Origin: Actinomycetes bacterium
GTDB lineage: Bacteria > Actinomycetota > Acidimicrobiia > Acidimicrobiales > Poriferisodalaceae
Assembly (NCBI GenBank): GCA_024228575.1
Contig: JAAETH010000466.1
Location: 1 to 64,000, forward strand
Length of the DNA stretch: 64,000 nucleotides
Direction of reading: 5' to 3'
The notes beneath the pieces are model-generated. The model did no database searches, was not told the origin of the DNA, and saw nothing but the letters and a program-made list of their open reading frames with translations. Each line of letters opens with the position of its first letter. Within the stretch, counting starts at the first letter, position 1. Below, one piece after another: positions 1 through 64,000 of the stretch. A program made the position numbers and the translations under genes.

Positions 1-300
1 GGCCCAGTACGACTACTGCGCCAGCCACTCCCGCTACTTCTGGGGTCTGCGTCTCCACCTGATCGCCACACCCTCAGGACTACCCATCACCTACGCGCTC
101 ACCGGCGCCAAAGCCAACGAACGCGAAACCTGCCTCCAAATGCTGCACCAGCCGACCTCAATACCGCCGGGCGGATCCTCATCGCAGACAACCGTCACCG
201 CTCCACCGACTTCGAAACCGACATCAACACCGGCGGAACCCGACCAGGCGTCTGTGTCCGCGTCCAACAACACATCCTCGCACTCACGACAGCGAGGTTT
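1..300 (+). pseudogene. Decayed IS982-like transposase fragment
   Basis: The first ~150 bases encode a peptide with the stretch SRYFWGLRLHLIATPSGLP, typical of IS982-family DDE transposases from actinobacteria. Near base 150 the reading frame shifts; the continuation (GRILIADNRHRSTDFE, then VRVQQHILALTTA) matches the later part of the same family, but a middle segment (normally the LxRPxRKGE to LDLERHGG region) is missing. Homology stops near base 295, before the usual C-terminus. The copy therefore has a frameshift, an internal deletion and truncated ends and cannot be active. The left edge continues beyond the window. Family assignment is from remembered motif similarity. Confidence 0.75.
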
Positions 301-1193
301 GTTGTGCGCTGCATCGGCGTCGAGGATGGCTTGCCGTAGGGGTCGTGGTTGTGGGTGCGGGTCGCTCGTGAGGTAGCGGCCAAGCGACCGGGACCCGTGT
401 AGTCGAGGTCGAGGTCGGACCACACGTCGTCGGGTCGGGCTTCCCGACATTCGGCGAAGACCGAATCGGCCTCGGCGGCGCGACGCTCGGAGGACTCGGT
501 CCTGTCGAATACGGCGATCTGTTCCTGGACCGCCATGGCTGGCAAGTGGAGCGGGCCGAAGACGGCGAACGCCGTAGCTGCCGCTGGTCCAGGCCATCCC
601 GACTCCCACATGAGCCGACACGACGCGTCCGAGCCCGCAAGGCCAAAGGTGAGGCCTGGGCCATTGGGGTCGATGACGAACGTCGCTCGATCGACGAGCA
701 TCGCTTGCGCCAATTCTGCCAGTGTGCGCGGCACGAGGGAGCGGGGCAGGTACTCGAGTCGGGTCGAGTTGGACTCGACGATCAGCCGATCACCTTCGGT
801 CGAGACCGCGACGGCTCCGTGCACGGTCGCGAAGATGTGGTCGTAGTCGGCCTGCATCTCACAGCCGACGGCGGTGTGCGACATTCCACCCGAGGCCACG
901 GGGCCAAAAGTGTTGCATCCATCGTGACCCCACCAGCCCTCGCCATCGTGAATCGTCAGGGTCGGGCGGCTCCAATCGAGCTCGAAGGGCCGCATCGAGC
1001 CCGGCTCGATCTCGACCAGCGCCCACTCACCTGCGGTCTCGGCAGTGCCGGTCTGCAATCGGGTCTTGGTGCCAGCGTCGGTCGATTCCGCATCGCCCGA
1101 CTGGTTCGAGCACCCGGCGACCAGCACCGCCAGCGCGACAGACGCTGGCCCGAAGGTAGAACCCAGTCTCCTTCGCTTCGTCGAGCGTCTCAT
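195..1193 (-). CDS. META/HslJ-like lipoprotein with IS-derived C-terminus
   Basis: A 332-residue secreted lipoprotein. The N-terminus has a basic region, a hydrophobic core and a lipobox ending in VLVAGC, so the mature protein is probably anchored by an acylated cysteine. Residues ~55-155 resemble a META/HslJ domain (W-L-E-I, then GHDGCNTFG). The last ~35 residues are read antisense through the transposase remnant (for example TTNLAVVSAR opposite ILALTTARFVV), so the original C-terminus appears to have been replaced when the IS fragment arrived. It may be a truncated gene rather than a working one. No operon partner is visible; xylB lies upstream on the same strand, 459 bases away. Confidence 0.6.
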   Translation of the reverse strand: MRRSTKRRRLGSTFGPASVALAVLVAGCSNQSGDAESTDAGTKTRLQTGTAETAGEWALVEIEPGSMRPFELDWSRPTLTIHDGEGWWGHDGCNTFGPVASGGMSHTAVGCEMQADYDHIFATVHGAVAVSTEGDRLIVESNSTRLEYLPRSLVPRTLAELAQAMLVDRATFVIDPNGPGLTFGLAGSDASCRLMWESGWPGPAAATAFAVFGPLHLPAMAVQEQIAVFDRTESSERRAAEADSVFAECREARPDDVWSDLDLDYTGPGRLAATSRATRTHNHDPYGKPSSTPMQRTTNLAVVSARMCCWTRTQTPGRVPPVLMSVSKSVER

Positions 1194-1263
1194 CGGTAGC
1201 CTCGACCGTTCATACCACTTGCCAGTTCAGTCTGTCAGAGTCCCTGCTCCAGGCGTCGGCGCC

Positions 1264-1533
1264 TCCGCGGACGCGTGGATTGCGCTCCTCGTGCTACAAC
1301 CGCCACGATCGGTGGCCGCCCGTTCTGCCGCCATTCTCATCATGGCTGTCCCGCCCCCTGTCTAGGGTTCGACGTAGGTCGAACCGGCCCGATGCGGAGC
1401 AAGCGATCTCGACGAGGGCGGTCGATCCCTTCCAGCCGGTGAACGACGGAACAGCGCACGACTCGACCGCTGAGCGCACGCGATCACCCTTTCGCCACTA
1501 CTCAAAGTGTCATCCACGCGTCCGCGGACGCGT
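1264..1533. repeat. 16-bp inverted repeats bounding a 265-bp non-coding stretch
   Basis: Bases 1264-1279 and 1513-1528 are perfect inverted copies of each other (16 bp). The right copy is itself part of an 18-bp perfect palindrome at 1516-1533 (core ACGCGTCCGCGGACGCGT). No convincing gene lies between them. The whole 1194-1652 interval separates the lipoprotein gene from xylB and shows nothing else coding. The arrangement could be a small non-autonomous element or an accident of GC-rich sequence. Confidence 0.4.
1366..1385. promoter_or_regulatory. Perfect 8-4-8 palindrome, possible operator
   Basis: GGTTCGAC, a 4-base spacer and GTCGAACC form a perfect dyad about 175 bases upstream of the lipoprotein start and about 270 bases beyond the xylB stop. 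It resembles a helix-turn-helix protein operator. It could also fold as a hairpin, but no U-tract follows, so it is not a typical intrinsic terminator. The regulator is unknown. Confidence 0.35.
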
Positions 1534-1652
1534 CCGGATCGGCTCTGGCGACCAGCACCGCAGGAGCGACCGACGTCGCGGACCCGCCCGATCACTCATC
1601 ACCTACGACCACCAACCCCTTGGAACCAATCATCTAGGCCGAGCCCACGGAG

Positions 1653-3074
1653 CTACGACGCAGCTTCGCCATACCGATCGACGATCGAGGTCGCATCGAC
1701 CGCCGGTTCGACTCGGTGTCCGGCCCCGAGACCCCATTGCTGCGAGATCGTCTCGAGTGAGACCTGCAGGTACGCCATCGCTGCCTGCACCGCTGCACCC
1801 GTGGCGACAACCTCGTCATCGTTGGGAATCGTCACCGGCGAGTTGCGCAGGTCGGCCGCCCTCTGACGGTAGGCGATCGACCTGGAGCCTCCGCCAACGA
1901 GGAAACAACGACCCGACACGTCGACCCCGACTGCGTCCAGAGCGTCGCGCCCGGCCAGCAGGCCACACAACACCCCGTCGTGGGCGGCAAGGGCAATCGA
2001 TTCCCTGCTGGTCTCGTTGCGCAATCCCAGGAGGCTGCCGGTGGCGAGTGGCAGATTGGGTGTTCGCTCACCGTCGAAGTAGGGAACAAGAAGTGGACCG
2101 TCGACATCGGCCGCCGCGCTCGATGCCAGATCGGCCAAGCCAGCGGCATCGGTCCCGAGCCACCCGGCGACGGTGTCGGTGACCTTGGTCGCGTTCAACG
2201 TGCAGACAAGGGGCAGGTAGCGACCGGTGGCGTCGGCGAACCCGGCGACGGCGCCAGACTCGTCGGCCGTGGCGGTCGTCGACCGGGCGTAGACGGTTCC
2301 CGAGGTACCGAGCGAGATGACATGGTCGCCGACTTCGAGACCCAGACCCAGTGCGGCTGCCATGTTGTCGCCCGTGCCAGGCCCGACAACAACCCCGCCC
2401 AGCCCCAGAGCCAACAGTTCGTCCGAGACGACCTCGCCGGCGATCTCGCTCGGAGCGAGAACGCGCGGAAGCCTCGTGATCAGAGCGCCACATCCGGCCG
2501 CGTCGAGCAGATCGGGGCGATACGAGTCGTTCGACGCGTCGAACCAGCCCGTGCCAGAAGCGTCTCCCCTGTCGGTGACGGCATTGCCGGTGAGTCGGTA
2601 TGTCAGATAGTCGTGGGGCAGCATCAATCGAACGATTCGATCGATCAGGTGAGCCTCGTTCTCGGCGACCCATGCCAGCTTGCTGATGGTGAAAGCCGCG
2701 ACGGGGACCGAGCCGCAGGCCGACGCCCAGAAAGAGGGGCCGCTGGCATCGATCAACCTCGTCGATTGAGGCGCAGATGTCGTGTCGTTCCACAACTTCG
2801 CAGGGCGCAATGGCCGACCGGCGTCGTCGAGCATCACGAGCCCGTGTTGTTGCCCACCGATTGAGATGGCGACCACATCGCCGAGGTGCGCTGACAGCTC
2901 CTCCAGGCACCCGACGAGCGCCGCCCACCAGTCTCGGGGATCTTGCTCGCTGATCGGCGGGCTGGTCGAAGGGTGGGGCCGCGACGCCCTCGCCACGAAC
3001 CGGCCCGACTCGATGTTGCGCAGTTCGACCTTCGTCGATTGGGTCGAAGAGTCGACCCCGGCAACAAGACTCAT
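1653..3074 (-). CDS. xylB: Xylulokinase
   Basis: Phosphorylates D-xylulose to xylulose 5-phosphate with ATP, the second step of isomerase-route xylose use, in the cytoplasm. The 473-residue FGGY-family protein begins MSLVAGVDSSTQSTKVE, the usual N-terminal phosphate-binding segment, and has SIGGQQHG (~75), the LWND motif (~95), an ATPase-fold segment around GTGDNMAAALGLG, and a C-terminal GGGSRS motif. The ATG at 3074 was chosen because it matches the family start and lies 10 bases after the xylA stop; the frame is open further upstream but without homology. It is translated downstream of xylA in one operon. No XylR-type regulator is in the window. Confidence 0.93.
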   Translation of the reverse strand: MSLVAGVDSSTQSTKVELRNIESGRFVARASRPHPSTSPPISEQDPRDWWAALVGCLEELSAHLGDVVAISIGGQQHGLVMLDDAGRPLRPAKLWNDTTSAPQSTRLIDASGPSFWASACGSVPVAAFTISKLAWVAENEAHLIDRIVRLMLPHDYLTYRLTGNAVTDRGDASGTGWFDASNDSYRPDLLDAAGCGALITRLPRVLAPSEIAGEVVSDELLALGLGGVVVGPGTGDNMAAALGLGLEVGDHVISLGTSGTVYARSTTATADESGAVAGFADATGRYLPLVCTLNATKVTDTVAGWLGTDAAGLADLASSAAADVDGPLLVPYFDGERTPNLPLATGSLLGLRNETSRESIALAAHDGVLCGLLAGRDALDAVGVDVSGRCFLVGGGSRSIAYRQRAADLRNSPVTIPNDDEVVATGAAVQAAMAYLQVSLETISQQWGLGAGHRVEPAVDATSIVDRYGEAAS

Positions 3075-3084
3075 CTGGAAACCC

Positions 3085-4413
3085 TCACGACGTCGACCAG
3101 ATCGCATGGTTGATCTCGTTCTCGAGTCGTTCCTGCCCACCCGATACCGGGGTCGGGTCGATGTTGTGGGCGACTGCCCGATCTGCGAGCTCGCCGAGGC
3201 CCAACGATCCGCTCAGGATCTGGGTGCCCAGATCGTCGGTCCAACCCGCATAACGACGATCGCGCTCGCCTTCGAGGGTCCGTTCAGACAACAATTTGTG
3301 GGCCACGAGGAGCGCCTTTGCCAGAGCATCGATGCCCCCGACGTGTCCGTGGAACAGATCCGAGCGGTCGATGCTCTGACGGCGAAGTTTGGTGTCGAAC
3401 ATGAATCCACCGGTCTCGAAGCCGCCCCCTCGAAGGATCTCGTAGACGGGCGGAACAAGCTCGTCCACCGACGTCGGAAACTGGTCGGTATCCCAGCCGT
3501 TCTGATGATCACCCCGATTGGCGTCGATACTTCCGAAGATGCCGTGGTCGATCGCATAGGCGACCTCGTGGTGGAACGAGTGACCGGCGAGGGTTGCGTG
3601 ATTGCCCTCGATATTCACCTTGAACTCGCCGAGCAGGTCGTACCGATCGAGGAAGCCATGAACTGTGGCGCAGTCGTAGTCGTACTGATGTTTGGTTGGT
3701 TCTTGGGGCTTTGGCTCGAGCAACAGGGTGCCCTCGAAGCCGATCGTTCGTTTGTAGTCGACCACCATCGACAAGAACCGGGCGAGCTGGTCTGCTTCTT
3801 GACGCATGCGAGTGTTCAGCAGGGTCTCGTAGCCCTCTCTGCCGCCCCACAGGACATAGTTGTGTCCACCCAGCCGATGGGTTGCGTCGAGCATGTGGCG
3901 CACCTGGGCAGCCGCGTGGGCGAATACTTCCGGATTCGGATTGGTAGCCGCCCCAGCCGCGAACCGCGGATGTGAGAACAGGTTGGCGGTACCCCACAAC
4001 AGCTCGACACCTGTTTGCGACATCTTCGCTGCGGCCCTGTCGACCATCGCGTCGAGATTCGCACGCGATTCCTTCAGGCTCGCGCCCTGTGGGGCCATGT
4101 CGACATCGTGAAAGGAGAAGAACCGCGCTCCCAACTTCGAGATGAACTCGAACGCTGCATCCTGCTTCGCCTCTGCCGCCCTCATCGGATCGATGTCTCG
4201 GGCCAACCAGGGGCGATCGAACGTGCCATCGCCGAAGATGTCGCTGCCGGGCCAGTTGAAGCTGTGCCAGTAACAAACGGCGAGCCTCAGATGGTCGGCC
4301 ATCGACTTGTCACCGACCATCTGATCGGAGTCATAGACCCGGTAGCCGAGCCCTTCACCATCGATACCGATGAACGGCACCGGGCCTGGTACGTCTGGGA
4401 AGAACTCTGACAT
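3085..4413 (-). CDS. xylA: Xylose isomerase
   Basis: Interconverts D-xylose and D-xylulose with two divalent metal ions. At 442 residues it has the length and motifs of the larger class II enzymes: [12 protein letters not shown] carrying the catalytic His/Asp pair, [17 protein letters not shown], the metal-ligand segment [32 protein letters not shown], and [19 protein letters not shown]. The ATG at 4413 gives [10 protein letters not shown], a standard start. It precedes xylB by 10 bases, and a small conserved-looking gene ends 53 bases upstream, so transcription may begin there or further upstream. Class II enzymes are less usual in actinobacteria than the shorter class I form; that contrast is from general knowledge. 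Confidence 0.95.
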
Positions 4414-4466
4414 CACGGCTCCATTCGACTCTTGCGACCAGATCTTGCCAGATGGTTCCACCCGCC

Positions 4467-4790
4467 TCAGGACGCCCCCTTGAACAGCGGTGTGAACTGA
4501 AGCTGCGCCCCGATCAGATCTGGTGGGAGGCGGTCGGCGGTGTGGATCTCGAGCGACGTATAGACATCGACCTTCATGCCCGTGACCTCGATCCACTCGT
4601 ACAGGGCATCACCCCAGCGCTCGTCGAGAAGGGCATTGCGCAACGTGGCCGCAACCCCTTGAGGAAGTTGGTGTGGTTCGCTGCCCGCCACCAGTTTGAG
4701 CGCGAGCAATCGTTCGAGAACCTGGATGTCGTCGGCCAGGTAGACGTCTGGAGGGTCAGAATGCACTACGGCATAGGCGACCCCCGCCAT
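4467..4790 (-). CDS. Hypothetical protein coupled to the methyltransferase gene
   Basis: A 107-residue acidic soluble protein beginning [20 protein letters not shown]. It has no signal peptide or membrane segment and I do not recognise a family. The ATG at 4790 lies one base after the stop codon of the methyltransferase gene, so the two are very probably translationally coupled. An open frame extends 23 codons further upstream but would overlap the methyltransferase. Coupling suggests a partner role with the methyltransferase, but the sequence alone does not show one. xylA starts 53 bases downstream. Confidence 0.7.
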
Positions 4791-4791
4791 C

Positions 4792-6321
4792 TCAGTCGGC
4801 TCCGGCGAGATCTGCCTCGCTCCAGAATCCGGGAAGCGACTCGCTCTCTCCCTGGGCATATCGTTTGAGCCGCTTGCGGGCCTCGGGGTCGTAGAGCTCG
4901 AGAGCGTCGAAGACCATGTGAGGGCCGAGGGCCTTGATGGCCTTCTCTCCCGGGCTGTTACGGCGCGGCAGGTTCGACGTCAAGACGAGCACCTCGGCCG
5001 TGTCGTCGACGGATTTGAGCACCGAGATCCGGCCGAGCGTCTTCCACAACGTGTCGGTGCGAAGTAGGCCTGGTCGACTGGTGGTGAAGGCGCCCGACAC
5101 GTCGACGTACCACTGCCGCTCGCCCGTGGCGCTGGTGACCAGGAAGTTGAACTGAACCCCGGCTCCACGCACCTTGGCCTTCTCGTCGACGATGAACCCA
5201 ACCTCTTCGAGCAGATGGTGGGCGATGTCTTGGACCTTGCGCCCCTGCATGACAGCCCGGCGTTGGAAGTGTTCTTCGCGCTCGTCGGGTTCGAGCGACC
5301 GGAACAGCTCTTGATGCAGCGTGAACAGTTGTTGCTCAACGGCCGTGGTCGCCTCTTCGAGACGTTCGCGCCGTTTCATCGCCTGATCGACCCGTCCGTT
5401 GGCGAGGTCGACGTACTCGGGCTCGGTGTCGTAGCCGACACCGATGCGGCCTTGGCGTTCGGCCGCCACAAGGGTGGTGCCGCTGCCGGCGAACGGGTCG
5501 AGGACAAGATCGCCCTCGTAGGTGTACAGGTCGATCAGCCGCTTGGGGAGTTCGACCGGGAAAGGCGCCGGATGGCCGACCTGTGTTGCAGAGGCAGCAT
5601 CGAGCTCCCAGACGTCGGAGGTGACATCGACGAACTCGTCATTGGTGATGGTCGATTTCCACGGCAAACCCCGCTTCTTGCGTTCGGCGACCGTTGGAGC
5701 CCTGTCGAAACGGCCCTTGCTGGCGATGAGAACCCGCTCGGTGGTATCGCGAAGCACCGGGTTGCCCGCCTTGGCGAACGACCCCCAGGCACACGAGGAC
5801 GACGAGGTCTTGCCCTTCTGCCAGATGACCTCGCCCCGCAGGAGCATTCCGAGCTCGTCCTGCAGGATTGAGATGACGTCGGCCGACAGGCTGCGATAGG
5901 GCTTGCGGCCAAGGTTCGCAACGTTGACAGCGATCCGTCCGCCCGGTTCGAGTACCCGTAGGCATTCGGCGAAGACATCGCGGAGCATCGTCAGAAACTC
6001 GAAATAGGACTCGGGCACACGACGCTCGAGCTGATCGGCGTCGCTGGTCACTGCGAGCTCGTACTCCTTGCCGACGAAATAGGGCGGCGAGGTGACCACA
6101 AGAGCGACAGAATTGTCCGGCAACGCCTGCATGTTCGAGGAATCGCCCTCGAAGCAGATCGAGCTGTCGATGCCCACAACCGCGCCGTGAACGGCCGTCG
6201 ACGTCGAGATCTCGGGTGGCACAAACCTCGCATAGAAGCTGGAGGAATCGTGGCTTTCGCGTGCGCCGGTGCCGAAGGAGGTCGTCGACGTACCTCGTCG
6301 GCTCGGTGCACTCTTGTTCAC
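4792..6321 (-). CDS. Beta-class DNA methyltransferase with C-terminal extension
   Basis: Site-specific amino-methyltransferase acting on adenine N6 or cytosine N4. The catalytic motif TSPPY (~residue 80) precedes the SAM-binding motif VLDPFAGSGTT (~280), the order of the beta group that includes CcrM. About 180 residues follow the methyltransferase fold. They contain HHLLEEVGFIVDEKAKVRGAG and WYVDVSGAFT, which looks topologically like a PD-(D/E)xK nuclease domain but without an evident E-x-K. The GTG start at 6321 is preferred because a GAGGG ribosome site precedes it by 7 bases; an in-frame TTG exists at 6408. No restriction gene is adjacent, so it may be a solitary methylase or one half of an unrecognised defence pair with the coupled 107-residue protein. 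Confidence 0.85.
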   Translation of the reverse strand: MNKSAPSRRGTSTTSFGTGARESHDSSSFYARFVPPEISTSTAVHGAVVGIDSSICFEGDSSNMQALPDNSVALVVTSPPYFVGKEYELAVTSDADQLERRVPESYFEFLTMLRDVFAECLRVLEPGGRIAVNVANLGRKPYRSLSADVISILQDELGMLLRGEVIWQKGKTSSSSCAWGSFAKAGNPVLRDTTERVLIASKGRFDRAPTVAERKKRGLPWKSTITNDEFVDVTSDVWELDAASATQVGHPAPFPVELPKRLIDLYTYEGDLVLDPFAGSGTTLVAAERQGRIGVGYDTEPEYVDLANGRVDQAMKRRERLEEATTAVEQQLFTLHQELFRSLEPDEREEHFQRRAVMQGRKVQDIAHHLLEEVGFIVDEKAKVRGAGVQFNFLVTSATGERQWYVDVSGAFTTSRPGLLRTDTLWKTLGRISVLKSVDDTAEVLVLTSNLPRRNSPGEKAIKALGPHMVFDALELYDPEARKRLKRYAQGESESLPGFWSEADLAGAD

Positions 6322-6532
6322 AGAGTCACCCTCGCCCGTCGGATCGCTCTCTGGTTCGCCTTCTGGTCGACCCTTCACCCCCGCAACAGTACCCAGTGGC
6401 TGAGACAATGCTGCTGTCGCGGACTCCCAGACCTACCTGTGTTGCCTCTGAACCAGCGCGGCAATGGGCTTCGATGTGAGTCTTTCCGAGGTAGACGGTG
6501 CGTGAGAACACACCGGTGCCCTCGGTGTCACT

Positions 6533-6778
6533 TCACTCGGTGTGCGCTGTTGCCGATCTTGTGACGGCCACGAGCACGGCGCGAAAGATCACCAGTACAC
6601 CGAGTCCCATCACCAAACTGAAGTAGCCGTTCCCGAAGCTCGAAGCGACGGCGATGGCGACCGCAAGCCCGGCGGCCACGCCGAGGCCGACAACGATCAT
6701 GGTCTGCGCGAGACGCTCCGGCGACAGATCGTGATCGACCCTCAACCATCCCGTGCCAAAAGGTGCTGTCGATTCCAT
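6533..6778 (-). CDS. Small two-helix membrane protein
   Basis: An 81-residue protein starting MESTAPFGTGWLRVDHDLSP, followed by two hydrophobic stretches (~25-45 and ~48-68, with FGNGYFS between them) and a short polar tail. That gives a hairpin in the membrane, probably with both ends cytoplasmic. The ATG at 6778 was chosen over an upstream in-frame start because it gives the shortest plausible N-terminus. It lies upstream of the methyltransferase gene in the same direction, with about 210 bases between them. No family is recognised. Confidence 0.6.
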   Translation of the reverse strand: MESTAPFGTGWLRVDHDLSPERLAQTMIVVGLGVAAGLAVAIAVASSFGNGYFSLVMGLGVLVIFRAVLVAVTRSATAHTE

Positions 6779-7241
6779 TCCCGTACCTCCCCAAGATCCC
6801 AGTCGGCGGCGCTGCATCCGACTTCAGCCACCCTGTCTGGATGAGCGGCACCGCTGATGGCCAGGGGTCCATCCGAAAGTGTCACCTCGCCCTCGAGCCG
6901 CTCGACGCGACGTACACGTAGAATCCGGGCCACTCGGAGTTCTCAAGCGGGCGCACGAATGTGTCTTGCAGCACCCGCGCCTCGTGCGCTCCAGGTGATC
7001 ACAGCACCCCGAACAGCCGCATCACCAGCAGTCAGTCTCACCCTCCAGAGGAGGACAAGACAGAGGGTCCAGGCGCGACAGTCCTCGCACGTAGAACGGT
7101 TCGAGCCCGTAGTTGCCAGTGCTGCCCCTCGCTCTGCGCACGGCGCAAGTGCGTCGATCAACGGCCACAGTCTTCTCGCAACCCAACCAGGCACGTCGGC
7201 CCGTTGCCCCGGCTGCCACCAGTAGGTCTTGGCGGGCTGCG
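6779..7241. other. Long stretch without a recognisable gene
   Basis: About 460 bases between the small membrane protein gene and repeat copy 1. Several frames are open on both strands, as expected at high GC, but none shows a family motif, a good ribosome site or a plausible composition. A minus-strand frame at ~6742-6933 (ARILRVRRVERLEGE) might be a fragment of a lost gene. I see no RNA gene that holds up here. Confidence 0.5.
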
Positions 7242-7371
7242 GAGCCGCGCAAACACGGGGAGCGCAAGCGACAACCGTTCGGAGGCGGGGCCCGAACCGC
7301 CCGAAGAGCGCAGCGAACCAGGAGTGGACGATGGTCCCGGACAACCGCCCGTCGAACCTATCCGCTAGCCC
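7242..7371 (+). repeat. Dispersed ~137-bp repeat, copy 1
   Basis: This stretch aligns with 15434-15568 over its whole length. It starts with GAGCCGCGC, has the central block GGAGGCGGGGCCCGAAC then GAGCGCAGCGAACCA, then GTCCCGGACAACCG, and ends CCGCTAGCCCCC. It lies just downstream of the leftward GT-C gene, whose stop codon falls inside the terminal CTAG of the repeat. It has the same orientation as the other two copies. Confidence 0.8.
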
Positions 7372-9182
7372 CCAAAAGATCCGAGATCGAGGAGCGTGAA
7401 TCGTTGGCCCGCGGGTTCTGCGTGATGACTCACGCGGAGCTCTGCCATGGCTGCGGCGACGTCGGTGCAAGCAGGATTGGCGAGCTGCCACTCGTCGACC
7501 AGCAAGAACCGAACCCCGAACTGTCTCGCAAGCCGATCAAGATCTTGGTCAATGGTGCTGTCGTCGAGAGGCGCCCGCGATCCGTATAGACCAAACGATG
7601 ATGGCGTGCAGCTCAGTGTTCTCATTGCCCGGTCGGAAGCGTAGACGTGGACCTCGGAGAACCATGGGATCGCCTGGAACTGCGGTCCGCAGCCGACCAT
7701 GGGCTGCTCGGCCTCAATCTGGACGTGGAGGTACATGACCTCCACACCAGTGCAGTCGGTCGGGACGACCATGAACGCCTCAGCATCGTCATCAGCGAAT
7801 GCAGCGATGGTTCCGCCCGCCGTATTCAGCCCAAGTCCGGCAATTGAGTTGAGGTGCAGAATGCTCGGGAGGCTCAGCAACACTGTGAGGCACGCAAGAG
7901 CCGAGATCGCAAGCCGTCGACGGCCGTGATCACCTGGAAGCGCGTCGAGTAGACGGGGGAGGAGTGCGGCAATCGCCACCACCCCGACAACAGGCAGGAG
8001 TAGTGCGAATCGCCCGGGTGCTCGCATTGCATCAAGGACGGGCAACCGGCGGATGATCTCGTAGGGCAGATATCCAGCGTCGCTACCGAATGGCACAACT
8101 CTGCGACCATTGAATCGAAGTATCGGGCCAAGTGTGGCAATCAGCACGGCACCGCTGGTCCAGGCAATCAGCCAGCGCTGTCGAGTCGCCCGGAACACCC
8201 CAGCGACGATAGCGATCAGGATCGGGTACCCCGGAAAGGATAGGGTCTCGCCGGTTCGCGGAAATGTCACCGGTCTGAAGGTCGTTGCTTCGACCAGCGT
8301 CGGATCATTCGGAACGGCCACCGAGAAGAAGTCCGCTGAGTAGGCGCTGGTTGACGAAGCGTAGAAGTCTTCACGTAGATTCTCGACCGCGTCGGACCGC
8401 GCAAGTCGCTCGGCCCTCTCGAGCTGTACCCGCGCGATGACCGCCGGCGACAACACGATGACGACTGCGGTCCCCGCGAACGCGATCCTGCCTAGATTGC
8501 GCCAGCTCGATCGGCGTTCAACAAGTCCAACAATCGCGAAGAGCGCCAGCCCACCCATGAGGAAGTAGATCGAGCAGAGGTATGCGAGGACACTCAGGGC
8601 GCCAAGTCGTACCGGACGAACCTGCCCATTCGATTCGTCGCCGGCAAAGCAGAGCATTGCCTCGCGCATGAGCAATGCTGCGGAGAAGACACACGCGAGC
8701 TGGATGTGCCCGGTGAAGCGAGTCGCTATCACGGGAGACATGGCACCGAGTACCGCAGCACTGGCGGCCACGCCCCTGCTCGCGGTAATCGTTCGTGCCA
8801 ACGCGAACATGGCGGCGTAGTTCGCGACCGCAATCGAAGCCAACGCGAGGTTGTAGGAGAGGATCGGCCCGAACACGAGGTTCAGCAACCCTGTGAACCA
8901 CAGCGGCAAGAAGCCGTCCACGAGGAACACATCAAACCCAATCGGAACGACCACATCGTCGAAACGCCTCGGAACCAGATTCCACACTCGGAGCTCTCGA
9001 CCAAACCGCCAGCCAAACCAGATGTTCTGATCAGCATCGACGGGTCCGAAGTACCTCCCAGACAGATCACGCAAAAGGCCATGCATAGTGGCCCACACCA
9101 CCACCGCTCCCGCGAGTAGGTGAACCAGAATCCCGGCGCCATCCCGCATGAGTCTGGATACCGCAGTCACGTGCTCTCCCAC
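7365..9182 (-). CDS. Polytopic GT-C-like membrane protein
   Basis: A 605-residue integral membrane protein with about 11 hydrophobic helices up to residue ~440 and a C-terminal soluble region likely outside the membrane. The first extracytoplasmic loop carries an acidic motif (GPVDADQNIWFGWRF), as in GT-C enzymes that use polyprenyl-linked sugars, so a role in transferring sugar from a lipid carrier is plausible. The acceptor is unknown. The GTG start at 9182 precedes the first hydrophobic helix. The stop codon lies in a dispersed repeat, so the last residues (LGSFGG) may be repeat-encoded. It stands alone between repeat copy 1 and an IS110 remnant near a tRNA gene, which suggests acquisition by transfer. 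Confidence 0.7.
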   Translation of the reverse strand: MGEHVTAVSRLMRDGAGILVHLLAGAVVVWATMHGLLRDLSGRYFGPVDADQNIWFGWRFGRELRVWNLVPRRFDDVVVPIGFDVFLVDGFLPLWFTGLLNLVFGPILSYNLALASIAVANYAAMFALARTITASRGVAASAAVLGAMSPVIATRFTGHIQLACVFSAALLMREAMLCFAGDESNGQVRPVRLGALSVLAYLCSIYFLMGGLALFAIVGLVERRSSWRNLGRIAFAGTAVVIVLSPAVIARVQLERAERLARSDAVENLREDFYASSTSAYSADFFSVAVPNDPTLVEATTFRPVTFPRTGETLSFPGYPILIAIVAGVFRATRQRWLIAWTSGAVLIATLGPILRFNGRRVVPFGSDAGYLPYEIIRRLPVLDAMRAPGRFALLLPVVGVVAIAALLPRLLDALPGDHGRRRLAISALACLTVLLSLPSILHLNSIAGLGLNTAGGTIAAFADDDAEAFMVVPTDCTGVEVMYLHVQIEAEQPMVGCGPQFQAIPWFSEVHVYASDRAMRTLSCTPSSFGLYGSRAPLDDSTIDQDLDRLARQFGVRFLLVDEWQLANPACTDVAAAMAELRVSHHAEPAGQRFTLLDLGSFGG

Positions 9183-9302
9183 CTAATCCGAGACACAGTA
9201 TCCCTGGGATCACGAGAGTCGACAACACCCCCTGGACCTCCGTCGACTCTCGCCAGGGTCCGCCAGACGCGCCAACGACCGAGACACTCCGGCGAATGTT
9301 CG

Positions 9303-9515
9303 ATGACTGTGTTCGCGGGCGATGATTGGGGTGAGGATCATCACAAGATCCATCTCATGAGCGAACAACGTGAAAACTCGCGGTGAAGCGACTGCCGGAA
9401 GGACTCGATGGCGTTGCAGCGTTTCATGTTCCGATTGCTGGGCACGCGCAAGACACGTCGGAGGTGATCATCGAACTCGAAACCGAACTGGGCTTGTCTC
9501 CGGAGAAACACCCGG
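9303..9515 (+). pseudogene. IS110-family transposase remnant
   Basis: The frame from 9303 reads MTVFAGDDWGEDHHKIHLMS, matching the N-terminus of IS110 transposases (DEDD type, first catalytic Asp in FAGDDW). It stops after 27 codons. The continuation is in another frame from ~9383, reading KRLPEGLDGVAAFH and then EVIIELETELGL. Homology ends near 9515 where the family would continue into GLWVxALxAAGY. Only the first ~70 residues remain, with a frameshift. It sits about 120 bases from tRNA-Ala. Confidence 0.75.
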
Positions 9516-9635
9516 ACGCCGAGAACTTCACGCGATGCGCCGCAGCCCAGAAGTACAAGTGGGACGACGTACCGAAAACGAACAACGGCGACACAGAAAG
9601 CAACTGTGTCGCCGTTGGTTCAAGGTTGACTGATT

Positions 9636-9712
9636 TGGTGGAGGTGACCGGATTTGAACCGACGACCCCTTCGTTGCGAACGAAGTGCTCTGCCAGGCTG
9701 AGCTACACCCCC
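9636..9712 (-). tRNA. tRNA-Ala (anticodon CGC)
   Basis: Read on the minus strand, the 77-base gene starts GGGGGTGTAGCTCAG and ends CACCTCCACCA, with CCA encoded. The acceptor stem pairs over 7 bp with one G-U. The D arm is GCTC...GAGC. The anticodon stem CTTCG/CGAAG closes the loop TTCGCAA, giving anticodon CGC, which reads the alanine codon GCG. The T arm contains GGTTCAAATCC. All cloverleaf parts are present. Confidence 0.95.
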
Positions 9713-9758
9713 ATCAAGGACCCGCCATTGTAGCCGATACTGCTGGCGATGAGTTCTG

Positions 9759-10265
9759 TCAGTTCACTCGACGACGAACCGGCGACGGTGCAACATCGAG
9801 CCGCGTTGCCGACGGAAGGTAACTGACCTTCTGGGCTCGCTCGACACTGGCCTGGCGCCTCTTGATCGCCTGCCATGCGAACACGATGAGCGCGCCCCCA
9901 GTGATCGCCAGGGCGATGCCGGTGGCCAGCCCCGATGACAACATCCAGCCCATGGCCGAGATGCCGGTGGCAGCGGCGAGAATCATGAACACGATGCGCC
10001 GGCGTTCGGCCGCATGCGTCCTCGACTGGGGAATACCAGCAGCGACGAGCCGCGCCGGTGTCGCGTTCGTGTACATACGGTGAGCCGGGTTGACCAGCTT
10101 GCGCGGGGCCATGGTTCCCAGCACATTGAGCTGCTGGTGGAAGGACCGCATCGGATCGCGACGGGACCTGCCGTCGCGAAGATCGCCGATGAACTCCCAC
10201 GCGAGCACGACGACCCACATGATCGCAAGCGCACCGAGGATGATTTGATTCAGTCCCGCTGTCAT
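9759..10265 (-). CDS. SepX/GlpR-like divisome membrane protein
   Basis: A 168-residue protein with an N-terminal transmembrane helix (GLNQIILGALAIMWVVVLAW), a basic cytoplasmic segment with RRDPMRSFHQQLNVLG, two further hydrophobic segments (~85-125) and a basic tail. This architecture and its position next to moaC, moaA, moeA and a galU-type gene match the actinobacterial GlpR/SepX protein, which lies in a galU-moeA-moaC-sepX neighbourhood and helps assemble the FtsZ division machinery. The start is the ATG at 10265; upstream in-frame codons lack homology. Identification rests more on synteny and topology than on sequence motifs. Confidence 0.6.
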   Translation of the reverse strand: MTAGLNQIILGALAIMWVVVLAWEFIGDLRDGRSRRDPMRSFHQQLNVLGTMAPRKLVNPAHRMYTNATPARLVAAGIPQSRTHAAERRRIVFMILAAATGISAMGWMLSSGLATGIALAITGGALIVFAWQAIKRRQASVERAQKVSYLPSATRLDVAPSPVRRRVN

Positions 10266-10424
10266 TAAAGGCAAACTCCGCGTTTTCGCCCTGTACATCG
10301 CTCCGACGGCCGACCGTGCCGGTGGAAAACCGGATTGACGATTTGTCAACCGACGTCGCTTCGCCGCCAGTATTACGGATGGGCTACGAATCCGCAACAG
10401 GCTGTCACATTTGTGACGAATGAC

Positions 10425-10997
10425 TCACTCCGCGTGATCGATACCGTCGTTCGTGTGGGAAATGAAACCACGTTCACGGGCCACGGTTTCGTACCTCTCG
10501 ATGGTCTCCTCGATCGATTCGGGCCGCTTGTAGGGCCCCGACTTGCCGCCCGTCTTCTCCCACAGAGCGACAGCTCCGATGACCATCGTCTTGTCGACAC
10601 TCTTACACATGTCGTAGATGGTGAGGGCGGCAACCGAGCAGGCGGTCATCGCCTCCATCTCGACGCCGGTGCGGTCGAAGGTCTCGACGTGGGACTCGAC
10701 CTCCACAAATGTCTCGTCGACGTGGAAGTTGATGAATATCCCACCGACCATCAATGGGTGGCACAACGGAATGAGGTCAGAAGCTCGCTTGGCTGCCTGG
10801 ATGCCGGCCACTCGGGCCACGGCCAGCACATCGCCTTTTGAGACCAATCCACCGATGATCAGATCGCTGGTCTCGGGTGCCATGTGGATCCGCCCACGTG
10901 CAACGGCTCGCCTGTGTGATGGCTCTTTGGGAGTCACGTCCACCATCCGGGCGCGACCCATTGGATCGAGGTGGGTCAGGTGCTTCTCAACGGACAT
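10425..10997 (-). CDS. moaC: Cyclic pyranopterin monophosphate synthase
   Basis: Converts 3',8-cyclo-7,8-dihydro-GTP, the MoaA product, into cyclic pyranopterin monophosphate, the first stable intermediate of molybdenum cofactor. The 190-residue protein has MVDVTPKEPSHRRAVARG near the N-terminus, the signature LIPLCHPL, and the active-site segment GVEMEAMTACSVAALTIYDM. The C-terminal KTGGKSG loop is intact. About 30 residues beyond the usual end look like a poorly conserved tail. moaA ends 65 bases upstream, so the two form a pair in one transcript with moeA. Confidence 0.95.
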   Translation of the reverse strand: MSVEKHLTHLDPMGRARMVDVTPKEPSHRRAVARGRIHMAPETSDLIIGGLVSKGDVLAVARVAGIQAAKRASDLIPLCHPLMVGGIFINFHVDETFVEVESHVETFDRTGVEMEAMTACSVAALTIYDMCKSVDKTMVIGAVALWEKTGGKSGPYKRPESIEETIERYETVARERGFISHTNDGIDHAE

Positions 10998-11061
10998 CTC
11001 GCGAGCCTAGGCCCGACGACGCTCATGCAGCGGTGCGACGGTCGAACAGACCAACGGCTGT

Positions 11062-12063
11062 TCAGCCGCCGATCTGTGACATCGACTTGGACGGCCGGAT
11101 GAAGTGGACCTGACCGATCGAGTGACCCGCCCACTTTGTTCCGACGGCCTCGCGTATCTCGTCGGCGATGGTGGAACTGTCGGCGCCAGAGCGTAGAACC
11201 GGCCTCATGTCGAACTCGTCGATGGCGAAGAGACACGTGCGAAACGCTCCTTCGGCGGTGAGCCTGACACGATCGCAGTCGTCGCAGAAGGGCCGGGTGA
11301 CCGATGCGATGACGCCCACCTCGCCCGCGCCGTCGGCGAAAGCGAACCTCTCGGCCGGTTCGCTGCCACGCCGGATCGGTTCGATTGGGTAGGCCGCGTC
11401 GATCTTCTCGACGATCTCGTCGGCCGCGACAACAGTGTCACGAGTCCATTCGCCGGTCGCGTCGAGTGGCATGAACTCGATGAACCGAACCGTCACACCC
11501 TTCTCGCGCCCGAATCTCACGAAGTCGACCACCTCGTCGTCGTTGATGCCACGCATCACAACAACGTTGATCTTGACCGGCGCCAACCCCGCTTCGATGG
11601 CCGCGTCGACACCGTCGAGCACGTGATCGAGCTCGTCGCGGCGCGTCAGCTCGAGGAAACGGTCTCGTCGCAGAGAGTCGAGCGAGACGTTCACTCGCTC
11701 GAGGCCGGCGTCTGCCAGAGACTGGGCGTGTTTGCGCAGCGTGGCGCCATTCGTCGTGAGCGAGAGGTCGATCCTCGATGCCTCTGACCCGAGTCCGGCG
11801 AGCTTCGTGATCAGCCTCGGCAGGTGGGCTCGGACCAGGGGTTCGCCACCCGTGAGTCTGATGCTGTTGAATCCGAAGTGCTCGACGCACACCCTCGCAA
11901 ACCGTTCGATCTCCTCGAAGGTCAGAATCTCCGACCTGGGCACCCATTGCATGCCCTCTGCCGGCATGCAATACGAACAGCGGAAGTTGCAGCGATCGGT
12001 GACCGAGATCCGCAGATCGCGGACCTTGCGGCGATGCGGATCTACGAGATCGGTCGAGGTCAC
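11062..12063 (-). CDS. moaA: GTP 3',8-cyclase
   Basis: Radical-SAM enzyme that rearranges GTP in the first step of molybdenum cofactor synthesis. The 333-residue protein has the radical SAM motif CNFRCSYC near residue 25, the SAM-binding TGGEPLVR, and the second iron-sulfur cluster region CDDCDRVRLTAEGAFRTC. It ends in the Gly-Gly pair needed for activity in this family. The GTG at 12063 is preferred; a TTG two codons upstream is also in frame. The gene lies 27 bases after the moeA stop and shares its direction. Confidence 0.95.
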   Translation of the reverse strand: MTSTDLVDPHRRKVRDLRISVTDRCNFRCSYCMPAEGMQWVPRSEILTFEEIERFARVCVEHFGFNSIRLTGGEPLVRAHLPRLITKLAGLGSEASRIDLSLTTNGATLRKHAQSLADAGLERVNVSLDSLRRDRFLELTRRDELDHVLDGVDAAIEAGLAPVKINVVVMRGINDDEVVDFVRFGREKGVTVRFIEFMPLDATGEWTRDTVVAADEIVEKIDAAYPIEPIRRGSEPAERFAFADGAGEVGVIASVTRPFCDDCDRVRLTAEGAFRTCLFAIDEFDMRPVLRSGADSSTIADEIREAVGTKWAGHSIGQVHFIRPSKSMSQIGG

Positions 12064-12090
12064 GCCCAAACGCTAGCGGCCCCCGGCCGT

Positions 12091-13299
12091 TCAGGCACCA
12101 GCGGCACCGAGCAGGATGATCTCGACCTCGCCACCCGCCGAGACTCCATCACCGTTGGGAAGAGCGGCCAAGACGTTCGCCTTGGCCATCGCCCACAACA
12201 TGTGTGAGCCCTGCCCGCCCGCGAGTCGCACGTGAAGACGTCCATCGGTGCCATATGTCGCGCGGGCGCGCAGGAAATGGGTCTTGCCATCAACGCGCCG
12301 ATCGAGATCTTCGTCAGCGACAGCATTGATGCGCGGGACGATGACTTCGTCGAACCCCATCATCTGGCGTACACCGGGACGACCGAACAACTCGAACGAC
12401 ACCATGCACGACACCGGATTGCCAGGAAAGCCGAACACGGGCACACCGTCGACGGTGCCGAAGGCGAACGGTTTCGCCGGCTTGATCGCGATCTGCATCC
12501 AGCGCATCTCACCAATGCGACTGAGCACCGCCTTGACGTAGTCGAAGTCGCCCATGCTGACCCCACCCGTGGTCATCACCGCGTCGCACTGAGCCACCCC
12601 ATTGCGCAGGGCGGCCTCGATAACCTCCTCGTCGTCTCTGGCCAATCCGAGGTCGACACCCTCTGCCCCGGCCTGGGCGACGAGCGAAAGAAGGGTTCGC
12701 CGGTTCGAGTCGCGAATCTGTCCCGGCTGAAGTGGGGCGCCATCGTCGACCAGCTCGTCGCCGGTACTGATGACGCCGATCCTCAGGCGCGGATAGACCT
12801 GAACCTCGGTGAGGCCGAGCGAACAGAGAACGCCGAGATGGCCAGCACCGAGAGGTTCGCCGCGTTCGAACACGAGATCGCCGGACTGAACGTCGTCGCC
12901 GGCCGGGCGGATGTGATTTCCGAGCGGCACACTCTCGTCCAGACGAACGACGTCACCATCGACCGAGGTCAGTTCGACCATGACCACCGCATCGGCGCCC
13001 GGCGGAATGACGGCGCCCGTCATTATCCGCACCGCCTCACCTGGGCCTATCGCGTCGGTCGGGTTGTCGCCGGCCGCGACAGTGCCGACTATCGAAAGAT
13101 CGCATGGTGCTTCGACGACATCGGCGGCCCTCACGGCGAAACCATCCATCGCTGTGTTGTCGAACGGGGGTATGGCGACATCGCTGACGACGTCTTGGGC
13201 AAGCACCAACCCGAGGGCTTCGGCAACGGGCACGACCGTCGGCTCGCGTCTCGGCGTCAACGAGAGGACGAAGTCAAGCGCTTCATCGAGTGAAATCAT
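12091..13299 (-). CDS. moeA: Molybdopterin molybdenumtransferase
   Basis: Inserts molybdate into adenylated molybdopterin, the last common step of the cofactor pathway. The 402-residue protein has the MoeA domain order: an N-terminal segment with PPFDNTAMDGFAVRAAD, a mid-region IMTGAVIPPGADAVV, the MoCF-binding domain with GVISTGDELVDDGAPL, TTGGVSMGDFDYV and FGFPGNPVSCMVSFELF, and a C-terminal beta domain. The ATG at 13299 gives a normal start. The mogA/mobA-type genes needed to complete the pathway are not in the window. Confidence 0.95.
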   Translation of the reverse strand: MISLDEALDFVLSLTPRREPTVVPVAEALGLVLAQDVVSDVAIPPFDNTAMDGFAVRAADVVEAPCDLSIVGTVAAGDNPTDAIGPGEAVRIMTGAVIPPGADAVVMVELTSVDGDVVRLDESVPLGNHIRPAGDDVQSGDLVFERGEPLGAGHLGVLCSLGLTEVQVYPRLRIGVISTGDELVDDGAPLQPGQIRDSNRRTLLSLVAQAGAEGVDLGLARDDEEVIEAALRNGVAQCDAVMTTGGVSMGDFDYVKAVLSRIGEMRWMQIAIKPAKPFAFGTVDGVPVFGFPGNPVSCMVSFELFGRPGVRQMMGFDEVIVPRINAVADEDLDRRVDGKTHFLRARATYGTDGRLHVRLAGGQGSHMLWAMAKANVLAALPNGDGVSAGGEVEIILLGAAGA

Positions 13300-13391
13300 G
13301 CCGTGACGGTACCCGCCAACTCCGCAGGCCAGCCTCCAACGACGGAAACGTCTTGGCGACGGAGAACGGCAACCGAGTCAGAAGGGTTCGC

Positions 13392-14534
13392 CTAGAGGAT
13401 TCCTCGATGTTCGAGGATCTCCTTGATGTCTGGGCGGCGGCGCTCGAGTTCGGCAGGATCCTTCACCGGCTGAAATCGGCCCTCGACACCGTCCCTCTCG
13501 ACCACGACCATGGTCGTCGGAACGAAGGCCGAAAGCTCGCCCACGAGCCGTTCGAACTGTACGACAGGCAACTCGTCGACCTTCTTCTCGACCTCGAACC
13601 AGGTCAGGTTGTGAGGTTCGGTGAGCCGTTCGGCATCGATAACCAACGAGTTCGTATTCACGGCGGGAATCTGGATATCGGCGACCGCCGGGGGCACCCG
13701 GAAAGCCTCGAGGATCTGAAGGTGGCCATCGACGAGGTAGGGAGCACCTCCGGTCGCCCCTTGATCGGCCGAGACGACCTCGCAGGTCATGGCGTTGCCG
13801 GTGTCGATGTGTAGGCCGATCATCGCCGGATCGAGGGTGGCCGCGGCATTATCGACGTTGGTGACGAACAGATAACGCCCGCCCGACGCGATGAAACGAC
13901 CCAGGAAACCCGAGTTGCGGACAGCGTCGCCGAGGTCGCCGTGTCCAGGAGCGTAGGGAGAGACAGATCCATCGTCGCGCTTGAACAACTCACCCTCGGC
14001 GGTGACCCGCATCGCAACGTTCTGAGGAGCGGTTTCGATGGCGACCTTCTCGGAGCTGAAACCCGCCGCCACCTCTGACAACACCGGATCGCTCTGGAAG
14101 CTGGTCATCAGCACCATCGAGACTGGGGTAGCCGAGTTGCGGCCCGCCACCTCGAGATCACGAATCTTGGTGTCGACGAAACGAATACCCGGCAGCACCT
14201 CGGCGAGAGCCTTGACACCACCACCGAACCTCGTCGCCATCCCCCCGGCCAGGAGAACCACAGCGACCTGCCCGGCATTGATCGCGTCGTCCCCGATTGC
14301 AGCGAGTCGCTCGCGCTCGTCGGTCCCAGAAGCAGGGAAACGAAGCAATGCCGAAGAAGGTGGCACCTCAACCCTCCCTGTCACGATGTTGCGAGAGGGA
14401 TCGACGCCACCACCGGCGAGGCGCGAACGAAGCGAGTCGAACATCTCGCGGTCGAATCCGTACTCGACGAGCAGCTCGGCCGTCTCGGCCTCGATGCCGT
14501 AGTCCGAAACCAGCTGCTGGGCTGTTGTGTTCAC
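13392..14534 (-). CDS. galU: UTP-glucose-1-phosphate uridylyltransferase, eukaryotic-type fold
   Basis: Makes UDP-glucose from glucose 1-phosphate and UTP, feeding surface polysaccharide synthesis. The 380-residue protein belongs to the UDPGP type 1 family: VVLLAGGMATRFGGGVKAL is the nucleotide-binding loop, followed by SMVLMTSFQSDPVLSE, PGHGDLGDAVRNSGFL and FVTNVDNAAATLDP. This differs from the short bacterial GalU fold, although the position beside moeA is that of actinobacterial galU. The gene symbol is assigned by role. The start is GTG at 14534. It is divergent from fmdB, with about 90 bases for both promoters. Substrate could instead be another sugar phosphate. Confidence 0.8.
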   Translation of the reverse strand: MNTTAQQLVSDYGIEAETAELLVEYGFDREMFDSLRSRLAGGGVDPSRNIVTGRVEVPPSSALLRFPASGTDERERLAAIGDDAINAGQVAVVLLAGGMATRFGGGVKALAEVLPGIRFVDTKIRDLEVAGRNSATPVSMVLMTSFQSDPVLSEVAAGFSSEKVAIETAPQNVAMRVTAEGELFKRDDGSVSPYAPGHGDLGDAVRNSGFLGRFIASGGRYLFVTNVDNAAATLDPAMIGLHIDTGNAMTCEVVSADQGATGGAPYLVDGHLQILEAFRVPPAVADIQIPAVNTNSLVIDAERLTEPHNLTWFEVEKKVDELPVVQFERLVGELSAFVPTTMVVVERDGVEGRFQPVKDPAELERRRPDIKEILEHRGIL

Positions 14535-14623
14535 TCGTCGATCCCTTCGTTGACCGGTTTGGTCGAACCCGCATTCATGGTAGATACAATCACTCGACGC
14601 TCATCGAGACCCGATTCCGGAAT

Positions 14624-14959
14624 ATGCCAACGTACGAGTATCTCTGCCAAAGCTGCGACCATCAATTCGACATCTACCAGTCATTCTCCGACGACGCGCT
14701 GACGACCTGCTCCGAGTGTTCGGGCAACCTGGTCAAGGTGTTCGGGAATGTCGGCATCGCCTTCAAGGGCAGTGGCTTCTACAAGAACGATTCACGGCCT
14801 GGCAAGTCCTCTTCCTCGACCTCGTCGACCACCGGCAACAGTTCGTCGTCATCGGATTCCTCGGCCAGTTCGTCATCGTCGACGACATCGAGCGATTCAT
14901 CGAGCTCCAAATCCAGCTCGGACTCATCGTCGACGACGTCGTCCTCATCCTCGGATTGA
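14624..14959 (+). CDS. FmdB-family zinc-ribbon protein with poly-serine tail
   Basis: A 111-residue protein whose first ~55 residues are an FmdB-type zinc ribbon: MPTYEYLCQSC, then a second cysteine pair in CSECSGNLVKVFG. Residues ~60-111 are almost only Ser with Thr, Asp and Lys. The tail is encoded largely by alternating TCG, TCC and TCA codons, so it may vary in length by slippage. FmdB proteins are proposed regulators, but their molecular role is unsettled. The ATG at 14624 gives the standard start; the frame is open upstream without homology. The SAF-domain gene follows 81 bases downstream. Confidence 0.85.
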   Translation: MPTYEYLCQSCDHQFDIYQSFSDDALTTCSECSGNLVKVFGNVGIAFKGSGFYKNDSRPGKSSSSTSSTTGNSSSSSDSSASSSSSTTSSDSSSSKSSSDSSSTTSSSSSD

Positions 14960-15040
14960 CCGACGGGCCGAAGCCCGATCACTTCCCCCGAAACACGCCC
15001 CACGCTCGCGCGAGCGAGCCGGGATCGAAAGGAAGTGATC

Positions 15041-15433
15041 ATGTCCATCGACGTTCGCCGCTGGCGCGAAATTGCCAAACGTGCCGCCCCGGTTGCTGCC
15101 GTGTGTGTGCTCGCCCTGGTCGTGGAACTCAGATCGACCTCGCCCGATGCCACCCCACCTGCGTCGGCGACTCAGATCTCGGCTGCAATACCCGACAGCT
15201 ACAGGCGCCTCGCCATCTCGATCGACGCAACCCAACGACCCGCGCTCGAAACGGGCGACATGGTCGACATCTACGGCACCGATCCACTGACCGGCACGGT
15301 CGCCGCGCTCGGATTCGGGCTGACAGTCACCGAATCCGCCGACTCGCGCGTGGTTGTGGCAGCGCCGGTGACGACGATTGCGGCGGTCGCCGCCCACGCC
15401 GGCTACGGGCACTTCACCATCGTCGGCTATTAG
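15041..15433 (+). CDS. Single-pass SAF/RcpC-like membrane protein
   Basis: A 130-residue protein with a short cytoplasmic start (MSIDVRRWREIAKRA), one membrane helix (APVAAVCVLALVVEL) and an extracytoplasmic domain. The domain contains AISIDATQRPALETGDMVDIY, close to the C-terminal half of SAF/CpaB (RcpC) proteins, which act in pilus assembly and polysaccharide binding. It is shorter than CpaB and no pilus genes are nearby. The ATG at 15041 has an AAAGGAAG ribosome site 5 bases before it. A 14-bp perfect palindrome (CGCTCGCGCGAGCG, 15004-15017) lies just upstream. The stop codon directly abuts repeat copy 2. Confidence 0.65.
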   Translation: MSIDVRRWREIAKRAAPVAAVCVLALVVELRSTSPDATPPASATQISAAIPDSYRRLAISIDATQRPALETGDMVDIYGTDPLTGTVAALGFGLTVTESADSRVVVAAPVTTIAAVAAHAGYGHFTIVGY

Positions 15434-15599
15434 GAGCCGCGCGAGTAGGGAGGAGCAAGGCGACGACCGGATCGGAGGCGGGGCCCGAACGGCCCGGTGA
15501 GCGCAGCGAACCAAGAGTGGGCAACAGTCCCGGACAACCGTCCAACACACCCATCCGCTAGCCCCCTCAAGAGCCGCGCGAGTAGGGAGGAGCAAGGCG
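15434..15599 (+). repeat. Dispersed ~137-bp repeat, copy 2, with 29-bp direct repeats
   Basis: Bases 15434-15462 and 15571-15599 are identical 29-bp direct repeats starting GAGCCGCGCGAGTAGGG. Between them lies a body of ~108 bp that aligns with 7270-7371 and, in part, with 27296-27340. The unit is therefore about 137 bp and is present here as one full copy plus the head of a second. It starts at the base after the SAF gene stop codon and ends 12 bases before the uppP stop codon, filling a convergent intergenic space. The segment GGGCCCGAACGGCCC can form a short hairpin. Confidence 0.85.
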
Positions 15600-15611
15600 G
15601 ACCCGAAGGGT

Positions 15612-16442
15612 TCACCGCCAGCCGCTGGCGAGAATCAGCAGAACCGAAGCGCCAACGATGATCCGGTAGGTGACAAACGGCAGGAATGTTCTGTTGCGCA
15701 CAAACCTCAGAGTTCCCCACACCGCCACCCAGCCGGTGACCGCTGAAGCAACAAATCCGACGATAAATCCGCCAACAAGTTCGTCCGGGATGCCGGTCGA
15801 CATGACATCGAGCCCTCGATAGAGGCCGGCGCCGGCGATGATCGGCAAGGCCATGAGGAAGGCAAGCCTCGCGCCGGAGCTGCGATCAAACCCGAGGCCC
15901 CTGGCGACCGTCAGCGTCGATCCGGATCGAGACACGCCCGGAAGCAAGGCACAGGCCTGCCCGAGTCCCATCAGGATCGCGTCTCGGGCTGTGAAGTCTT
16001 CCTGCGAACGAGATGCGGGCAACCGGTCGGCGAGCCCGAGCAGTACGCCGAACACGATCAACAACACTGCGATGAGCCAGATTTCATCGGAGGCGCCCAA
16101 GAGGGCGTCCTCGAGGGCGACGCCAGCGATAACAGCCGGCACAGCAGACAGTGCGATGAACCACGCGATCTTGCCGTCTCGTTCGAGCGGGTCACGCCGA
16201 AACAATGGACCAAAACCGGCTCCGACGTAGCGCTTCACGTCGGACCACAGATACGCGATCGCACCGATGGTCGTACCCAGGTGCAACGAGACGTCGAAGG
16301 CGTTCTCGAGCTTGTCATCGCCGGCGAAGTCGTCCCAACCAAACAGCCACGGCACAAGTTCGAGATGACCACTAGATGAGATCGGAAGGAACTCGGCCAG
16401 ACCCTGGACGACGCCGAGAACAAGTGCATGAAATAGAGACAT
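15612..16442 (-). CDS. uppP: Undecaprenyl-diphosphatase
   Basis: Integral membrane enzyme that dephosphorylates undecaprenyl diphosphate, recycling the lipid carrier for peptidoglycan and surface polysaccharide; extra copies give bacitracin resistance. The 276-residue protein has the BacA/UppP signatures LGVVQGLAEFLPISSSGHLEL near the N-terminus and the PGVSRSGSTLT motif in the middle, plus about eight membrane helices. The ATG at 16442 is the family start. The PHP phosphoesterase gene lies 27 bases upstream in the same direction, so the two probably share a transcript. Confidence 0.95.
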   Translation of the reverse strand: MSLFHALVLGVVQGLAEFLPISSSGHLELVPWLFGWDDFAGDDKLENAFDVSLHLGTTIGAIAYLWSDVKRYVGAGFGPLFRRDPLERDGKIAWFIALSAVPAVIAGVALEDALLGASDEIWLIAVLLIVFGVLLGLADRLPASRSQEDFTARDAILMGLGQACALLPGVSRSGSTLTVARGLGFDRSSGARLAFLMALPIIAGAGLYRGLDVMSTGIPDELVGGFIVGFVASAVTGWVAVWGTLRFVRNRTFLPFVTYRIIVGASVLLILASGWR

Positions 16443-16469
16443 CAGATCCCTGGTCGGCCACGGCGTCCG

Positions 16470-17198
16470 CTACGACAGCGGATCGATCGACGGAATAATA
16501 CGAGGTCGCCAGCGCCTGGGTGGGTCGCTGTGGTGCCCGATGACCGCCGAGGAGCGGAGCGCCGCGAGGAACGACCTGGCATCGTCGAAGAGGTCCATCT
16601 CGACGTAGGCGGATCCGAGAGCCTCTGCGACGTGGGCGTCGGAACCCGCCCCAGCAGCAAGGTCGAACTCATCGGCGAAGCGCCGTGCCCTGGCATTCAA
16701 CGACTCGAGGGAAGTCTTTGCATTCAGGACCTCGACGGCGTCGATCAAGCCAGCCTCGGCGAGCTCGTACAGGCTGGACTCCTCGATGTTGCAGCGCATC
16801 GGGTCAAAGGGGTGAGGCACGTAGACGATGGCGCCCTGATCGCGGATGCGCTTGGCGGTCTCGGCTGCGGCCAGACCCTGTGGAATGCGCTCGTCGAGAA
16901 ACAAGCCGATCAGCTCTCCGGTGTGAGTTCTCACCTCTTCGCCGACAACAACACGGCACGGAAGCACGTTCTCGAGTCGCAAGGCTCCCTCGATGGTGTG
17001 GTGGTCGGTGACACACAACACGTCGAGGGCTGCCCCTTCGATCGCTTCGCGAACCTCGTCGGGAGTTGTTGTCGAATCGCCTGACCACATTGTGTGGGTG
17101 TGCATATCGACGCGCAGCTTGTCCGCCATCCGGGCATGGGCCAGGTGCGGGTGACGTTCGATCGCTTCCTCAGAGGACCTGGGCGGCTCGACAACCAT
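16470..17198 (-). CDS. PHP-domain metal-dependent phosphoesterase
   Basis: A 242-residue cytoplasmic hydrolase of the PHP superfamily. Metal-binding motifs are in place: DMHTHTMWSGDS near residue 32, VTDHHTIEGA (~60), YVPHPFDPMR (~125) and GAGSDAHV (~195). PHP proteins of this size include nucleoside bisphosphate phosphatases and RNase AM (YciV type), but the substrate here cannot be told from sequence. Start may be ATG 17198 or the internal ATG at 17129, which would begin MADKLRVDMHTHT and trim a non-conserved leader. It precedes uppP by 27 bases. Confidence 0.85.
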   Translation of the reverse strand: MVVEPPRSSEEAIERHPHLAHARMADKLRVDMHTHTMWSGDSTTTPDEVREAIEGAALDVLCVTDHHTIEGALRLENVLPCRVVVGEEVRTHTGELIGLFLDERIPQGLAAAETAKRIRDQGAIVYVPHPFDPMRCNIEESSLYELAEAGLIDAVEVLNAKTSLESLNARARRFADEFDLAAGAGSDAHVAEALGSAYVEMDLFDDARSFLAALRSSAVIGHHSDPPRRWRPRIIPSIDPLS

Positions 17199-17296
17199 CG
17201 CAGAGACCCTACGTGAGCCCTACCCGAACCCAGCACCCAGACGCTGTATTGACCTGGAATGGCATACCGACCTATCGATCGAGCGGACTCGCTTCA

Positions 17297-18472
17297 TCAC
17301 GATGTTGAAAATCGGGAACGAAGCACTACGAAGACGACTGCGAACGCTGCGGCCAAACCGAGATACCAGACGGCCGCAACATCGACATCGGACCTCGAAA
17401 CCGTCCACCCGATGAGGATGGAACTGAGCACCGCCGCAGCTGACGACGAAGCAAATTGGAATCCGACGGCGCTGGCCACCTTGCCCGAGCCGACGATCTG
17501 TGGTGTGAGCAACACCATGGTCGGGAACACGGCGGCCGCCGAGACGCCCACAAGCGGTGCCCCGAGGTATCCGAACCCGCCGGGGTCGGCGAGGAACAAG
17601 ATCGCACCGACGACCAGCCCGCCGGTCGAGAGCGTCAGCGATGTCCACCCGTCGACACGGTTGCCCAGAGCCGCAAGCATCAGCCGGCCGGCCAGCAGGG
17701 CACCCCAATACGCGGCGACCACCAGCCCGGCGAGCCCTTCATCCATACCTCTTGAGTCGACGAGAAGTGAGTACGTCCACTGCCCTACGCCGACCTCGAG
17801 TGCCACATAGATTCCAAACGCCACCATCAAGATGGCCGTGCCCCCACGTATCCCGACAAATCGTTCGCGCGTCTCGTCGACGGTGACACCCCCGGCCTGC
17901 TTCAGACGTGCCATCAACACAAGAACCAGCGCCTGAATGATCACCAGGACCAGATAGGTCAGCCGCCATGACACATCGAGATCGACGACGCCGGCGGCCA
18001 AGAGTGGGCCAAGGGTCACACCGACGCCGTACGCCGAGTGGAGCAGATGCATGACCCTCGGTCCGCCGGTCAGGGTCACATAGGTGTTTCCCGCCGAATC
18101 GAGCAACCCGTTGCCGAGTCCCACCGGCAAGATCGCGATACTGAGCAACCACATCGAAGGTGCGACAACCACGAAGATCAAGCCGACCAACGCCACCGAA
18201 CAGCCGCCGAACAAGACCCGCCGTGGTTGGAAACTGTTGACCAGGTACCCGGACAGCAGCGATGCAACCAGATAACCGATCGCATGGGGAACCCACATCC
18301 AGGGCAGATCGGCCACGGGGCGATCGAATTCGTGCCTCACCTGGCTCCAGGTGATGCCGAGCACACCGTCGAACAGGCCAAGCGAGACATAACCGCCCAG
18401 AAGGGCAACCACACCCGTGACGACAAGGCGGTGGTGGACGAGACGCTTGACCCCGCCGACGTCGGTGGTCAC
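17297..18472 (-). CDS. Major facilitator superfamily transporter
   Basis: A 391-residue membrane protein with about 12 helices in two halves and typical MFS spacing: a first loop containing WSQVRHEFDRP, a helix-3 region SLLSGYLVNSFQPRRV in the position of the conserved MFS loop motif, and a similar ALLAGRLMLAALGNRV in the second half. Substrate is unknown. The GTG start at 18472 overlaps the stop of the upstream TldE-like gene by 4 bases (GTGA), so it is translationally coupled to the tldD-tldE-tldE genes. This suggests that it moves the substrate or product of the peptidase system, or is at least made with it. Confidence 0.85.
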   Translation of the reverse strand: MTTDVGGVKRLVHHRLVVTGVVALLGGYVSLGLFDGVLGITWSQVRHEFDRPVADLPWMWVPHAIGYLVASLLSGYLVNSFQPRRVLFGGCSVALVGLIFVVVAPSMWLLSIAILPVGLGNGLLDSAGNTYVTLTGGPRVMHLLHSAYGVGVTLGPLLAAGVVDLDVSWRLTYLVLVIIQALVLVLMARLKQAGGVTVDETRERFVGIRGGTAILMVAFGIYVALEVGVGQWTYSLLVDSRGMDEGLAGLVVAAYWGALLAGRLMLAALGNRVDGWTSLTLSTGGLVVGAILFLADPGGFGYLGAPLVGVSAAAVFPTMVLLTPQIVGSGKVASAVGFQFASSSAAAVLSSILIGWTVSRSDVDVAAVWYLGLAAAFAVVFVVLRSRFSTS

Positions 18473-19827
18473 TTGCCCGACAGAGAAACGCTGTCGACCA
18501 CCATCGGCACCGAACGAACACCACCCGGAAGGACCTCGACCTCGCTGCCCACCGCGGTGATGTCGAGCAACATTCGCTGAAGTGTTGTCGCCATCGTCGC
18601 CTCCCTGATGGGCTCGGCGAGCTGGCCATTTCGGATCATGCGACCCCTGACGCCGACCGAGATGTCTCCGCTGATCGCGTTGACTCCGGAATGGAGGCCG
18701 TTGACCGCCTCGACGAGCACACCCTCACCGACCGAGGAAACGAGCTCGGCGTTTGGTGTCGAACCAGGACCGACAACAAGAGACAGGACCCCGACCGCCG
18801 GTGTCGATCTCGAGCCGCGTACGGCCGATCCGGTCGAACTCGTCCCGGCCCTTCGAGCCGACTCGCTGTGATAGAGGAAACGATCGAGCTGACCGGCATC
18901 GATCAGGACGTTCCGCCTCGCGGCGAGCCCTTCACCATCGTGGATATCGGCGGCAAGGCTGCTGCCATCTGTGGGATCGTCGACAATTGTCAACAAGGGC
19001 GACGCGATGATTTCGCCGAGCCTGTCACCAAACGGCGATCGGCCGCGATTCACCCGATCGCCGGACAGGGTGCCCGCAACGATGCCCATGAGCGAGGCGC
19101 TGACCCTCGCATCGAACAGCGCTGCCACCCGCCCGGACTCTGGTTTCGTGGCTCCGAGCATCGACAATGCGCGCTCGACACCATCGTTGGCGGCGAATTC
19201 GATATCGATATCGAGCGGGCTTCGCACCGCATGAACACCCGACCCGATCTGGGTGTCGTCTCCCTCGCGCGCCAGGGGAGCGACCGAGACCGAACACGAC
19301 CCCCCTTTGGACCACACGTCGACACCTTGGGTAGAAACGATCGAAGCTTCTCCCCATGCATCGGAGAACGCCGCCACCCTCACACCGTCGATCCTCGGAT
19401 CAAGCCCAAGCACAATGTGCTCGACCAGGAGTGCGTTGTTGATCCGCGTCTCGTCGGTCAGCGTCAACAGATCCGGGGAGAACAACTCGAGCTCGGGGAA
19501 CCCGACACCGTCTGGTTCGACAAGACCCACGTCGTCGTCGGGCTCGGCAAGCGCAGCATTCGACCTGGCCTCGTCGAGGGTCTCGAACGCGATCTCGCGA
19601 TCGAGCGTGCCCGCAGAGGCAAACCCCTGACGGCCGGCACGGACCACTCGGATCCCCACACCTGTCGAGTCGCCACTACGAATCGACTCGACCTGACCGG
19701 CGTGTACACGAACGGTCGTCGATCGCCCACGTGCGGCATAGACCTCGACCTGCTCGTCCGCGCGCGCCAGTGAAACCACATGACGAGCCAGCTCATGGAT
19801 GCCGTCGGCCGATCTCTGGCTACTCAC
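18469..19827 (-). CDS. TldE/PmbA-like peptidase subunit, second copy
   Basis: A 452-residue protein of the TldD/PmbA family, lacking the zinc motif and so of the TldE (non-catalytic) type. It shows the family N-terminal fold (VEVYAARGRSTTVRVHAGQ) and conserved C-terminal segments: FGDRLGEIIASPLLTIVDDP, GLAARRNVLIDAGQL, VNGLHSGVNAISGDISVGVRG. It resembles the upstream copy along its whole length, which points to tandem duplication followed by divergence. TldE partners TldD in a heteromeric protease that trims unfolded or leader peptides. The start GTG overlaps the upstream stop by 4 bases, as does its own stop with the MFS gene. Confidence 0.88.
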   Translation of the reverse strand: MSSQRSADGIHELARHVVSLARADEQVEVYAARGRSTTVRVHAGQVESIRSGDSTGVGIRVVRAGRQGFASAGTLDREIAFETLDEARSNAALAEPDDDVGLVEPDGVGFPELELFSPDLLTLTDETRINNALLVEHIVLGLDPRIDGVRVAAFSDAWGEASIVSTQGVDVWSKGGSCSVSVAPLAREGDDTQIGSGVHAVRSPLDIDIEFAANDGVERALSMLGATKPESGRVAALFDARVSASLMGIVAGTLSGDRVNRGRSPFGDRLGEIIASPLLTIVDDPTDGSSLAADIHDGEGLAARRNVLIDAGQLDRFLYHSESARRAGTSSTGSAVRGSRSTPAVGVLSLVVGPGSTPNAELVSSVGEGVLVEAVNGLHSGVNAISGDISVGVRGRMIRNGQLAEPIREATMATTLQRMLLDITAVGSEVEVLPGGVRSVPMVVDSVSLSGK

Positions 19828-21182
19828 TGACCGCTCACCGTCACCCCAGCGATGGCGAGGCTCAGACCCGAAGCGCTCATGGGCATCAACTCGACGTCGG
19901 AACCAACAGCCACGGTATCGAGCAACATTCGCTGAAGGGTCGAGCCAATGGTGAACTCGCGCAATGGCTCGGCCAGCTCGCCGTCACGTATCCGAACACC
20001 CTCGGCGCCCGTGCTGAAGTCACCCGACACCGGGTTGACGCCGGAGTGAAGCCCGGCGACCGATTGGATGACGATGCCGTCGCCAACCGAGCGATACAGC
20101 TCGTCTCGATCAAGATCGCCAGGGACGAGACCGAGTGCGCGACAGCCGACGGCGGGTATGGATGTGTGCCCACCCCTGATGGCACTCGCAGTCGAGGTGA
20201 CACCAGCCCTGGCGGCCGACGAGGCGTTGTGGACGAACCCGACCAGACGGCCTCCATCGATCAACACATTGCGACGAGATGCCAACCCCTCTCCGTCAAA
20301 TACCGAGGCACTGTAGGCAGCGGGATCGGTTGGATCATCGATCAAGGTGATGAGATCGGCGGCGATCTCGTCACCGACACGGTCGGCGAACAGCGACCTG
20401 CCCTTGTTGACCGCCTCACCCGAGAAGGTGGACCCGACAATACCGAGGAACATCGCCGTGACGAACGGATCGAGAACAACCGTTGTACGTCCCGTCTGGG
20501 GTTTGGTCGCTCCGAGAAGCCTTGTCGCGCGTTCGGCTGCAGCGGCCGCTGCGGTGCCGGGATCGAGTTCACCAGGACCCCTGCTCACAGACCAGCCGAA
20601 CCCGGTCTGGGTGATTCCATCGGAATCTGCTGCCAGAGCGTATGCCGTCAGGCCCGCCCTCGTCGCAGCGCTCTCGATGGCGAACCCTGCGGTCGAGGCC
20701 AGTGCAGCTTCTCCGAACACATCGAAGTAGTCGGAGCTCTCGACGCCCGAGATGTGTTCGTCGATCGATCGCAACCTGGCTTCGAGATCGATGGCGAGCT
20801 CGATCTTTCGAGCGACATCGAAACTCCCGAGGCTCGGATCGACGAGATCGAGTTCGGCCGCGGCCACACCGTCGGGTTGGGCCATGACCAAGTCCGGGTC
20901 GACGGTTGCGAACTCTGCGTTGTCGCGCGCCGCCACAAGCGCTTCGTCGACGGCGGCGGATTCGAGACTGCCCGCATAGGCAAATCCCTGTCGCCCCTCG
21001 ACGAGAACGCGGACGCCTATCCCGAAGGACTCCGCGGAGGACAACGACTCGACATCGCCGTTGTGGGCCCGAATCTCGGTCGATTTCGACCGGGCTGCGT
21101 ATGCTTCGATCTGCTCGTCACCGCGGGCCCGAGCGACTACCCGCTGCGCCGTCGCCAGAAGACTGTTCGAGTCGGTCATCAC
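19824..21182 (-). CDS. TldE/PmbA-like peptidase subunit, first copy
   Basis: A 452-residue TldE-type protein: N-terminal IEAYAARSKSTEIRAHNGD, central VNKGRSLFADRVGDEI, GLASRRNVLIDGGRL and C-terminal VAGLHSGVNPVSGDFSTGAEG. No HExxxH is present, consistent with the non-catalytic partner of TldD. It lies directly after tldD with a 4-base overlap; GTG 21182 or ATG 21179 are both possible starts. It is followed by a second TldE-like gene of equal length. Established role of the family: TldD-TldE heterodimers degrade unfolded peptides and mature some ribosomally made peptides such as microcin B17. Confidence 0.88.
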   Translation of the reverse strand: MMTDSNSLLATAQRVVARARGDEQIEAYAARSKSTEIRAHNGDVESLSSAESFGIGVRVLVEGRQGFAYAGSLESAAVDEALVAARDNAEFATVDPDLVMAQPDGVAAAELDLVDPSLGSFDVARKIELAIDLEARLRSIDEHISGVESSDYFDVFGEAALASTAGFAIESAATRAGLTAYALAADSDGITQTGFGWSVSRGPGELDPGTAAAAAAERATRLLGATKPQTGRTTVVLDPFVTAMFLGIVGSTFSGEAVNKGRSLFADRVGDEIAADLITLIDDPTDPAAYSASVFDGEGLASRRNVLIDGGRLVGFVHNASSAARAGVTSTASAIRGGHTSIPAVGCRALGLVPGDLDRDELYRSVGDGIVIQSVAGLHSGVNPVSGDFSTGAEGVRIRDGELAEPLREFTIGSTLQRMLLDTVAVGSDVELMPMSASGLSLAIAGVTVSGQ

Positions 21183-22564
21183 GCCGCCGTGCCACCGACC
21201 GTGAGCCGGCTGACCCGCAAGGTCGGCTGACCATCACCGACCGGCACACCCTGCCCGTCTTTTCCGCACATGCCAGGATGTCCCATCTCGAAGTCGTTGC
21301 CGAGAGCGTCGATGTCGTGCAACACCTTCGGGCCGTTTCCGATGAGGTTGCCCTCGCGCAGTGGTTCGGTGATCTTCCCGTCCTCGATCAGATAGGCCTC
21401 GAGCATGCCGAACACGAAGTCGCCTGTTGCGGTGTTCACCTGCCCCCCTCCAAGCTGAGCAACGTAGACCCCATAAGGAGTCTGAGCGATGATCTCGTCG
21501 GGGTCCTCGCGGCCATTCAGTACATATGTGTTGGTCATCCGGACCATGGGCAGGTGTTGATAACTCTGCCTGCGACCATTGCCCGACGAACCTCGACCTT
21601 GTGTTCTGGCCCTGATGTGATCCCACATGTAGTCGGTGAGGACGCCGTTCTCGATCAGGGTGTTCCTCGACGCGGCGTGACCTTCGTCGTCGTAGCTGAA
21701 GTGTCCCCACTCGCGAGCCATGGTTCCGTCGTCGATGAGTGTGATATCGGGGTTCGCCACCTGCTCGCCGACCCGGTCCTTGAACACCGAAGCACCCTTG
21801 CTGATGAGGTCGGCCTCGAGCCCATGGCCACAGGCTTCGTGGAACAACACACCACCACCGCCCCGCTTGATGACGACAGGGAGCTCACCGGACGGAGAGG
21901 GCTTGGCTGCAAGCTTGGTGGTCGCCCGTTTCGCGACCCTCTCGGCCAAATCGGCCACGTCGAACTCGTCGAACAGCTCAAACCCCATCGTGTGACCGAT
22001 GGACTCGCGACCGGTCTGCATTCCGGTGTCGCCCGAAGCGACGCAGCTGACGGAGAACAGGGTTCGCACCTGATCATCGGTCGCCCAAACACCCTCGCTG
22101 TTTGCGATGAGGATCTTGCGCCGGCCGTCGCTGTAGCGGGCACTGGCCTGCGAGATCGAGTTCGAGGCAGCCCTGGCCGCATCGTCGGCTGTGCGCAACA
22201 TGGCCACCTTGGTCGCCTTTGGCACTGTCTCGGGATATGTGACCACCGTGGTGCCGCCGGGTTCCGATGGAGCCAGCACGACGGTTTCGGGGTTCGACGA
22301 CGACCGGGACACGGCGGCAGCCGCTGCGGCCGCGTGGCGAAGTCCCTCAGCCGAGAGATCGGCGGTGTGGGCGTAGCCGGTGGTCTCGCCGGAGATGACA
22401 CGGATGCCGGCACCACGATCGCGACCAGACGTCAGCTCCTCGACACGTCCGTCGTCGAGGAACGCTGAAACACTCTGACGGTCCTCGACGAATACCTCGG
22501 CGAAGTCGGCACCACCACTCAGGCCGACTGCGATCGCGGCTTCGACTAGATCTCGGTCGAGCAT
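21179..22564 (-). CDS. tldD: TldD-type zinc metalloprotease subunit
   Basis: The catalytic subunit of the TldD/TldE protease. The 461-residue protein contains GGGGVLFHEACGHGLEADL, where H242, E243 and H247 form the zinc HExxxH motif, and a C-terminal GHPGMCGKDGQG segment with a conserved cysteine. The N-terminal half has the family's alpha/beta fold (ADFAEVFVEDRQSVSAFLDDG). It is the first gene of a four-gene set in which every junction overlaps by 4 bases: tldD, two tldE-like genes and an MFS transporter. No obvious precursor peptide gene lies beside it, so the natural substrate is not evident. Confidence 0.93.
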   Translation of the reverse strand: MLDRDLVEAAIAVGLSGGADFAEVFVEDRQSVSAFLDDGRVEELTSGRDRGAGIRVISGETTGYAHTADLSAEGLRHAAAAAAAVSRSSSNPETVVLAPSEPGGTTVVTYPETVPKATKVAMLRTADDAARAASNSISQASARYSDGRRKILIANSEGVWATDDQVRTLFSVSCVASGDTGMQTGRESIGHTMGFELFDEFDVADLAERVAKRATTKLAAKPSPSGELPVVIKRGGGGVLFHEACGHGLEADLISKGASVFKDRVGEQVANPDITLIDDGTMAREWGHFSYDDEGHAASRNTLIENGVLTDYMWDHIRARTQGRGSSGNGRRQSYQHLPMVRMTNTYVLNGREDPDEIIAQTPYGVYVAQLGGGQVNTATGDFVFGMLEAYLIEDGKITEPLREGNLIGNGPKVLHDIDALGNDFEMGHPGMCGKDGQGVPVGDGQPTLRVSRLTVGGTAA

Positions 22565-22606
22565 GCTCTGGACTCCCCTGGTCGTGTGGAACCAGGGTAG
22601 ACACGG

Positions 22607-23419
22607 CTAACCAAACACCGTCGGGTCTATGGTCATGTAGTCGGAGGGGGCTTCGACGTCGACCTCTACTCCGAAGTCGAACAGCTCGACGACAACACCG
22701 CCTGTCATGCCCATCATGTCGAACTGGACCTCGATGCGGCGCAGAACCCCATGGTCGTCGATCCAGACGAGCAGCGGCATGTCTCCCGACACCAGCCCGA
22801 GCGGGTCGATCTGTTCGGTGTCGAGTTCAATCTCGAACATCGTGGTCTCGATCTCACCAATCGTCTGACGGCGAAGCTCGGTGACCGATGTGGCGGCCCT
22901 CAGGTCCTCCATGATCATCGCTGGATCCTCGAAAGCCAGACCCATCGATCCGACGGCGTCTCCGGTCAGGTCGGCGGGGAATGCCACCCATTCCGAAGAG
23001 GAACCCATCATCTGTGCCATCGCTGGGAACTTCATGTAGGCAACGGAACCGACGGTGCGAACTTCGACCTTGCCGTCGCCGAACATCTCGGTTGCCTCGG
23101 CGGGGACCGACTCGAGCATCGAGCTCATGTCGATGACGAACCGGCCCTCTCCGGACCTCATATCCAACGTTCCGTCGGCCTCGATACGCAGCTCGTCCAT
23201 GTCGAACAAGGGCATGCTCAGCGACATCAACATTGCGAATCGGTACGAGGACACCTCGTTGGTCCGGTCGACGGCGGCGATGAGCATCGCGTCGGTGCCA
23301 TCGAGTTCCACGACCGGAAGATCGGCAAAAGGATCGGCCGAGGCATCTCCGGAACCTCCATCGCAGCTGGCGGTGAACACCAGCACGGCCAGAAGCGAGA
23401 TAATCAAGCGGATCTTCAT
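22607..23419 (-). CDS. LppX/LprG-like lipoprotein
   Basis: A 270-residue exported lipoprotein: MKIRLIISLLAVLVFTASC is a clear signal peptide with lipobox TASC. The mature part has a pattern seen in LppX/LprAFG proteins of mycobacteria and relatives: an early segment AAVDRTNEVSSYRFAM, then a beta-rich fold with FVIDMSSM, EVRTVGSVAYMKFP and a C-terminal DYMTIDP. Those proteins bind or carry lipids at the outer face of the membrane. The ATG at 23419 was chosen because it begins the signal peptide. It is divergent from the flippase-like gene across about 70 bases. The ligand is unknown. Confidence 0.7.
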   Translation of the reverse strand: MKIRLIISLLAVLVFTASCDGGSGDASADPFADLPVVELDGTDAMLIAAVDRTNEVSSYRFAMLMSLSMPLFDMDELRIEADGTLDMRSGEGRFVIDMSSMLESVPAEATEMFGDGKVEVRTVGSVAYMKFPAMAQMMGSSSEWVAFPADLTGDAVGSMGLAFEDPAMIMEDLRAATSVTELRRQTIGEIETTMFEIELDTEQIDPLGLVSGDMPLLVWIDDHGVLRRIEVQFDMMGMTGGVVVELFDFGVEVDVEAPSDYMTIDPTVFG

Positions 23420-23490
23420 TCTCGTTGTTTCGGCACATCGGGGCACCAAACCAACCCATTCCTGACCGAACCCCTAACCTTCCCTCCGGC

Positions 23491-24525
23491 ATGATCAGCT
23501 CGAACACTCCTGACGAACAGACGCGCACCAGCCGTGCGGGCTGGATGCTGTTGCTGCGCACTCTCGTCAGCGTCGGGATGCTCGGATTCCTACTCCAAGG
23601 TGTTCCCCGCGACGAACTGAAGACGATGTGGTCGGGGTGGGACACACGCGATCTCGAGTGGCTCGGCGGGGCCGCGGGGTTGACCACACTTGCTATCGGG
23701 CTGGCCGCCCTTCGCTGGAGGAGGGTCCTCGAAACCCTCAGTCATCGACCATCGTTGTACAGGCTGGTGATTCTGAACCTTGCGGGTCACTTCGTCAGCA
23801 ACTTTTTGCCAACCACGGTCGGTGGAGATGTCCTGCGGGTGCGAAGGCTCGGTCGAAGGCTGGGTGACTTCCCGCGCTGTTTTGCGTCGGTCGTCATCGA
23901 ACGCCTGACGGGCTGGGTTGTGCTTCCGATTCTTTCGCTGAGCGCCTTTGTGATCAACCCGGGGCTCGGCAGGCTGGGTGCCGGTTCGCGAACAGCCATC
24001 GGAATGGCAATCGTGACCCTCGTAGTGCTGCTGTTGATCCTGTCGGTCGCAGAACACCCAAGGATCGGGAGACGCCTCGAGGGAACCGGCAACATCAGGG
24101 TCACCTTGAGCGGGCTACACCTGGGCCTTGGCGAGTTCAGGCGTCAACCCCGCGCGGTGGTGAACCTCGTCACGGTCGGCGTCTTCTACCAGCTCTCACT
24201 GATCGCGGCGACTGCGATGGCAGCAGAAGCCGTCGGTATCGACGTTTCTCCAACCGCCTGGTTGGCGTTCGCGCCCGCCGTGCTGATCGCCCAGGTTCTG
24301 CCGCTCTCGATCGGAGGGCTCGGGCTGCGGGAGGGTGCCCTTGTGCTGTTCCTGGGCCCGCTCGGGGTGAGTGACGCCGACGCGATCCTGCTCGGTCTCA
24401 TCCTCTACGCCATCAACCTCGCCGTGAGCCTGCTGGGTGCACCGTCGTTCGCCTATGGATGGATCCGCGGATACGACAAGGTCGTCGAGACACCGCAGAG
24501 CGATCGTGGCGACACAAACCCATGA
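23491..24525 (+). CDS. Flippase-like membrane protein (LPG_synthase_TM/UPF0104)
   Basis: A 344-residue membrane protein with about eight helices, of the family that includes the membrane half of lysyl-phosphatidylglycerol synthase and AglD-like proteins. Recognisable segments are HFVSNFLPTTVGGDVLRVRR, SVVIERLTGWVVLP and LPLSIGGLGLREGALVLFL. Members move or modify lipid-linked substrates, but this one's substrate is not known. The ATG at 23491 is preferred because the upstream open frame overlaps the divergent lipoprotein's promoter region. Its stop overlaps the PAP2 gene start by 4 bases (ATGA), so the two proteins are made together and probably act on the same lipid. Confidence 0.85.
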   Translation: MISSNTPDEQTRTSRAGWMLLLRTLVSVGMLGFLLQGVPRDELKTMWSGWDTRDLEWLGGAAGLTTLAIGLAALRWRRVLETLSHRPSLYRLVILNLAGHFVSNFLPTTVGGDVLRVRRLGRRLGDFPRCFASVVIERLTGWVVLPILSLSAFVINPGLGRLGAGSRTAIGMAIVTLVVLLLILSVAEHPRIGRRLEGTGNIRVTLSGLHLGLGEFRRQPRAVVNLVTVGVFYQLSLIAATAMAAEAVGIDVSPTAWLAFAPAVLIAQVLPLSIGGLGLREGALVLFLGPLGVSDADAILLGLILYAINLAVSLLGAPSFAYGWIRGYDKVVETPQSDRGDTNP

Positions 24526-25328
24526 GCGATGTGACCAACACAGACCCGCTGCTCGACGATCGAGCCCCGATAAGGCGCAAGTGGTGGCTCGAGGTCGCAT
24601 ATGTTCTTGCCTTCTACGTTGTGTATTCGACGATCCGAAATCAATTCGGTTCGGGCGGCAGCTTCAGCGTCGGCTCGGCCAGGGCGCTCGACAACGCTCT
24701 GAACGTCATCGAGGCGGAGGACACAATCGGCCTCTATGTCGAGCAGGGCATCCAGGAGGCATTCATCGAATGGGAATGGTTCATCCGCTTCTGGAACATC
24801 TTCTACGGCAGCCTCCACTTCATCGTCACGGGTGGAGCGATGATCTGGCTATACCTGAAGACACCCAACAGATATCGGCGCTACCGAAACATCTTGTCGG
24901 CGACCACGGCGCTGGCTCTGCTGGGTTTCTCGTTCTTCCCCCTGATGCCGCCGCGACTGCTGAACGCCGGAGGAGAGTACGGTGCGAACCTCGCCGATCA
25001 CCACTATGTGGACACACTCGCCGACATCGGTGGACTGTGGTCGTTCGATTCGGGCACGATGCAGGCGATATCGAACCAGTGGGCGGCCATGCCGAGTCTC
25101 CACATCGGTTGGGCGCTCTGGTGCACGTTGGCACTGTTCCCTGTGTTGTCGATGCGTTGGCAGCGATGGGCCATCGCCGCCTACCCGGTTCTGACGCTGT
25201 TCGCCATCGTCGTGACCGGTAATCACTACTGGATCGACGCGGCCGGAGGCGCTCTGACGTTGCTCCTCGGATGGCACATCGGCAACCGGGCGTCTCGTTG
25301 GATCAAGCCCAGACAGCCCGTCATCTAG
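24522..25328 (+). CDS. PAP2-family inositolphosphotransferase/phosphatase-like protein
   Basis: A 268-residue membrane protein of the PAP2_3 (Aur1/Ipt1-like) group: six helices, with the phosphatase-type motifs AMPSLHIGWALW (~185) and VTGNHYWIDAAGG (~225) carrying the catalytic histidines. Relatives transfer phosphoinositol to lipids or hydrolyse lipid phosphates. In actinobacteria the group often acts in cell-envelope phospholipid or glycan steps. The ATG at 24522 overlaps the preceding stop by 4 bases. dxs begins 75 bases downstream on the same strand with its own strong ribosome site. Confidence 0.85.
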   Translation: MSDVTNTDPLLDDRAPIRRKWWLEVAYVLAFYVVYSTIRNQFGSGGSFSVGSARALDNALNVIEAEDTIGLYVEQGIQEAFIEWEWFIRFWNIFYGSLHFIVTGGAMIWLYLKTPNRYRRYRNILSATTALALLGFSFFPLMPPRLLNAGGEYGANLADHHYVDTLADIGGLWSFDSGTMQAISNQWAAMPSLHIGWALWCTLALFPVLSMRWQRWAIAAYPVLTLFAIVVTGNHYWIDAAGGALTLLLGWHIGNRASRWIKPRQPVI

Positions 25329-25403
25329 GACCGACATACCAGCCGACCCTACGAACGTGGCTGCCGGGGCGTAGCCTGTTCTGGTGATCGCCGGAAGGAT
25401 CTC

Positions 25404-27278
25404 ATGATCATCGACAAGATCCAGAGCCCCGCAGATCTGCGTGCGCTCGATCACGAGCAGATCGACGAGTTGTGCGACGAGATCCGCGACCACATCATCC
25501 AGGCCGTATCCAAAACCGGGGGGCATCTGGGCTCGAATCTCGGGGCTGTGGAGCTGACCGTCGCACTGCACAGGGTCTTCGAGTCTCCCCGCGATGTCAT
25601 CTTGTGGGACACGGGACATCAGTCGTATGTCCACAAGGTGGTCACAGGTCGACGTGACGAGTTCGACGGGCTTCGCCAGCGCCACGGGTTGTCCGGGTAT
25701 CCAAGCCGCGCCGAGTCGCCCCACGACTGGGTCGAGAACAGCCACGCCTCCACAGCTCTCAGCTACGCACACGGCATCAGCTCCGGTTTCACGGGCACAG
25801 GACAGGCTCACCGCGAAGTGGTGGCTGTCATAGGCGACGGCTCTCTCACCGGCGGGATGGCCTTCGAGGCACTGAACAACCTCGGCCACAGTGGCCAGCC
25901 CGTGGTCATCGTGTTGAACGACAACGGTCGCTCGTACGCCCCGACGATCAGCCGATTGTCGAGTGCCGTGTCGAAGATCCGGTCGAGCCCCAACTATGTG
26001 AGGGGCCGGCGCCAGATCGCCGACGTCCTGGACAAGGTCCCGCTCGGAGGCGAGGTCAAGCGCGGCCTATCCGGCGCCGCAGCCGCTGTCCGAGAAATGT
26101 GGGAGCCACCGGCCTTCTTCGAAACGTTGGGTGTTCGCTACACCGGCCCGGTCGACGGCCACGACGTGGTCGCTATCGAGGCGGCCCTGCGCGATGCCCG
26201 AACCTACGACGGGCCTATCGTGGTCCACGTCATCACCCAGAAGGGCCACGGGTACACCCCCGCCGAGGACGACACCGAGAAACACCTGCACGACATAGGT
26301 CTGTTCGACCCTGCCACCGGCTCGGCCCCAACGGGCGGCGAAACAAAGGCGCCCGAGTTCAAGGAGGCTTTCACCGCGGCGCTGATGAAGGCTGCGGACA
26401 AACACGACGAGATCGTGGCCATAACCGCTGCTATGCCCGGCTCTACGGGCCTGTTGTCCTTCGAAGAGAAGTACCCGGACCGGTTCTTCGATGTCGGCAT
26501 AGCCGAACAGCACGCCCTTACCGCCGCCGCTGGAATGGCCATGGCCGGCCTACGGCCTGTTGTGGCTCTGTACTCGACGTTTCTCGCGCGGGCCTTCGAT
26601 CAGCTGACCTACGACGTCGGACTTCACGAACTGCCCGTCATCTTGTGCCTCGACCGGGCTGGCATCACAGGGCCAGACGGTGCCTCACATCACGGCGTAC
26701 TCGACATGGCCATGTGCCTGCGCGTCCCGGGCATGACCGTATTCGCTCCCTCGTCGTACGACGAGCTGGGCGTCATGTTCGAGGAGGCGGTCGGCCTCGA
26801 CGACGGGCCCGTGGCACTGAGGTGGTCGCGCGGGTCAGCCCCGTCGTCGATCGATGGCGAGGTTGGTTCCGGCATGTCCGGGCGCAAGGTCCGATCAGGT
26901 GGGGATGTCTGCATCTTGTCGGTCGGCTGCCAGCTGCACGCTTCGGTGGAGGCCGCAGAAGAGTTGGCCTCTCAAGGGATCGAGGCGAGCGTCTGGGACG
27001 TCAGGGTTGCCCCCCTCGACCGGGCACTGCTGCGCGACGCTGCACAACACCCTCTGGTCGCGACCGTCGAAGACGGGATCAAGGTCGGCGGTGTCGGATC
27101 ACTTGTCTCGGACGAACTATCGACGCTGCCCGGAGTCGAACTCCATCCGCGCACCATCAACATCGGAACACCTGTCAGCTACCTGCCCCACGGTGACCCT
27201 GAAGCGTTGAAGTGTGAACTGGGGTTGGATGGTCACGGCATCGCCGCCACGATCTTCAAGGCCCTCGGGGCGCGCTGA
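25404..27278 (+). CDS. dxs: 1-deoxy-D-xylulose-5-phosphate synthase
   Basis: Thiamine-diphosphate enzyme that condenses pyruvate and glyceraldehyde 3-phosphate, the first step of the MEP isoprenoid route. The 624-residue protein shows GTGHQSYxHK-type GHQSYVHKVVTGRR, the cofactor motif VIGDGSLTGGMAFEALNN, PVDGHD, GIAEQHALTAAAGMA in the transketolase pyrimidine domain and LDRAGITGPDGASHHG, then the C-terminal transketolase domain. The ATG at 25404 has a GGAAGGA ribosome site. MEP isoprenoids supply undecaprenyl carrier lipid, and the enzyme depends on thiamine diphosphate; thiamine import genes lie 9 kb away. Confidence 0.97.
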   Translation: MIIDKIQSPADLRALDHEQIDELCDEIRDHIIQAVSKTGGHLGSNLGAVELTVALHRVFESPRDVILWDTGHQSYVHKVVTGRRDEFDGLRQRHGLSGYPSRAESPHDWVENSHASTALSYAHGISSGFTGTGQAHREVVAVIGDGSLTGGMAFEALNNLGHSGQPVVIVLNDNGRSYAPTISRLSSAVSKIRSSPNYVRGRRQIADVLDKVPLGGEVKRGLSGAAAAVREMWEPPAFFETLGVRYTGPVDGHDVVAIEAALRDARTYDGPIVVHVITQKGHGYTPAEDDTEKHLHDIGLFDPATGSAPTGGETKAPEFKEAFTAALMKAADKHDEIVAITAAMPGSTGLLSFEEKYPDRFFDVGIAEQHALTAAAGMAMAGLRPVVALYSTFLARAFDQLTYDVGLHELPVILCLDRAGITGPDGASHHGVLDMAMCLRVPGMTVFAPSSYDELGVMFEEAVGLDDGPVALRWSRGSAPSSIDGEVGSGMSGRKVRSGGDVCILSVGCQLHASVEAAEELASQGIEASVWDVRVAPLDRALLRDAAQHPLVATVEDGIKVGGVGSLVSDELSTLPGVELHPRTINIGTPVSYLPHGDPEALKCELGLDGHGIAATIFKALGAR

Positions 27279-27290
27279 CCCCACACGCGA

Positions 27291-27340
27291 CTCGCGAATC
27301 GGGGGCGGGGCGCGAACGGTCCGGCGAGTGCAGCCAACCC
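27291..27340 (+). repeat. Dispersed repeat, truncated copy 3
   Basis: The segment from GAATCGGGGGCGGGGCGCG through GAGTGCAGCCAACC aligns with the central block of the repeat at 7279-7320 and 15472-15517 with scattered mismatches. The head and the tail seen in the other copies are missing or too diverged. It lies between the 3' end of dxs and the 3' end of the anti-sigma factor gene, again a convergent intergenic space and again in the same orientation. Confidence 0.6.
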
Positions 27341-27342
27341 CG

Positions 27343-27639
27343 CTATCGGGCGACGTCGTCCAGAGAGCCGATTCCGCCATCGGCGATGCGTTCGGCAAAC
27401 TCCTGCAGCCGCGCCCTGGTGATCGAGTCGGGGCCGCCCTGCCTGGCGATTGCATCCTTGATGCGTTGCAGGGTCTCGGACTCGAGCCCACATGCCTCGC
27501 ACTCGTCGAGGTGATCCTCGATCCACGATGGATCGTCCTCGTATTCACCATCGAGGTATCGCTGGACGACAGCACCCACCCGAGCACACTCGGTCGAGCC
27601 CGTGGTCATCCGTCGGGTGATTCGGCGAAACAAACCCAT
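27343..27639 (-). CDS. Zinc-binding anti-sigma factor, RsrA type
   Basis: A 98-residue cytoplasmic protein with the ZAS anti-sigma motif. C18, H43, C47 and C50 have almost the spacing of the redox-sensing RsrA/RshA proteins (Cys, 25 residues on His, then x3 Cys x2 Cys). In that family thiol oxidation releases zinc and frees the sigma factor. The start codon overlaps the sigma factor stop (TGATG), so the two are made in a fixed ratio. The downstream end faces dxs. Target sigma is inferred from the overlap. Confidence 0.85.
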   Translation of the reverse strand: MGLFRRITRRMTTGSTECARVGAVVQRYLDGEYEDDPSWIEDHLDECEACGLESETLQRIKDAIARQGGPDSITRARLQEFAERIADGGIGSLDDVAR

Positions 27640-28190
27640 CAGTCGATCTCCCTCGTCCCGAACCCGGCATCTTCCAATTGTTCGCGCACCCGCTTGCGTG
27701 CACGGTGGAGCCGGCTCATCACGGTTCCGACCGGGATGCCGAGTTCATCGGCGGCTTCCTGGTAGCTCAAGGCGCCGATGTCGACCAGTTCTACGGGTCG
27801 CTTGAACTTCACGGGCAGCGATTCAAGAGCGTTGGCGATCGTGGCATCGAACACGGGATCGACAACGGTCGCCTCGGGGTCGTAGTCGTCGCCGAGGTCG
27901 GTGACAGCGAGGCGATCCATCTCGGTGTCTGGATCGTCGAGAAGCCCAGGACGTTTGCGTCGAGTCCTGTTGATCTGTGCGTTTCGCACGATGGTCAAGA
28001 GCCAGGCTCTTGGGTAGCGGCCATCGAAGCGGTCGACCGCCTTGTAGGCCCTGATGAGGGCCTCCTGGACGAGGTCCTCGGCGTCGCTGCGATTCCGCGT
28101 GAGCGACATCGCCCGGCGGTACATGACATCGATCTCGGGTACGACGTACTGCCGGAAGGCCACGTCGCGATCGGTTCCGGATATTTCCAT
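27639..28190 (-). CDS. ECF RNA polymerase sigma factor, SigR/SigH-like
   Basis: A 183-residue group 4 sigma factor. Region 2 contains RNRSDAEDLVQEALIRAYKA and RAWLLTIVRNAQINRTRR; region 4 contains LSYQEAADELGIPVGTVMSR. The region-2 features and the paired RsrA-like anti-sigma place it with SigR/SigH, which control the thiol-oxidative and heat stress response in actinobacteria. ATG 28190 or 28196 may be the start; an AGGTG site 10 bases before the former favours it. The much longer open frame upstream would overlap nfuA and lacks homology. Confidence 0.9.
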   Translation of the reverse strand: MEISGTDRDVAFRQYVVPEIDVMYRRAMSLTRNRSDAEDLVQEALIRAYKAVDRFDGRYPRAWLLTIVRNAQINRTRRKRPGLLDDPDTEMDRLAVTDLGDDYDPEATVVDPVFDATIANALESLPVKFKRPVELVDIGALSYQEAADELGIPVGTVMSRLHRARKRVREQLEDAGFGTREID

Positions 28191-28245
28191 GATCATCACA
28201 CCTGTGGAACACGGGCTGGCGCCCAACGGATTCCCATCGATTGGA

Positions 28246-28875
28246 TCAGTGTGGTGCGAAGTACGGATTGTCGCCCGACTGATGGTCGGTGACATCGACC
28301 ACGTTCTCGATGGATGGGAGGTGTTCGCGGATGGTCTGTTCGATGCCGGCGGTGACGGTGGCCTTTGACATCGCACATCCCTGACAGCCCCCTCCCAAAC
28401 GGACGACGGCCGTGGCCCCATCGACCTCGACGAGTTCGGCCCAACCGCCGTGGGCTGCGATCATCGGGTTGATTCGTTTCTCGAGAAGCTGGCGAATCTG
28501 GTCGTCGATCTCGCCGGTCAACTCGAGGGGCTCGTCGAAGGAATTGTCGATGCTGGGGCGGTTGGGGTTCCGCAATACCAGGCCACCCTGCTGGGAATTG
28601 CTCGGAAGGTCGAGCTCGGCCCCGAGGAGCTTGTCGGTGTCGTCGTCGGGAACGACGATGGCGAGACCACCAACCGAGGTCACCACGTCGGTGGGACGAG
28701 CCTCGTCGACCGACTGAAAGGCAAGCTCGTACGTGTAGTCGACACCGCGGGCGCCCGTGACCTCGATGAACAACCCGAGGGACTCACCCTCGGCTTCGCT
28801 GTCGCGCAAGCCGAGGATCTTCTCGAGCGCCTCGTCGGTAACGGACACGATGGTGTCGGTCGACTCGATTCCCAT
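28246..28875 (-). CDS. nfuA: NfuA-type iron-sulfur cluster carrier
   Basis: A 209-residue protein with two parts. The N-terminal half is an A-type-carrier-like domain without its cysteines (TDEALEKILGLRDSE, then VDYTYELAF), as in known NfuA. The C-terminal half is an Nfu domain with the cluster ligands CQGC in VRLGGGCQGCAMSKATV and the IRPMIAAHGG-like INPMIAAHGGWAELVEV. It delivers 4Fe-4S clusters to client enzymes, which could include MoaA. The ATG at 28875 is preferred. It lies 55 bases upstream of the SigR-like gene in the same direction and is divergent from the subtilase gene. Confidence 0.93.
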   Translation of the reverse strand: MGIESTDTIVSVTDEALEKILGLRDSEAEGESLGLFIEVTGARGVDYTYELAFQSVDEARPTDVVTSVGGLAIVVPDDDTDKLLGAELDLPSNSQQGGLVLRNPNRPSIDNSFDEPLELTGEIDDQIRQLLEKRINPMIAAHGGWAELVEVDGATAVVRLGGGCQGCAMSKATVTAGIEQTIREHLPSIENVVDVTDHQSGDNPYFAPH

Positions 28876-29031
28876 GGGGTGCGAGCCTACCGGCACCCCA
28901 GGTCGGACCGACTCGCCACAGCCAACCTTCATTCTTTCGACAGACATTCTCAACATCGAGCGTCGCGCTTCCGAAGGAACTGGAGTGACGTCGCAAGCGG
29001 AGAGCGACTCAGATCCCGAAGGAAGCGCGTG

Positions 29032-31047
29032 ATGCAGGCCCGACCCGGACGAGTGCGCAACAGCACAGGTGGCAACCGCCCTCGTTTCCTTCGCGCCCTG
29101 GGCAGGTCCCTGCTCGTTGCGATTGCCCTTGCTGCCATCGTCGCCAATACCTCACCCACGATGGCCGAGGAGTCCGGGGACACCGTCGAGATGACAACCC
29201 TGGTGAAGTACCCCGATGGATCGCTGGTCAGCGAGACCATCGAGGTGTCCCGAACACAGGCCAAAGAGCTGCAGGCCGCAGCGGTCGCCGGGTCGGTTTC
29301 TGCTCTGGCGATGGTGCCCTCCGCCGACGGCCGTGGGCAGGCGAAGCTCATCGCCGCCGAGCCGGTGGTGACGTTCGAGGCATTCGCCGATCCGTACCGC
29401 AGCAACCAGTGGCCTCTCGACGCAACCTCGTTTGAAGCCGCTTCTGCAATGGTCGATCCGAGCTCTGTTGTTGTCGCCGTGTTGGACACGGGGATCAGGG
29501 GAACCCACGAAGATCTGGTTGGCGTGCTCGTCGATGGTGCTGACTTTGTGTCGGGTAGCGGCAGTGGGCTCATCCCCGACCACTTCCACGGAAGTCATGT
29601 GGCCGGTGTGGTCGGCGCGGCAACCGGGAACGCAAAGGGCATCGAGGCAGCAGCGGTTGGGGTCGGCGTCATGCCGGTACGTGTGCTCGACTCGAGTGGC
29701 AGCGGGAGCTCCACCAATGTGGCCAACGGCATCATCTGGGCGGTCGACAACGGTGCCGACGTGATCAACCTCAGCTTGGGTTCGACCAGCAACTCGACGA
29801 CCGTCGAGAGTGCCATCGACTACGCAACTGCCAACAACGTCGTGGTGGTCGCTGCCTCAGGGAACTCGGGCAATCTCGGCAACCCGACCATGTACCCGGC
29901 TGCACTCGACTCGGTGTTGTCGGTCGGGGCCATCGATGAGAGCAAGGCAAGAGCGGACTTCTCGGGCTACGGCAACTGGCTGGACGTGGTCGCACCCGGC
30001 GTGAGTGTCCTGTCCCTCCACAACGGCGGCGACTCCGACTACGCCTACGCAAACGGCACCTCGATGGCGTCGCCACACGTATCGGCGGCGGCCGCCCTGG
30101 TTCTCGCCGCAAATCCATCGCTCGATCCGAGTGAGGTCAGAGCCACCCTCATGGCAACCGCAGAGGACCTCGGCGCGGCCGGAGACGACGACGACTTCGG
30201 AGCCGGGCTCATCGACCCCGAGGCCGCTGTGACCGCTGCGCTTGGCGGCACCGGCAGTGGCGGCTCAACAGCACCCGACACCGGAGAAGGCCCCGGATAC
30301 GCCTTCGTCACCTCGGCCGGTCGCGTCATCACTGTTGGCACTGCAGATTCTCAGGGTTCGATGGAAGGCCAGAGCCTCGCTCAGCCCGTCGTTACCGCAG
30401 CCTCGAGTGATTCGGGCAATGGCTACTGGATGGCTGCGGGTGACGGGGGAATCTTCTCGTTCGGCGACGCCGGCTACCACGGCTCTACTGGCGACCTCAC
30501 ACTGCAGCAACCGATCGTGGGCATGTCACCAACACCCACCGGCAACGGCTACTGGTTGGTCGCGGGCGACGGGGGAATCTTCTCGTTCGGCGACGCCTTG
30601 TTCCACGGTTCGACGGGCGGCATGTCCCTGAGGGCACCCATCGTCGGGATGGCGCCGACGGTCAGCGGAAACGGCTACTGGCTCGTTGCGAGCGACGGCG
30701 GCATATTCGCCTTCGGCGACGCCGGCTTCCACGGTTCAACCGGCGCGATGACGCTGAAGGAACCGATCGTCGGTATGTCACCGACGGTCAGCGGAAACGG
30801 CTACTGGCTCGTTGCGAGCGACGGCGGGATATTCGCCTTCGGCGACGCGGGTTTCCACGGTTCAACGGGAGCGATGGCACTCGATCAGCCGATCGTTGGA
30901 ATGGCACCCACACCGACAGGCACCGGCTACTGGATGTTCGCCCAGGACGGTGGTGTGTTCTCGTTCAACGCACCCTATGCAGGCTCGGCCGCAGGCCAAC
31001 TCCAGCCCGGCGAGACGGCAGTCGCTCTGATCGACATCGCTGTCTGA
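29032..31047 (+). CDS. Secreted subtilisin-like protease with six C-terminal repeats
   Basis: A 671-residue exported serine protease. Residues 1-45 form a basic, hydrophobic signal peptide; a pro-region follows (~50-130). The catalytic triad is visible: D152 in AVLDTGIRGTHEDL, H186 in HFHGSHVAG and S344 in NGTSMASPHVSAA, with oxyanion Asn in AASGNSGN. From residue ~422 there are six tandem 42-residue repeats of the form GYWLVASDGGIFAFGDAGFH, probably a beta-propeller-like binding module. The ATG at 29032 has a GAAGGAAG ribosome site; the open frame extends upstream but is antisense to nfuA. The same repeat type occurs in the SGNH hydrolase at 38873. Confidence 0.93.
   Translation: MQARPGRVRNSTGGNRPRFLRALGRSLLVAIALAAIVANTSPTMAEESGDTVEMTTLVKYPDGSLVSETIEVSRTQAKELQAAAVAGSVSALAMVPSADGRGQAKLIAAEPVVTFEAFADPYRSNQWPLDATSFEAASAMVDPSSVVVAVLDTGIRGTHEDLVGVLVDGADFVSGSGSGLIPDHFHGSHVAGVVGAATGNAKGIEAAAVGVGVMPVRVLDSSGSGSSTNVANGIIWAVDNGADVINLSLGSTSNSTTVESAIDYATANNVVVVAASGNSGNLGNPTMYPAALDSVLSVGAIDESKARADFSGYGNWLDVVAPGVSVLSLHNGGDSDYAYANGTSMASPHVSAAAALVLAANPSLDPSEVRATLMATAEDLGAAGDDDDFGAGLIDPEAAVTAALGGTGSGGSTAPDTGEGPGYAFVTSAGRVITVGTADSQGSMEGQSLAQPVVTAASSDSGNGYWMAAGDGGIFSFGDAGYHGSTGDLTLQQPIVGMSPTPTGNGYWLVAGDGGIFSFGDALFHGSTGGMSLRAPIVGMAPTVSGNGYWLVASDGGIFAFGDAGFHGSTGAMTLKEPIVGMSPTVSGNGYWLVASDGGIFAFGDAGFHGSTGAMALDQPIVGMAPTPTGTGYWMFAQDGGVFSFNAPYAGSAAGQLQPGETAVALIDIAV
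30295..31020 (+). repeat. Six 126-bp in-frame repeats of the subtilase C-terminus
   Basis: Units begin at 30295, 30421, 30547, 30673, 30799 and 30925, exactly 126 bases apart. The first and last are diverged; the units at 30673 and 30799 are nearly identical at the nucleotide level over GGCTACTGGCTCGTTGCGAG and beyond, which indicates recent duplication or gene conversion. Each encodes GYW, DGG(I/V)F, FG(D) and (H/A)GS landmarks. Confidence 0.85.
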
Positions 31048-31151
31048 GGCTCCAGAAGTGAGAACCCGGCTGCCCGGGTACACCAAGATCAGGCCGCACG
31101 AATCGGTCACGTGATGTCGCGTCGAAACCGCCTCCCGCTCTTGTCCGCCCC

Positions 31152-31586
31152 CTAGGCCTCTCTGCGCATTGGCACGTGTGGGATACCGTCGATGATCTCT
31201 TCTGGCCCGGTGACGGTGAAACCCCAACGCTGGTACCAGTGGGCCAGGTAGCTCTGTGCCTCGAGTTCGACGGTGCCACCGGTGGCGAGAACATGATCCA
31301 TGAGTTGGCCGGCGAGTCCCATCCCGCGAAATCGGGGAGCCGTGACCACACGGCCGACCTGGATGTGATCGGACCTGGGTATCACTCGTAGGGCGGTGGC
31401 CATTTCACCGTCGATCTCGATCCACACGTGTCGCGACTCGGGATCGAGGCCATCGACTTCGGGATAGACACACTCCTGCTCGACGACAAAGACATCACAT
31501 CTGAGCCTCAGCAGGTCGTGGAACCAGCGCACAGTCAGATCATCGAACCAGACGTCGTATACCTGGTGCACCTGATCGGAACTCAA
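31152..31586 (-). CDS. GNAT N-acetyltransferase, ElaA-like
   Basis: A 144-residue acetyltransferase. The N-terminal LRCDVFVVEQECVYPEVDGLD and the acetyl-CoA loop RVVTAPRFRGMGLAGQLMDH match the ElaA branch of the GNAT superfamily, and LEAQSYLAHWYQRWGF is its C-terminal signature. Substrate is unknown. The start codon overlaps the stop of a 49-residue membrane protein gene by 4 bases, and the ABC-F gene lies just upstream, so the three genes form one transcription unit. Confidence 0.88.
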   Translation of the reverse strand: MSSDQVHQVYDVWFDDLTVRWFHDLLRLRCDVFVVEQECVYPEVDGLDPESRHVWIEIDGEMATALRVIPRSDHIQVGRVVTAPRFRGMGLAGQLMDHVLATGGTVELEAQSYLAHWYQRWGFTVTGPEEIIDGIPHVPMRREA

Positions 31587-31732
31587 CTGAACAACAGTGC
31601 GACTGCAGACCCGACGAGAGACAGGATCATCAGAACGGAGACGATAAGAATGGTCCAGTAGGCACCGGGCTGACGCACCCTGAGCGGGAGGATCTTTCCG
31701 GTGCGGTCGTGGGTCGGACGTCTCCGTGACAT
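31583..31732 (-). CDS. 49-residue single-pass membrane protein
   Basis: Starts MSRRRPTHDRTGKILPLRVR, a strongly basic cytoplasmic tail, followed by one membrane helix (YWTILIVSVLMILSLVGSAV) that ends the protein. The ATG at 31732 lies 10 bases after the ABC-F stop, and its stop overlaps the GNAT start (ATGA). Both junctions and the clean tail-anchor-like layout support it as a real small gene. Function is unknown. Confidence 0.7.
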   Translation of the reverse strand: MSRRRPTHDRTGKILPLRVRQPGAYWTILIVSVLMILSLVGSAVALLFS

Positions 31733-31742
31733 TCCGAGAAGC

Positions 31743-33479
31743 CTACGCCAGGTCGTCGAGTTCGGTGGACAGATCGAGCCAACGTTCCTCTGTCGAAGCG
31801 AGCGCCGACACGGTCTCTGACATGGCCTCCGCCACCTTGGCGGCCGCAACATGGTCGGAGACGACGCTCAGGTCCCCGTCGAGACGGTCGCGTTGTGCCT
31901 CGAGTTCCGACATCTCCTCCTCGACCTGGGAGATCAGGCGTCGAAGGGTGGAGGGGGTCCTGCGTTTGGTCGCACCCTTGGTCTTGGCCCTCTGAGCCGA
32001 TTTCCCGGCACGTCGATTCTCGCCTGCGAGCGCATCGACGACACCCTTCCAGACGACCTCTCCAGAGCCGAGCGGCACGACCGCCCCTCCCCCGACCTGG
32101 ACCACGTGCTCGACCGTTCGCTCGAGAAACACACGATCGTGGGAAACAACGGCCAGCGACCCTGGCCAATCGTCGAGGAATCCCTCCAATGATCTAAGGG
32201 TGTCGAGGTCGAGATCATTGGTTGGTTCATCGAGAAAGAGCACGTTCGGACCCTCGCCGAGCACCAAGAGCAGTTCGAGGCGCCGCCTCTCCCCTCCCGA
32301 CAACGAACCGATTCGTGCCTGCTGGGCGTCGTTGTCGAACCAGAATCGTTCGAAGAGCTGCTGTTGGGCGACCGTGAGCTTCCCATCGTCACCGACGACG
32401 GCCTCTCGCACCCGCTGATCCGGATCCAGGTCACGGCCAAGCTGGTCGAAGTAACCGAGCCGGACCGTCGTCCCCCACTCCACCGTTCCAGAGGTCGGCT
32501 CGAGTCGGCGCGCCATCACGTCGAGCAGGGTCGATTTTCCTCCACCGTTGGCTCCGACGATGCCCAGCCGTCCTCCCGGTGCCAACGAGTGGTCGAGACC
32601 GCTGAACAACGGATCACCATCGGGATAGGCGAACGACACACCTTCGAGGTCGATGACCTTGCTCCCCAGGCGCGTGGACCCAAATGAGTCAAGCCCGAGT
32701 GGTGTCAGACGGTCGCTCCGCGCCTTGGGTCCACCGTCGATGACCGCCCTTGCCTCGGCAATGCGCGACTTCGGCTTGCGTCTACGGGCCCTGGCACCGC
32801 GTTGCAGCCAGGCCAGTTCCTGGCGGGCAAGAATGCGCCGGGACTGCTCGTCCCTAGCCGCCTTTGCCTCGCGTTCGGCCTCGGCGTCGAGGTGTGCCTT
32901 GTATCCACCCTCGGTCAGGTGCCACCGGGCCCTGTCGAGCGAAAGAACGCGATTGCAGAGCCGGTCGAGCAGCTGGCGGTCGTGGGTGACAACAACCAAA
33001 CCACCACCGAAGCGCGCGAGGCGATTCTCGAGCCACTCGATCGCTTCGATGTCGAGATGGTTCGTCGGCTCGTCGAGCACCAGTAGATCGACATCGGATA
33101 CGAGTGCCGCCGCCAGCGCGACCCGCTTGGCCTGCCCCCCGGAGAGTTCTGCAACCCTGCGGTCGAGAAGTCCGCTGACCCCGAGACGGTCGAGGACCGA
33201 CTCGACCTCCCAGCCCGAACCGACAGCATCTCTGACCGTGCCCGTTCCGAGATCGGGCCGCTGATCGAGAATGGCCATGCGCAGGTCGCGGGCTCTCCTG
33301 ACCTGGCCCGACTCGGGTTCGGTGGCGCCGACCATGACCCGAAGCAGGGTGCTCTTCCCGGCTCCGTTGATGCCGAGTACCCCGAGGCGGTCGCCGGAAT
33401 CGATGGTGACGGAGACACCGTCGAAGAGCGGCCGTTCGGGACGTGTGACGGTTACGGCGTCGACATCTACGAGGATCAC
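31743..33479 (-). CDS. ABC-F family ATPase, Uup-like
   Basis: A 578-residue soluble protein with two ABC domains and no membrane segment. The first has Walker A GINGAGKSTLL and signature ELSGGQAKRVALA with LVLDEPTNHLDIEA; the second has GANGGGKSTLL and SLSGGERRRLELL with LFLDEPTNDLDLDT. A basic linker (RRKPKSRIAEARAV) joins them, and a coiled C-terminal domain (~510-578) follows, as in Uup. ABC-F proteins act on the ribosome, in translation, ribosome rescue or antibiotic protection. Which of these applies cannot be told from sequence. It is first of a three-gene unit. Confidence 0.93.
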   Translation of the reverse strand: MILVDVDAVTVTRPERPLFDGVSVTIDSGDRLGVLGINGAGKSTLLRVMVGATEPESGQVRRARDLRMAILDQRPDLGTGTVRDAVGSGWEVESVLDRLGVSGLLDRRVAELSGGQAKRVALAAALVSDVDLLVLDEPTNHLDIEAIEWLENRLARFGGGLVVVTHDRQLLDRLCNRVLSLDRARWHLTEGGYKAHLDAEAEREAKAARDEQSRRILARQELAWLQRGARARRRKPKSRIAEARAVIDGGPKARSDRLTPLGLDSFGSTRLGSKVIDLEGVSFAYPDGDPLFSGLDHSLAPGGRLGIVGANGGGKSTLLDVMARRLEPTSGTVEWGTTVRLGYFDQLGRDLDPDQRVREAVVGDDGKLTVAQQQLFERFWFDNDAQQARIGSLSGGERRRLELLLVLGEGPNVLFLDEPTNDLDLDTLRSLEGFLDDWPGSLAVVSHDRVFLERTVEHVVQVGGGAVVPLGSGEVVWKGVVDALAGENRRAGKSAQRAKTKGATKRRTPSTLRRLISQVEEEMSELEAQRDRLDGDLSVVSDHVAAAKVAEAMSETVSALASTEERWLDLSTELDDLA

Positions 33480-33504
33480 GGAGCGGTTTGGGTCGACAAG
33501 TGTG

Positions 33505-34026
33505 TCAGAGCGACAACAGACGCCAGGCGTGAGGAGCCTGGAGGCCGCTCACCGTGATCTCGATATCGCGGGTGGATGCAGAGTCCACCGAAGTCGCTGT
33601 GCAGACGAACGTGCCACCGATCGGTTCGATCTTGTAGAGCGTCTCCGCGTCGGCACCACACGTGACGGCGATCGTCGTTCCGAGCCCAAACGTCAGATCG
33701 GCGGCGACATCGGCCTCGACCTGGGACAAGACCACGATGGCGTTCTGCTGATCGAACCGCGCCGATCCGTCACCATCGATGGTGACCCCGACGAGGAGTC
33801 GACCGTCGCCGTTGGAAACCCCGGCAGCGCACTGGAAGCTCGCTCCCACTTCCACGACGGCTTCTTCGCTGCACTCGATGTCCTCGAGCACAAAATTCTC
33901 ATCTGTCTGGGTCATGAACACGTCGCTCATCTGAGCCTCGAGCTCTTCGAGTTTCGACGAACCACCGCAGGCCGAGGTGACCAGAAGGAACACCATCAGT
34001 GGCAGAACCCTCGACCACGGCTTCAT
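33505..34026 (-). CDS. DUF4333-like lipoprotein
   Basis: A 173-residue lipoprotein with signal peptide MKPWSRVLPLMVFLLVTSAC and lipobox TSAC. The mature part has the pattern of DUF4333 domains of actinobacteria: KLEELEAQMSDVF, then CSEEAVVEVGASFQCAA with paired cysteines. A second diverged copy of similar shape may follow (AAGLTFGLGTTIAVTCGAD-type region with two cysteines). Function of the family is unknown. It is divergent from the TPP riboswitch transcript. Confidence 0.75.
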   Translation of the reverse strand: MKPWSRVLPLMVFLLVTSACGGSSKLEELEAQMSDVFMTQTDENFVLEDIECSEEAVVEVGASFQCAAGVSNGDGRLLVGVTIDGDGSARFDQQNAIVVLSQVEADVAADLTFGLGTTIAVTCGADAETLYKIEPIGGTFVCTATSVDSASTRDIEITVSGLQAPHAWRLLSL

Positions 34027-34090
34027 ACCTGGGACCTCACCAGCCAGAGGATAGGGAGCCAGAACACCGGTGTCGAGTCAGCGTGCGCGA

Positions 34091-34096
34091 ACTATG
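34091..34096 (+). promoter_or_regulatory. Possible -10 element of the thiamine transport transcript
   Basis: TATGCT lies about 15 bases before the first paired base of the TPP riboswitch, at the right distance for a start near 34103. A clear -35 hexamer is not visible; TGTCGA at 34071 is the nearest candidate. Confidence 0.35.
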
Positions 34097-34107
34097 CTCA
34101 TCTGTGC

Positions 34108-34206
34108 ACCTTGGGGAGCTCGTGAGAGTCGGGCTGAGAGGGCGACCAGCACGAACGCACCGTCGCCGACCCCTTGAACCTGTCCGGGTAATGCCGGCGT
34201 AGGGAA
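34108..34206 (+). promoter_or_regulatory. TPP riboswitch (THI element)
   Basis: The conserved core is readable: GGGGAGC at 34111, GGGCTGAGAGGG around CTGAGA (34132-34137), ACCCCTTGAACCTG, then CCGGGTAATGCCGGCGTAGG and GGAA. These are the pyrimidine- and pyrophosphate-sensing arms of thiamine diphosphate riboswitches. It ends about 30 bases before the thiB start, so it most likely controls ribosome access or transcription of thiBP by thiamine diphosphate level. Confidence 0.95.
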
Positions 34207-34235
34207 CCGGTCATCGGCCGGGAAAGGACCACGAA

Positions 34236-35315
34236 ATGACGTTCCACCCACGGACCACACTGCGCTCACCCCTCGTCGCTGCCTCGATCATCGCCGTGTT
34301 CGCACTGCTGACAGCGTGCGGGTCAGATGACCAGGACAAGACCGCGACCGAGGTCGTGACGCTCGTGACCCACGAATCGTTCGCTCTCAGCGACGATGTC
34401 CTCGCCCAATTCACCGCCGACACCGGCTATCGGATCGAGATTCTCGCCGCCGGCGACGCCGGAACGATGCTCAACCAATCGATCCTCACAGCCGGCGATC
34501 CCCTCGGTGACGTGATCTTCGGTGTCGACAGCACCTTCTTGTCGCGAGCCCTCGACGCCGAGCTCACGGTGCCCCACCAATCCCCACTTCTCGCCCAGAT
34601 ACCCGACTCGTTCCAGCTCGACAAGTCCAATCGACTGCTCCCTGTGGACGTCGGCGACGTCTGTCTCAACTTCGATGTTCAGTGGTTCACAGACGCGGCC
34701 ATCGAGCCGCCCACAAACCTCGCCGACCTGACCAGGGCGACATACAAGGACTTGCTCGTCGTCCAGAACCCAGCCACGTCGTCCCCGGGCCTGGCATTCG
34801 CCCTCGCTACCATCGCCGAGTTTGGCACCGACGGCGACTACGACTGGCTCGACTACTGGGCGGAGCTCAGTGACAACGGCGTCAAGATCCAGCCGGGCTG
34901 GAGCGAGGCGTACTACACCGACTTCACGCTCTACGGAGGCGACCGGCCGATTGTTGTGTCGTATGCGACAAGCCCTCCCGCCGAGGTCTACTTCGCAGAT
35001 CCGCGTCCCGAGTCGGCACCGAGTGCCGTGGTGGAGGCAAGCTGCTATCGCCAACACGAGTTCGTCGGTGTGCTCGCCGGAACCGACAACCCCGAGGGAG
35101 CCAGGGCATTCGTCGATTTCCTCCTGTCGGTGACCGCCCAGCAGGACATCCCCTGGAACATGTTCGTGTTCCCTGTGAACGAACTTGCCGAGGTGCCTGC
35201 CGAATTCAGCGAGCACTCCTTGGTGCCGTCCAATCCGTTGTCGGTGCCCTCTCAAGACATCGAAGCGAACCGCGAGTCATGGATCCAGCAATGGTCGGAA
35301 ACGGCGATCGGCTGA
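34236..35315 (+). CDS. thiB: Thiamine ABC transporter substrate-binding lipoprotein
   Basis: A 359-residue exported binding protein with signal peptide and lipobox LLTAC. The mature protein matches ThiB: VTLVTHESFALSDDVLAQF, GVDSTFLSRAL, PVDVGDVCLNFD, LVVQNPATSSPGLAFALAT and GVKIQPGWSEAYYTDF. It captures thiamine, or its phosphates, outside the membrane and hands it to ThiP. Control by the TPP riboswitch directly upstream confirms the substrate. The permease gene starts 4 bases after the stop. Confidence 0.95.
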   Translation: MTFHPRTTLRSPLVAASIIAVFALLTACGSDDQDKTATEVVTLVTHESFALSDDVLAQFTADTGYRIEILAAGDAGTMLNQSILTAGDPLGDVIFGVDSTFLSRALDAELTVPHQSPLLAQIPDSFQLDKSNRLLPVDVGDVCLNFDVQWFTDAAIEPPTNLADLTRATYKDLLVVQNPATSSPGLAFALATIAEFGTDGDYDWLDYWAELSDNGVKIQPGWSEAYYTDFTLYGGDRPIVVSYATSPPAEVYFADPRPESAPSAVVEASCYRQHEFVGVLAGTDNPEGARAFVDFLLSVTAQQDIPWNMFVFPVNELAEVPAEFSEHSLVPSNPLSVPSQDIEANRESWIQQWSETAIG

Positions 35316-35319
35316 ATTC

Positions 35320-36969
35320 GTGAAGCCAGTGGCCGCAGGCTTTCTTCGGCTGGGACGAACAGCGACGCTTGCCATCGTCGGTATCCCCGTGATCTTTCTG
35401 GCTAGCTTCTTCGTGTTCCCGGTTGGAACCATCATGTGGCGCGGGTTCAGCCACGATGGTGGGTTCGACATGTCGACCACCATCGACGTGCTGACGAGCC
35501 ATCGCTGGTGGCGGGTGGCCTGGTTCACCACATGGCAGGCCGTGGTCTCTACCGTGGCCACCCTGGCTGTCGGCATCCCCATCGCCGGCGTGCTGGCCAG
35601 GTACGACGTTCCGGCCTCACGTCTCGTCAGAGCACTCACAACCGTGCCATTCGTAATGCCCACCATCGTGATCGCCACGGCATTCATAGCCGTCTTCGAC
35701 TCACTCGGTCCGGTCGGGGACGCTCTGAAGAACAGCGCCGCTGCCGTGATCTTGGCCCATGTCTACCTCAACCTCGCCGTCGTCATTCGAGCGCTGGCCG
35801 ATCCGTGGTCGCGGCTCGATCACTCCGTTGAGGAGGCGGCACGGACCCTCGGGATGGGGGCGATTCGCACCGTCATGACGGTTACGTTGCCGCGTCTGCG
35901 CCTCGCTATCGGGGCGGCGGCGGCAATCGTCTTCCTATTCACCTTCACCAGCTTCGGAATCGTCCTCTTCCTCGGCGGGCCGACGCGCACCACGCTCGAA
36001 GTCGAGACCTACATCCAGACGACAAGTTACCTGCAACTCGATGTCGCTTCTGTCCTCGCATTGACCCAGATATCGATCGTCGTCGCAACTCTCGCCACCC
36101 AACGACTGTTGACCAATCGCGCCGCCACCGCACAGCAGATGGCCGCACCCGCCAAGCTGCGACGACCGATCAGCGGCCCCCGCGACGTCGGTCTCGTGCT
36201 CGCGACCGTCGGCGCTGCAACGGTTGTTCTGCTCGCGCCGATGTTTGTCCTCGTCTGGAGGTCTGTCCGCCTCGACGGGGCGTTCACACTGTCGAACTAC
36301 GCCAGGCTGTGGGACACATCGACTGTGATGCTGGCAACCCCTGCCGAGGCGATCTGGAACTCGTTCTCGATTGCGGTTGTGGCAATGCTGTTGGCGCTGA
36401 CGATAGGAACCCTTGCGACGATCGGAGTCGCCTACGGCGAGGGGTGGATCGCCTCGATACTCGACACAGCCCTGATGGTCCCGCTGGGCACATCGGCTGC
36501 GACACTCGGATTCGGGTTCCTGATCGCCCTGGACGAGCCGCCGTTGGACTTGCGAACATCGGCCGCGTTGGTGCCGATCGCCCACGCTCTCATCGGCATT
36601 CCTTTCGTCATGCGCCTCTTGGTACCCACGGTGCGATCGATCGACCCGAAACTCAGGGAGACCGCCCTGCTGTTGGGCCAATCACGCCTGCAGGTGTGGA
36701 TTCGAGTTGATGCCCCCGTCGTCAAGCGGGCGCTGTTCGCAGCCGCAGGGTTCGCCTTTGCAGTGTCGTTGGGCGAGTTCGGAGCAACCGCCTTCATCGC
36801 CAGGCCGGACCGTCCGACAATTCCCACCGCGATCATGCGATACCTGGGTCGCCCAGGCCCCACCAACGTCGGGCAGGCGATGGCGATGGCGACGATCCTC
36901 ATGGTGGTAACGACGGTGGCCGTGGCGGCGATCGAAACCAACAGGGTCAACAACACCGGCGATTTCTGA
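35320..36969 (+). CDS. thiP: Thiamine ABC transporter permease
   Basis: A 549-residue membrane protein made of two fused permease halves with about 12 helices. Each half has an EAA loop: SVEEAARTLGMGAIRTVMTVTLP in the first and the KLRETALLLGQSRLQVWIRV region in the second. This double arrangement is typical of ThiP and of iron/thiamine permeases. The start is GTG 35320, just after thiB. No ATPase gene (thiQ) follows; the next gene is convergent thiD. The ATPase must be elsewhere or shared. Confidence 0.92.
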   Translation: MKPVAAGFLRLGRTATLAIVGIPVIFLASFFVFPVGTIMWRGFSHDGGFDMSTTIDVLTSHRWWRVAWFTTWQAVVSTVATLAVGIPIAGVLARYDVPASRLVRALTTVPFVMPTIVIATAFIAVFDSLGPVGDALKNSAAAVILAHVYLNLAVVIRALADPWSRLDHSVEEAARTLGMGAIRTVMTVTLPRLRLAIGAAAAIVFLFTFTSFGIVLFLGGPTRTTLEVETYIQTTSYLQLDVASVLALTQISIVVATLATQRLLTNRAATAQQMAAPAKLRRPISGPRDVGLVLATVGAATVVLLAPMFVLVWRSVRLDGAFTLSNYARLWDTSTVMLATPAEAIWNSFSIAVVAMLLALTIGTLATIGVAYGEGWIASILDTALMVPLGTSAATLGFGFLIALDEPPLDLRTSAALVPIAHALIGIPFVMRLLVPTVRSIDPKLRETALLLGQSRLQVWIRVDAPVVKRALFAAAGFAFAVSLGEFGATAFIARPDRPTIPTAIMRYLGRPGPTNVGQAMAMATILMVVTTVAVAAIETNRVNNTGDF

Positions 36970-36975
36970 AGCCGG

Positions 36976-37764
36976 TCACGCTTGGGCGTAGCCGACCGAT
37001 GGACGACCCTTGCCGCGCGGGTTCTGAACGCCTCGTGCTACCGCCTCGACAACAACGCCGCGCGCTGCCTCGTAGGCGTCGGCCGGGTCGTACCCGAGAC
37101 TGCCCAGAGCCGCTAGGGCGCTGGACAACACATCGCCCGTTCCCCGCATCGGCGACACGCCGAGGCGGGGTCGAGCGCTGAACCCACGACCGACCTCACC
37201 TGCGATCACATCAACAACCTCTTCGCGATCTGCTGTGCCGCCCGTGACGACGGCCGAACGGGCACCCATCTCGACAAATGTGTCGGCCGCGCTCGCCGCC
37301 TGCTCGTCGGTGTCGATCGGACGGCCCAACAGCAATGCTGCCTCAGCACGATTCGGCGTAAAGAACCACGACCGGGCCACCAGCTCTTGGGTGTAGATGG
37401 CGTCGATCTCCTTCGACAGGATCCGCTCGCCGGTTCCCGATACCAAGACGGGATCGACCACCAGACGTTCGATCCTCGAACCGACACATGCGACGACTGC
37501 GGCAGCAAGCTCGGCCGACCACAACATCGCCAGCTTGGCAGAAGCCGGTGCCAGATCGTCCAACACCGAACGGAGCTGAGTCGCCACCAGGTCGACAGCC
37601 ACCGGGTCGGCGCGATCGAAGCTGGAGGTGGTTTGTGCGGTTAGGACGGTGGCGACCACCGCGGGATGAACACCAAGGCTCGACACGACTGCCACATCGA
37701 CCGCCAAGCCGGCGGTACCGGTCGGATCGAGGCCTCCTACGAGGAGTGATATTGGCGATGACAT
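36976..37764 (-). CDS. thiD: Hydroxymethylpyrimidine (phosphate) kinase
   Basis: Phosphorylates HMP and HMP phosphate in thiamine pyrimidine synthesis or salvage. The 262-residue ribokinase-fold protein begins SLLVGGLDPTGTAGLAVDV, close to the usual GSDxSGGAG segment. It has the central VDPVLVSGTGERIL and TPNRAEAALLLG, and ends in the ATP-site LGVSPMRGTGDVLSSALAA, where the usual TxHGTGC is replaced by MRGTGD. It is convergent with thiP, 6 bases apart. The altered motifs leave room for a related sugar or pyridoxal kinase role, but the location favours ThiD. Confidence 0.78.
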   Translation of the reverse strand: MSSPISLLVGGLDPTGTAGLAVDVAVVSSLGVHPAVVATVLTAQTTSSFDRADPVAVDLVATQLRSVLDDLAPASAKLAMLWSAELAAAVVACVGSRIERLVVDPVLVSGTGERILSKEIDAIYTQELVARSWFFTPNRAEAALLLGRPIDTDEQAASAADTFVEMGARSAVVTGGTADREEVVDVIAGEVGRGFSARPRLGVSPMRGTGDVLSSALAALGSLGYDPADAYEAARGVVVEAVARGVQNPRGKGRPSVGYAQA

Positions 37765-37791
37765 CGGAGCTGAGCCTACGGTGCATCGTCA

Positions 37792-38802
37792 ATGTCTTCT
37801 CACGTACCAACCGTCGGTGTCATCGCCAACCCATTGTCGGGCCGCGATGTTCGTCGCGTCGCCGCTCGCGGTGCCATCGCCACCAACCAGGACAAACGAA
37901 ACCGAATCGCCCGTTCGATCATCGGGGCCGTGACGGCGGGGGCCCGACGAATAGTCGTCATGGACGAGCCATTCCGTATCGCATCTGGTGCTATCGCCGA
38001 TCTCAAACTCGATGTCGAGATGGACACCCTCGACATCGGGGCCAAGCTGACACCGGACGACACGGTCCGTGCTGCCGAGGCGATGCGCGACATGGGTGTA
38101 GACGTGTTGATCGTGCTCGGCGGCGACGGCACGAACCGCACGATTGCGACCGTTTGGCCCGACGTGACACTGGTACCGATGTCGACCGGCACCAACAATG
38201 TGTTCCCAACGGGCGTCGAGCCGACCATCGCCGGCGCTGCGGCAGGTCTCGTGGCATCGGGCAAGGTCGACGCAGGGGTTGCACCCCAGAGCAAGGTCGT
38301 GCGCATCGAAGTCGACGGTGAACGAGACATCGCCCTCATCGATGCCGTCCACCTGGTCGGCGACTTCGTCGGCAACCGCATGCCCTACGAACCATCGACG
38401 ATCCGAACCCTGGTGCTCAGCCGCGCCGAACCCTCGGCCATCGGGGTCTCGGCCATCGGGGGTCTGGTTCGGCCGTGTGATGGTACGAGCGATATGGGGG
38501 TCGTGGTCGAATGCGGGCCGGGTGGGCGCCCGCTTCGCGCTCCGGTCGCACCTGGGCTCTACCGAACTGTTCCGGTCATCTCGAGCCGAACCGTCGAGCT
38601 GGGCGAGGAGGTCGACATCATGGCCCCCGGGTTGCTGGCCTACGACGGCGACCGGACCCACCGCGTTCGCGATTGTGCCAAGCTGACCATCGTGCGCAAC
38701 GGGCCACGGGTCGTGGACGTCGAGGCTGCCCTCAGCCAGGCGGCCGCCAGTGGCTTGTTCATGACCGACGACTCGATCAGTGGCGACAGCCCCCTTCTCT
38801 GA
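37792..38802 (+). CDS. AcoX-like ATP-NAD kinase family protein
   Basis: A 336-residue protein with an NAD-kinase/diacylglycerol-kinase-like N-terminal domain: VGVIANPLSGRDVRR, LIVLGGDGTNRTIA (the GGDGT motif) and PMSTGTNNVFP. This set matches the AcoX group, found with acetoin catabolism genes but of unproven activity. No acetoin dehydrogenase genes are nearby. Start ATG 37792 lies 27 bases from the divergent thiD start, so the two promoters overlap. The SGNH hydrolase gene follows 70 bases downstream. Confidence 0.8.
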   Translation: MSSHVPTVGVIANPLSGRDVRRVAARGAIATNQDKRNRIARSIIGAVTAGARRIVVMDEPFRIASGAIADLKLDVEMDTLDIGAKLTPDDTVRAAEAMRDMGVDVLIVLGGDGTNRTIATVWPDVTLVPMSTGTNNVFPTGVEPTIAGAAAGLVASGKVDAGVAPQSKVVRIEVDGERDIALIDAVHLVGDFVGNRMPYEPSTIRTLVLSRAEPSAIGVSAIGGLVRPCDGTSDMGVVVECGPGGRPLRAPVAPGLYRTVPVISSRTVELGEEVDIMAPGLLAYDGDRTHRVRDCAKLTIVRNGPRVVDVEAALSQAAASGLFMTDDSISGDSPLL

Positions 38803-38872
38803 CGGGTATCAGCGATCCGCGACACCCCGAGAGGTGGTCAAATTCTCACTCTGCGTCGTATGATTGGATCCC

Positions 38873-40261
38873 GTGAAACGACCGAGACAGCTCGCCATCA
38901 TCGCAGCGGCCCTCGTGGCCTCGACGACCATCGTGAGCGCCATCGCGGACCGAGCCGATGCAACCACACCGAGTGTGGCCGTCGTCGGCGACTCGGTGAT
39001 TCTCGGAGCAGGCACCGAGATGAACGACCGCTTCGATGCCGACTTCGACTTCACGTTCGACGCCGCTGAGTCTCGCAGCACCCTGACGGGTGCCTCGATC
39101 GTCGGCTCACTGACCAACACCGAGGTCGACGTGCTCGTCGTCGCCCTCGGCCACAACGACGCCGGAAACGCCGACATCTTCAGAGCGCGGGCCCAAGCCC
39201 TCCTCGACGCGGCGAACGCTCGCAACATCATCTGGCTGACAATGCGGCGAGATCCGCGCAACACCTTCGACTACACACCAGCCAATCAGGTGCTCCGTGA
39301 ACTGGCGGCGAGCGACGGGCGCATGACCGTTACGGACTGGGACTCGACCGCACGCGACTCCAACCTCACGTGGGACGGCCTGCACCTGACCGGTGCCGGA
39401 GCTGCCTTGATGACCGACCTGGTCGAGTCCGCCATCGAGGCGGCACTCACCACCGATCCGACGGCGACGTGCCGGCCACAGACGAATCCAGCTCCAGCGA
39501 CGAACGTTGCGACAGGAGACGGCTACTGGATTCTCGACAACGCAGGCGAGATCCACCCCGTGGGTGAAGTCGAACACCACGGAGATCTGATCACGCAGTC
39601 GACGGGCTCGTTCCCTGCATCCATGCGGGCGACCCCTTCTGGCGACGGCTACTGGATCGTCGACGAGAACGGCGAGGTTCACACCTTCGGCGACGCCGAA
39701 TTCAAGGGCGACATGCGAGCCGTCGAGTTGAACGCCCCGATCCGACGGCTCGAGACCCCCGAATCTCAGAGCGGATATTGGCTGGTTGCCGCGGATGGCG
39801 GAGTGTTCGCATTCGGCGTCGAGTTCCACGGATCGACCGGAGCGATCGTTCTGAAGGCACCGGTCATCTCTCTGGCCTCCACCGCTGATGGTTTGGGGTA
39901 CTGGTTGGTCGCCTCCGACGGCGGTGTATTCACTTTCGGAACATCGCGGTTCCATGGCTCCACCGGAGCGATGACGCTGAACGCTGCTGTCATCGACATG
40001 GCCGTTCGCCCCGATGGCACCTATTGGCTGTACGCCCACGACGGAGGAGTATTCAGTTTCGGCGCTCCATTCCTCGGCAGCGTTCCCGGCCTCGGGTTGT
40101 GCCAATTGCCAGAGACCGTGGCGATGCGGGTCTCGTCGACGGGCGACGGATACTGGCTCGCTGCCGCCGATGGGAGAGTCTTCGCATTCGGCGATGCTGC
40201 CGACCTCGGAGGGGTCGAGTTGCCAGACGGACGTACGGTGGTCGACATGGCGACCTCTTGA
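38873..40261 (+). CDS. Secreted SGNH/GDSL hydrolase with six GYW repeats
   Basis: A 462-residue exported protein. A signal peptide (KRPRQLAIIAAALVASTTIV) precedes an SGNH hydrolase domain (~30-200) with block I VVGDSVILGAG, the Asn block ALGHNDAG and the Asp-His block WDGLHLTGAG. From ~217 there are six repeats of about 42 residues (GYWILDNAGEIHPVG, then GYWLVASDGGVFTFG and similar), the same type as in the subtilase. Likely an esterase or deacetylase acting on surface or environmental glycans, with the repeats as a binding module. The GTG at 38873 begins the signal peptide. Confidence 0.88.
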   Translation: MKRPRQLAIIAAALVASTTIVSAIADRADATTPSVAVVGDSVILGAGTEMNDRFDADFDFTFDAAESRSTLTGASIVGSLTNTEVDVLVVALGHNDAGNADIFRARAQALLDAANARNIIWLTMRRDPRNTFDYTPANQVLRELAASDGRMTVTDWDSTARDSNLTWDGLHLTGAGAALMTDLVESAIEAALTTDPTATCRPQTNPAPATNVATGDGYWILDNAGEIHPVGEVEHHGDLITQSTGSFPASMRATPSGDGYWIVDENGEVHTFGDAEFKGDMRAVELNAPIRRLETPESQSGYWLVAADGGVFAFGVEFHGSTGAIVLKAPVISLASTADGLGYWLVASDGGVFTFGTSRFHGSTGAMTLNAAVIDMAVRPDGTYWLYAHDGGVFSFGAPFLGSVPGLGLCQLPETVAMRVSSTGDGYWLAAADGRVFAFGDAADLGGVELPDGRTVVDMATS

Positions 40262-40291
40262 GCACGCCCCCGTCGTGTCGACTTGCCATGA

Positions 40292-40591
40292 ATGGACCTG
40301 AGCGTGATCGGATCCCAACCGGCCATTGCATCGGCGCTGGCCGCCGCGGCCGGACTGCTGGCGCTGGTGTACCGAAGACCCGCCGCGAAACAGTCCGCCG
40401 CTGACAAGGCCAGAGAACGCTGGCAGACCCAAACGGCTGCAACCTGCCTGGAACGGGCTGCTGAGCTCGTCGAACACGAGATCGAACTCGCCGAGGCGGT
40501 CGATCTGACCACTGGCGACAAGACGATCGAACTCGATTCAGATCAGGTGGATCTCCGCTCACCTCACCCGCGTGGCACCATGCGTCCGTGA
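40292..40591 (+). CDS. Small N-terminally anchored hypothetical protein
   Basis: A 99-residue protein with an N-terminal hydrophobic segment (AIASALAAAAGLLALVY) followed by a charged, helical region rich in Ala, Glu and Lys (ADKARERWQTQTAATCLERA) and an acidic tail. No family is recognised. The stop overlaps the aminotransferase start by 4 bases (GTGA), which supports translation. Confidence 0.6.
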   Translation: MDLSVIGSQPAIASALAAAAGLLALVYRRPAAKQSAADKARERWQTQTAATCLERAAELVEHEIELAEAVDLTTGDKTIELDSDQVDLRSPHPRGTMRP

Positions 40592-41754
40592 ACCAGAGTT
40601 CAGCTCGACGCCTGCCACCCAGGGCACACATCGAGCCATTCCACGTCATGGAAGTCATGCGCTCGGCCGCGGCCCGCGCTGCCGCCGGAGCCGACGTTGT
40701 ACATCTCGAGGTGGGCCAACCCGGAACTCGTGCCCCGTCGGGGGTCATCACCGCGGCACACCGCGCACTCGACGATGACGTACTCGGCTACACGGTCGCC
40801 CTCGGCGACGACACCTTGCGTCATTCCATAGCCGGCCACTATCGAGACTGGTACGACGTGTCGGTCGACGCCGACCGCATCGTCGTCACACAGGGCAGTT
40901 CTGGTGCATTCGTTCTGACCTTCCTGGCCGCATTCGCGCCCGGCAGCCGGGTAGCGATCCCGGCACCCGGCTATGCGGCCTATCGCAACATGTTGGTCGC
41001 TCTCGACATCGAGCCGGTGATCATCGAAGTCGGTGCAGGCGCCGAGTATGTGTTGACCCCGGATCATCTCGCATCGGCGGGTCACCTCGACGGGGCCATC
41101 ATCGCAAGCCCCAACAACCCCACGGGCACGATGTTGGACGAAGATCAGCTGATGGATCTGGCTTCGTGGTGCGACCACAACGGAGTGACCCTCGTCAGCG
41201 ACGAGATCTACCACGGAATCACGTTCGGAAACCGAGCTCACACGGCGATCGACCTTCCAGGCCAGCCAATAGTCGTGAACAGCTTCTCGAAGTACTTCTC
41301 CATGACCGGTTGGCGACTCGGCTGGGTAATCCTCCCCGCCGATCTCCTCACACCCGTCGAGCGACTGGCCCAGAACCTGACCATCGCCCCTCCGACGCTG
41401 GCCCAAATTGCTGCCCGCGCGGCCTTCGACTGCCACGATGAGCTGCGCCGCAACGTCGCCCTCTATGAGGAACACCGCTCCCAGCTTCTCAGCGCCCTGA
41501 CCGACCTCGGATTCCTCCAGCTGGCGCCCGCTGACGGGGCGTTCTACGTCTGGTCCGACGTCAGCCATCTGACCGACGACAGCCAGGTGTTGTGCCGCAC
41601 ATGGCTCGACGAACTCGGCGTAGCCACCACCCCTGGGCTCGACTTCGACCCAAACCACGGCCACCGATTCATCCGATTCAGCTACGCGGGCACCACGCGC
41701 GACATCACGGAGGCGATCGATCGCATCGCGACCTGGCTCGACGTGCAACGATGA
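40588..41754 (+). CDS. Class I/II PLP-dependent aminotransferase
   Basis: A 388-residue cytoplasmic enzyme of the aspartate aminotransferase fold. Landmarks are VGQPGTRAPSGV near the N-terminus, ASPNNPTGTMLDEDQL, LVSDEIYHGITFG and the Schiff-base lysine in NSFSKYFSMTGWRLGW, with a C-terminal RFIRFSYAGTTRDI. Amino-acid specificity cannot be assigned. The GTG start overlaps the preceding small gene by 4 bases, and a zinc-ribbon gene follows 4 bases after the stop, so a short operon runs 40292-42361. Confidence 0.92.
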   Translation: MNQSSARRLPPRAHIEPFHVMEVMRSAAARAAAGADVVHLEVGQPGTRAPSGVITAAHRALDDDVLGYTVALGDDTLRHSIAGHYRDWYDVSVDADRIVVTQGSSGAFVLTFLAAFAPGSRVAIPAPGYAAYRNMLVALDIEPVIIEVGAGAEYVLTPDHLASAGHLDGAIIASPNNPTGTMLDEDQLMDLASWCDHNGVTLVSDEIYHGITFGNRAHTAIDLPGQPIVVNSFSKYFSMTGWRLGWVILPADLLTPVERLAQNLTIAPPTLAQIAARAAFDCHDELRRNVALYEEHRSQLLSALTDLGFLQLAPADGAFYVWSDVSHLTDDSQVLCRTWLDELGVATTPGLDFDPNHGHRFIRFSYAGTTRDITEAIDRIATWLDVQR

Positions 41755-41758
41755 TCCG

Positions 41759-41980
41759 GTGACCGAATTCTCCCTCGCCGAAGACTACGACCCGAACGCT
41801 CCACTGGCGTTCGACTGCCCACGCTGTCACCACGCCACCGAAGAGGCCTTCTACGGTCCTTGCCGGAACTGCCGACGCGAGCTGACGGCTCAACTCGGCG
41901 GCGAGCGACGCAAGATTGTGACCACCGACTACGAACCGAAGATGAACGTGGTGCCCAACCAGATAGCCACCAAGGAGTAG
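41759..41980 (+). CDS. Small zinc-ribbon protein
   Basis: A 73-residue soluble protein with two CxxC pairs, FDCPRCHHATEEAFYGPCRNC, which would bind one zinc. The rest is charged and has no known motif. The GTG start at 41759 is 4 bases from the aminotransferase stop; the next gene starts 3 bases after its own stop. Role unknown; such ribbons often mediate nucleic-acid or protein contacts. Confidence 0.7.
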   Translation: MTEFSLAEDYDPNAPLAFDCPRCHHATEEAFYGPCRNCRRELTAQLGGERRKIVTTDYEPKMNVVPNQIATKE

Positions 41981-41983
41981 CCG

Positions 41984-42361
41984 GTGACCACACATGCCGA
42001 TCTGGTCGAGTGGTGTCTCGCCCAACCCGAGTCCGAGTCGACCAGACCATTCGGACCCGATGTGGCGGTGTTCAAGATCGCAGGCAAGATGTTCGCTCTG
42101 GTCCCCGATGCCGCAAATCCGGCGACCATCTCGCTGAAGGGCGACCCGCTCGACAACGAGCGGCTGCGTCACAAACACACATCGGTGACCAGCGGTTATC
42201 ACCTGAACAAGAAGCACTGGAACACCATCACGTGCGATGGTGATGTCGGCAATGCCGAGATCCGCGAACTGATCGAGGACAGCTACGACCTGGTGGTCGA
42301 TTCGTTACCGAAGAAACACAGGTTGCGGATACAGGGACAGGTGCGAACTCAGGAGCCTTGA
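41984..42361 (+). CDS. MmcQ/YjbR-family protein
   Basis: A 125-residue CyaY-fold protein: LVEWCLAQPESESTRPFGPD, VAVFKIAGKMFALV, LKGDP and GYHLNKKHWNTI are the family landmarks, ending in IEDSYDLVVDSLPKKHR. Members are described as DNA-binding, but their cellular role is unclear. GTG start at 41984. The last 13 bases overlap the 3' end of the convergent peptidase gene. Confidence 0.9.
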   Translation: MTTHADLVEWCLAQPESESTRPFGPDVAVFKIAGKMFALVPDAANPATISLKGDPLDNERLRHKHTSVTSGYHLNKKHWNTITCDGDVGNAEIRELIEDSYDLVVDSLPKKHRLRIQGQVRTQEP

Positions 42362-43773
42362 ACCGCGTGGGCCGCGAGCATCTCGGCGACACACCCCGTG
42401 ACTCGTTTGGCCGTGGCGATGTCGAGGAACTCGTTCGGTCCGTGAGCGTTCGAACCAGGGCCAAGCACACCGGTGATGACAAACTGGGCCGTCGGAAACT
42501 TCGTGCCGAGCATCCCCATGAACGGGATCGAGCCACCCTCACCCTGGTAGCCGGCCGGACGCCCAAAATGTCGCTCCGAGGAATCGTCCAGGACGTCGGC
42601 GAGCCAGGGTTCGAAAGGTGGTGCTGCCCATCCGGGTCCGCTCTCGGCATCAGCGAAGGTGGCCGTGGCCCCATAGGGCACACGATCGGTGAGTGCCCTT
42701 GTGACCGCTTCGAGCGCAAGGGTCGGATTCGTGGTGGGGGGCAGGCGAAACGACAGCTTGGCCGATGTGCGAGGACGGAGGACGTTGCCGGCGTCGCCGG
42801 GTTCGGGAGCACCACCTAGGCCTACGACCGAGAGTGCCGGTCGCCAAGTCCTGTTCAAGATCAGCTCGACCACGTCCTCCTCGACGGGTCGCGTCGAGCC
42901 GGCGAGCGGCAGGGCGCCGACGAGTTCGTGGGCGAGGAGGGGTGCCGCGGCCTCGGCCTTGGAACGGATGTCGTCGGGTATTTCGGCGTGCAGTTCAGGG
43001 AGGCGGATGCGCCCGCTACCACAGTCTTCCACCCGATCGATGAGGTTGCGAAGGATACGAAACGATGAGGGCACAACCCCGCTGGCCGAACCACTGTGCA
43101 TCCCCTGCTCGGCAACCTCGACTTCGAGCACTCCGCTGACGAGACCGCGCAGCGACGTCGTCACCCAGAGTGCCTCGTAGTCGGCGGCGCCCGAGTCGAG
43201 GCACACGACAAGACCGACATCGCCCAAACGGTCGGCGAGATTGTCGACATGGGCCGCGAGGTCGGGGCTGCCCGATTCTTCGCCTGCCTCGATGAGGACC
43301 ACCAGCCTGGCGTGAATGCCGCCCGAGGCCACGAGTGCCTCGACGGCCGTGAGCGAGGCGAACATCGCGTAGCCGTCATCACCTCCGCCTCTGCCGTACA
43401 GACGCCCATCCTCGAGAACCGGTGTCCAAGGGCCCTTGTTGTCGTCCCAGCCCTCCATCTCGGGTTGTTTGTCGAGATGGCCGTACAACAGGACCGTGTG
43501 TTCGCTGACCGCAGCACGATGGGCCGGGATCTCACACACGAGGACAGGAGTACATCCCTCGAGTTCGACGACGTCGACGGTCATCCCCTCGATCGGGCGT
43601 GAACGCGCCCATGATGCGAACAACTCGACGGCGGCGGCCATATGGCCATTGGTCGCCCAATCGGGATCGAAGGCTTCGCTGAGGTTCGGGATGGTTATGT
43701 ACTCGTGCAGCGTCGGGACGACGTCGTCATCCCAGACGGAGTCGACGTGATCGGTCAGTTCATCGAAACCCAT
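42349..43773 (-). CDS. M20-family metallopeptidase (dipeptidase-like)
   Basis: A 474-residue cytoplasmic zinc peptidase of the M20 family. The metal-binding landmarks are present: TVLLYGHLDKQPEMEGW with the first His/Asp, RGGGDDGYAMFA, the catalytic EAGEESGSPD, and QGEGGSIPFMGML near the C-terminus, with the inserted dimerisation domain (GMHSGSASGV) between. Closest in shape to CNDP-type dipeptidases. The ATG at 43773 has a strong GGGGGAGGAA ribosome site. A structured leader of about 270 bases with a terminator-like hairpin precedes it. The 3' end overlaps mmcQ by 13 bases in convergent orientation. Confidence 0.93.
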   Translation of the reverse strand: MGFDELTDHVDSVWDDDVVPTLHEYITIPNLSEAFDPDWATNGHMAAAVELFASWARSRPIEGMTVDVVELEGCTPVLVCEIPAHRAAVSEHTVLLYGHLDKQPEMEGWDDNKGPWTPVLEDGRLYGRGGGDDGYAMFASLTAVEALVASGGIHARLVVLIEAGEESGSPDLAAHVDNLADRLGDVGLVVCLDSGAADYEALWVTTSLRGLVSGVLEVEVAEQGMHSGSASGVVPSSFRILRNLIDRVEDCGSGRIRLPELHAEIPDDIRSKAEAAAPLLAHELVGALPLAGSTRPVEEDVVELILNRTWRPALSVVGLGGAPEPGDAGNVLRPRTSAKLSFRLPPTTNPTLALEAVTRALTDRVPYGATATFADAESGPGWAAPPFEPWLADVLDDSSERHFGRPAGYQGEGGSIPFMGMLGTKFPTAQFVITGVLGPGSNAHGPNEFLDIATAKRVTGCVAEMLAAHAVQGS

Positions 43774-43812
43774 TGGTTCGGTTCCTCCCCCTCGTCCCGG
43801 CAAGGAACATGG

Positions 43813-43914
43813 TGAAAAAGAAGAAACCCCGAGCCACTTCATCGGCGACCACACGACATGTCGTCGGGTGGCCATCAGATGCCGCGGTCGGACAGGGCCG
43901 CGAGGCTCGGGGTT
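43813..43914 (-). terminator. Terminator-like three-way hairpin before the M20 gene
   Basis: On the minus strand an 11-bp perfect stem (AACCCCGAGCC at 43914-43904 pairing with GGCTCGGGGTT at 43835-43825) closes a 68-base loop that can itself form two hairpins (one around ACGACATGTCGT, one CGCGG/CCGCG). It is followed at once by TTCTTCTTTTTC, a U-rich run. It lies about 25 bases before the M20 ribosome site, so it could attenuate that gene. Alternatively it simply ends the transcript of the upstream gene. Confidence 0.6.
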
Positions 43915-43993
43915 CCGGTGGTCCGGGTTGGAGTCGCCACCATTGGCCGCAACCCCAGAGGGCAACGGCCGGAGGCAACCCGTGGCGGGTGCC

Positions 43994-44035
43994 TCAGCGC
44001 CCGGCCACCTCCAAGGTCCTACTTTCAGAAATCAT
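43994..44035 (-). CDS. Possible 13-residue leader peptide
   Basis: ATG at 44035 encodes MISESRTLEVAGR and then a stop. An AGGAGG ribosome site 10 bases upstream is among the strongest seen in the window, which is unusual for a chance frame. It precedes a series of hairpins and a terminator-like structure upstream of the M20 peptidase gene, the layout of translation-coupled attenuators. The peptide is not clearly enriched in one amino acid, so the sensed signal is unknown. Confidence 0.45.
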   Translation of the reverse strand: MISESRTLEVAGR

Positions 44036-44120
44036 GTAGTCATCCCCTCCTTTCTTTGGTGACCCGATGTTTGCACATCGAAACCCACGCTGCGAGTCGG
44101 TTGGCAAACACGGTGCAGAT

Positions 44121-45074
44121 CTACCGCTTGCCGACCCATGTGGCGTATCGCTCGGTGAACAACACAGGAGAGCCACCGGTGGCGACGAAGACGATCGGTC
44201 GGTCGGAGCCGAGACGCCCCTCGCCAGCCAGGTGGACCAGTCCACCAAACGCCTTTCCCGAATAGACGGGATCGAGAACCACGCCGGCGTGACGCAGGGC
44301 TAGCGAAATCGCGGTCCTCGTCGCATCGGTCTTGGCGCCGTAGCCGTCGCCGACAAACCCCTCGATGACATTGGGAGACCCCACCGGCACCCGCCTGCCC
44401 GCCAGGACGGCGGTCTGGCTCGCGAGGTTTGCGACCTTCGGGGTGATCTCCCGTACCGCCCCGACATCTACGGCCGTCACCCTCGCGTGATCGCCAAAAC
44501 CGGCGACCAGCCCGGCGTGGGTGCCACCGGAACCAGTGGCGTGAACGACCAGGCTGTCGGCTGGGCCCTGATCGTCGATCTCGTCGGCGGCCTCTACGTA
44601 TCCGAGACAACCGACCGGAGTTGATCCGCCGAGCGGAATTGCGTATCCACCGTCCGTCGCGGCAGCCGTGTCGACGATCACGTCGTCGAGGTCGTCGGAA
44701 TACGCGTCGCCGGTGAAGACGAGTTCGGCACCGGCGATGTTGTCGAGCACGAGGTTCCCCTGGGGGGCGCCAGAGGGGTCGCCGCGAAGCACGGCGACAC
44801 AACCCAGCCCTGTCATGGCCGCGGCAACGGCGGTCATGCGTACATGGTTGCTCTGGGCGGCCCCGCCCGTGACGAGGGTCGTAGCACCACTGCCGATCGC
44901 ATCGGCACACAGGTACTCGAGCTTGCGAGCCTTGTTGCCACCGCCGGCGATGGCGGTGAGGTCGTCGCGCTTGAAATAGAGCTGGCCTCGTTCCAGGCCG
45001 ATCGCTTCGGCGAGATCGTCGCAGCGTTGCATCGGGGTCGGCGCGCCGGCAAATCGAATCGGTTCGAGGTCCAT
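44121..45074 (-). CDS. D-cysteine desulfhydrase / ACC deaminase family enzyme
   Basis: A 317-residue PLP enzyme of fold type II. RFAGAPTPMQRCDDLAEA at the start, the PLP lysine in YFKRDDLTAIAGGGNKARKLEYL, GAAQSNHVRMTAVAAA and VHATGSGGTHAGLVAGF are the family signature. The family splits into 1-aminocyclopropane-1-carboxylate deaminases and D-cysteine desulfhydrases; motifs readable here do not separate them. It is transcribed toward the structured leader of the M20 gene, about 85 bases beyond its stop, and is divergent from the coiled-coil gene. Confidence 0.9.
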   Translation of the reverse strand: MDLEPIRFAGAPTPMQRCDDLAEAIGLERGQLYFKRDDLTAIAGGGNKARKLEYLCADAIGSGATTLVTGGAAQSNHVRMTAVAAAMTGLGCVAVLRGDPSGAPQGNLVLDNIAGAELVFTGDAYSDDLDDVIVDTAAATDGGYAIPLGGSTPVGCLGYVEAADEIDDQGPADSLVVHATGSGGTHAGLVAGFGDHARVTAVDVGAVREITPKVANLASQTAVLAGRRVPVGSPNVIEGFVGDGYGAKTDATRTAISLALRHAGVVLDPVYSGKAFGGLVHLAGEGRLGSDRPIVFVATGGSPVLFTERYATWVGKR

Positions 45075-45235
45075 CTGCGAAACCTAGTGCGGTCCCTTGT
45101 TCGATGTTGCGACGCAGCAGCAACGGATCTCCACGCGAGCGGCCCGGTGAACACACAATCACTTTTGCTCCGGGGCTCATGGCCGACGAACAGGAGAGGA
45201 GAAGGCACAACGCTGTGCCGGAGGGGTTGAGAACG

Positions 45236-45259
45236 ATGAGATCCGAGGCAACGGGCTGA
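45236..45259 (+). CDS. Possible 7-residue upstream frame coupled to the coiled-coil gene
   Basis: ATG at 45236 encodes MRSEATG and stops at TGA 45257-45259, sharing its last base with the ATG of the next gene (TGATG). A GGAGG ribosome site lies upstream, and a hairpin (GGCACA/TGTGCC, 45204-45219) precedes that. The coiled-coil gene itself has only a weak site, so its translation may depend on this small frame. Confidence 0.35.
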   Translation: MRSEATG

Positions 45260-46587
45260 TGGGACGCTGCTATGACTTCGGCGTCTCCATCGACGCCAGC
45301 TCAGAACGAGCGATGGTCGTGGCGCCACAAGGCGGGCTCTGTATCTGCCCTTCGAGCGGCGCCAGCTGCCCGGGCAGGTTTGCCGGATGTGCCGCAATAC
45401 TGAACCAGCCGGGACGTGTGCCTCCCAACGCTCCGTCATGGGCTGTCGAAGCAACTTCCGAACCGACCACCTCCGGGGCAAACACCACTGCTGGCCACCA
45501 GACCTCTGCTGTTTCTGGAATCGCCTACCCGGCCTATTCCGCACCGCCCGCGTATGCCCAACCGGTGATGCAGGCATCCCACCACACCGAGCAGGCACAG
45601 CCAGTGCATGCGATCGCCCGGCCGCCGATGGCACAGGCCGGCCCGGTATTGCAGACCACACCGACGCAGGCGGTGGCGCCCGAGTTCACCGAGGGAGCCT
45701 CGGATTGGCAGCAGGCTCTCGGCAACGCCGAGGAACGGCGCCGTCGCCAGGACAACGACAGGGCTCTCGCCGATCTGCGCGAGACGGTGGAAGGACTGAG
45801 ACAAGCCATCGAGGACAAGAACTCGGTATCGGTCGACGATCTGGCCGATGCAGTGCTCCATTTGAGGGAGACCACGCTCAAGACCGCTCCACTCGACGAA
45901 GAGGTACGAGAGGTACGGCGAACACAGGAGTCGATCCGACGGAGCACAACCCAGCTGGATGTAGTTCCGGGGAAGCTCGAGGGAGTCGAGACCTCACTCT
46001 CCGCGCTGGCCTCGTCGATGGATACGATCCAGCACGACGTGGCGAGAGGCGCAGGGCTCGCCGACCAGCTCACACGAATGCAGGTATCGATCGAGCGACT
46101 GGCCAAGGCGGTAGTCGAGGTGCGCGATGGGCGCGACGATTCGTCCGCAACAATCGCCCACGGAACCATGTTGGACTCGATCGAGAGCGCAACCTCGATG
46201 ATGATGGCGATGCGCAACGAGACCGTGGAACTCGCGGAAAAACAAGCGCGGGAAACCCACGCCTTGCGCCGTCAGGTGGCCGACCTGTTGCGCCGCAACG
46301 ACGAACGCCGAGGACCCGACACCGGGTCAAACGATTCGGTCGAACTCCTGGAACGCCAATTCGACACGCTGCGTCGCGAGATTTCGCAGATACGACCAAA
46401 CCCCGACGTCGCGACCGCCTCCCAACTCGCTCAGACGCTGAACGTCCTGCGCGAAGCCGGAGTCGAGGACATCTCGGCAGCCCACCTCGTCCATTCGTTC
46501 CAGCTCGAGATGCGCGATCTGAGATCGGAGATAGCCGCTCTCAAATCCCAGTTCGTGGGTGGGATCGAACCCGAGCTGAGGGTTTGA
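45259..46587 (+). CDS. Coiled-coil protein with cysteine-rich N-terminus
   Basis: A 442-residue protein with no signal peptide or membrane helix. Residues ~27-45 hold a cysteine cluster (LCICPSSGASCPGRFAGC) that could bind metal. Residues ~60-145 are Pro, Ala, Thr and Gln rich and likely disordered. From ~150 to the end it is predicted coiled coil, with repeated heptad-like runs (LADLRETVEGLRQAIEDK, LERQFDTLRREISQI). I do not recognise a family. It opens a set of four close genes with a methyltransferase, a glycosyltransferase and a small basic protein, which suggests a scaffold or length-sensing role in a surface glycan pathway; that is inference. An internal ATG at 45313 is an alternative start. 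Confidence 0.7.
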   Translation: MGRCYDFGVSIDASSERAMVVAPQGGLCICPSSGASCPGRFAGCAAILNQPGRVPPNAPSWAVEATSEPTTSGANTTAGHQTSAVSGIAYPAYSAPPAYAQPVMQASHHTEQAQPVHAIARPPMAQAGPVLQTTPTQAVAPEFTEGASDWQQALGNAEERRRRQDNDRALADLRETVEGLRQAIEDKNSVSVDDLADAVLHLRETTLKTAPLDEEVREVRRTQESIRRSTTQLDVVPGKLEGVETSLSALASSMDTIQHDVARGAGLADQLTRMQVSIERLAKAVVEVRDGRDDSSATIAHGTMLDSIESATSMMMAMRNETVELAEKQARETHALRRQVADLLRRNDERRGPDTGSNDSVELLERQFDTLRREISQIRPNPDVATASQLAQTLNVLREAGVEDISAAHLVHSFQLEMRDLRSEIAALKSQFVGGIEPELRV

Positions 46588-46601
46588 CGGGAGGCACATC
46601 C

Positions 46602-47345
46602 ATGACCGCACAGATGGTCACTCCGAGGATCGACTGGCCGGTATGGACCAGGTTCGCCTTGACCGGACACGACCTCGACATCGCGGTCCGGCGCCTGGGA
46701 GGCGACAAGGCCCTGGACCGCTGGCGCCACAGCCTGCGGCACCGCATCTTGACGGGAACATCCTTTCCTCCCCTCGACAGGCCCAAACGTTGGGACGAAG
46801 CCAATGTCGTCGAGCTGCTGACATTCGCCGACGGCAACATCAGCATGCTCGACTGCGGTGCGTACAACTCACCCGCTCCCTGGGCGGCGTCGCGGCTCGG
46901 TGTCCGCAACGTGGCAGGCATCGACCTCAACCCTCGGTTGCCGATGTCGCCACACTCGCACCACATCGACTACTCGTGCCAGAACATGATGGCGACCGCC
47001 TACCACGACGCATCGTTCGATGCGATCGTTTCCGGCTCGGTTGTCGAACACGGCGTCGACTGGCGGGCCTGGCTGGGCGAGTGCCGTCGACTGATCCGTC
47101 CCGGTGGCCTGCTGTACGTGTCCACCGACGTTGTCCACGAGGAGATCGACACATCGGGCCTGGCCGCATTCGGTCTGCCGTGGAATCCACTGCGGCCTTC
47201 CGAGATCGCCGGGATGAAAGACCTGTTCGCCGAGGCGGGCTTCGAGGCCGCGGAGACACCGACCCCGGTGTTGCCCGACGATCTCCCTGTCGAGTTCCTC
47301 GACGTCGAGATCGGATTTGTCGGCTTCGCCGTGAGAGTGGCTTGA
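46602..47345 (+). CDS. SAM-dependent methyltransferase (class I)
   Basis: A 247-residue cytoplasmic enzyme. The SAM-binding segment is SMLDCGAYNSPAPWAASRLG followed by acidic AGIDLNP; FDAIVSGSVVEHGVDW and LIRPGGLLYVSTDV are the usual later motifs of methyltransferase type 11 domains. Substrate is probably a sugar or lipid-linked glycan, given the glycosyltransferase gene that follows 7 bases downstream. The ATG at 46602 has a GGGAGG ribosome site 14 bases after the coiled-coil stop. The frame is open far upstream inside the coiled-coil gene, but that part lacks homology. Confidence 0.85.
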   Translation: MTAQMVTPRIDWPVWTRFALTGHDLDIAVRRLGGDKALDRWRHSLRHRILTGTSFPPLDRPKRWDEANVVELLTFADGNISMLDCGAYNSPAPWAASRLGVRNVAGIDLNPRLPMSPHSHHIDYSCQNMMATAYHDASFDAIVSGSVVEHGVDWRAWLGECRRLIRPGGLLYVSTDVVHEEIDTSGLAAFGLPWNPLRPSEIAGMKDLFAEAGFEAAETPTPVLPDDLPVEFLDVEIGFVGFAVRVA

Positions 47346-47352
47346 GGTACCC

Positions 47353-48486
47353 ATGCGCGTCGCACTGGTCACCGCTCACTATCCACCCCGCCTCTCAGGA
47401 CACGCCGACTATTGCAGCCTGCTGGCTCACGCCCTGATCGACGAAGGCCTCGACGTCAGCGTTGTCGTGTTGGGCCAAGACGAGGTCCTCGACGGCGACG
47501 GGCTGGAAGTGACGAACGGTTGTTTTCCCGGATCTCTCGGCGAACTGGGCAAGGTGGTCGATCAGATACACGAACTCGCACCCGATGTCGTGTTGCTCCA
47601 GTTCGAAGCCCATGCGTTCCAGCTCGCCTGGGCGCCCCACCTACTGCCCATGATGTTGCGGCGCCGCGGCATGCGGGTTGTGATGACCTACCACGAGCTC
47701 TGGAAACCCGGCCGGCTCGGCCACCTTCCAAAGGTTGCTGTCCTCAACGCCCCACACCGCGTCGTCACGTTCAGCCATTGGCACGCAGATGGCGTCGCCC
47801 GCTTCCGGAAGCTGGGACCTCGAGCCGACATCGTCGCCTGCGGTTCAAACATCGTGAAACCCGTGACGGCCGATCGCTCGCTGCTGAGAGCCAGATTTGA
47901 CATCGAGGCAAGCACAATCCTGTTCACGTTCTTCGGGTTCGTCATGAAGGAACACAAGGTCGTCGAACTGATCGAGGCTCTGGCGGAAGTCCGTTCGGCG
48001 GGCTTCGACGCACGGCTCCAGGTGATCGGCAAGTTCGACCCGAAGATCGATGGCTACCACCAACAACTCGTCAGGCGTTCGGTCGAGTTGGGTCTACGCG
48101 AAGCGGTCACATGGCACGGCCGCGTGATGGACGACACAGACGTGGCCCGACTCATCCAGGTGAGCGACGTTGGGGTCTTGCCGTACGACACAGGCGTGGG
48201 CGAGAACAACGGTGCGTTTGCTGCTTTCGCTCACTACGGAGTACCGACGGTGACCACTCGGGGTCACCGCTCGGCGACGATGGAGCAGATGGAGGTGGCG
48301 CGGTTCGTCGAGGCGACCGGAGACGGCCTAGCCGACGCAATGCTCGATCTGGCCCGCGATCCCGAAACTCGCGAACTGCTGTCGAAACGGGTCAAGGAAT
48401 GGGCGGATCGGCGCAGCTGGAAAGCCGCCGGCACCGCCTATGCATCGATACTGACCGGCGATGAACCAACGGTGGAGGTGCTCTGA
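47353..48486 (+). CDS. Glycosyltransferase family 4 (GT-B)
   Basis: A 377-residue GT-B enzyme. The N-terminal domain starts MRVALVTAHYPPRLSGHADY with the acceptor-loop glycines, and VVMTYHELWKPG is the usual mid-domain histidine region. The C-terminal domain has FTFFGFVMKEHKVVELIEAL, LIQVSDVGVLPYDTGVGENNGAF (the E-x7-E-like region is altered) and GVPTVTTRG. Donor and acceptor are unknown. It follows the methyltransferase by 7 bases and is followed by a small gene 1 base after its stop. Confidence 0.88.
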   Translation: MRVALVTAHYPPRLSGHADYCSLLAHALIDEGLDVSVVVLGQDEVLDGDGLEVTNGCFPGSLGELGKVVDQIHELAPDVVLLQFEAHAFQLAWAPHLLPMMLRRRGMRVVMTYHELWKPGRLGHLPKVAVLNAPHRVVTFSHWHADGVARFRKLGPRADIVACGSNIVKPVTADRSLLRARFDIEASTILFTFFGFVMKEHKVVELIEALAEVRSAGFDARLQVIGKFDPKIDGYHQQLVRRSVELGLREAVTWHGRVMDDTDVARLIQVSDVGVLPYDTGVGENNGAFAAFAHYGVPTVTTRGHRSATMEQMEVARFVEATGDGLADAMLDLARDPETRELLSKRVKEWADRRSWKAAGTAYASILTGDEPTVEVL

Positions 48487-48487
48487 G

Positions 48488-48808
48488 ATGACGCTTTCGA
48501 CCGATGGGCCTCGCATGAACAGGGCGATCTTCGGATTGTCGGAAAACGATCTACCCCATGACGGGATCGACGGCACCGCCGTGTGGCCGGTGATCGAGTC
48601 GTCGAGGGCTCGAAACAGTGCCAGGGCCATCACGGGCGTGCGGCGCCATCTTGCCTGGTACGCCATGAAACGTCACGCCGGGTCGATCGACAAGCTGGTA
48701 CTGATCAACCCGCCACGATGGGCAAAACGCTCGATCGATCGTCGTCGCAGCGCGGACGGCCTTCCCGCCGCGTCGACGGAACTCACTCGGCCAGATCCAG
48801 TCGCCTAG
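48488..48808 (+). CDS. Small basic hypothetical protein
   Basis: A 106-residue protein starting MTLSTDGPRMNRAIFGLSEN, with a basic middle and C-terminal part (AKRSIDRRRSADG) and no membrane segment. It begins one base after the glycosyltransferase stop, so it is probably the last gene of the coiled-coil/methyltransferase/glycosyltransferase set. No family is recognised. The 138 bases to the next (convergent) gene show nothing clear. Confidence 0.55.
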   Translation: MTLSTDGPRMNRAIFGLSENDLPHDGIDGTAVWPVIESSRARNSARAITGVRRHLAWYAMKRHAGSIDKLVLINPPRWAKRSIDRRRSADGLPAASTELTRPDPVA

Positions 48809-48946
48809 TCCTTCCTGTCCGGAGGTTGTGGTTGGCGAACGTTTCGCAGTGGTTCCCCATTCTGGGTCGCCTGAACGGTCGTGGATGATCAACCGTGACC
48901 CGACTCAGACGGTGGGACAGTCGACGCAGCAACCGGCCTGCACCGA

Positions 48947-51616
48947 CTACCTGGACTCGAATCGGCGCTTGAGCCCCAGGAAGGGGCGCTCGATCAACCA
49001 GTAGCTCGCCAGCGCAGCTGCGAAGCTGACGACAAATTGGGTGACCACGAGGTACCGGAACGCCAGGTCGGGCATCACATCCTTCGTCAATTCGAACACC
49101 GGGAAATGCCACAGATAGACGCCGTAGGAGATGGTGCCGATGAACGCAAGGGGCTTCCACGCCAGCACCCTCGAGGGACGAGAGGTCGGGTCGGCAGCGA
49201 TCTGGGCCAACAGGACCGTGACAGAGACCGCAACAACCGCCATCCCGAACAGGTAGACCCACCCTGCTGTCGTCGTTGCGACGGCGGCGACGGCGAGCAG
49301 CACAAACACCGCCACGAGAGCGAGCGGTCTGGCCCGGCGTCCCAAGAGCTCGATGCGCGAAGCCCGGGTGCCTGTCATCAGGAGGGCGGCGAGACAGCCG
49401 AGCAACAGCGCGTCGGCTCTGGCGTGAAGCGGGAAGTAGGTGTATTCGAGGTTCTCGTACGCCAACCACACCGCCGCGCGACCGACGGCCACGGCAACGG
49501 CGACGACACCAGCGAAGACGGCCGCAAATCTCACACTCCGGCGGGCCAGCAGAGCCGCCAACACGGGCGGCCAGAGCACGTAGAACTGCTCTTCGATCGC
49601 CAACGACCAGGTGTGGCCGAAGACGCCGAGCGATCGCTCGACGACCATGGCCAGATAGTTCGTCAGATAGGCCAGACTCCAGGGCACGGCCGCCAGCGAC
49701 GTCGAACGCAGCTCTCCGGGTGCCCAGAGCAACAGCACCGGCACAACAACCGCCGTCATCACCAGCAGGGCCGGGAACAGTCGTAGAGCTCTCCGCGCAT
49801 AGAAGCGCGGGAAGTCGATGCTGCCGTTGCGGTCCCTTTCCTGGACGAGGAGTGCGGTGATCAGGAAACCCGACAACACGAAGAACACATCGACCCCGAG
49901 GAAACCTCCGTCGAGCCAAGGGAGGTGGGCGTGGTGGAACATCACCCCCAAAACGGCGAGAGCCCTCAGGCCGTCGAATGGACCGACGTGTGCAAGCCTC
50001 CAGGGCCGATCGTCACCGATGGCTCCGTTCGCGACGGGAACCTTCGGGGTGGCGGGTTCAGCGATCGGGCTCGGGTGACTCCGGTCGAGGCGGCGTCCCG
50101 TCAGGCCACCGACGAGGAAGACAACGTCGGCCCTTGTTCTGTCGTTCTCGAACAACCACATCGTCGCAGCAAAGACGGCCTCGCCGACAGCGATCCCGAT
50201 CAACAGGGCAGGCCACCGGCCGCCCGGTTGGAGTGACGACGCAACCGACGCGCCGGCCGTGATGCCAAGTATCAGCCCCAGAACCGCATCGCGACTCTCG
50301 CGGAAGACATCGACGCCCAGGTCGCGTTTGGCAAGCCACCAGATCGGCAGGTACATCACCTGGAGACCGACGTAGAAGAACCCGAACCCTTGAGCCGCCC
50401 ACCTCGCCGTGACAAGAGCCCCGATGGTCCACGTGACGACGAGCCAGGCGATCGACAACCACATGGCGACGCGTGTGCGGCCAACGGCATTAAAGGCGTG
50501 GAGCAGCGGCGAACTGACGGCCGTCGTGACAATCGCCGGCATGAACAGCACCAGCAGATCGGCTCCGGGCAACCATCTGTCCGAGAACACCAACGAGACC
50601 AGCTCCGAGGGTGCGACCATGACCGCCACGACCACAGGGAACGCGAGCAGAGCATTGAGGCGCAGCGCTCTCGCTGTCAACAACCCGAGCAGCACCCTGT
50701 CCTCCTGGACCCTGGCCAGGCTGGGTAACACGACCCTGTCGATCGCCCCCAACAACAGGATTGGCATGAGTGTCAGGTTGTATGCCCACGTGACATGTCC
50801 AAGCGTCGTCAGCCCCAACACCGTTCCGATGAACAGCGGCTGGAACATGTCGGTGGCCGCAACGGCGAGACCCGATGCCTGAACAGGGGCACCGACGCTG
50901 AGCAACGATCGGTAGTGACCGTCGACCCCCTTGGTCCTGGGCCCCCCGCGGGCAGCCCAGAGCTGGGCAGCCACACCGATCAGCTCCTTGGCGCCGACAG
51001 CGATGGCGAGCGCACCGGCTCCATGACCGAGGCGGGCGAGCGTTAACACGATCGAGAAATAGAGGACCGACTCGGCGGTCTCGATGAGGGCCAGGGTCGC
51101 GAACGACCGCGAACGCTGGAGCCGAGCCGATGGCACCGCCCTCGAGAACCGAGCGATGAGCGCAACGACGAGGGCGCCGACCCAGATGGCGAGATCTGCA
51201 GAGCCCGAGGCCCAAACAGCGACCACACCGATGGCACCACCAACACCTGCAACCATCGACAGACCGCCGAGCAAGCGCTTCGCAGCTGCCCACTCGCCGA
51301 CCGGAGGCTCGTCGGACTGACGCACCAGGGACACGGTGACACCGAGATCGCCGAAGACGGTCGCCGCTCCGAACACGATCATGTTCAGCGTCGCGAACAT
51401 CCCGTAGTCGGCTGGCTGGAGCCAGCGGGCCAGCAAGATAGCGGCGGCGGCACTCAGCAGGATCGTCAGAAGCTGGCGGCCGCCGAGGAAGAGGGCACCA
51501 CGAGTCGAGCGGGTCGATCCAATGCTTTCTGCCGAGCGACTCCCCCCAGGAGCCGACGGGACGGGGGCGTCGTCAGCGGACGCGCCGACCTCGCGGTGCC
51601 GAACCGTGCCCGTCAC
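48947..51616 (-). CDS. Fusion of a Wzx-type flippase and an acyltransferase-3 domain
   Basis: An 889-residue membrane protein with two complete modules. Residues ~35-500 form a polysaccharide transporter of the MOP/Wzx type with about 14 helices (QLLTILLSAAAAILLARWLQ, DYGMFATLNMIVFG, LLHAFNAVGRTRVAMWLS). After a cytoplasmic linker, residues ~535-889 form an OafA-like acyltransferase with FDGLRALAVLGVMFHHAHLP, GVDVFFVLSGFLITALLV, RFYARRALRLFPALL and SYGVYLWHFPVFELT. The first moves lipid-linked glycan across the membrane and the second adds acyl groups outside; the fusion would couple the two. The GTG start overlaps the Wzz/kinase stop by 4 bases. Confidence 0.88.
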   Translation of the reverse strand: MTGTVRHREVGASADDAPVPSAPGGSRSAESIGSTRSTRGALFLGGRQLLTILLSAAAAILLARWLQPADYGMFATLNMIVFGAATVFGDLGVTVSLVRQSDEPPVGEWAAAKRLLGGLSMVAGVGGAIGVVAVWASGSADLAIWVGALVVALIARFSRAVPSARLQRSRSFATLALIETAESVLYFSIVLTLARLGHGAGALAIAVGAKELIGVAAQLWAARGGPRTKGVDGHYRSLLSVGAPVQASGLAVAATDMFQPLFIGTVLGLTTLGHVTWAYNLTLMPILLLGAIDRVVLPSLARVQEDRVLLGLLTARALRLNALLAFPVVVAVMVAPSELVSLVFSDRWLPGADLLVLFMPAIVTTAVSSPLLHAFNAVGRTRVAMWLSIAWLVVTWTIGALVTARWAAQGFGFFYVGLQVMYLPIWWLAKRDLGVDVFRESRDAVLGLILGITAGASVASSLQPGGRWPALLIGIAVGEAVFAATMWLFENDRTRADVVFLVGGLTGRRLDRSHPSPIAEPATPKVPVANGAIGDDRPWRLAHVGPFDGLRALAVLGVMFHHAHLPWLDGGFLGVDVFFVLSGFLITALLVQERDRNGSIDFPRFYARRALRLFPALLVMTAVVVPVLLLWAPGELRSTSLAAVPWSLAYLTNYLAMVVERSLGVFGHTWSLAIEEQFYVLWPPVLAALLARRSVRFAAVFAGVVAVAVAVGRAAVWLAYENLEYTYFPLHARADALLLGCLAALLMTGTRASRIELLGRRARPLALVAVFVLLAVAAVATTTAGWVYLFGMAVVAVSVTVLLAQIAADPTSRPSRVLAWKPLAFIGTISYGVYLWHFPVFELTKDVMPDLAFRYLVVTQFVVSFAAALASYWLIERPFLGLKRRFESR

Positions 51617-53352
51617 GACATCTGAAGTGAGTCGAGGTCGATCTTCTCGACCACCAGGGCCTCACCGACTCGTCGCCCGGCCCTTCGGGCCGCAACCCGA
51701 TCCTTGGTCCCGAAGCCATTCAGGACGGCCCAGACAACCGGGACACCCGACCTCGAGATGTCGCCCAGCGCTACTCCCAACAACCGCCTCTTGGTGACCT
51801 TGCGTCGCGCCACGACGATCACACCATCCACAACGCCGGCCAGCACCTGTGCGTCGGCAAGCGAGTTCACATGGGTCGAGTCGATGACAACGAGATCGCT
51901 GTCGGCCTGGATCGCTCGCAACACGTCGACCATCCGACCACCGTCGAGCACTTGGGTGATGCCGTCCGTGAGCGAGCCAGAAGGGAGCACTCGGAGGCGG
52001 CCCGTGGACCCCGCAAGCGGGATGTCGACGAGACATGACGACAGCCCCTCCTCCCCCACCAGCACCGAGGACAAGCCCGGCTCCTGCTCGAGGCCGAACC
52101 GCCGGTGTACATCCGGGCGGCGCAGGTTCGCATCGACCACCACCACGCTGCGGCCACCTCTTGCCATGACAACCGCGAGCTCGCAGGCAACCGTCGTCTT
52201 GCCTTCCCTGCGCGACGGGCTCGTGACCAGCAGGGTCTGCACGGGAGACGCAGCGCTGTACGCCAACAGGGCCGACCGGATGGACCGGTACGCGTCGGCC
52301 GTGGCCGAAACCGGGCGATGCAGCGCAGCGATCCGTGATCGACGAGAAGCCAGAGACCGGTCGGTCGGTGTCGCACCGAGCACGGGGATTCCAACCAGCT
52401 CGCGTTCGACGCGATCGCGTCGACGCATCCTGTCATCGAGATAGTCGACGGCAAAGGCCAAGGCCAAGCCCGCAGCCAGCCCCGCAATGACTGCAACCAC
52501 CATCTGGCGAGTGAACGGCGTCCCCAGCGGCCCAACTGCGTACGAAACGCCGTCCATCAGGGACGGACCCGTGGCGAGAGCCGCCGCCTCCAGGTTCACC
52601 TCATCTGCACGTTTCGCGAGTTCGGTCGCCAGAGAGAGAGCGGCCTCGCGGGACGCCACCAGGCGAGCCAACAACGGGTCGGAGTCAGTGCCGATCAACA
52701 CATTGGCCTCGAGCGCCGAGTTCGGCGACGCGCTCGAGGCCAGGAGGCGGTAGAACTCGGCATCCTGGTCACGACCGCTCCGCTCGGCTATCTGGACGTC
52801 GAGTGCACCAACCTCTTCTTCGTATGCAGAGCTGCGTTCGGTCAAGAAGTCCGCGAAGATCCGCAACTCGCTCGATACCTGGTCCCTGCGAACCTCAACA
52901 TATGACTCGGCGAAGGCAACAGCGGCGTCTTCGGCCAACCGCGGGTCTGTGCTCTGGACCTTGAACACCAACACATCGGCACCACCCGAACCGGCCACGG
53001 CATAGTCGGCGATCTTTTTCGATCTCTCGACCCCCAGGCGCTGCCACGCCCCTTCCCACACCGGATGCGACATGGCGACCTGGATCTGGGTTTCGATCGC
53101 CCTGATCGGATCGAGAGCCTCGGTACCCACGACACCGAACGTCCAGTCCTTTGAACCTTCCGTGACCTGGACCAGAGTCGATGCTTCGTACATCGACGAG
53201 ACGGCGTGAGCTCGCCGAACAGTCATTGCTCCGGACAACACGACCACTATCAGAATCAGCCACCAGCGCTGGGCGACCACACGCAACACGACGAGTATCC
53301 CGAGGTCGTATCTGTCGTCGTCGGGAATCCCCGAGGGCGCGGGTGTGGTCAC
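51613..53352 (-). CDS. Wzz-type polysaccharide co-polymerase fused to a BY-kinase-like domain
   Basis: A 579-residue protein. The N-terminal part is a Wzz domain with one helix near residue 35 (WWLILIVVVLSGAMTV), an extracytoplasmic region and a second helix near 280 (VVAVIAGLAAGLALAFAV). The C-terminal part is a P-loop ATPase with TSPSRREGKTTVACELA (Walker A), VVVVDANLRRPDVH (Walker A') and DLVVIDSTHV (Walker B, where TPP is usual). It would set chain length and drive export. No tyrosine cluster is present at the C-terminus (IDLDSLQMS), unlike classical BY-kinases. It follows the polymerase gene by 47 bases. Confidence 0.88.
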   Translation of the reverse strand: MTTPAPSGIPDDDRYDLGILVVLRVVAQRWWLILIVVVLSGAMTVRRAHAVSSMYEASTLVQVTEGSKDWTFGVVGTEALDPIRAIETQIQVAMSHPVWEGAWQRLGVERSKKIADYAVAGSGGADVLVFKVQSTDPRLAEDAAVAFAESYVEVRRDQVSSELRIFADFLTERSSAYEEEVGALDVQIAERSGRDQDAEFYRLLASSASPNSALEANVLIGTDSDPLLARLVASREAALSLATELAKRADEVNLEAAALATGPSLMDGVSYAVGPLGTPFTRQMVVAVIAGLAAGLALAFAVDYLDDRMRRRDRVERELVGIPVLGATPTDRSLASRRSRIAALHRPVSATADAYRSIRSALLAYSAASPVQTLLVTSPSRREGKTTVACELAVVMARGGRSVVVVDANLRRPDVHRRFGLEQEPGLSSVLVGEEGLSSCLVDIPLAGSTGRLRVLPSGSLTDGITQVLDGGRMVDVLRAIQADSDLVVIDSTHVNSLADAQVLAGVVDGVIVVARRKVTKRRLLGVALGDISRSGVPVVWAVLNGFGTKDRVAARRAGRRVGEALVVEKIDLDSLQMS

Positions 53353-53399
53353 GCCGTTTTTGTCGGCCGCCGGGGCTTCAGCTCAAGCCCGACTGCCCC

Positions 53400-54905
53400 C
53401 TAGCGGGCACCGGTTCCCAGCACCCTGGAAGGTGTATCCATCCGATCTCCCCAGCGGGCGACGCCTCGAAGTACCAGCAACAGGATCGTGAGTCGGATCG
53501 CTACGTTCACGCCCAGATATGCGACGTTGCGTTCGATACCGATGAGGACGTGCCCCAGGTACACGATTGCACCGACCCTCGTAGCCGAAGTCGGGGGGAA
53601 GGTCCTGTCGATTCCGCCAACGAACACCCCCCACAAGAGGAAGCCGATCAACACGCCCGCGTCGCCGAAGTTGAGGTAGAGATCACCCAGCATGGTGATC
53701 GCCTGCGACGAGGTGTTCTCCTGTTGATCTGGGGCGATGAAGGTGGTCGTGAAATACCGACCGAGAGACAGGATACGAAAGTCCAGATCGACCTGGCCCG
53801 AAACCACCGGGATAGCGGACACGGCGGGCTGCCAGATTGAATCGCCTCCGAGGTGATCGATCTCGCCTGGAACCTGTTCACGAAGCAAGATGACAGCGGT
53901 CACCCCGCCGAAGCGCCGCGACATGCCCTTGGCGACCGATGTAGCCGCATCGAGGGTGGTGCGGCCGGGTTCGGCCCTCACACCACTTTCAAAGTCGTAC
54001 TTGGTGAGGGCGACGATTGGGCCCTCGAACAGCGATATCGGTTCGCCGTCATCGAACGCGAACCGATTGCCCTGAATGGCGAGGAAGACAGCAAGACCGA
54101 GGCCCAGCATCAGGCCCACCCGCTTCGGGCCGAGCTTCACACCGGCACCGGCCATACCGACAGCGAGAGCGGCGATCGGGATCACCGCCGCCTCCTTGAA
54201 CGAGGTCAACACGCCCAAGGACGAAGCGATTGCGACAAGAACATAGAGACGTCGGCGGACGTTCGGCACTGTCACGGAGTGGTACCCGAGAGCGGCGAAT
54301 GCCAGCAGATACAGGCTCATGATGTTCTCGATGAATCCCGAGGCGACGTTGCCGAACACCATGGCCGTGCGGCCGAACAGACCAATTGTGGCAAACCAGA
54401 AGAGGGTGTCGATGCTGAGATCCGGGACAAACTTGGCAGACGGTTTCCCGGCTCCGACCAGGGCGGCTCCCGCCGCGAATGCAGCGAGCGCTGCTGTGCT
54501 GAGCAACCATGCCCAGACGAACGACTCGTCACCGGCAGCCCTGACGATCTCGTTCTCGTTCAGGTTTGTGCGATCGGACTGGGTCACCAGCATTCGCAGC
54601 GTGAAGTAGACCATCCACGCGAATCCGATCGTGACCGTCAGAGCCATTCGCCGCATGGCAATGAAACGCCTCAACACCACGAAGAGTGCGATCTGCAGCG
54701 GGGCACACACGAGTGTCACCAGAGGCAACGACGAATCGCCCGAACCGAGGAACACACCGATGCCGACACCCAGCGTCAGCGCGGCAGCAACAAAAACGAA
54801 CAAGGGCGCGGTCGCCTTCGACCTCAACCGTTCGGCGACGATCTCGAGTGTCGACTCAACGCTCGTCGGTTCGGCCGCAGCACGATCGACGGTGGTGGAC
54901 TGCAT
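53400..54905 (-). CDS. Wzy/O-antigen polymerase-like membrane protein
   Basis: A 501-residue protein with about 11-12 hydrophobic helices and a large extracytoplasmic loop (~300-390, PGRTTLDAATSVAKGMSRRF through DFRILSLGRYF). This layout and its place between glycosyltransferase genes and a Wzz gene fit a polysaccharide polymerase; sequence motifs in this family are poor. The ATG at 54905 overlaps the upstream glycosyltransferase stop (TGATG); ATG 54917 is an alternative. Confidence 0.7.
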   Translation of the reverse strand: MQSTTVDRAAAEPTSVESTLEIVAERLRSKATAPLFVFVAAALTLGVGIGVFLGSGDSSLPLVTLVCAPLQIALFVVLRRFIAMRRMALTVTIGFAWMVYFTLRMLVTQSDRTNLNENEIVRAAGDESFVWAWLLSTAALAAFAAGAALVGAGKPSAKFVPDLSIDTLFWFATIGLFGRTAMVFGNVASGFIENIMSLYLLAFAALGYHSVTVPNVRRRLYVLVAIASSLGVLTSFKEAAVIPIAALAVGMAGAGVKLGPKRVGLMLGLGLAVFLAIQGNRFAFDDGEPISLFEGPIVALTKYDFESGVRAEPGRTTLDAATSVAKGMSRRFGGVTAVILLREQVPGEIDHLGGDSIWQPAVSAIPVVSGQVDLDFRILSLGRYFTTTFIAPDQQENTSSQAITMLGDLYLNFGDAGVLIGFLLWGVFVGGIDRTFPPTSATRVGAIVYLGHVLIGIERNVAYLGVNVAIRLTILLLVLRGVARWGDRMDTPSRVLGTGAR

Positions 54906-56092
54906 CAGCGCACCCATCTCGGGATCTGATGAACGACGCGCGCCGAGTTCCCGATGCGCTCGATCGCGCCCGCGGTGGCGGCATCGGCAAAGACCTCTGC
55001 CGTTTCTCGGGCGACGGCGTCCCAGCTACGCCCGATGATGGCTTCGCGGCCCATTCCGGCGAGCCTCTCGCGCTCCACGGGATCTGCGACGAGCCTCGAA
55101 ATGAGAGCCGACAGGCCAGAGACGTCTCTGGGCTCGAAACGAGGCGCCGCACCCCTGGTTGCCTCGGGTAGAGCGCCCGCGTCGGCCACGATGGTTGTTG
55201 TGCCCACAGCCATCGCTTCGACGGGGGGAAGGCCAAACCCCTCGGCCAGCGCTGGAAATACGAACAGTTCAGCCTCGGCCAGTAGGGCGGGCAGAAGTTC
55301 ATCGTCTACGTAGCCGAGGAACCGGAGCCGTTCCCGGTCGCCTCCAACGGATGTCACAAGGTCCAAGAGATACTCGGCTTCAGCACCCACTGAACCGCCG
55401 AGCACCAGCCGTGGTGTCCTCGAAGGATCGAGTCTTGCCCACGCCAGAACCAGGGTGTCGACCGACTTCTTGTCGTCGAACCCCCCGACGTAGAGCAGGT
55501 ATCTGAACTCCAGATCCAGGTCACGCCGCACCCGCGCCCGCATGACAGCATCCGGGGGAATTACGAACGCCTCCCCCGGTGCCTCCGAGACCACCACAAC
55601 CCTGTCGCCGCCGAGCCCGAGTGAAGCCTCGAGGTAGTCGGCAGAGTGTTGGGACACCGTGATGATGCGCGTGGCCCCCAGCAGCGAAGCCACGTTCGCG
55701 TATACAAATCGCGCGAGGCTGCGACCCGCTGGCCGTTCGACGAGAGATCGATCCCACTCGACGGCATCATGAAGCGTCAGTACCGACGGGATTCCGAACA
55801 GCGGGAGCCCACGGTTTGCAGGGCTGAACAACAGGTCGGCACCGAGGCGCTTGACAAGGGCTCGAAGACCAACCTGCTCGCGTTTCCACTCACTGTCTCG
55901 ATCGGGAGCATGGACGCTCATGTCCGGTGTGCCAGACGGCATCTGCATAGGTCTGTCCGACACCAGGACGAGATCGAGCCGTTCCGAACGCTCCATGGCA
56001 TTCAGTAGTTCCGCCGTGTAGCGGGCGAAACCCCTCAGCTGCTCCGATGCCAGGCATCGAACATCGACGGCCACACGTATTCGAGAACTCAC
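54905..56092 (-). CDS. Glycosyltransferase family 1/4 (GT-B), mannosyltransferase-like
   Basis: A 395-residue GT-B enzyme beginning VSSRIRVAVDVRC. The N-terminal domain has LRGFARYTAELL and GIPSVLTLHDAVEW. The C-terminal donor domain has YLLYVGGFDDKKSVDTLVLA, RLRFLGYVDDELLPALLAEA, and LFVFPALAEGFGLPPVEAMA with the conserved E-x7-E pair, then GALPEATRGAAPRFEP. The GTG start at 56092 overlaps the upstream stop by 4 bases (GTGA); the frame is open a little further but inside the previous gene. Sugar specificity is unknown. Confidence 0.92.
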   Translation of the reverse strand: MSSRIRVAVDVRCLASEQLRGFARYTAELLNAMERSERLDLVLVSDRPMQMPSGTPDMSVHAPDRDSEWKREQVGLRALVKRLGADLLFSPANRGLPLFGIPSVLTLHDAVEWDRSLVERPAGRSLARFVYANVASLLGATRIITVSQHSADYLEASLGLGGDRVVVVSEAPGEAFVIPPDAVMRARVRRDLDLEFRYLLYVGGFDDKKSVDTLVLAWARLDPSRTPRLVLGGSVGAEAEYLLDLVTSVGGDRERLRFLGYVDDELLPALLAEAELFVFPALAEGFGLPPVEAMAVGTTTIVADAGALPEATRGAAPRFEPRDVSGLSALISRLVADPVERERLAGMGREAIIGRSWDAVARETAEVFADAATAGAIERIGNSARVVHQIPRWVR

Positions 56093-57387
56093 CGACACAG
56101 GAAGCTCGCATCCCTGAGAGACCGCTCGACTCGGTCGACCGAGAAGCACCGGCGGTGGGCATCGACACCATTGTCCGCAAGCCAGGAACGCCGGTCTGAA
56201 TCATCGAGGAGTTCGACGACTCTCGCCGAGAACATGGTGTCATCGCGAGCGACGATCACATCGACGCCATCGGTCAGGTCCAGGCCGTCGACCAGTTCGG
56301 GACTCACCACGACCGCGCGACGACGCGCCAGGGCTTCGGCCAGCTTCAGCGGCACACCACCTCGAAGGGCAAGGGGGATGGCAACGACGTCGACCTTGTC
56401 GTAGAAGTCGCTCACATCGTCAACAGCACCCAGGTAGTCGACCGCCGGATGATCCTGACACCTCTTGACGAGATCAGCCGGAAGGCCGGCTCCAGCGAGG
56501 ACGAGCCTCACATCGCTGTTCACGACCACTCGTGCAGCGATGCCGTCGAGGAGTCTCCGGGCCGCATCCTCGTTCGGTCGGTACGACCAGGTTGCGATCA
56601 TTCCGAACGCGCCTGTGGCCCGTTGCACCGTCTTGTCCGTGAAGCCGGGAACCGTGTTGGGAACCACCACGACCCGAGCGCCAGGTGACAGCTGACGAAA
56701 CCTCTCCGCCTCGGCCTCAGTCGTCGCCCAGACCTCGTGTGCACGTCCGATATGAACACGCTCCTGCGTTCTACAAGCGAGGTGATTCGCCCACAGACCG
56801 AGCCCCTGGCCGATCGAGCCGGTATGGGTGCGGGCAAGGCGCTCGGTGACATCGGTCAACACATCGGCTGCGTCGATGATGACGTTGACCGAGTCTGGCA
56901 GCGCCCGCATCCAGTGCATGCCCTGGGAGGGCAACACCACTGTGTCGGCGTCGATCCGGCCAACCTCTGCGACGATCTTGCCCGCTGCTCCCGCAGCGTC
57001 GTAGCGCATCGAATAGGGAAACACCGATCGCGGCCTGCGCAGAACACCTGTCGCCAGGAAACCGAGCTTGGACACGAGCCGTCGAATCATTCCGAGGTGA
57101 TGCTGTTCGACGCGGGCACCCGCATGGGCCTGGCCATCACATCGGGCATCGAGGTCGGCCTCGCGGACCCGACCTTCGGGGCGGTCAGCGGTCGAGAACC
57201 ACAACACATGACTCTCGACACCGAGAGCGGCGAGGGCGTCGAGGTTGCCCATCATCCTCAGGTGAAGCCCGGTCGTCGCGGGAAGAGGAAAGTCCAGCAG
57301 TACCGTCAGGACACGACGCGCTGTTCCCGAGGAGCCCTTCACCGGCGCCGTCGGGCATTCACCACCCGAACGCGACGGTTGATTCAT
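56089..57387 (-). CDS. Glycosyltransferase, GT-B fold
   Basis: A 432-residue GT-B protein. The N-terminus carries VLTVLLDFPLPATTGLHLRM, the mid-section NVIIDAADVLTDVTERLA and AHEVWATTEAEAERF, and the donor domain MIATWSYRPNEDAARRLLDG, VDYLGAVDDVSDFYDKVDVV, then AIPLALRGGVPLKLAEALAR. It lies in the leftward polysaccharide operon with 4-base overlaps at both ends. Acceptor and donor are not predictable. Confidence 0.88.
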   Translation of the reverse strand: MNQPSRSGGECPTAPVKGSSGTARRVLTVLLDFPLPATTGLHLRMMGNLDALAALGVESHVLWFSTADRPEGRVREADLDARCDGQAHAGARVEQHHLGMIRRLVSKLGFLATGVLRRPRSVFPYSMRYDAAGAAGKIVAEVGRIDADTVVLPSQGMHWMRALPDSVNVIIDAADVLTDVTERLARTHTGSIGQGLGLWANHLACRTQERVHIGRAHEVWATTEAEAERFRQLSPGARVVVVPNTVPGFTDKTVQRATGAFGMIATWSYRPNEDAARRLLDGIAARVVVNSDVRLVLAGAGLPADLVKRCQDHPAVDYLGAVDDVSDFYDKVDVVAIPLALRGGVPLKLAEALARRRAVVVSPELVDGLDLTDGVDVIVARDDTMFSARVVELLDDSDRRSWLADNGVDAHRRCFSVDRVERSLRDASFLCR

Positions 57388-58229
57388 CGCGAGGAGGCCG
57401 CCAGGACCTCACCCACAGCCTGCTCGACACGGTGTGCCAGAGGAACCGGCTCCCACCCGAACACCACCCTGGTGATCATGTCGTCGACCGTCTTGTCCTC
57501 CACCAGCCTGTCGATCTGATCTGGGCGCAACCCCGCCACAGGCGCGAAGCGGGCGAACATTCTCAGCGCTCCGGTGGGAACTGGTATCGGGGGCAGTCGC
57601 ACTCCAAGGAGTTCGGCGATCATCAGCATCAGTTCGGCGGCTGGAATCGCCTCGGCTCCACCGACCGGATAGACACCGGCAGTCACATCACTCGAACGGT
57701 GAGCGTGAACCAGCGAGACCACGTCGTCGACGTGTACCGGTTGAACCAGCTGCGAGCCGTCACCTACCTGAAACCGAGTCCTCGTCCTGTTCATCTGGCG
57801 GATGATCCGCGACAGATTGGCGTCACCCCCGCGCCCGAAAATCATGGTCGGAGCCAGGACCACACCCCCGCGGGAAACGACCAGCTCCTCGCGAGCAAGG
57901 GCAGCCTCGACGCCCGGTGCACGAGTGCCAGATCTCAGCTGGGACGACGAGAAGACCAGCCAACGAGACCCATCGACACGATCGACTATCCAGTCCACAT
58001 CACTTCGTGTGAGCTGCGGCAGTGAGACGATCTGGTCGAACTCCTGATCGGCCAGCAGATTGTCGAGAGCCGCCGCGTCGGCCATGGGAAGAGCGCCTGG
58101 AACCGTCCGAGACGACGGCCTCACCAACGAGACCAACTCGACAGAGGGAGATCCGGCGCAACTGTCGACGAGGTGCCTGCCCACATAACCACCGGCGCCG
58201 ATGACAAGTACCCGTCTGGTGGTGACCAT
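57384..58229 (-). CDS. NAD-dependent epimerase/dehydratase family protein
   Basis: A 281-residue extended SDR protein with the Rossmann motif RVLVIGAGGYVGRHLVDS at the start. The usual YxxxK pair is not clear: WLVFSSSQLRSG is in the Ser position and the helix that follows has no obvious YxxxK. It could thus be an atypical SDR that reduces or binds a nucleotide sugar, or a member of the NmrA-like/atypical group. C-terminal GWEPVPLAHRVEQAV is typical of sugar-nucleotide SDRs. Start and stop overlap neighbouring glycosyltransferase genes. Confidence 0.8.
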   Translation of the reverse strand: MVTTRRVLVIGAGGYVGRHLVDSCAGSPSVELVSLVRPSSRTVPGALPMADAAALDNLLADQEFDQIVSLPQLTRSDVDWIVDRVDGSRWLVFSSSQLRSGTRAPGVEAALAREELVVSRGGVVLAPTMIFGRGGDANLSRIIRQMNRTRTRFQVGDGSQLVQPVHVDDVVSLVHAHRSSDVTAGVYPVGGAEAIPAAELMLMIAELLGVRLPPIPVPTGALRMFARFAPVAGLRPDQIDRLVEDKTVDDMITRVVFGWEPVPLAHRVEQAVGEVLAASSR

Positions 58230-59323
58230 CAGGCAGCCGCCTCCTCGTAGAAGCCGTGAATCAGATCGGCGTGGCGGTCGAAGGAGAACTCGGATCTAGC
58301 CCTGCTCACCGCACCGTGTGCCAGCCGCATGCGGGTGGTGTTGTCGCGCATCACCTCGAGGGCTTCGGCCAGCGCCACCGGATCCTCGGGCGGTACGGTC
58401 AGGCCGGTTTGGTCGTGGAGGTTCACCCAGTCGGTACCGGTCCCCAGCCGTGTGCTGATCGCAGGAAGACCGTTGGCCATCGCTTCGGCCATCGACAACC
58501 CGAACGCCTCGGCCCGAGAGACCGACGGCAAGACGACGACGTCGTGGGAGAGGTGTGCACGGACGATCTCCTCGTCTGTTGCGTCATGGATCATCTCGAT
58601 CCTGCCGGCCAGCTTCGGATCCGTCCTGATGCGTTCGCACAGCGGCACGCGCAGCACACCGTCGCCATAGATGCTCAGAGCAACACCATCCATCCTCGTG
58701 ACGGCATCGAGGAGAATGTCGATGCCCTTGTAGTAGACGAGGCGTCCGACGAACAGGACTCGAAGCGGACCCGAGAGCCGAGCGGCAGCGCTCGGCTCTG
58801 ACGCGATCATTCTCGGTGACACTCCATAGGGCGCGAGCCTGATCCTGTCGCCGGCGGCCCCCAGTTCAGGAGCCTCGGCCAACACCTTGCTCGCCGCCAG
58901 AACATGACTGGCCCTGCGCATCAGGGACCGCTGAAGAGGGCCGTAGACGGGAGCCAGTAGCTTCTGCTTGCCGAGCTGGGCATGGAACGAGAGGACGATC
59001 GCGTGGTCGCCCCGATTCGCCAGGGCACCGAGTTCGCCGATCGGGTTTGGGAGGTGCAAGTGCACGATGTCGGCGTCGATTCGTGATGCAGCCTTCACCA
59101 ACGGAACGGACAAGGGCATCGACAGTGTTCGCGTCGTCTCGGCAAAGCGGTGGATACGAACACCGTCGGGCCGCTCCTCGGACCGGGTATTGCGCACGCC
59201 AGCCACATAGACGTCGACCTCGGCACCTCGCGCCGCGCTAGCGGCTGCCAGATCGGCCATGTATCGGGTGATCCCAGCAGGTACGGGCGGGTGCGAGTCC
59301 TTGAAGACGTGAGCAATACGCAT
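58229..59323 (-). CDS. Glycosyltransferase family 4 (GT-B)
   Basis: A 364-residue GT-B enzyme starting MRIAHVFKDSHPPVPAGITR. Other landmarks are IVHLHLPNPIGELGALA, RVLFVGRLVYYKGIDILLDA and VVLPSVSRAEAFGLSMAEAM with the E-x7-E pair, then NGLPAISTRLGTGTDWVNLH. It is the first gene of the leftward operon; ATG 59323 lies 105 bases from the divergent FlaA1-like gene, so both promoters are in that gap. The long upstream open frame crosses into the divergent gene and is not coding. Stop overlaps the SDR gene start (TGATG). Confidence 0.92.
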   Translation of the reverse strand: MRIAHVFKDSHPPVPAGITRYMADLAAASAARGAEVDVYVAGVRNTRSEERPDGVRIHRFAETTRTLSMPLSVPLVKAASRIDADIVHLHLPNPIGELGALANRGDHAIVLSFHAQLGKQKLLAPVYGPLQRSLMRRASHVLAASKVLAEAPELGAAGDRIRLAPYGVSPRMIASEPSAAARLSGPLRVLFVGRLVYYKGIDILLDAVTRMDGVALSIYGDGVLRVPLCERIRTDPKLAGRIEMIHDATDEEIVRAHLSHDVVVLPSVSRAEAFGLSMAEAMANGLPAISTRLGTGTDWVNLHDQTGLTVPPEDPVALAEALEVMRDNTTRMRLAHGAVSRARSEFSFDRHADLIHGFYEEAAA

Positions 59324-59428
59324 CGCAGATAACAGTCGGCCAAATGAGCGAGGACTCAATCGTGAAACCGAGACGAGTCGACTAGGCCAATCGATCAAGA
59401 AGGGCGGCCGACGGTCGATGGGTTCACC

Positions 59429-61324
59429 GTGGCAGAGGGCACGACACATCACACAAACCAGGGGCAGAATCTGCTGTGGCAGCGCCTGTCGCCGAAGCGT
59501 CGCCTCACGGTCTGGCTTGTGGACATGCTCGGGTGGGTTGGTGCGACATCGCTCGCGTGGGCGATGGATCAAACCGATGGACCCAGCTCTGCGGGAATCC
59601 CCGAGTTCATCCTCGTCGCCATCGCTCTGACCACAGCGGGCCTCACCACTGGCCTGTACCGCGGCCGCTGGAGACTGGGGTCATTCGAGGAGAGCTCGGC
59701 GGTTGCCGCTGTCGGATTCGTGACCTCGTGCACGTTTGCCGGACTTCTCGCCGTCCTCCACACAACCCCGACCCCTGCAGAGCTCACCATCACCGGGCTC
59801 GGCGGCACCGGGGTGATGAGCATCTATCGCACCCTGCTTCGTCGACGCGACCTGCGCGAGGTCCGCCCATCATCGCCAGATCTGATTTCCACCATCGTGT
59901 TTGGGGCAGGCACAGGAGGCGAACTCGCCGTACGGGCGATGTTGCGCGACCCGTCCAGTCCGTATCTGCCGGTTGCCATCCTCGACGATGACCTCTCGAA
60001 ACACCGGATGCGAATCGACGGGGTTCCCGTCATCGGTGGTCGAGGGCGCCTCGAGGTTGCCATCGCCTCCAGCGGCGCCACGATGATGATCATCGCCGTA
60101 CCCAGCGCTTCGGGCCAGCTCATCTCAGAGCTCTTCGATCTGGGCCATGAACTCGGCCTGGACGTCAGGGCTCTACCCACTGCCGAGGATCTGTTCGGGA
60201 GGCGGGTGCGCATCGACGACATCCGCGAACTTCGTGAATCCGATCTGCTCGGTCGTCACCGGATCGAGACCGATGTGAACTCGATCGCCGGATATGTCAG
60301 CGGACGGCGGGTATTGATAACCGGTGCCGGCGGCTCGATCGGCAGCGAGCTCAGCCGCCAGGTCTCGCGCTACGGACCGTCGAAGCTGTTCCTGCTCGAT
60401 CGCGACGAGTCGGCCCTGCATGCCGTACAGCTGTCGATACACGGTCGAGCCCTACTTGACAGCGACGAGCTCGTACTGGCCAACATCCGGGATCGAGACC
60501 GCCTCGAACAGGTCTTCGACGAGACGAAGCCCGATGTCATCTTCCATGCGGCAGCCCTGAAGCACCTGCCCCTGCTCGAACGATTTCCTGCGGAAGCGCT
60601 TCAGACGAACACCCAGGCCACCGTCAACCTACTCGAGCTGGCCGCCCTTCACGGGGTCTCCCACTTCATCAATGTGTCCAGCGACAAGGCCGCCGATCCA
60701 ATCAGTGTCCTCGGGTACAGCAAACGACTGTCCGAGCGGCTGACATCCTTCATGGACGAGTGTGCCTCCGGTCAGTACGTCAGCGTCCGGTTCGGCAACG
60801 TTCTGGGTAGTCGCGGGTCGGTTCTCACCGCATTCCACAAGCAGGCGTTGGCGGGAGCACCCCTGACGGTCACACATCCCGAGGTTGCCAGATACTTCAT
60901 GACCGTCGAGGAAGCCGTCGAACTCGTCATCCAGGCCGGCGCCATCGGAACCGGAGGCGAGGTTCTCGTGCTCGACATGGGTGAACCGGTCAGGATCGTC
61001 GATGTGGCCAGACGCCTCGCAGCCCAGGCAGGCCGGGAAGCCGAGATCGTGTACACGGGCCTGCGGCCCGGCGAGAAGCTGGTCGAGGATCTCTTTGCTT
61101 CGTCGGAGGTGCCGTCCCCCACGGCGCACGAACTGATCAAGAGTGCGCCGGTGCCCTCCCTCGACCCGGCCCTGGTGATGATGCTGGACACAAACACAGA
61201 ACCTGCCGAAGTGGTCAACACGCTCTGGGCACTCTGCGAGAACGGAACGAGTCTGATCGCCTACGAGCGGCGGCTCGGCGAACACGAGTTGGCGGTGGTG
61301 CCAGATCGCGCTCTGATCCCTTGA
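59429..61324 (+). CDS. FlaA1/WbpM-like nucleotide-sugar dehydratase
   Basis: A 631-residue membrane-anchored enzyme. Four N-terminal helices (~25-125) precede a CoA-binding-like Rossmann fold (TIVFGAGTGGELAVRAML), then the catalytic SDR domain with VLITGAGGSIGSELSRQV, VIFHAAALKHLPLLERFP, NVSSDKAADPISVLGYSKR and TGLRPGEKLVEDLF. Large enzymes of this type (WbpM, PglF) make UDP-4-keto-6-deoxy-GlcNAc for unusual aminosugars. The GTG start at 59429 is 105 bases from the divergent operon. Its stop overlaps the next gene start (TTGA), coupling it to the initiating transferase, the same pairing as wbpM-wbpL. Confidence 0.92.
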   Translation: MAEGTTHHTNQGQNLLWQRLSPKRRLTVWLVDMLGWVGATSLAWAMDQTDGPSSAGIPEFILVAIALTTAGLTTGLYRGRWRLGSFEESSAVAAVGFVTSCTFAGLLAVLHTTPTPAELTITGLGGTGVMSIYRTLLRRRDLREVRPSSPDLISTIVFGAGTGGELAVRAMLRDPSSPYLPVAILDDDLSKHRMRIDGVPVIGGRGRLEVAIASSGATMMIIAVPSASGQLISELFDLGHELGLDVRALPTAEDLFGRRVRIDDIRELRESDLLGRHRIETDVNSIAGYVSGRRVLITGAGGSIGSELSRQVSRYGPSKLFLLDRDESALHAVQLSIHGRALLDSDELVLANIRDRDRLEQVFDETKPDVIFHAAALKHLPLLERFPAEALQTNTQATVNLLELAALHGVSHFINVSSDKAADPISVLGYSKRLSERLTSFMDECASGQYVSVRFGNVLGSRGSVLTAFHKQALAGAPLTVTHPEVARYFMTVEEAVELVIQAGAIGTGGEVLVLDMGEPVRIVDVARRLAAQAGREAEIVYTGLRPGEKLVEDLFASSEVPSPTAHELIKSAPVPSLDPALVMMLDTNTEPAEVVNTLWALCENGTSLIAYERRLGEHELAVVPDRALIP

Positions 61325-62430
61325 TCTGGTCGACCTTCGTCATCTCGACCGGTCTCAGCCTCACCTTGACACCGTGTGTCATAGCGTTGTTGCGTCGCGG
61401 TCAGGTGTACGACCAGCCAAACGAGCGGAGCTCACACTCGCGACCGACACCACGAGGCGGTGGTCTCGCCACGGCACTGGCGGCTCTCATCGCTCTCGCC
61501 GCGACCTGGACCGGCGCCAGCGGCCCCGCAGTCGCATTGGCATTCACCGCAACAGGTTTCGGAATCGTCGGCATGATGGACGACTTCCACGACCTGTCGG
61601 CGAACCTCAGGTTGATCGTTCAGGTGGTCCTCGGAGCGGCGGCGGCGTTCTTGTTGCTCCGGGGCACGGACCTTTCCCCGTTGGTCCACGGACTCGCCAT
61701 GGCGGCGATCGTCGTATGGCTGATGTCGTTCGTCAACGCATTCAATTTCATGGACGGCATCGATGGGATGAGCATCGCCCAATCAGCCGTTGCCGGTGCA
61801 GCCTGGGCGGTACTCGGCTGGGCATCGGGCGAGAGCTTCCTGCTCGTCGCTGGTCTCGCCCAGTTGGGAGCTGCCATCGGATTTGCCCCCTTCAACGTCC
61901 CCGTGGCCAAGGTGTTCCTTGGCGATGTCGGCTCCTACTTCCTGGGCGGCTGGATGGGTGCGTTGGTCGTCCTGGGCCTGCGAGCCGGGCTCACCCCCGA
62001 GGCGGTGCTGGCTCCATTGGGTCTCTATCTGCTCGACACCGGAACCACCCTGTTCTGGCGGATCAGATCAGGACACGAGTGGCGTAGACCACACCGCTAC
62101 CACGTCTACCAGCGCCTGGCCGACCATGGCTGGTCACATGTCAGGACCGCAGGCTTCGCAGCGGGAATCATTGCCCTGTGCGCACTGCTGGGGGGCCTGT
62201 CCGAGAGCGGTTCACTCACTGGACGCATCATCGCGGACATCGGGCTGGCCCTCACGATCATCGCCTACCTCGACTGGCCGGAGAAATCTCGCAACGAGAT
62301 CAGCGTCAAACCCCTGCCCACAGGTGGAGACCGCACCTGCGATCCGCGATCGCCGGGCGACGGAAGCCCTGATCGCCTAGGCGGGCACCGCCGCCGGAGC
62401 GAGAGCAAACCCTTCCGCCGAGAGGGTTGA
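61321..62430 (+). CDS. WecA/WbpL-like undecaprenyl-phosphate sugar-1-phosphate transferase
   Basis: A 369-residue membrane enzyme with about 10-11 helices that would load the first sugar onto undecaprenyl phosphate. Motifs are PTPRGGGLATALAAL, MMDDFHDLSANLRLIVQ with the DD pair, FNFMDGIDGMSIAQ, VFLGDVGSYFLGG and the HxxxH region RPHRYHVYQRLADHG. The TTG start overlaps the previous stop. The last ~18 codons run through the 3' end of the convergent epimerase gene (62377-62430 overlap). This tail is basic and arginine-rich and may be non-essential. Confidence 0.93.
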   Translation: MIWSTFVISTGLSLTLTPCVIALLRRGQVYDQPNERSSHSRPTPRGGGLATALAALIALAATWTGASGPAVALAFTATGFGIVGMMDDFHDLSANLRLIVQVVLGAAAAFLLLRGTDLSPLVHGLAMAAIVVWLMSFVNAFNFMDGIDGMSIAQSAVAGAAWAVLGWASGESFLLVAGLAQLGAAIGFAPFNVPVAKVFLGDVGSYFLGGWMGALVVLGLRAGLTPEAVLAPLGLYLLDTGTTLFWRIRSGHEWRRPHRYHVYQRLADHGWSHVRTAGFAAGIIALCALLGGLSESGSLTGRIIADIGLALTIIAYLDWPEKSRNEISVKPLPTGGDRTCDPRSPGDGSPDRLGGHRRRSESKPFRREG

Positions 62431-63336
62431 GGCAAGTGTTTCGCGCAGCGACTTCGTCCTGAAGCCGGGCAGCAGCATCTCGAGGCGTCGAGCCGACGCC
62501 TGCAGGTTCTGCCTATCGCTTCGTCTGACCTTCGCCGGGTCGGTGTTGATGACAAGTGTTCGGTCGAGCAGTTGGGCCATGAAATGAACGATGTCGGTCG
62601 CGTCCCAGCTGACGCCCGTGCCGAGGTTGACCGTGAACGATCCATCGGGGCCACCGAGCAGTCGCGCGAGGGCCTCTGCCATATCCTCTGTGTGTACGTA
62701 GTCGCGCCGGGTGTCGGTGTTGCCGAGGGGCAACTCATCACCCGCCCGCACGTGGTCGAGGATGTCTGGCACCAGGTGAGGGTTTGTCTCTCCCGGCCCG
62801 ACGGCATTGAAGAAACGGACGTTCACCACGTCGGTCTTCGGAGCCCGCTCCGAATGGAATTGCATCAACCTCTCACCCATCAACTTCGACATGCCGTAGA
62901 TGTTGTCGGGTTCGGTTGGGTCGGTCTCGACATGGGGGAACGGCGCCGCCGCGTATACGTCAGCGGTCGAAGCAAAGAGCACCCGTTCGGGAGCGACAGG
63001 CACGAGGGCGTCGAGGAGGTGTTGCGTCCCGCCGACGTTCACATCGATCGTGTCCGCCGGGTGGGCCTTGCAGAATGGGATGAAGTGGTGGGCTGCGAGG
63101 TGAATCACACTTCGCGCCCCGATCTCCCCCACGGCGACGGCCGTGCCCTTGGCGTCGCGCAAATCGAGCTCCACGATGTCGAGCGCCTTGTGCCGGCGAA
63201 GAGGTGCCAGCCGTTCCAGGGAGCCGACCGAGAAGTTGTCGACGACGACCACCTCGTGCCCCGCATCGAGCAGGCGTGCAACCGTGGGGGCACCGATGAA
63301 GCCGGCTCCCCCGGTGACCAGGACGATTTCGCTCAC
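62377..63336 (-). CDS. NAD-dependent epimerase/dehydratase (UDP-sugar 4-epimerase-like)
   Basis: A 319-residue extended SDR with VLVTGGAGFIGAPTVARLL, HLAAHHFIPFCKAHP, FASTADVYAAAPFPHVE and the catalytic YGMSKLMGERLM (YxxxK). NAVGPGETNPHLVPDIL and the GVSWDATDIVHFMAQLL region follow, as in nucleotide-sugar epimerases and dehydratases. It likely supplies a nucleotide sugar to this locus. The GTG start overlaps the upstream glycosyltransferase stop by 4 bases; the 3' end overlaps the convergent initiating transferase by 54 bases. Confidence 0.9.
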   Translation of the reverse strand: MSEIVLVTGGAGFIGAPTVARLLDAGHEVVVVDNFSVGSLERLAPLRRHKALDIVELDLRDAKGTAVAVGEIGARSVIHLAAHHFIPFCKAHPADTIDVNVGGTQHLLDALVPVAPERVLFASTADVYAAAPFPHVETDPTEPDNIYGMSKLMGERLMQFHSERAPKTDVVNVRFFNAVGPGETNPHLVPDILDHVRAGDELPLGNTDTRRDYVHTEDMAEALARLLGGPDGSFTVNLGTGVSWDATDIVHFMAQLLDRTLVINTDPAKVRRSDRQNLQASARRLEMLLPGFRTKSLRETLASTLSAEGFALAPAAVPA

Positions 63337-64000
63337 TTGCTGTCTCCTGTCGTGTTCGCGTCCGATTTGTTTGCCCTGACGCCGATGGGGCTACGCGTCC
63401 GCGACGGCGCCAACCCCAGTCGGTCGTATGCCTCGACCAGTCGGTCGATTGCCGGCTCAGGTGAGTACTGGGATTCGACCTGTGCCCGACCCGACACGCC
63501 GAGGGACGACCCGAGCACTCGGTCGCGTAGGAGTTCGACGGTCACTTCGATGAAATCGGCATCGGTCTCGGCGAGTAGGGGAACCAGTGCGCCCCTGTCG
63601 GTGAGCCCCTCCAATCCTTCCTGGTTGGAGACGACCGCCCTCCCGTAGGCCATCGCCTCGAGGACCTTGATCTTGAAACCGCTGCCCCTCGCCGGTGGGT
63701 AGAGGAGGGTCGAGATCGCGCCGAAGAAGTCGACGGGTGACCCGACCTCACCCATCAGCTCGGCTCCGCGGAGTGGGAATCGATGACCGAGGTACTCGGC
63801 AGAGCCCCATCCGGCGACGAGCAGGCGGGCTTCGGGAATCTGGGCGTGGATGGCAGGCCACAGTCGTGTCAGCGTCCTGTCGGCGGCCGAGCGGCTCGGA
63901 TACCAGTGCATCGATCCGATGACACCCACGATCGGTTCGTCTGGCAGCGGCGGTGTTGAGTAGAGAGCGGGATCGATCGACACCGGAACTATCGCTGTCC
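63333..64000 (-). CDS. Glycosyltransferase (GT-B), cut by the window end
   Basis: The C-terminal part of a GT-B enzyme: IVGVIGSMHWYPSRSAADRT, LLVAGWGSAEYLG and GSGFKIKVLEAMAYGRAVVS with the donor-binding glutamate region. The frame stays open to base 64000 (residues TAIVPV before VSIDPALYSTPP), so the start lies beyond the window and the internal GTG at 63983 is not the true start. It is the upstream partner of the epimerase gene through a 4-base overlap. Confidence 0.85.
   Translation of the reverse strand, partial: TAIVPVSIDPALYSTPPLPDEPIVGVIGSMHWYPSRSAADRTLTRLWPAIHAQIPEARLLVAGWGSAEYLGHRFPLRGAELMGEVGSPVDFFGAISTLLYPPARGSGFKIKVLEAMAYGRAVVSNQEGLEGLTDRGALVPLLAETDADFIEVTVELLRDRVLGSSLGVSGRAQVESQYSPEPAIDRLVEAYDRLGLAPSRTRSPIGVRANKSDANTTGDSK

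Follow-up and report, generated by a model that had tools for sequence, protein, structure and literature searches.

What kind of RNA lies ahead of the M20 peptidase gene in this stretch of 64,000 nt (the window) from a member of the Acidimicrobiia, and does it act on the gene that it precedes? A preliminary description, made from the letters of the window alone, listed on the minus strand a strong ribosome site, a 13-codon frame, hairpins, a junction-closing stem, a U-rich run and then the ribosome site of the M20 gene, and read them as a leader of that gene, either a translation-coupled attenuator or a riboswitch with its expression platform, matching no named class. Every one of these parts is present (Table 1). 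Comparison with relatives bears out a translation-coupled element: a structured RNA whose short frame is translated, whose helices covary and which ends in a terminator. That it is the leader of the M20 gene, and that it belongs to no named class, was not borne out.

Anatomy of the element

The core of the terminator stem, CCCCGAGCC/GGCTCGGGG with flanking pairs, closes the junction and leads into UUUCUUCUUUUU, which ends at 43815. GGGGGAGG begins 22 nt beyond this U-rich tail, ahead of the M20 ATG at 43773. On its other side the element is flanked by a gene for a PALP-family enzyme. The fold of the 347-nt stretch is better than that of dinucleotide shuffles (z -2.55), with 1 of 100 shuffles doing as well. 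That the anatomy is not a product of chance follows from its homologues: a BLAST match in the same genus (E 3e-51), a match to the Rfam family RF02471 (E 9e-6) and a match to our own covariance model, R1 (E 2.8e-11).

The window copy is nevertheless aberrant compared with its relatives. Lost from it is TGGTCC, which in them makes the ribosome site complete; its -10 region is weak, and a clear -35 is seen neither in this copy nor in its family.

Table 1. Features of the element and its downstream neighbour, by position in the window
Feature	Positions	Strand	Remarks
Putative promoter -10 region, TGC-AAACAT, extended -10 type	44067..44075	-	same position as TANNNT of relatives; match weak
Helix P1b, 5' strand CCAA	44056..44059	-	at predicted transcript start; pairs with 44011-44014
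Extended Shine-Dalgarno sequence AGAAAGGAGG	44046..44055	-	shorter than the full form of relatives, AGAAAGGAGGTGGTCC, the complement of the 16S rRNA 3' tail
Micro-ORF MISESRTLEVAGR, 13 codons and TGA	43994..44035	-	ATG at 44035, stop 43996-43994
Helix P1b, 3' strand UUGG	44011..44014	-	within the micro-ORF; covariation
Helix P3, 5' strand GGUGGCCGGG	44000..44009	-	last micro-ORF codons; pairs with 43917-43927; predicted in the window fold
Hairpin P2	43972..43995	-	immediately 3' of the stop codon; minimum-energy fold; varies among relatives
Conserved single-stranded motif GCGACUCCA, of GCGAAUCCA type	43929..43937	-	ahead of the P3 3' strand; found in all classes examined
Helix P3, 3' strand CCCGGACCACC	43917..43927	-	similar to the 16S anti-SD
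Intrinsic terminator	43815..43916	-	stem 43916-43904 with 43835-43823, two inner hairpins, U-rich tail
Match to custom covariance model R1, 5' domain	43992..44062	-	E 2.8e-11, 48.8 bits
Match to Rfam RF02471 (Ms_IGR-5), full model length	43817..44060	-	32.3 bits, E 9.2e-6; gathering score 45
M20 peptidase gene	42349..43773	-	downstream neighbour, outside the conserved element; Pfam PF01546, E 3.7e-21

Family identity and distribution

The covariance searches proposed in the preliminary description, against Rfam and with a custom model, place the element in a named family. At its own thresholds Rfam calls nothing at this site. In a permissive search RF02471 aligns over positions 1-184 of its 184, at 32.3 bits against a gathering score of 45, and the order of that model (ribosome-site segment, P1, P3, terminator) is kept in the window. 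The gap in score is bridged by intermediates, since loci across the phylum grade from 176 down to 25 bits with RF02471. Relatives found by BLAST in the same taxonomic family share the 5' domain, and members of the genus and family that are free of the losses in the window copy link it to the rest.

Model R1 covers 69 positions of the 5' domain and was built from 73 diverse sequences, among them the window sequence and undisputed members of RF02471. Membership is thereby supported by an independent model that includes such members, while the Rfam score stays short of the gathering threshold. Both helices that characterise the family, P1b (CCAA/UUGG) and P3 (GGUGGCCGGG/CCCGGACCACC), are present in the window and covary in the family. 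Judged by these matches, the element is a divergent member of Ms_IGR-5 (RF02471), a known but little-studied family of actinobacterial sRNAs. It stands apart in scoring below the cut-off, in an extended ribosome site that is partly lost and in its place before an M20 gene.

With the Rfam model, 57 of 297 Actinobacteriota genomes have a match, each in single copy, and 25 of these matches exceed the cut-off. R1 matches 148 of 397, the window included and nearly always with one copy per genome; 94 of the 198 genomes in the class of the window are matched, as are 83 of 149 in a second class, and roughly half or more of those searched have no match. A cyanobacterial control group of 146 genomes yielded one weak match, an isolated one (G481:C1:1479149-1479214, E 9e-5) in which a frame could not be parsed. 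The range of the RNA extends from mycobacteria and Streptomyces to the Acidimicrobiia, mostly with one copy per genome, and no ribosome site could be stronger than the one it carries. Published data record its expression in three species: in S. avermitilis both the start and the end of an sRNA transcript have been mapped (PMC8780764), RNA-seq supports the sRNA in S. lividans (PMC8079986), and the expressed M. smegmatis sRNA ncMSMEG15794c overlaps IGR-5 (PMC10454040).

Several lesser observations belong here. The RF02471 seed is too narrow: R1 matches 37% of the genomes sampled where the Rfam model matches 19%, the two samples overlapping without being identical. One family in the class of the window (f100) has members with genomes of ~1 Mb that do without the RNA, which suggests that it is dispensable in reduced genomes. 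Three loci retrieved by sequence pattern, L134 and L137 (Cyanobacterium, Acidobacteria) and L121 (Arthrobacter), were dropped: R1 finds nothing in two of these genomes and, in the third, only a weak match (E 4.5e-4) at another site. L230, L233 and L234, weak or chance matches to the model, were not used. A phage origin was set aside after the pattern used gave no match in IMG/VR.

A reading frame kept open

RF02471 is filed as an sRNA gene; that it carries a translated frame is the proposal made here. A start-like triplet 9-12 nt after GGAGG is in frame with the stop 3' of P3 in 149 of 150 loci, and this holds although the distance from the ribosome site to the stop falls in all three phases (45, 83 and 24 loci); the nominal binomial P of 1e-69 should not be read at face value, as the loci share ancestry. 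Among 147 distinct apical loops, 132 have an in-frame start and none has an out-of-frame start only. The micro-ORF is 10-16 codons long across the family, and its stop always lies five codons after the E codon.

A further set of 122 distinct parsed loci, found by the model and mostly outside its seed set, gives the same picture. The frame is open in all 122. ATG, GTG or TTG stands in frame in 92, compared with 31 such triplets out of frame, and in the remaining 30 the in-frame triplet at the expected spot is ATT, ATC, CTG or ATA, near-cognate starts being a weaker criterion. Judged from this conservation of the frame, the micro-ORF must be translated. Ribosome footprints have been recorded on Ms_IGR-5 in M. 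abscessus and M. smegmatis by authors who regarded such RNAs as lacking clear evidence of translation (PMC4974804).

Two features of the frame may be recorded alongside. Whole families (L242-L247, L250-L256 and others) apparently start it with ATC, ATT or CTG. The stops are TAG, TGA and TAA in 116, 38 and 11 of 165 loci, respectively; a predominance of TAG is unexpected in high-GC actinobacteria and may reflect structure or slow termination.

What is kept is the frame and not the peptide. Most families read R-T-x-E-V-x-x-x (of the RTLEVAGR type), whereas some read the same nucleotides, GGAGGTGGC...TAG, in a frame shifted by one base and so spell GGGSS or GSGGTSG, with an in-frame start and the same stop position retained. 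The first base of the Arg codon is free (AGG, CGG, TGG or GGG) and the GGAC is held. This change of frame between families, together with the free first base, indicates selection on an open frame and on RNA pairing rather than on amino acids.

A functional peptide was rejected on the same change of frame among families. A micropeptide gene of the R-T-x-E-V type would account for the recurrence of RTxEV and of 'SDS'-type residues in many families; since whole families use the other frame, the Arg codon varies where GGAC does not, and the conserved residues coincide with RNA helices, we regard it as very improbable.

SgrS is a well-known dual-function sRNA that encodes a peptide. VcdRP of Vibrio cholerae (PMC8672173) is of the same kind and, like Ms_IGR-5, a stand-alone sRNA with a real short ORF. 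Dual-function sRNAs keep the sequence of their peptide, whereas in Ms_IGR-5 an open frame is kept over the same nucleotides and the peptide is replaced altogether. An sRNA with ribosome footprints is commonly written off as noise or else taken for a peptide gene; here evolution separates the two. In the open-access literature searched we found no description of the frame, of the full 16S complementarity or of a function of Ms_IGR-5. What is new is the conservation of translation without a conserved peptide, together with complementarity to the full 16S tail; the locus itself adds a divergent member to a family already known.

Helices that overlap the frame

The absence of covariation in related genomes had been named beforehand as an outcome that would count against the element; covariation was found for both P1b and P3. 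In the two-helix structure 93.4% of cells pair. P1b has 58 double-change cells against 15.6 in shuffles, a signal destroyed by sliding the strands 1-3 columns, and in a tree-aware test none of 2000 permutations matched the joint changes at three of its pairs. Single-sequence folding rarely predicts this helix (5% of 64 sequences), and the case for it is its covariation. P3 covaries in the shuffle test, is supported in the tree-aware test at two of five pairs, and is often predicted by single-sequence folding.

Other pairings fared differently. P1a (GUCC/GGAC) is nearly invariant and displays no covariation. A pseudoknot of NGGACN with NGUCCN in the terminator was suggestive in shuffles and mostly unsupported on the tree (13 of 2000 permutations at one pair, the other not significant), and was discarded. 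For two loci from the M20 clade, L002 and L005, folding predicts an alternative off state in which the 3' arm of P3 pairs with the ribosome site.

Each helix has one strand inside the micro-ORF, P1b its 3' strand and P3 its 5' strand. Because the frame overlaps two covarying helices in this way, translation and folding exclude each other.

Neighbours, promoter and independence from the M20 gene

An M20 gene adjoins the element only in five loci (L001-L005), from the genus of the window and three nearby genera of one family; in the rest of the phylum the RNA stands alone. Where the downstream gene could be called, it lies on the same strand in 70 loci and on the opposite strand in 99, with varying identities, the calls being crude ones by length and codon-position GC. 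Of 200 homologous loci, 140 have TANNNT at 18-19 nt and 116 have TTG at 41-43 nt, both counted upstream from the ribosome site. This promoter stands at a fixed distance in most of the phylum and sets the start of the transcript at the base that opens helix P1b. The terminator is the element's own in the window, and the promoter, seen across the phylum, is weak in this copy. Since the neighbours vary in identity and strand outside the M20 clade, we favour an autonomous sRNA, and the published transcripts from S. avermitilis, S. lividans and M. smegmatis agree with an independent transcript.

Could the element still be an attenuator of the M20 gene, in which translation of the micro-ORF alters the folding and so turns terminator read-through into M20 up or down? 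The order of parts invites this reading: M20 follows the element in five loci of four genera in one family, with a classic U-run in the terminator; the M20 start lies 42 nt beyond that run, behind a ribosome site of its own, and no promoter is evident between the two; and in L002 and L005 the pairing of the ribosome site with P3 described above is predicted. Yet the same RNA is conserved in some 150 of the genomes sampled, where the genes downstream are unrelated or lie in the opposite orientation. Moreover, P3 and the terminator stem share no strands, so that opening P3 would not obviously undo the terminator, and L005 has a possible leaderless promoter at the M20 start (TACGGT, 8 nt before the ATG). 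We therefore consider attenuation of M20 an improbable account of the element, and as a general explanation the M20 leader was dropped, M20 being absent downstream outside L001-L005. The annotation of an M20 leader in the window is corrected accordingly: the M20 gene is a neighbour and not an established target. A clade-specific attenuation of M20 in the genus of the window and the nearby genera is possible and would be compatible with a translation gate.

A ligand-binding riboswitch with an expression platform was likewise suggested by a compact structured RNA ahead of a gene. No riboswitch model matches the region at E up to 10, there is no conserved downstream gene, and conservation centres on the ribosome site and the reading frame; we give this reading almost no credence. 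The window does contain a TPP riboswitch, above the Rfam cut-off (57.1 bits), at 34102-34224 on the plus strand and away from the element.

Translation as a proposed gate

Taken jointly, we put at roughly 70% the probability that the locus is a divergent Ms_IGR-5 sRNA gene, an independent unit ending at its own terminator and encoding a translation-gated sRNA. In such a gate, a ribosome loaded by the extended site would read the frame, opening P1b and P3 on the way, and halt where P3 ends; an untranslated RNA would close. Translated and untranslated RNA would then differ in fold, and the fold, the stability or an exposed 3' segment, GAAUCCA...YCACC, would report the initiation of a ribosome on the RNA. 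Candidate contact surfaces are the conserved GAAUCCA motif and, once translation has freed it, the YCACC arm. The translation gate is most likely the property that bears the function.

In attenuators of the trp, ilv and whiB7 type, the movement of a ribosome through a short leader ORF competes with RNA helices. Ms_IGR-5 would have this competition in common with them, but it has neither a regulated run of codons nor a conserved gene downstream.

The extended ribosome site

The 5' segment of the RNA pairs at 16 of 16 bases, G-U counted, with the 16S tail GGATCACCTCCTTTCT in 141 of 165 distinct loci, a figure that describes the motif rather than tests it, as the loci were partly selected with it. 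A total of 120 loci had been fetched by sequence pattern or belong to the seed set, so that the conservation of the motif among them is in part a matter of selection; the result on the frame is not. Each genome of the relatives contains the 15-mer GAAAGGAGGTGGTCC a single time, and outside the element only the 16S gene has it, the GATCC form in the opposite sense being most simply the 16S gene itself.

Extended Shine-Dalgarno sites in S. aureus go with weak, non-canonical starts (PMC13009471). Ms_IGR-5 resembles them in its long SD-antiSD pairing near the start and in its non-canonical starts. The S. aureus sites belong to ordinary mRNAs, whereas here there is one site per genome, complementary to the full tail and placed in an sRNA.

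The main rival to a translation gate starts from this complementarity. The RNA could be a ribosome decoy, its extended site capturing free 30S subunits or the maturing 3' ends of 16S rRNA, with the micro-ORF merely recycling ribosomes. A site that matches the entire mature 16S tail in most loci, and is found nowhere else but in the 16S gene, counts in favour of such a decoy, and the S. aureus precedent for long sites with weak starts (PMC13009471) is echoed in the 30 of 122 loci with ATT, ATC, CTG or ATA. A decoy leaves unexplained, however, the covarying helices and the fixed stop at the end of P3, and an RNA present in single copy would have to be very abundant to titrate ribosomes. We hold it to be unlikely, if less so than attenuation of M20.

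We tentatively propose, as a wider reading that may well prove wrong, that Ms_IGR-5 is a phylum-wide translation-sensing RNA, in which the reading of a meaningless micro-ORF, loaded by full pairing with the 16S tail, would be the conserved function and would switch the fold of a regulatory RNA with its action elsewhere. If translation is indeed the signal, the RNA would be a general sensor of ribosome availability in a medically and industrially important phylum.

Two loci, L204 and L206, have a copy of the 16S tail, GGATCACCTCC, 3' of the P3 region; this is a possible internal anti-SD, able to close the RNA's own ribosome site.
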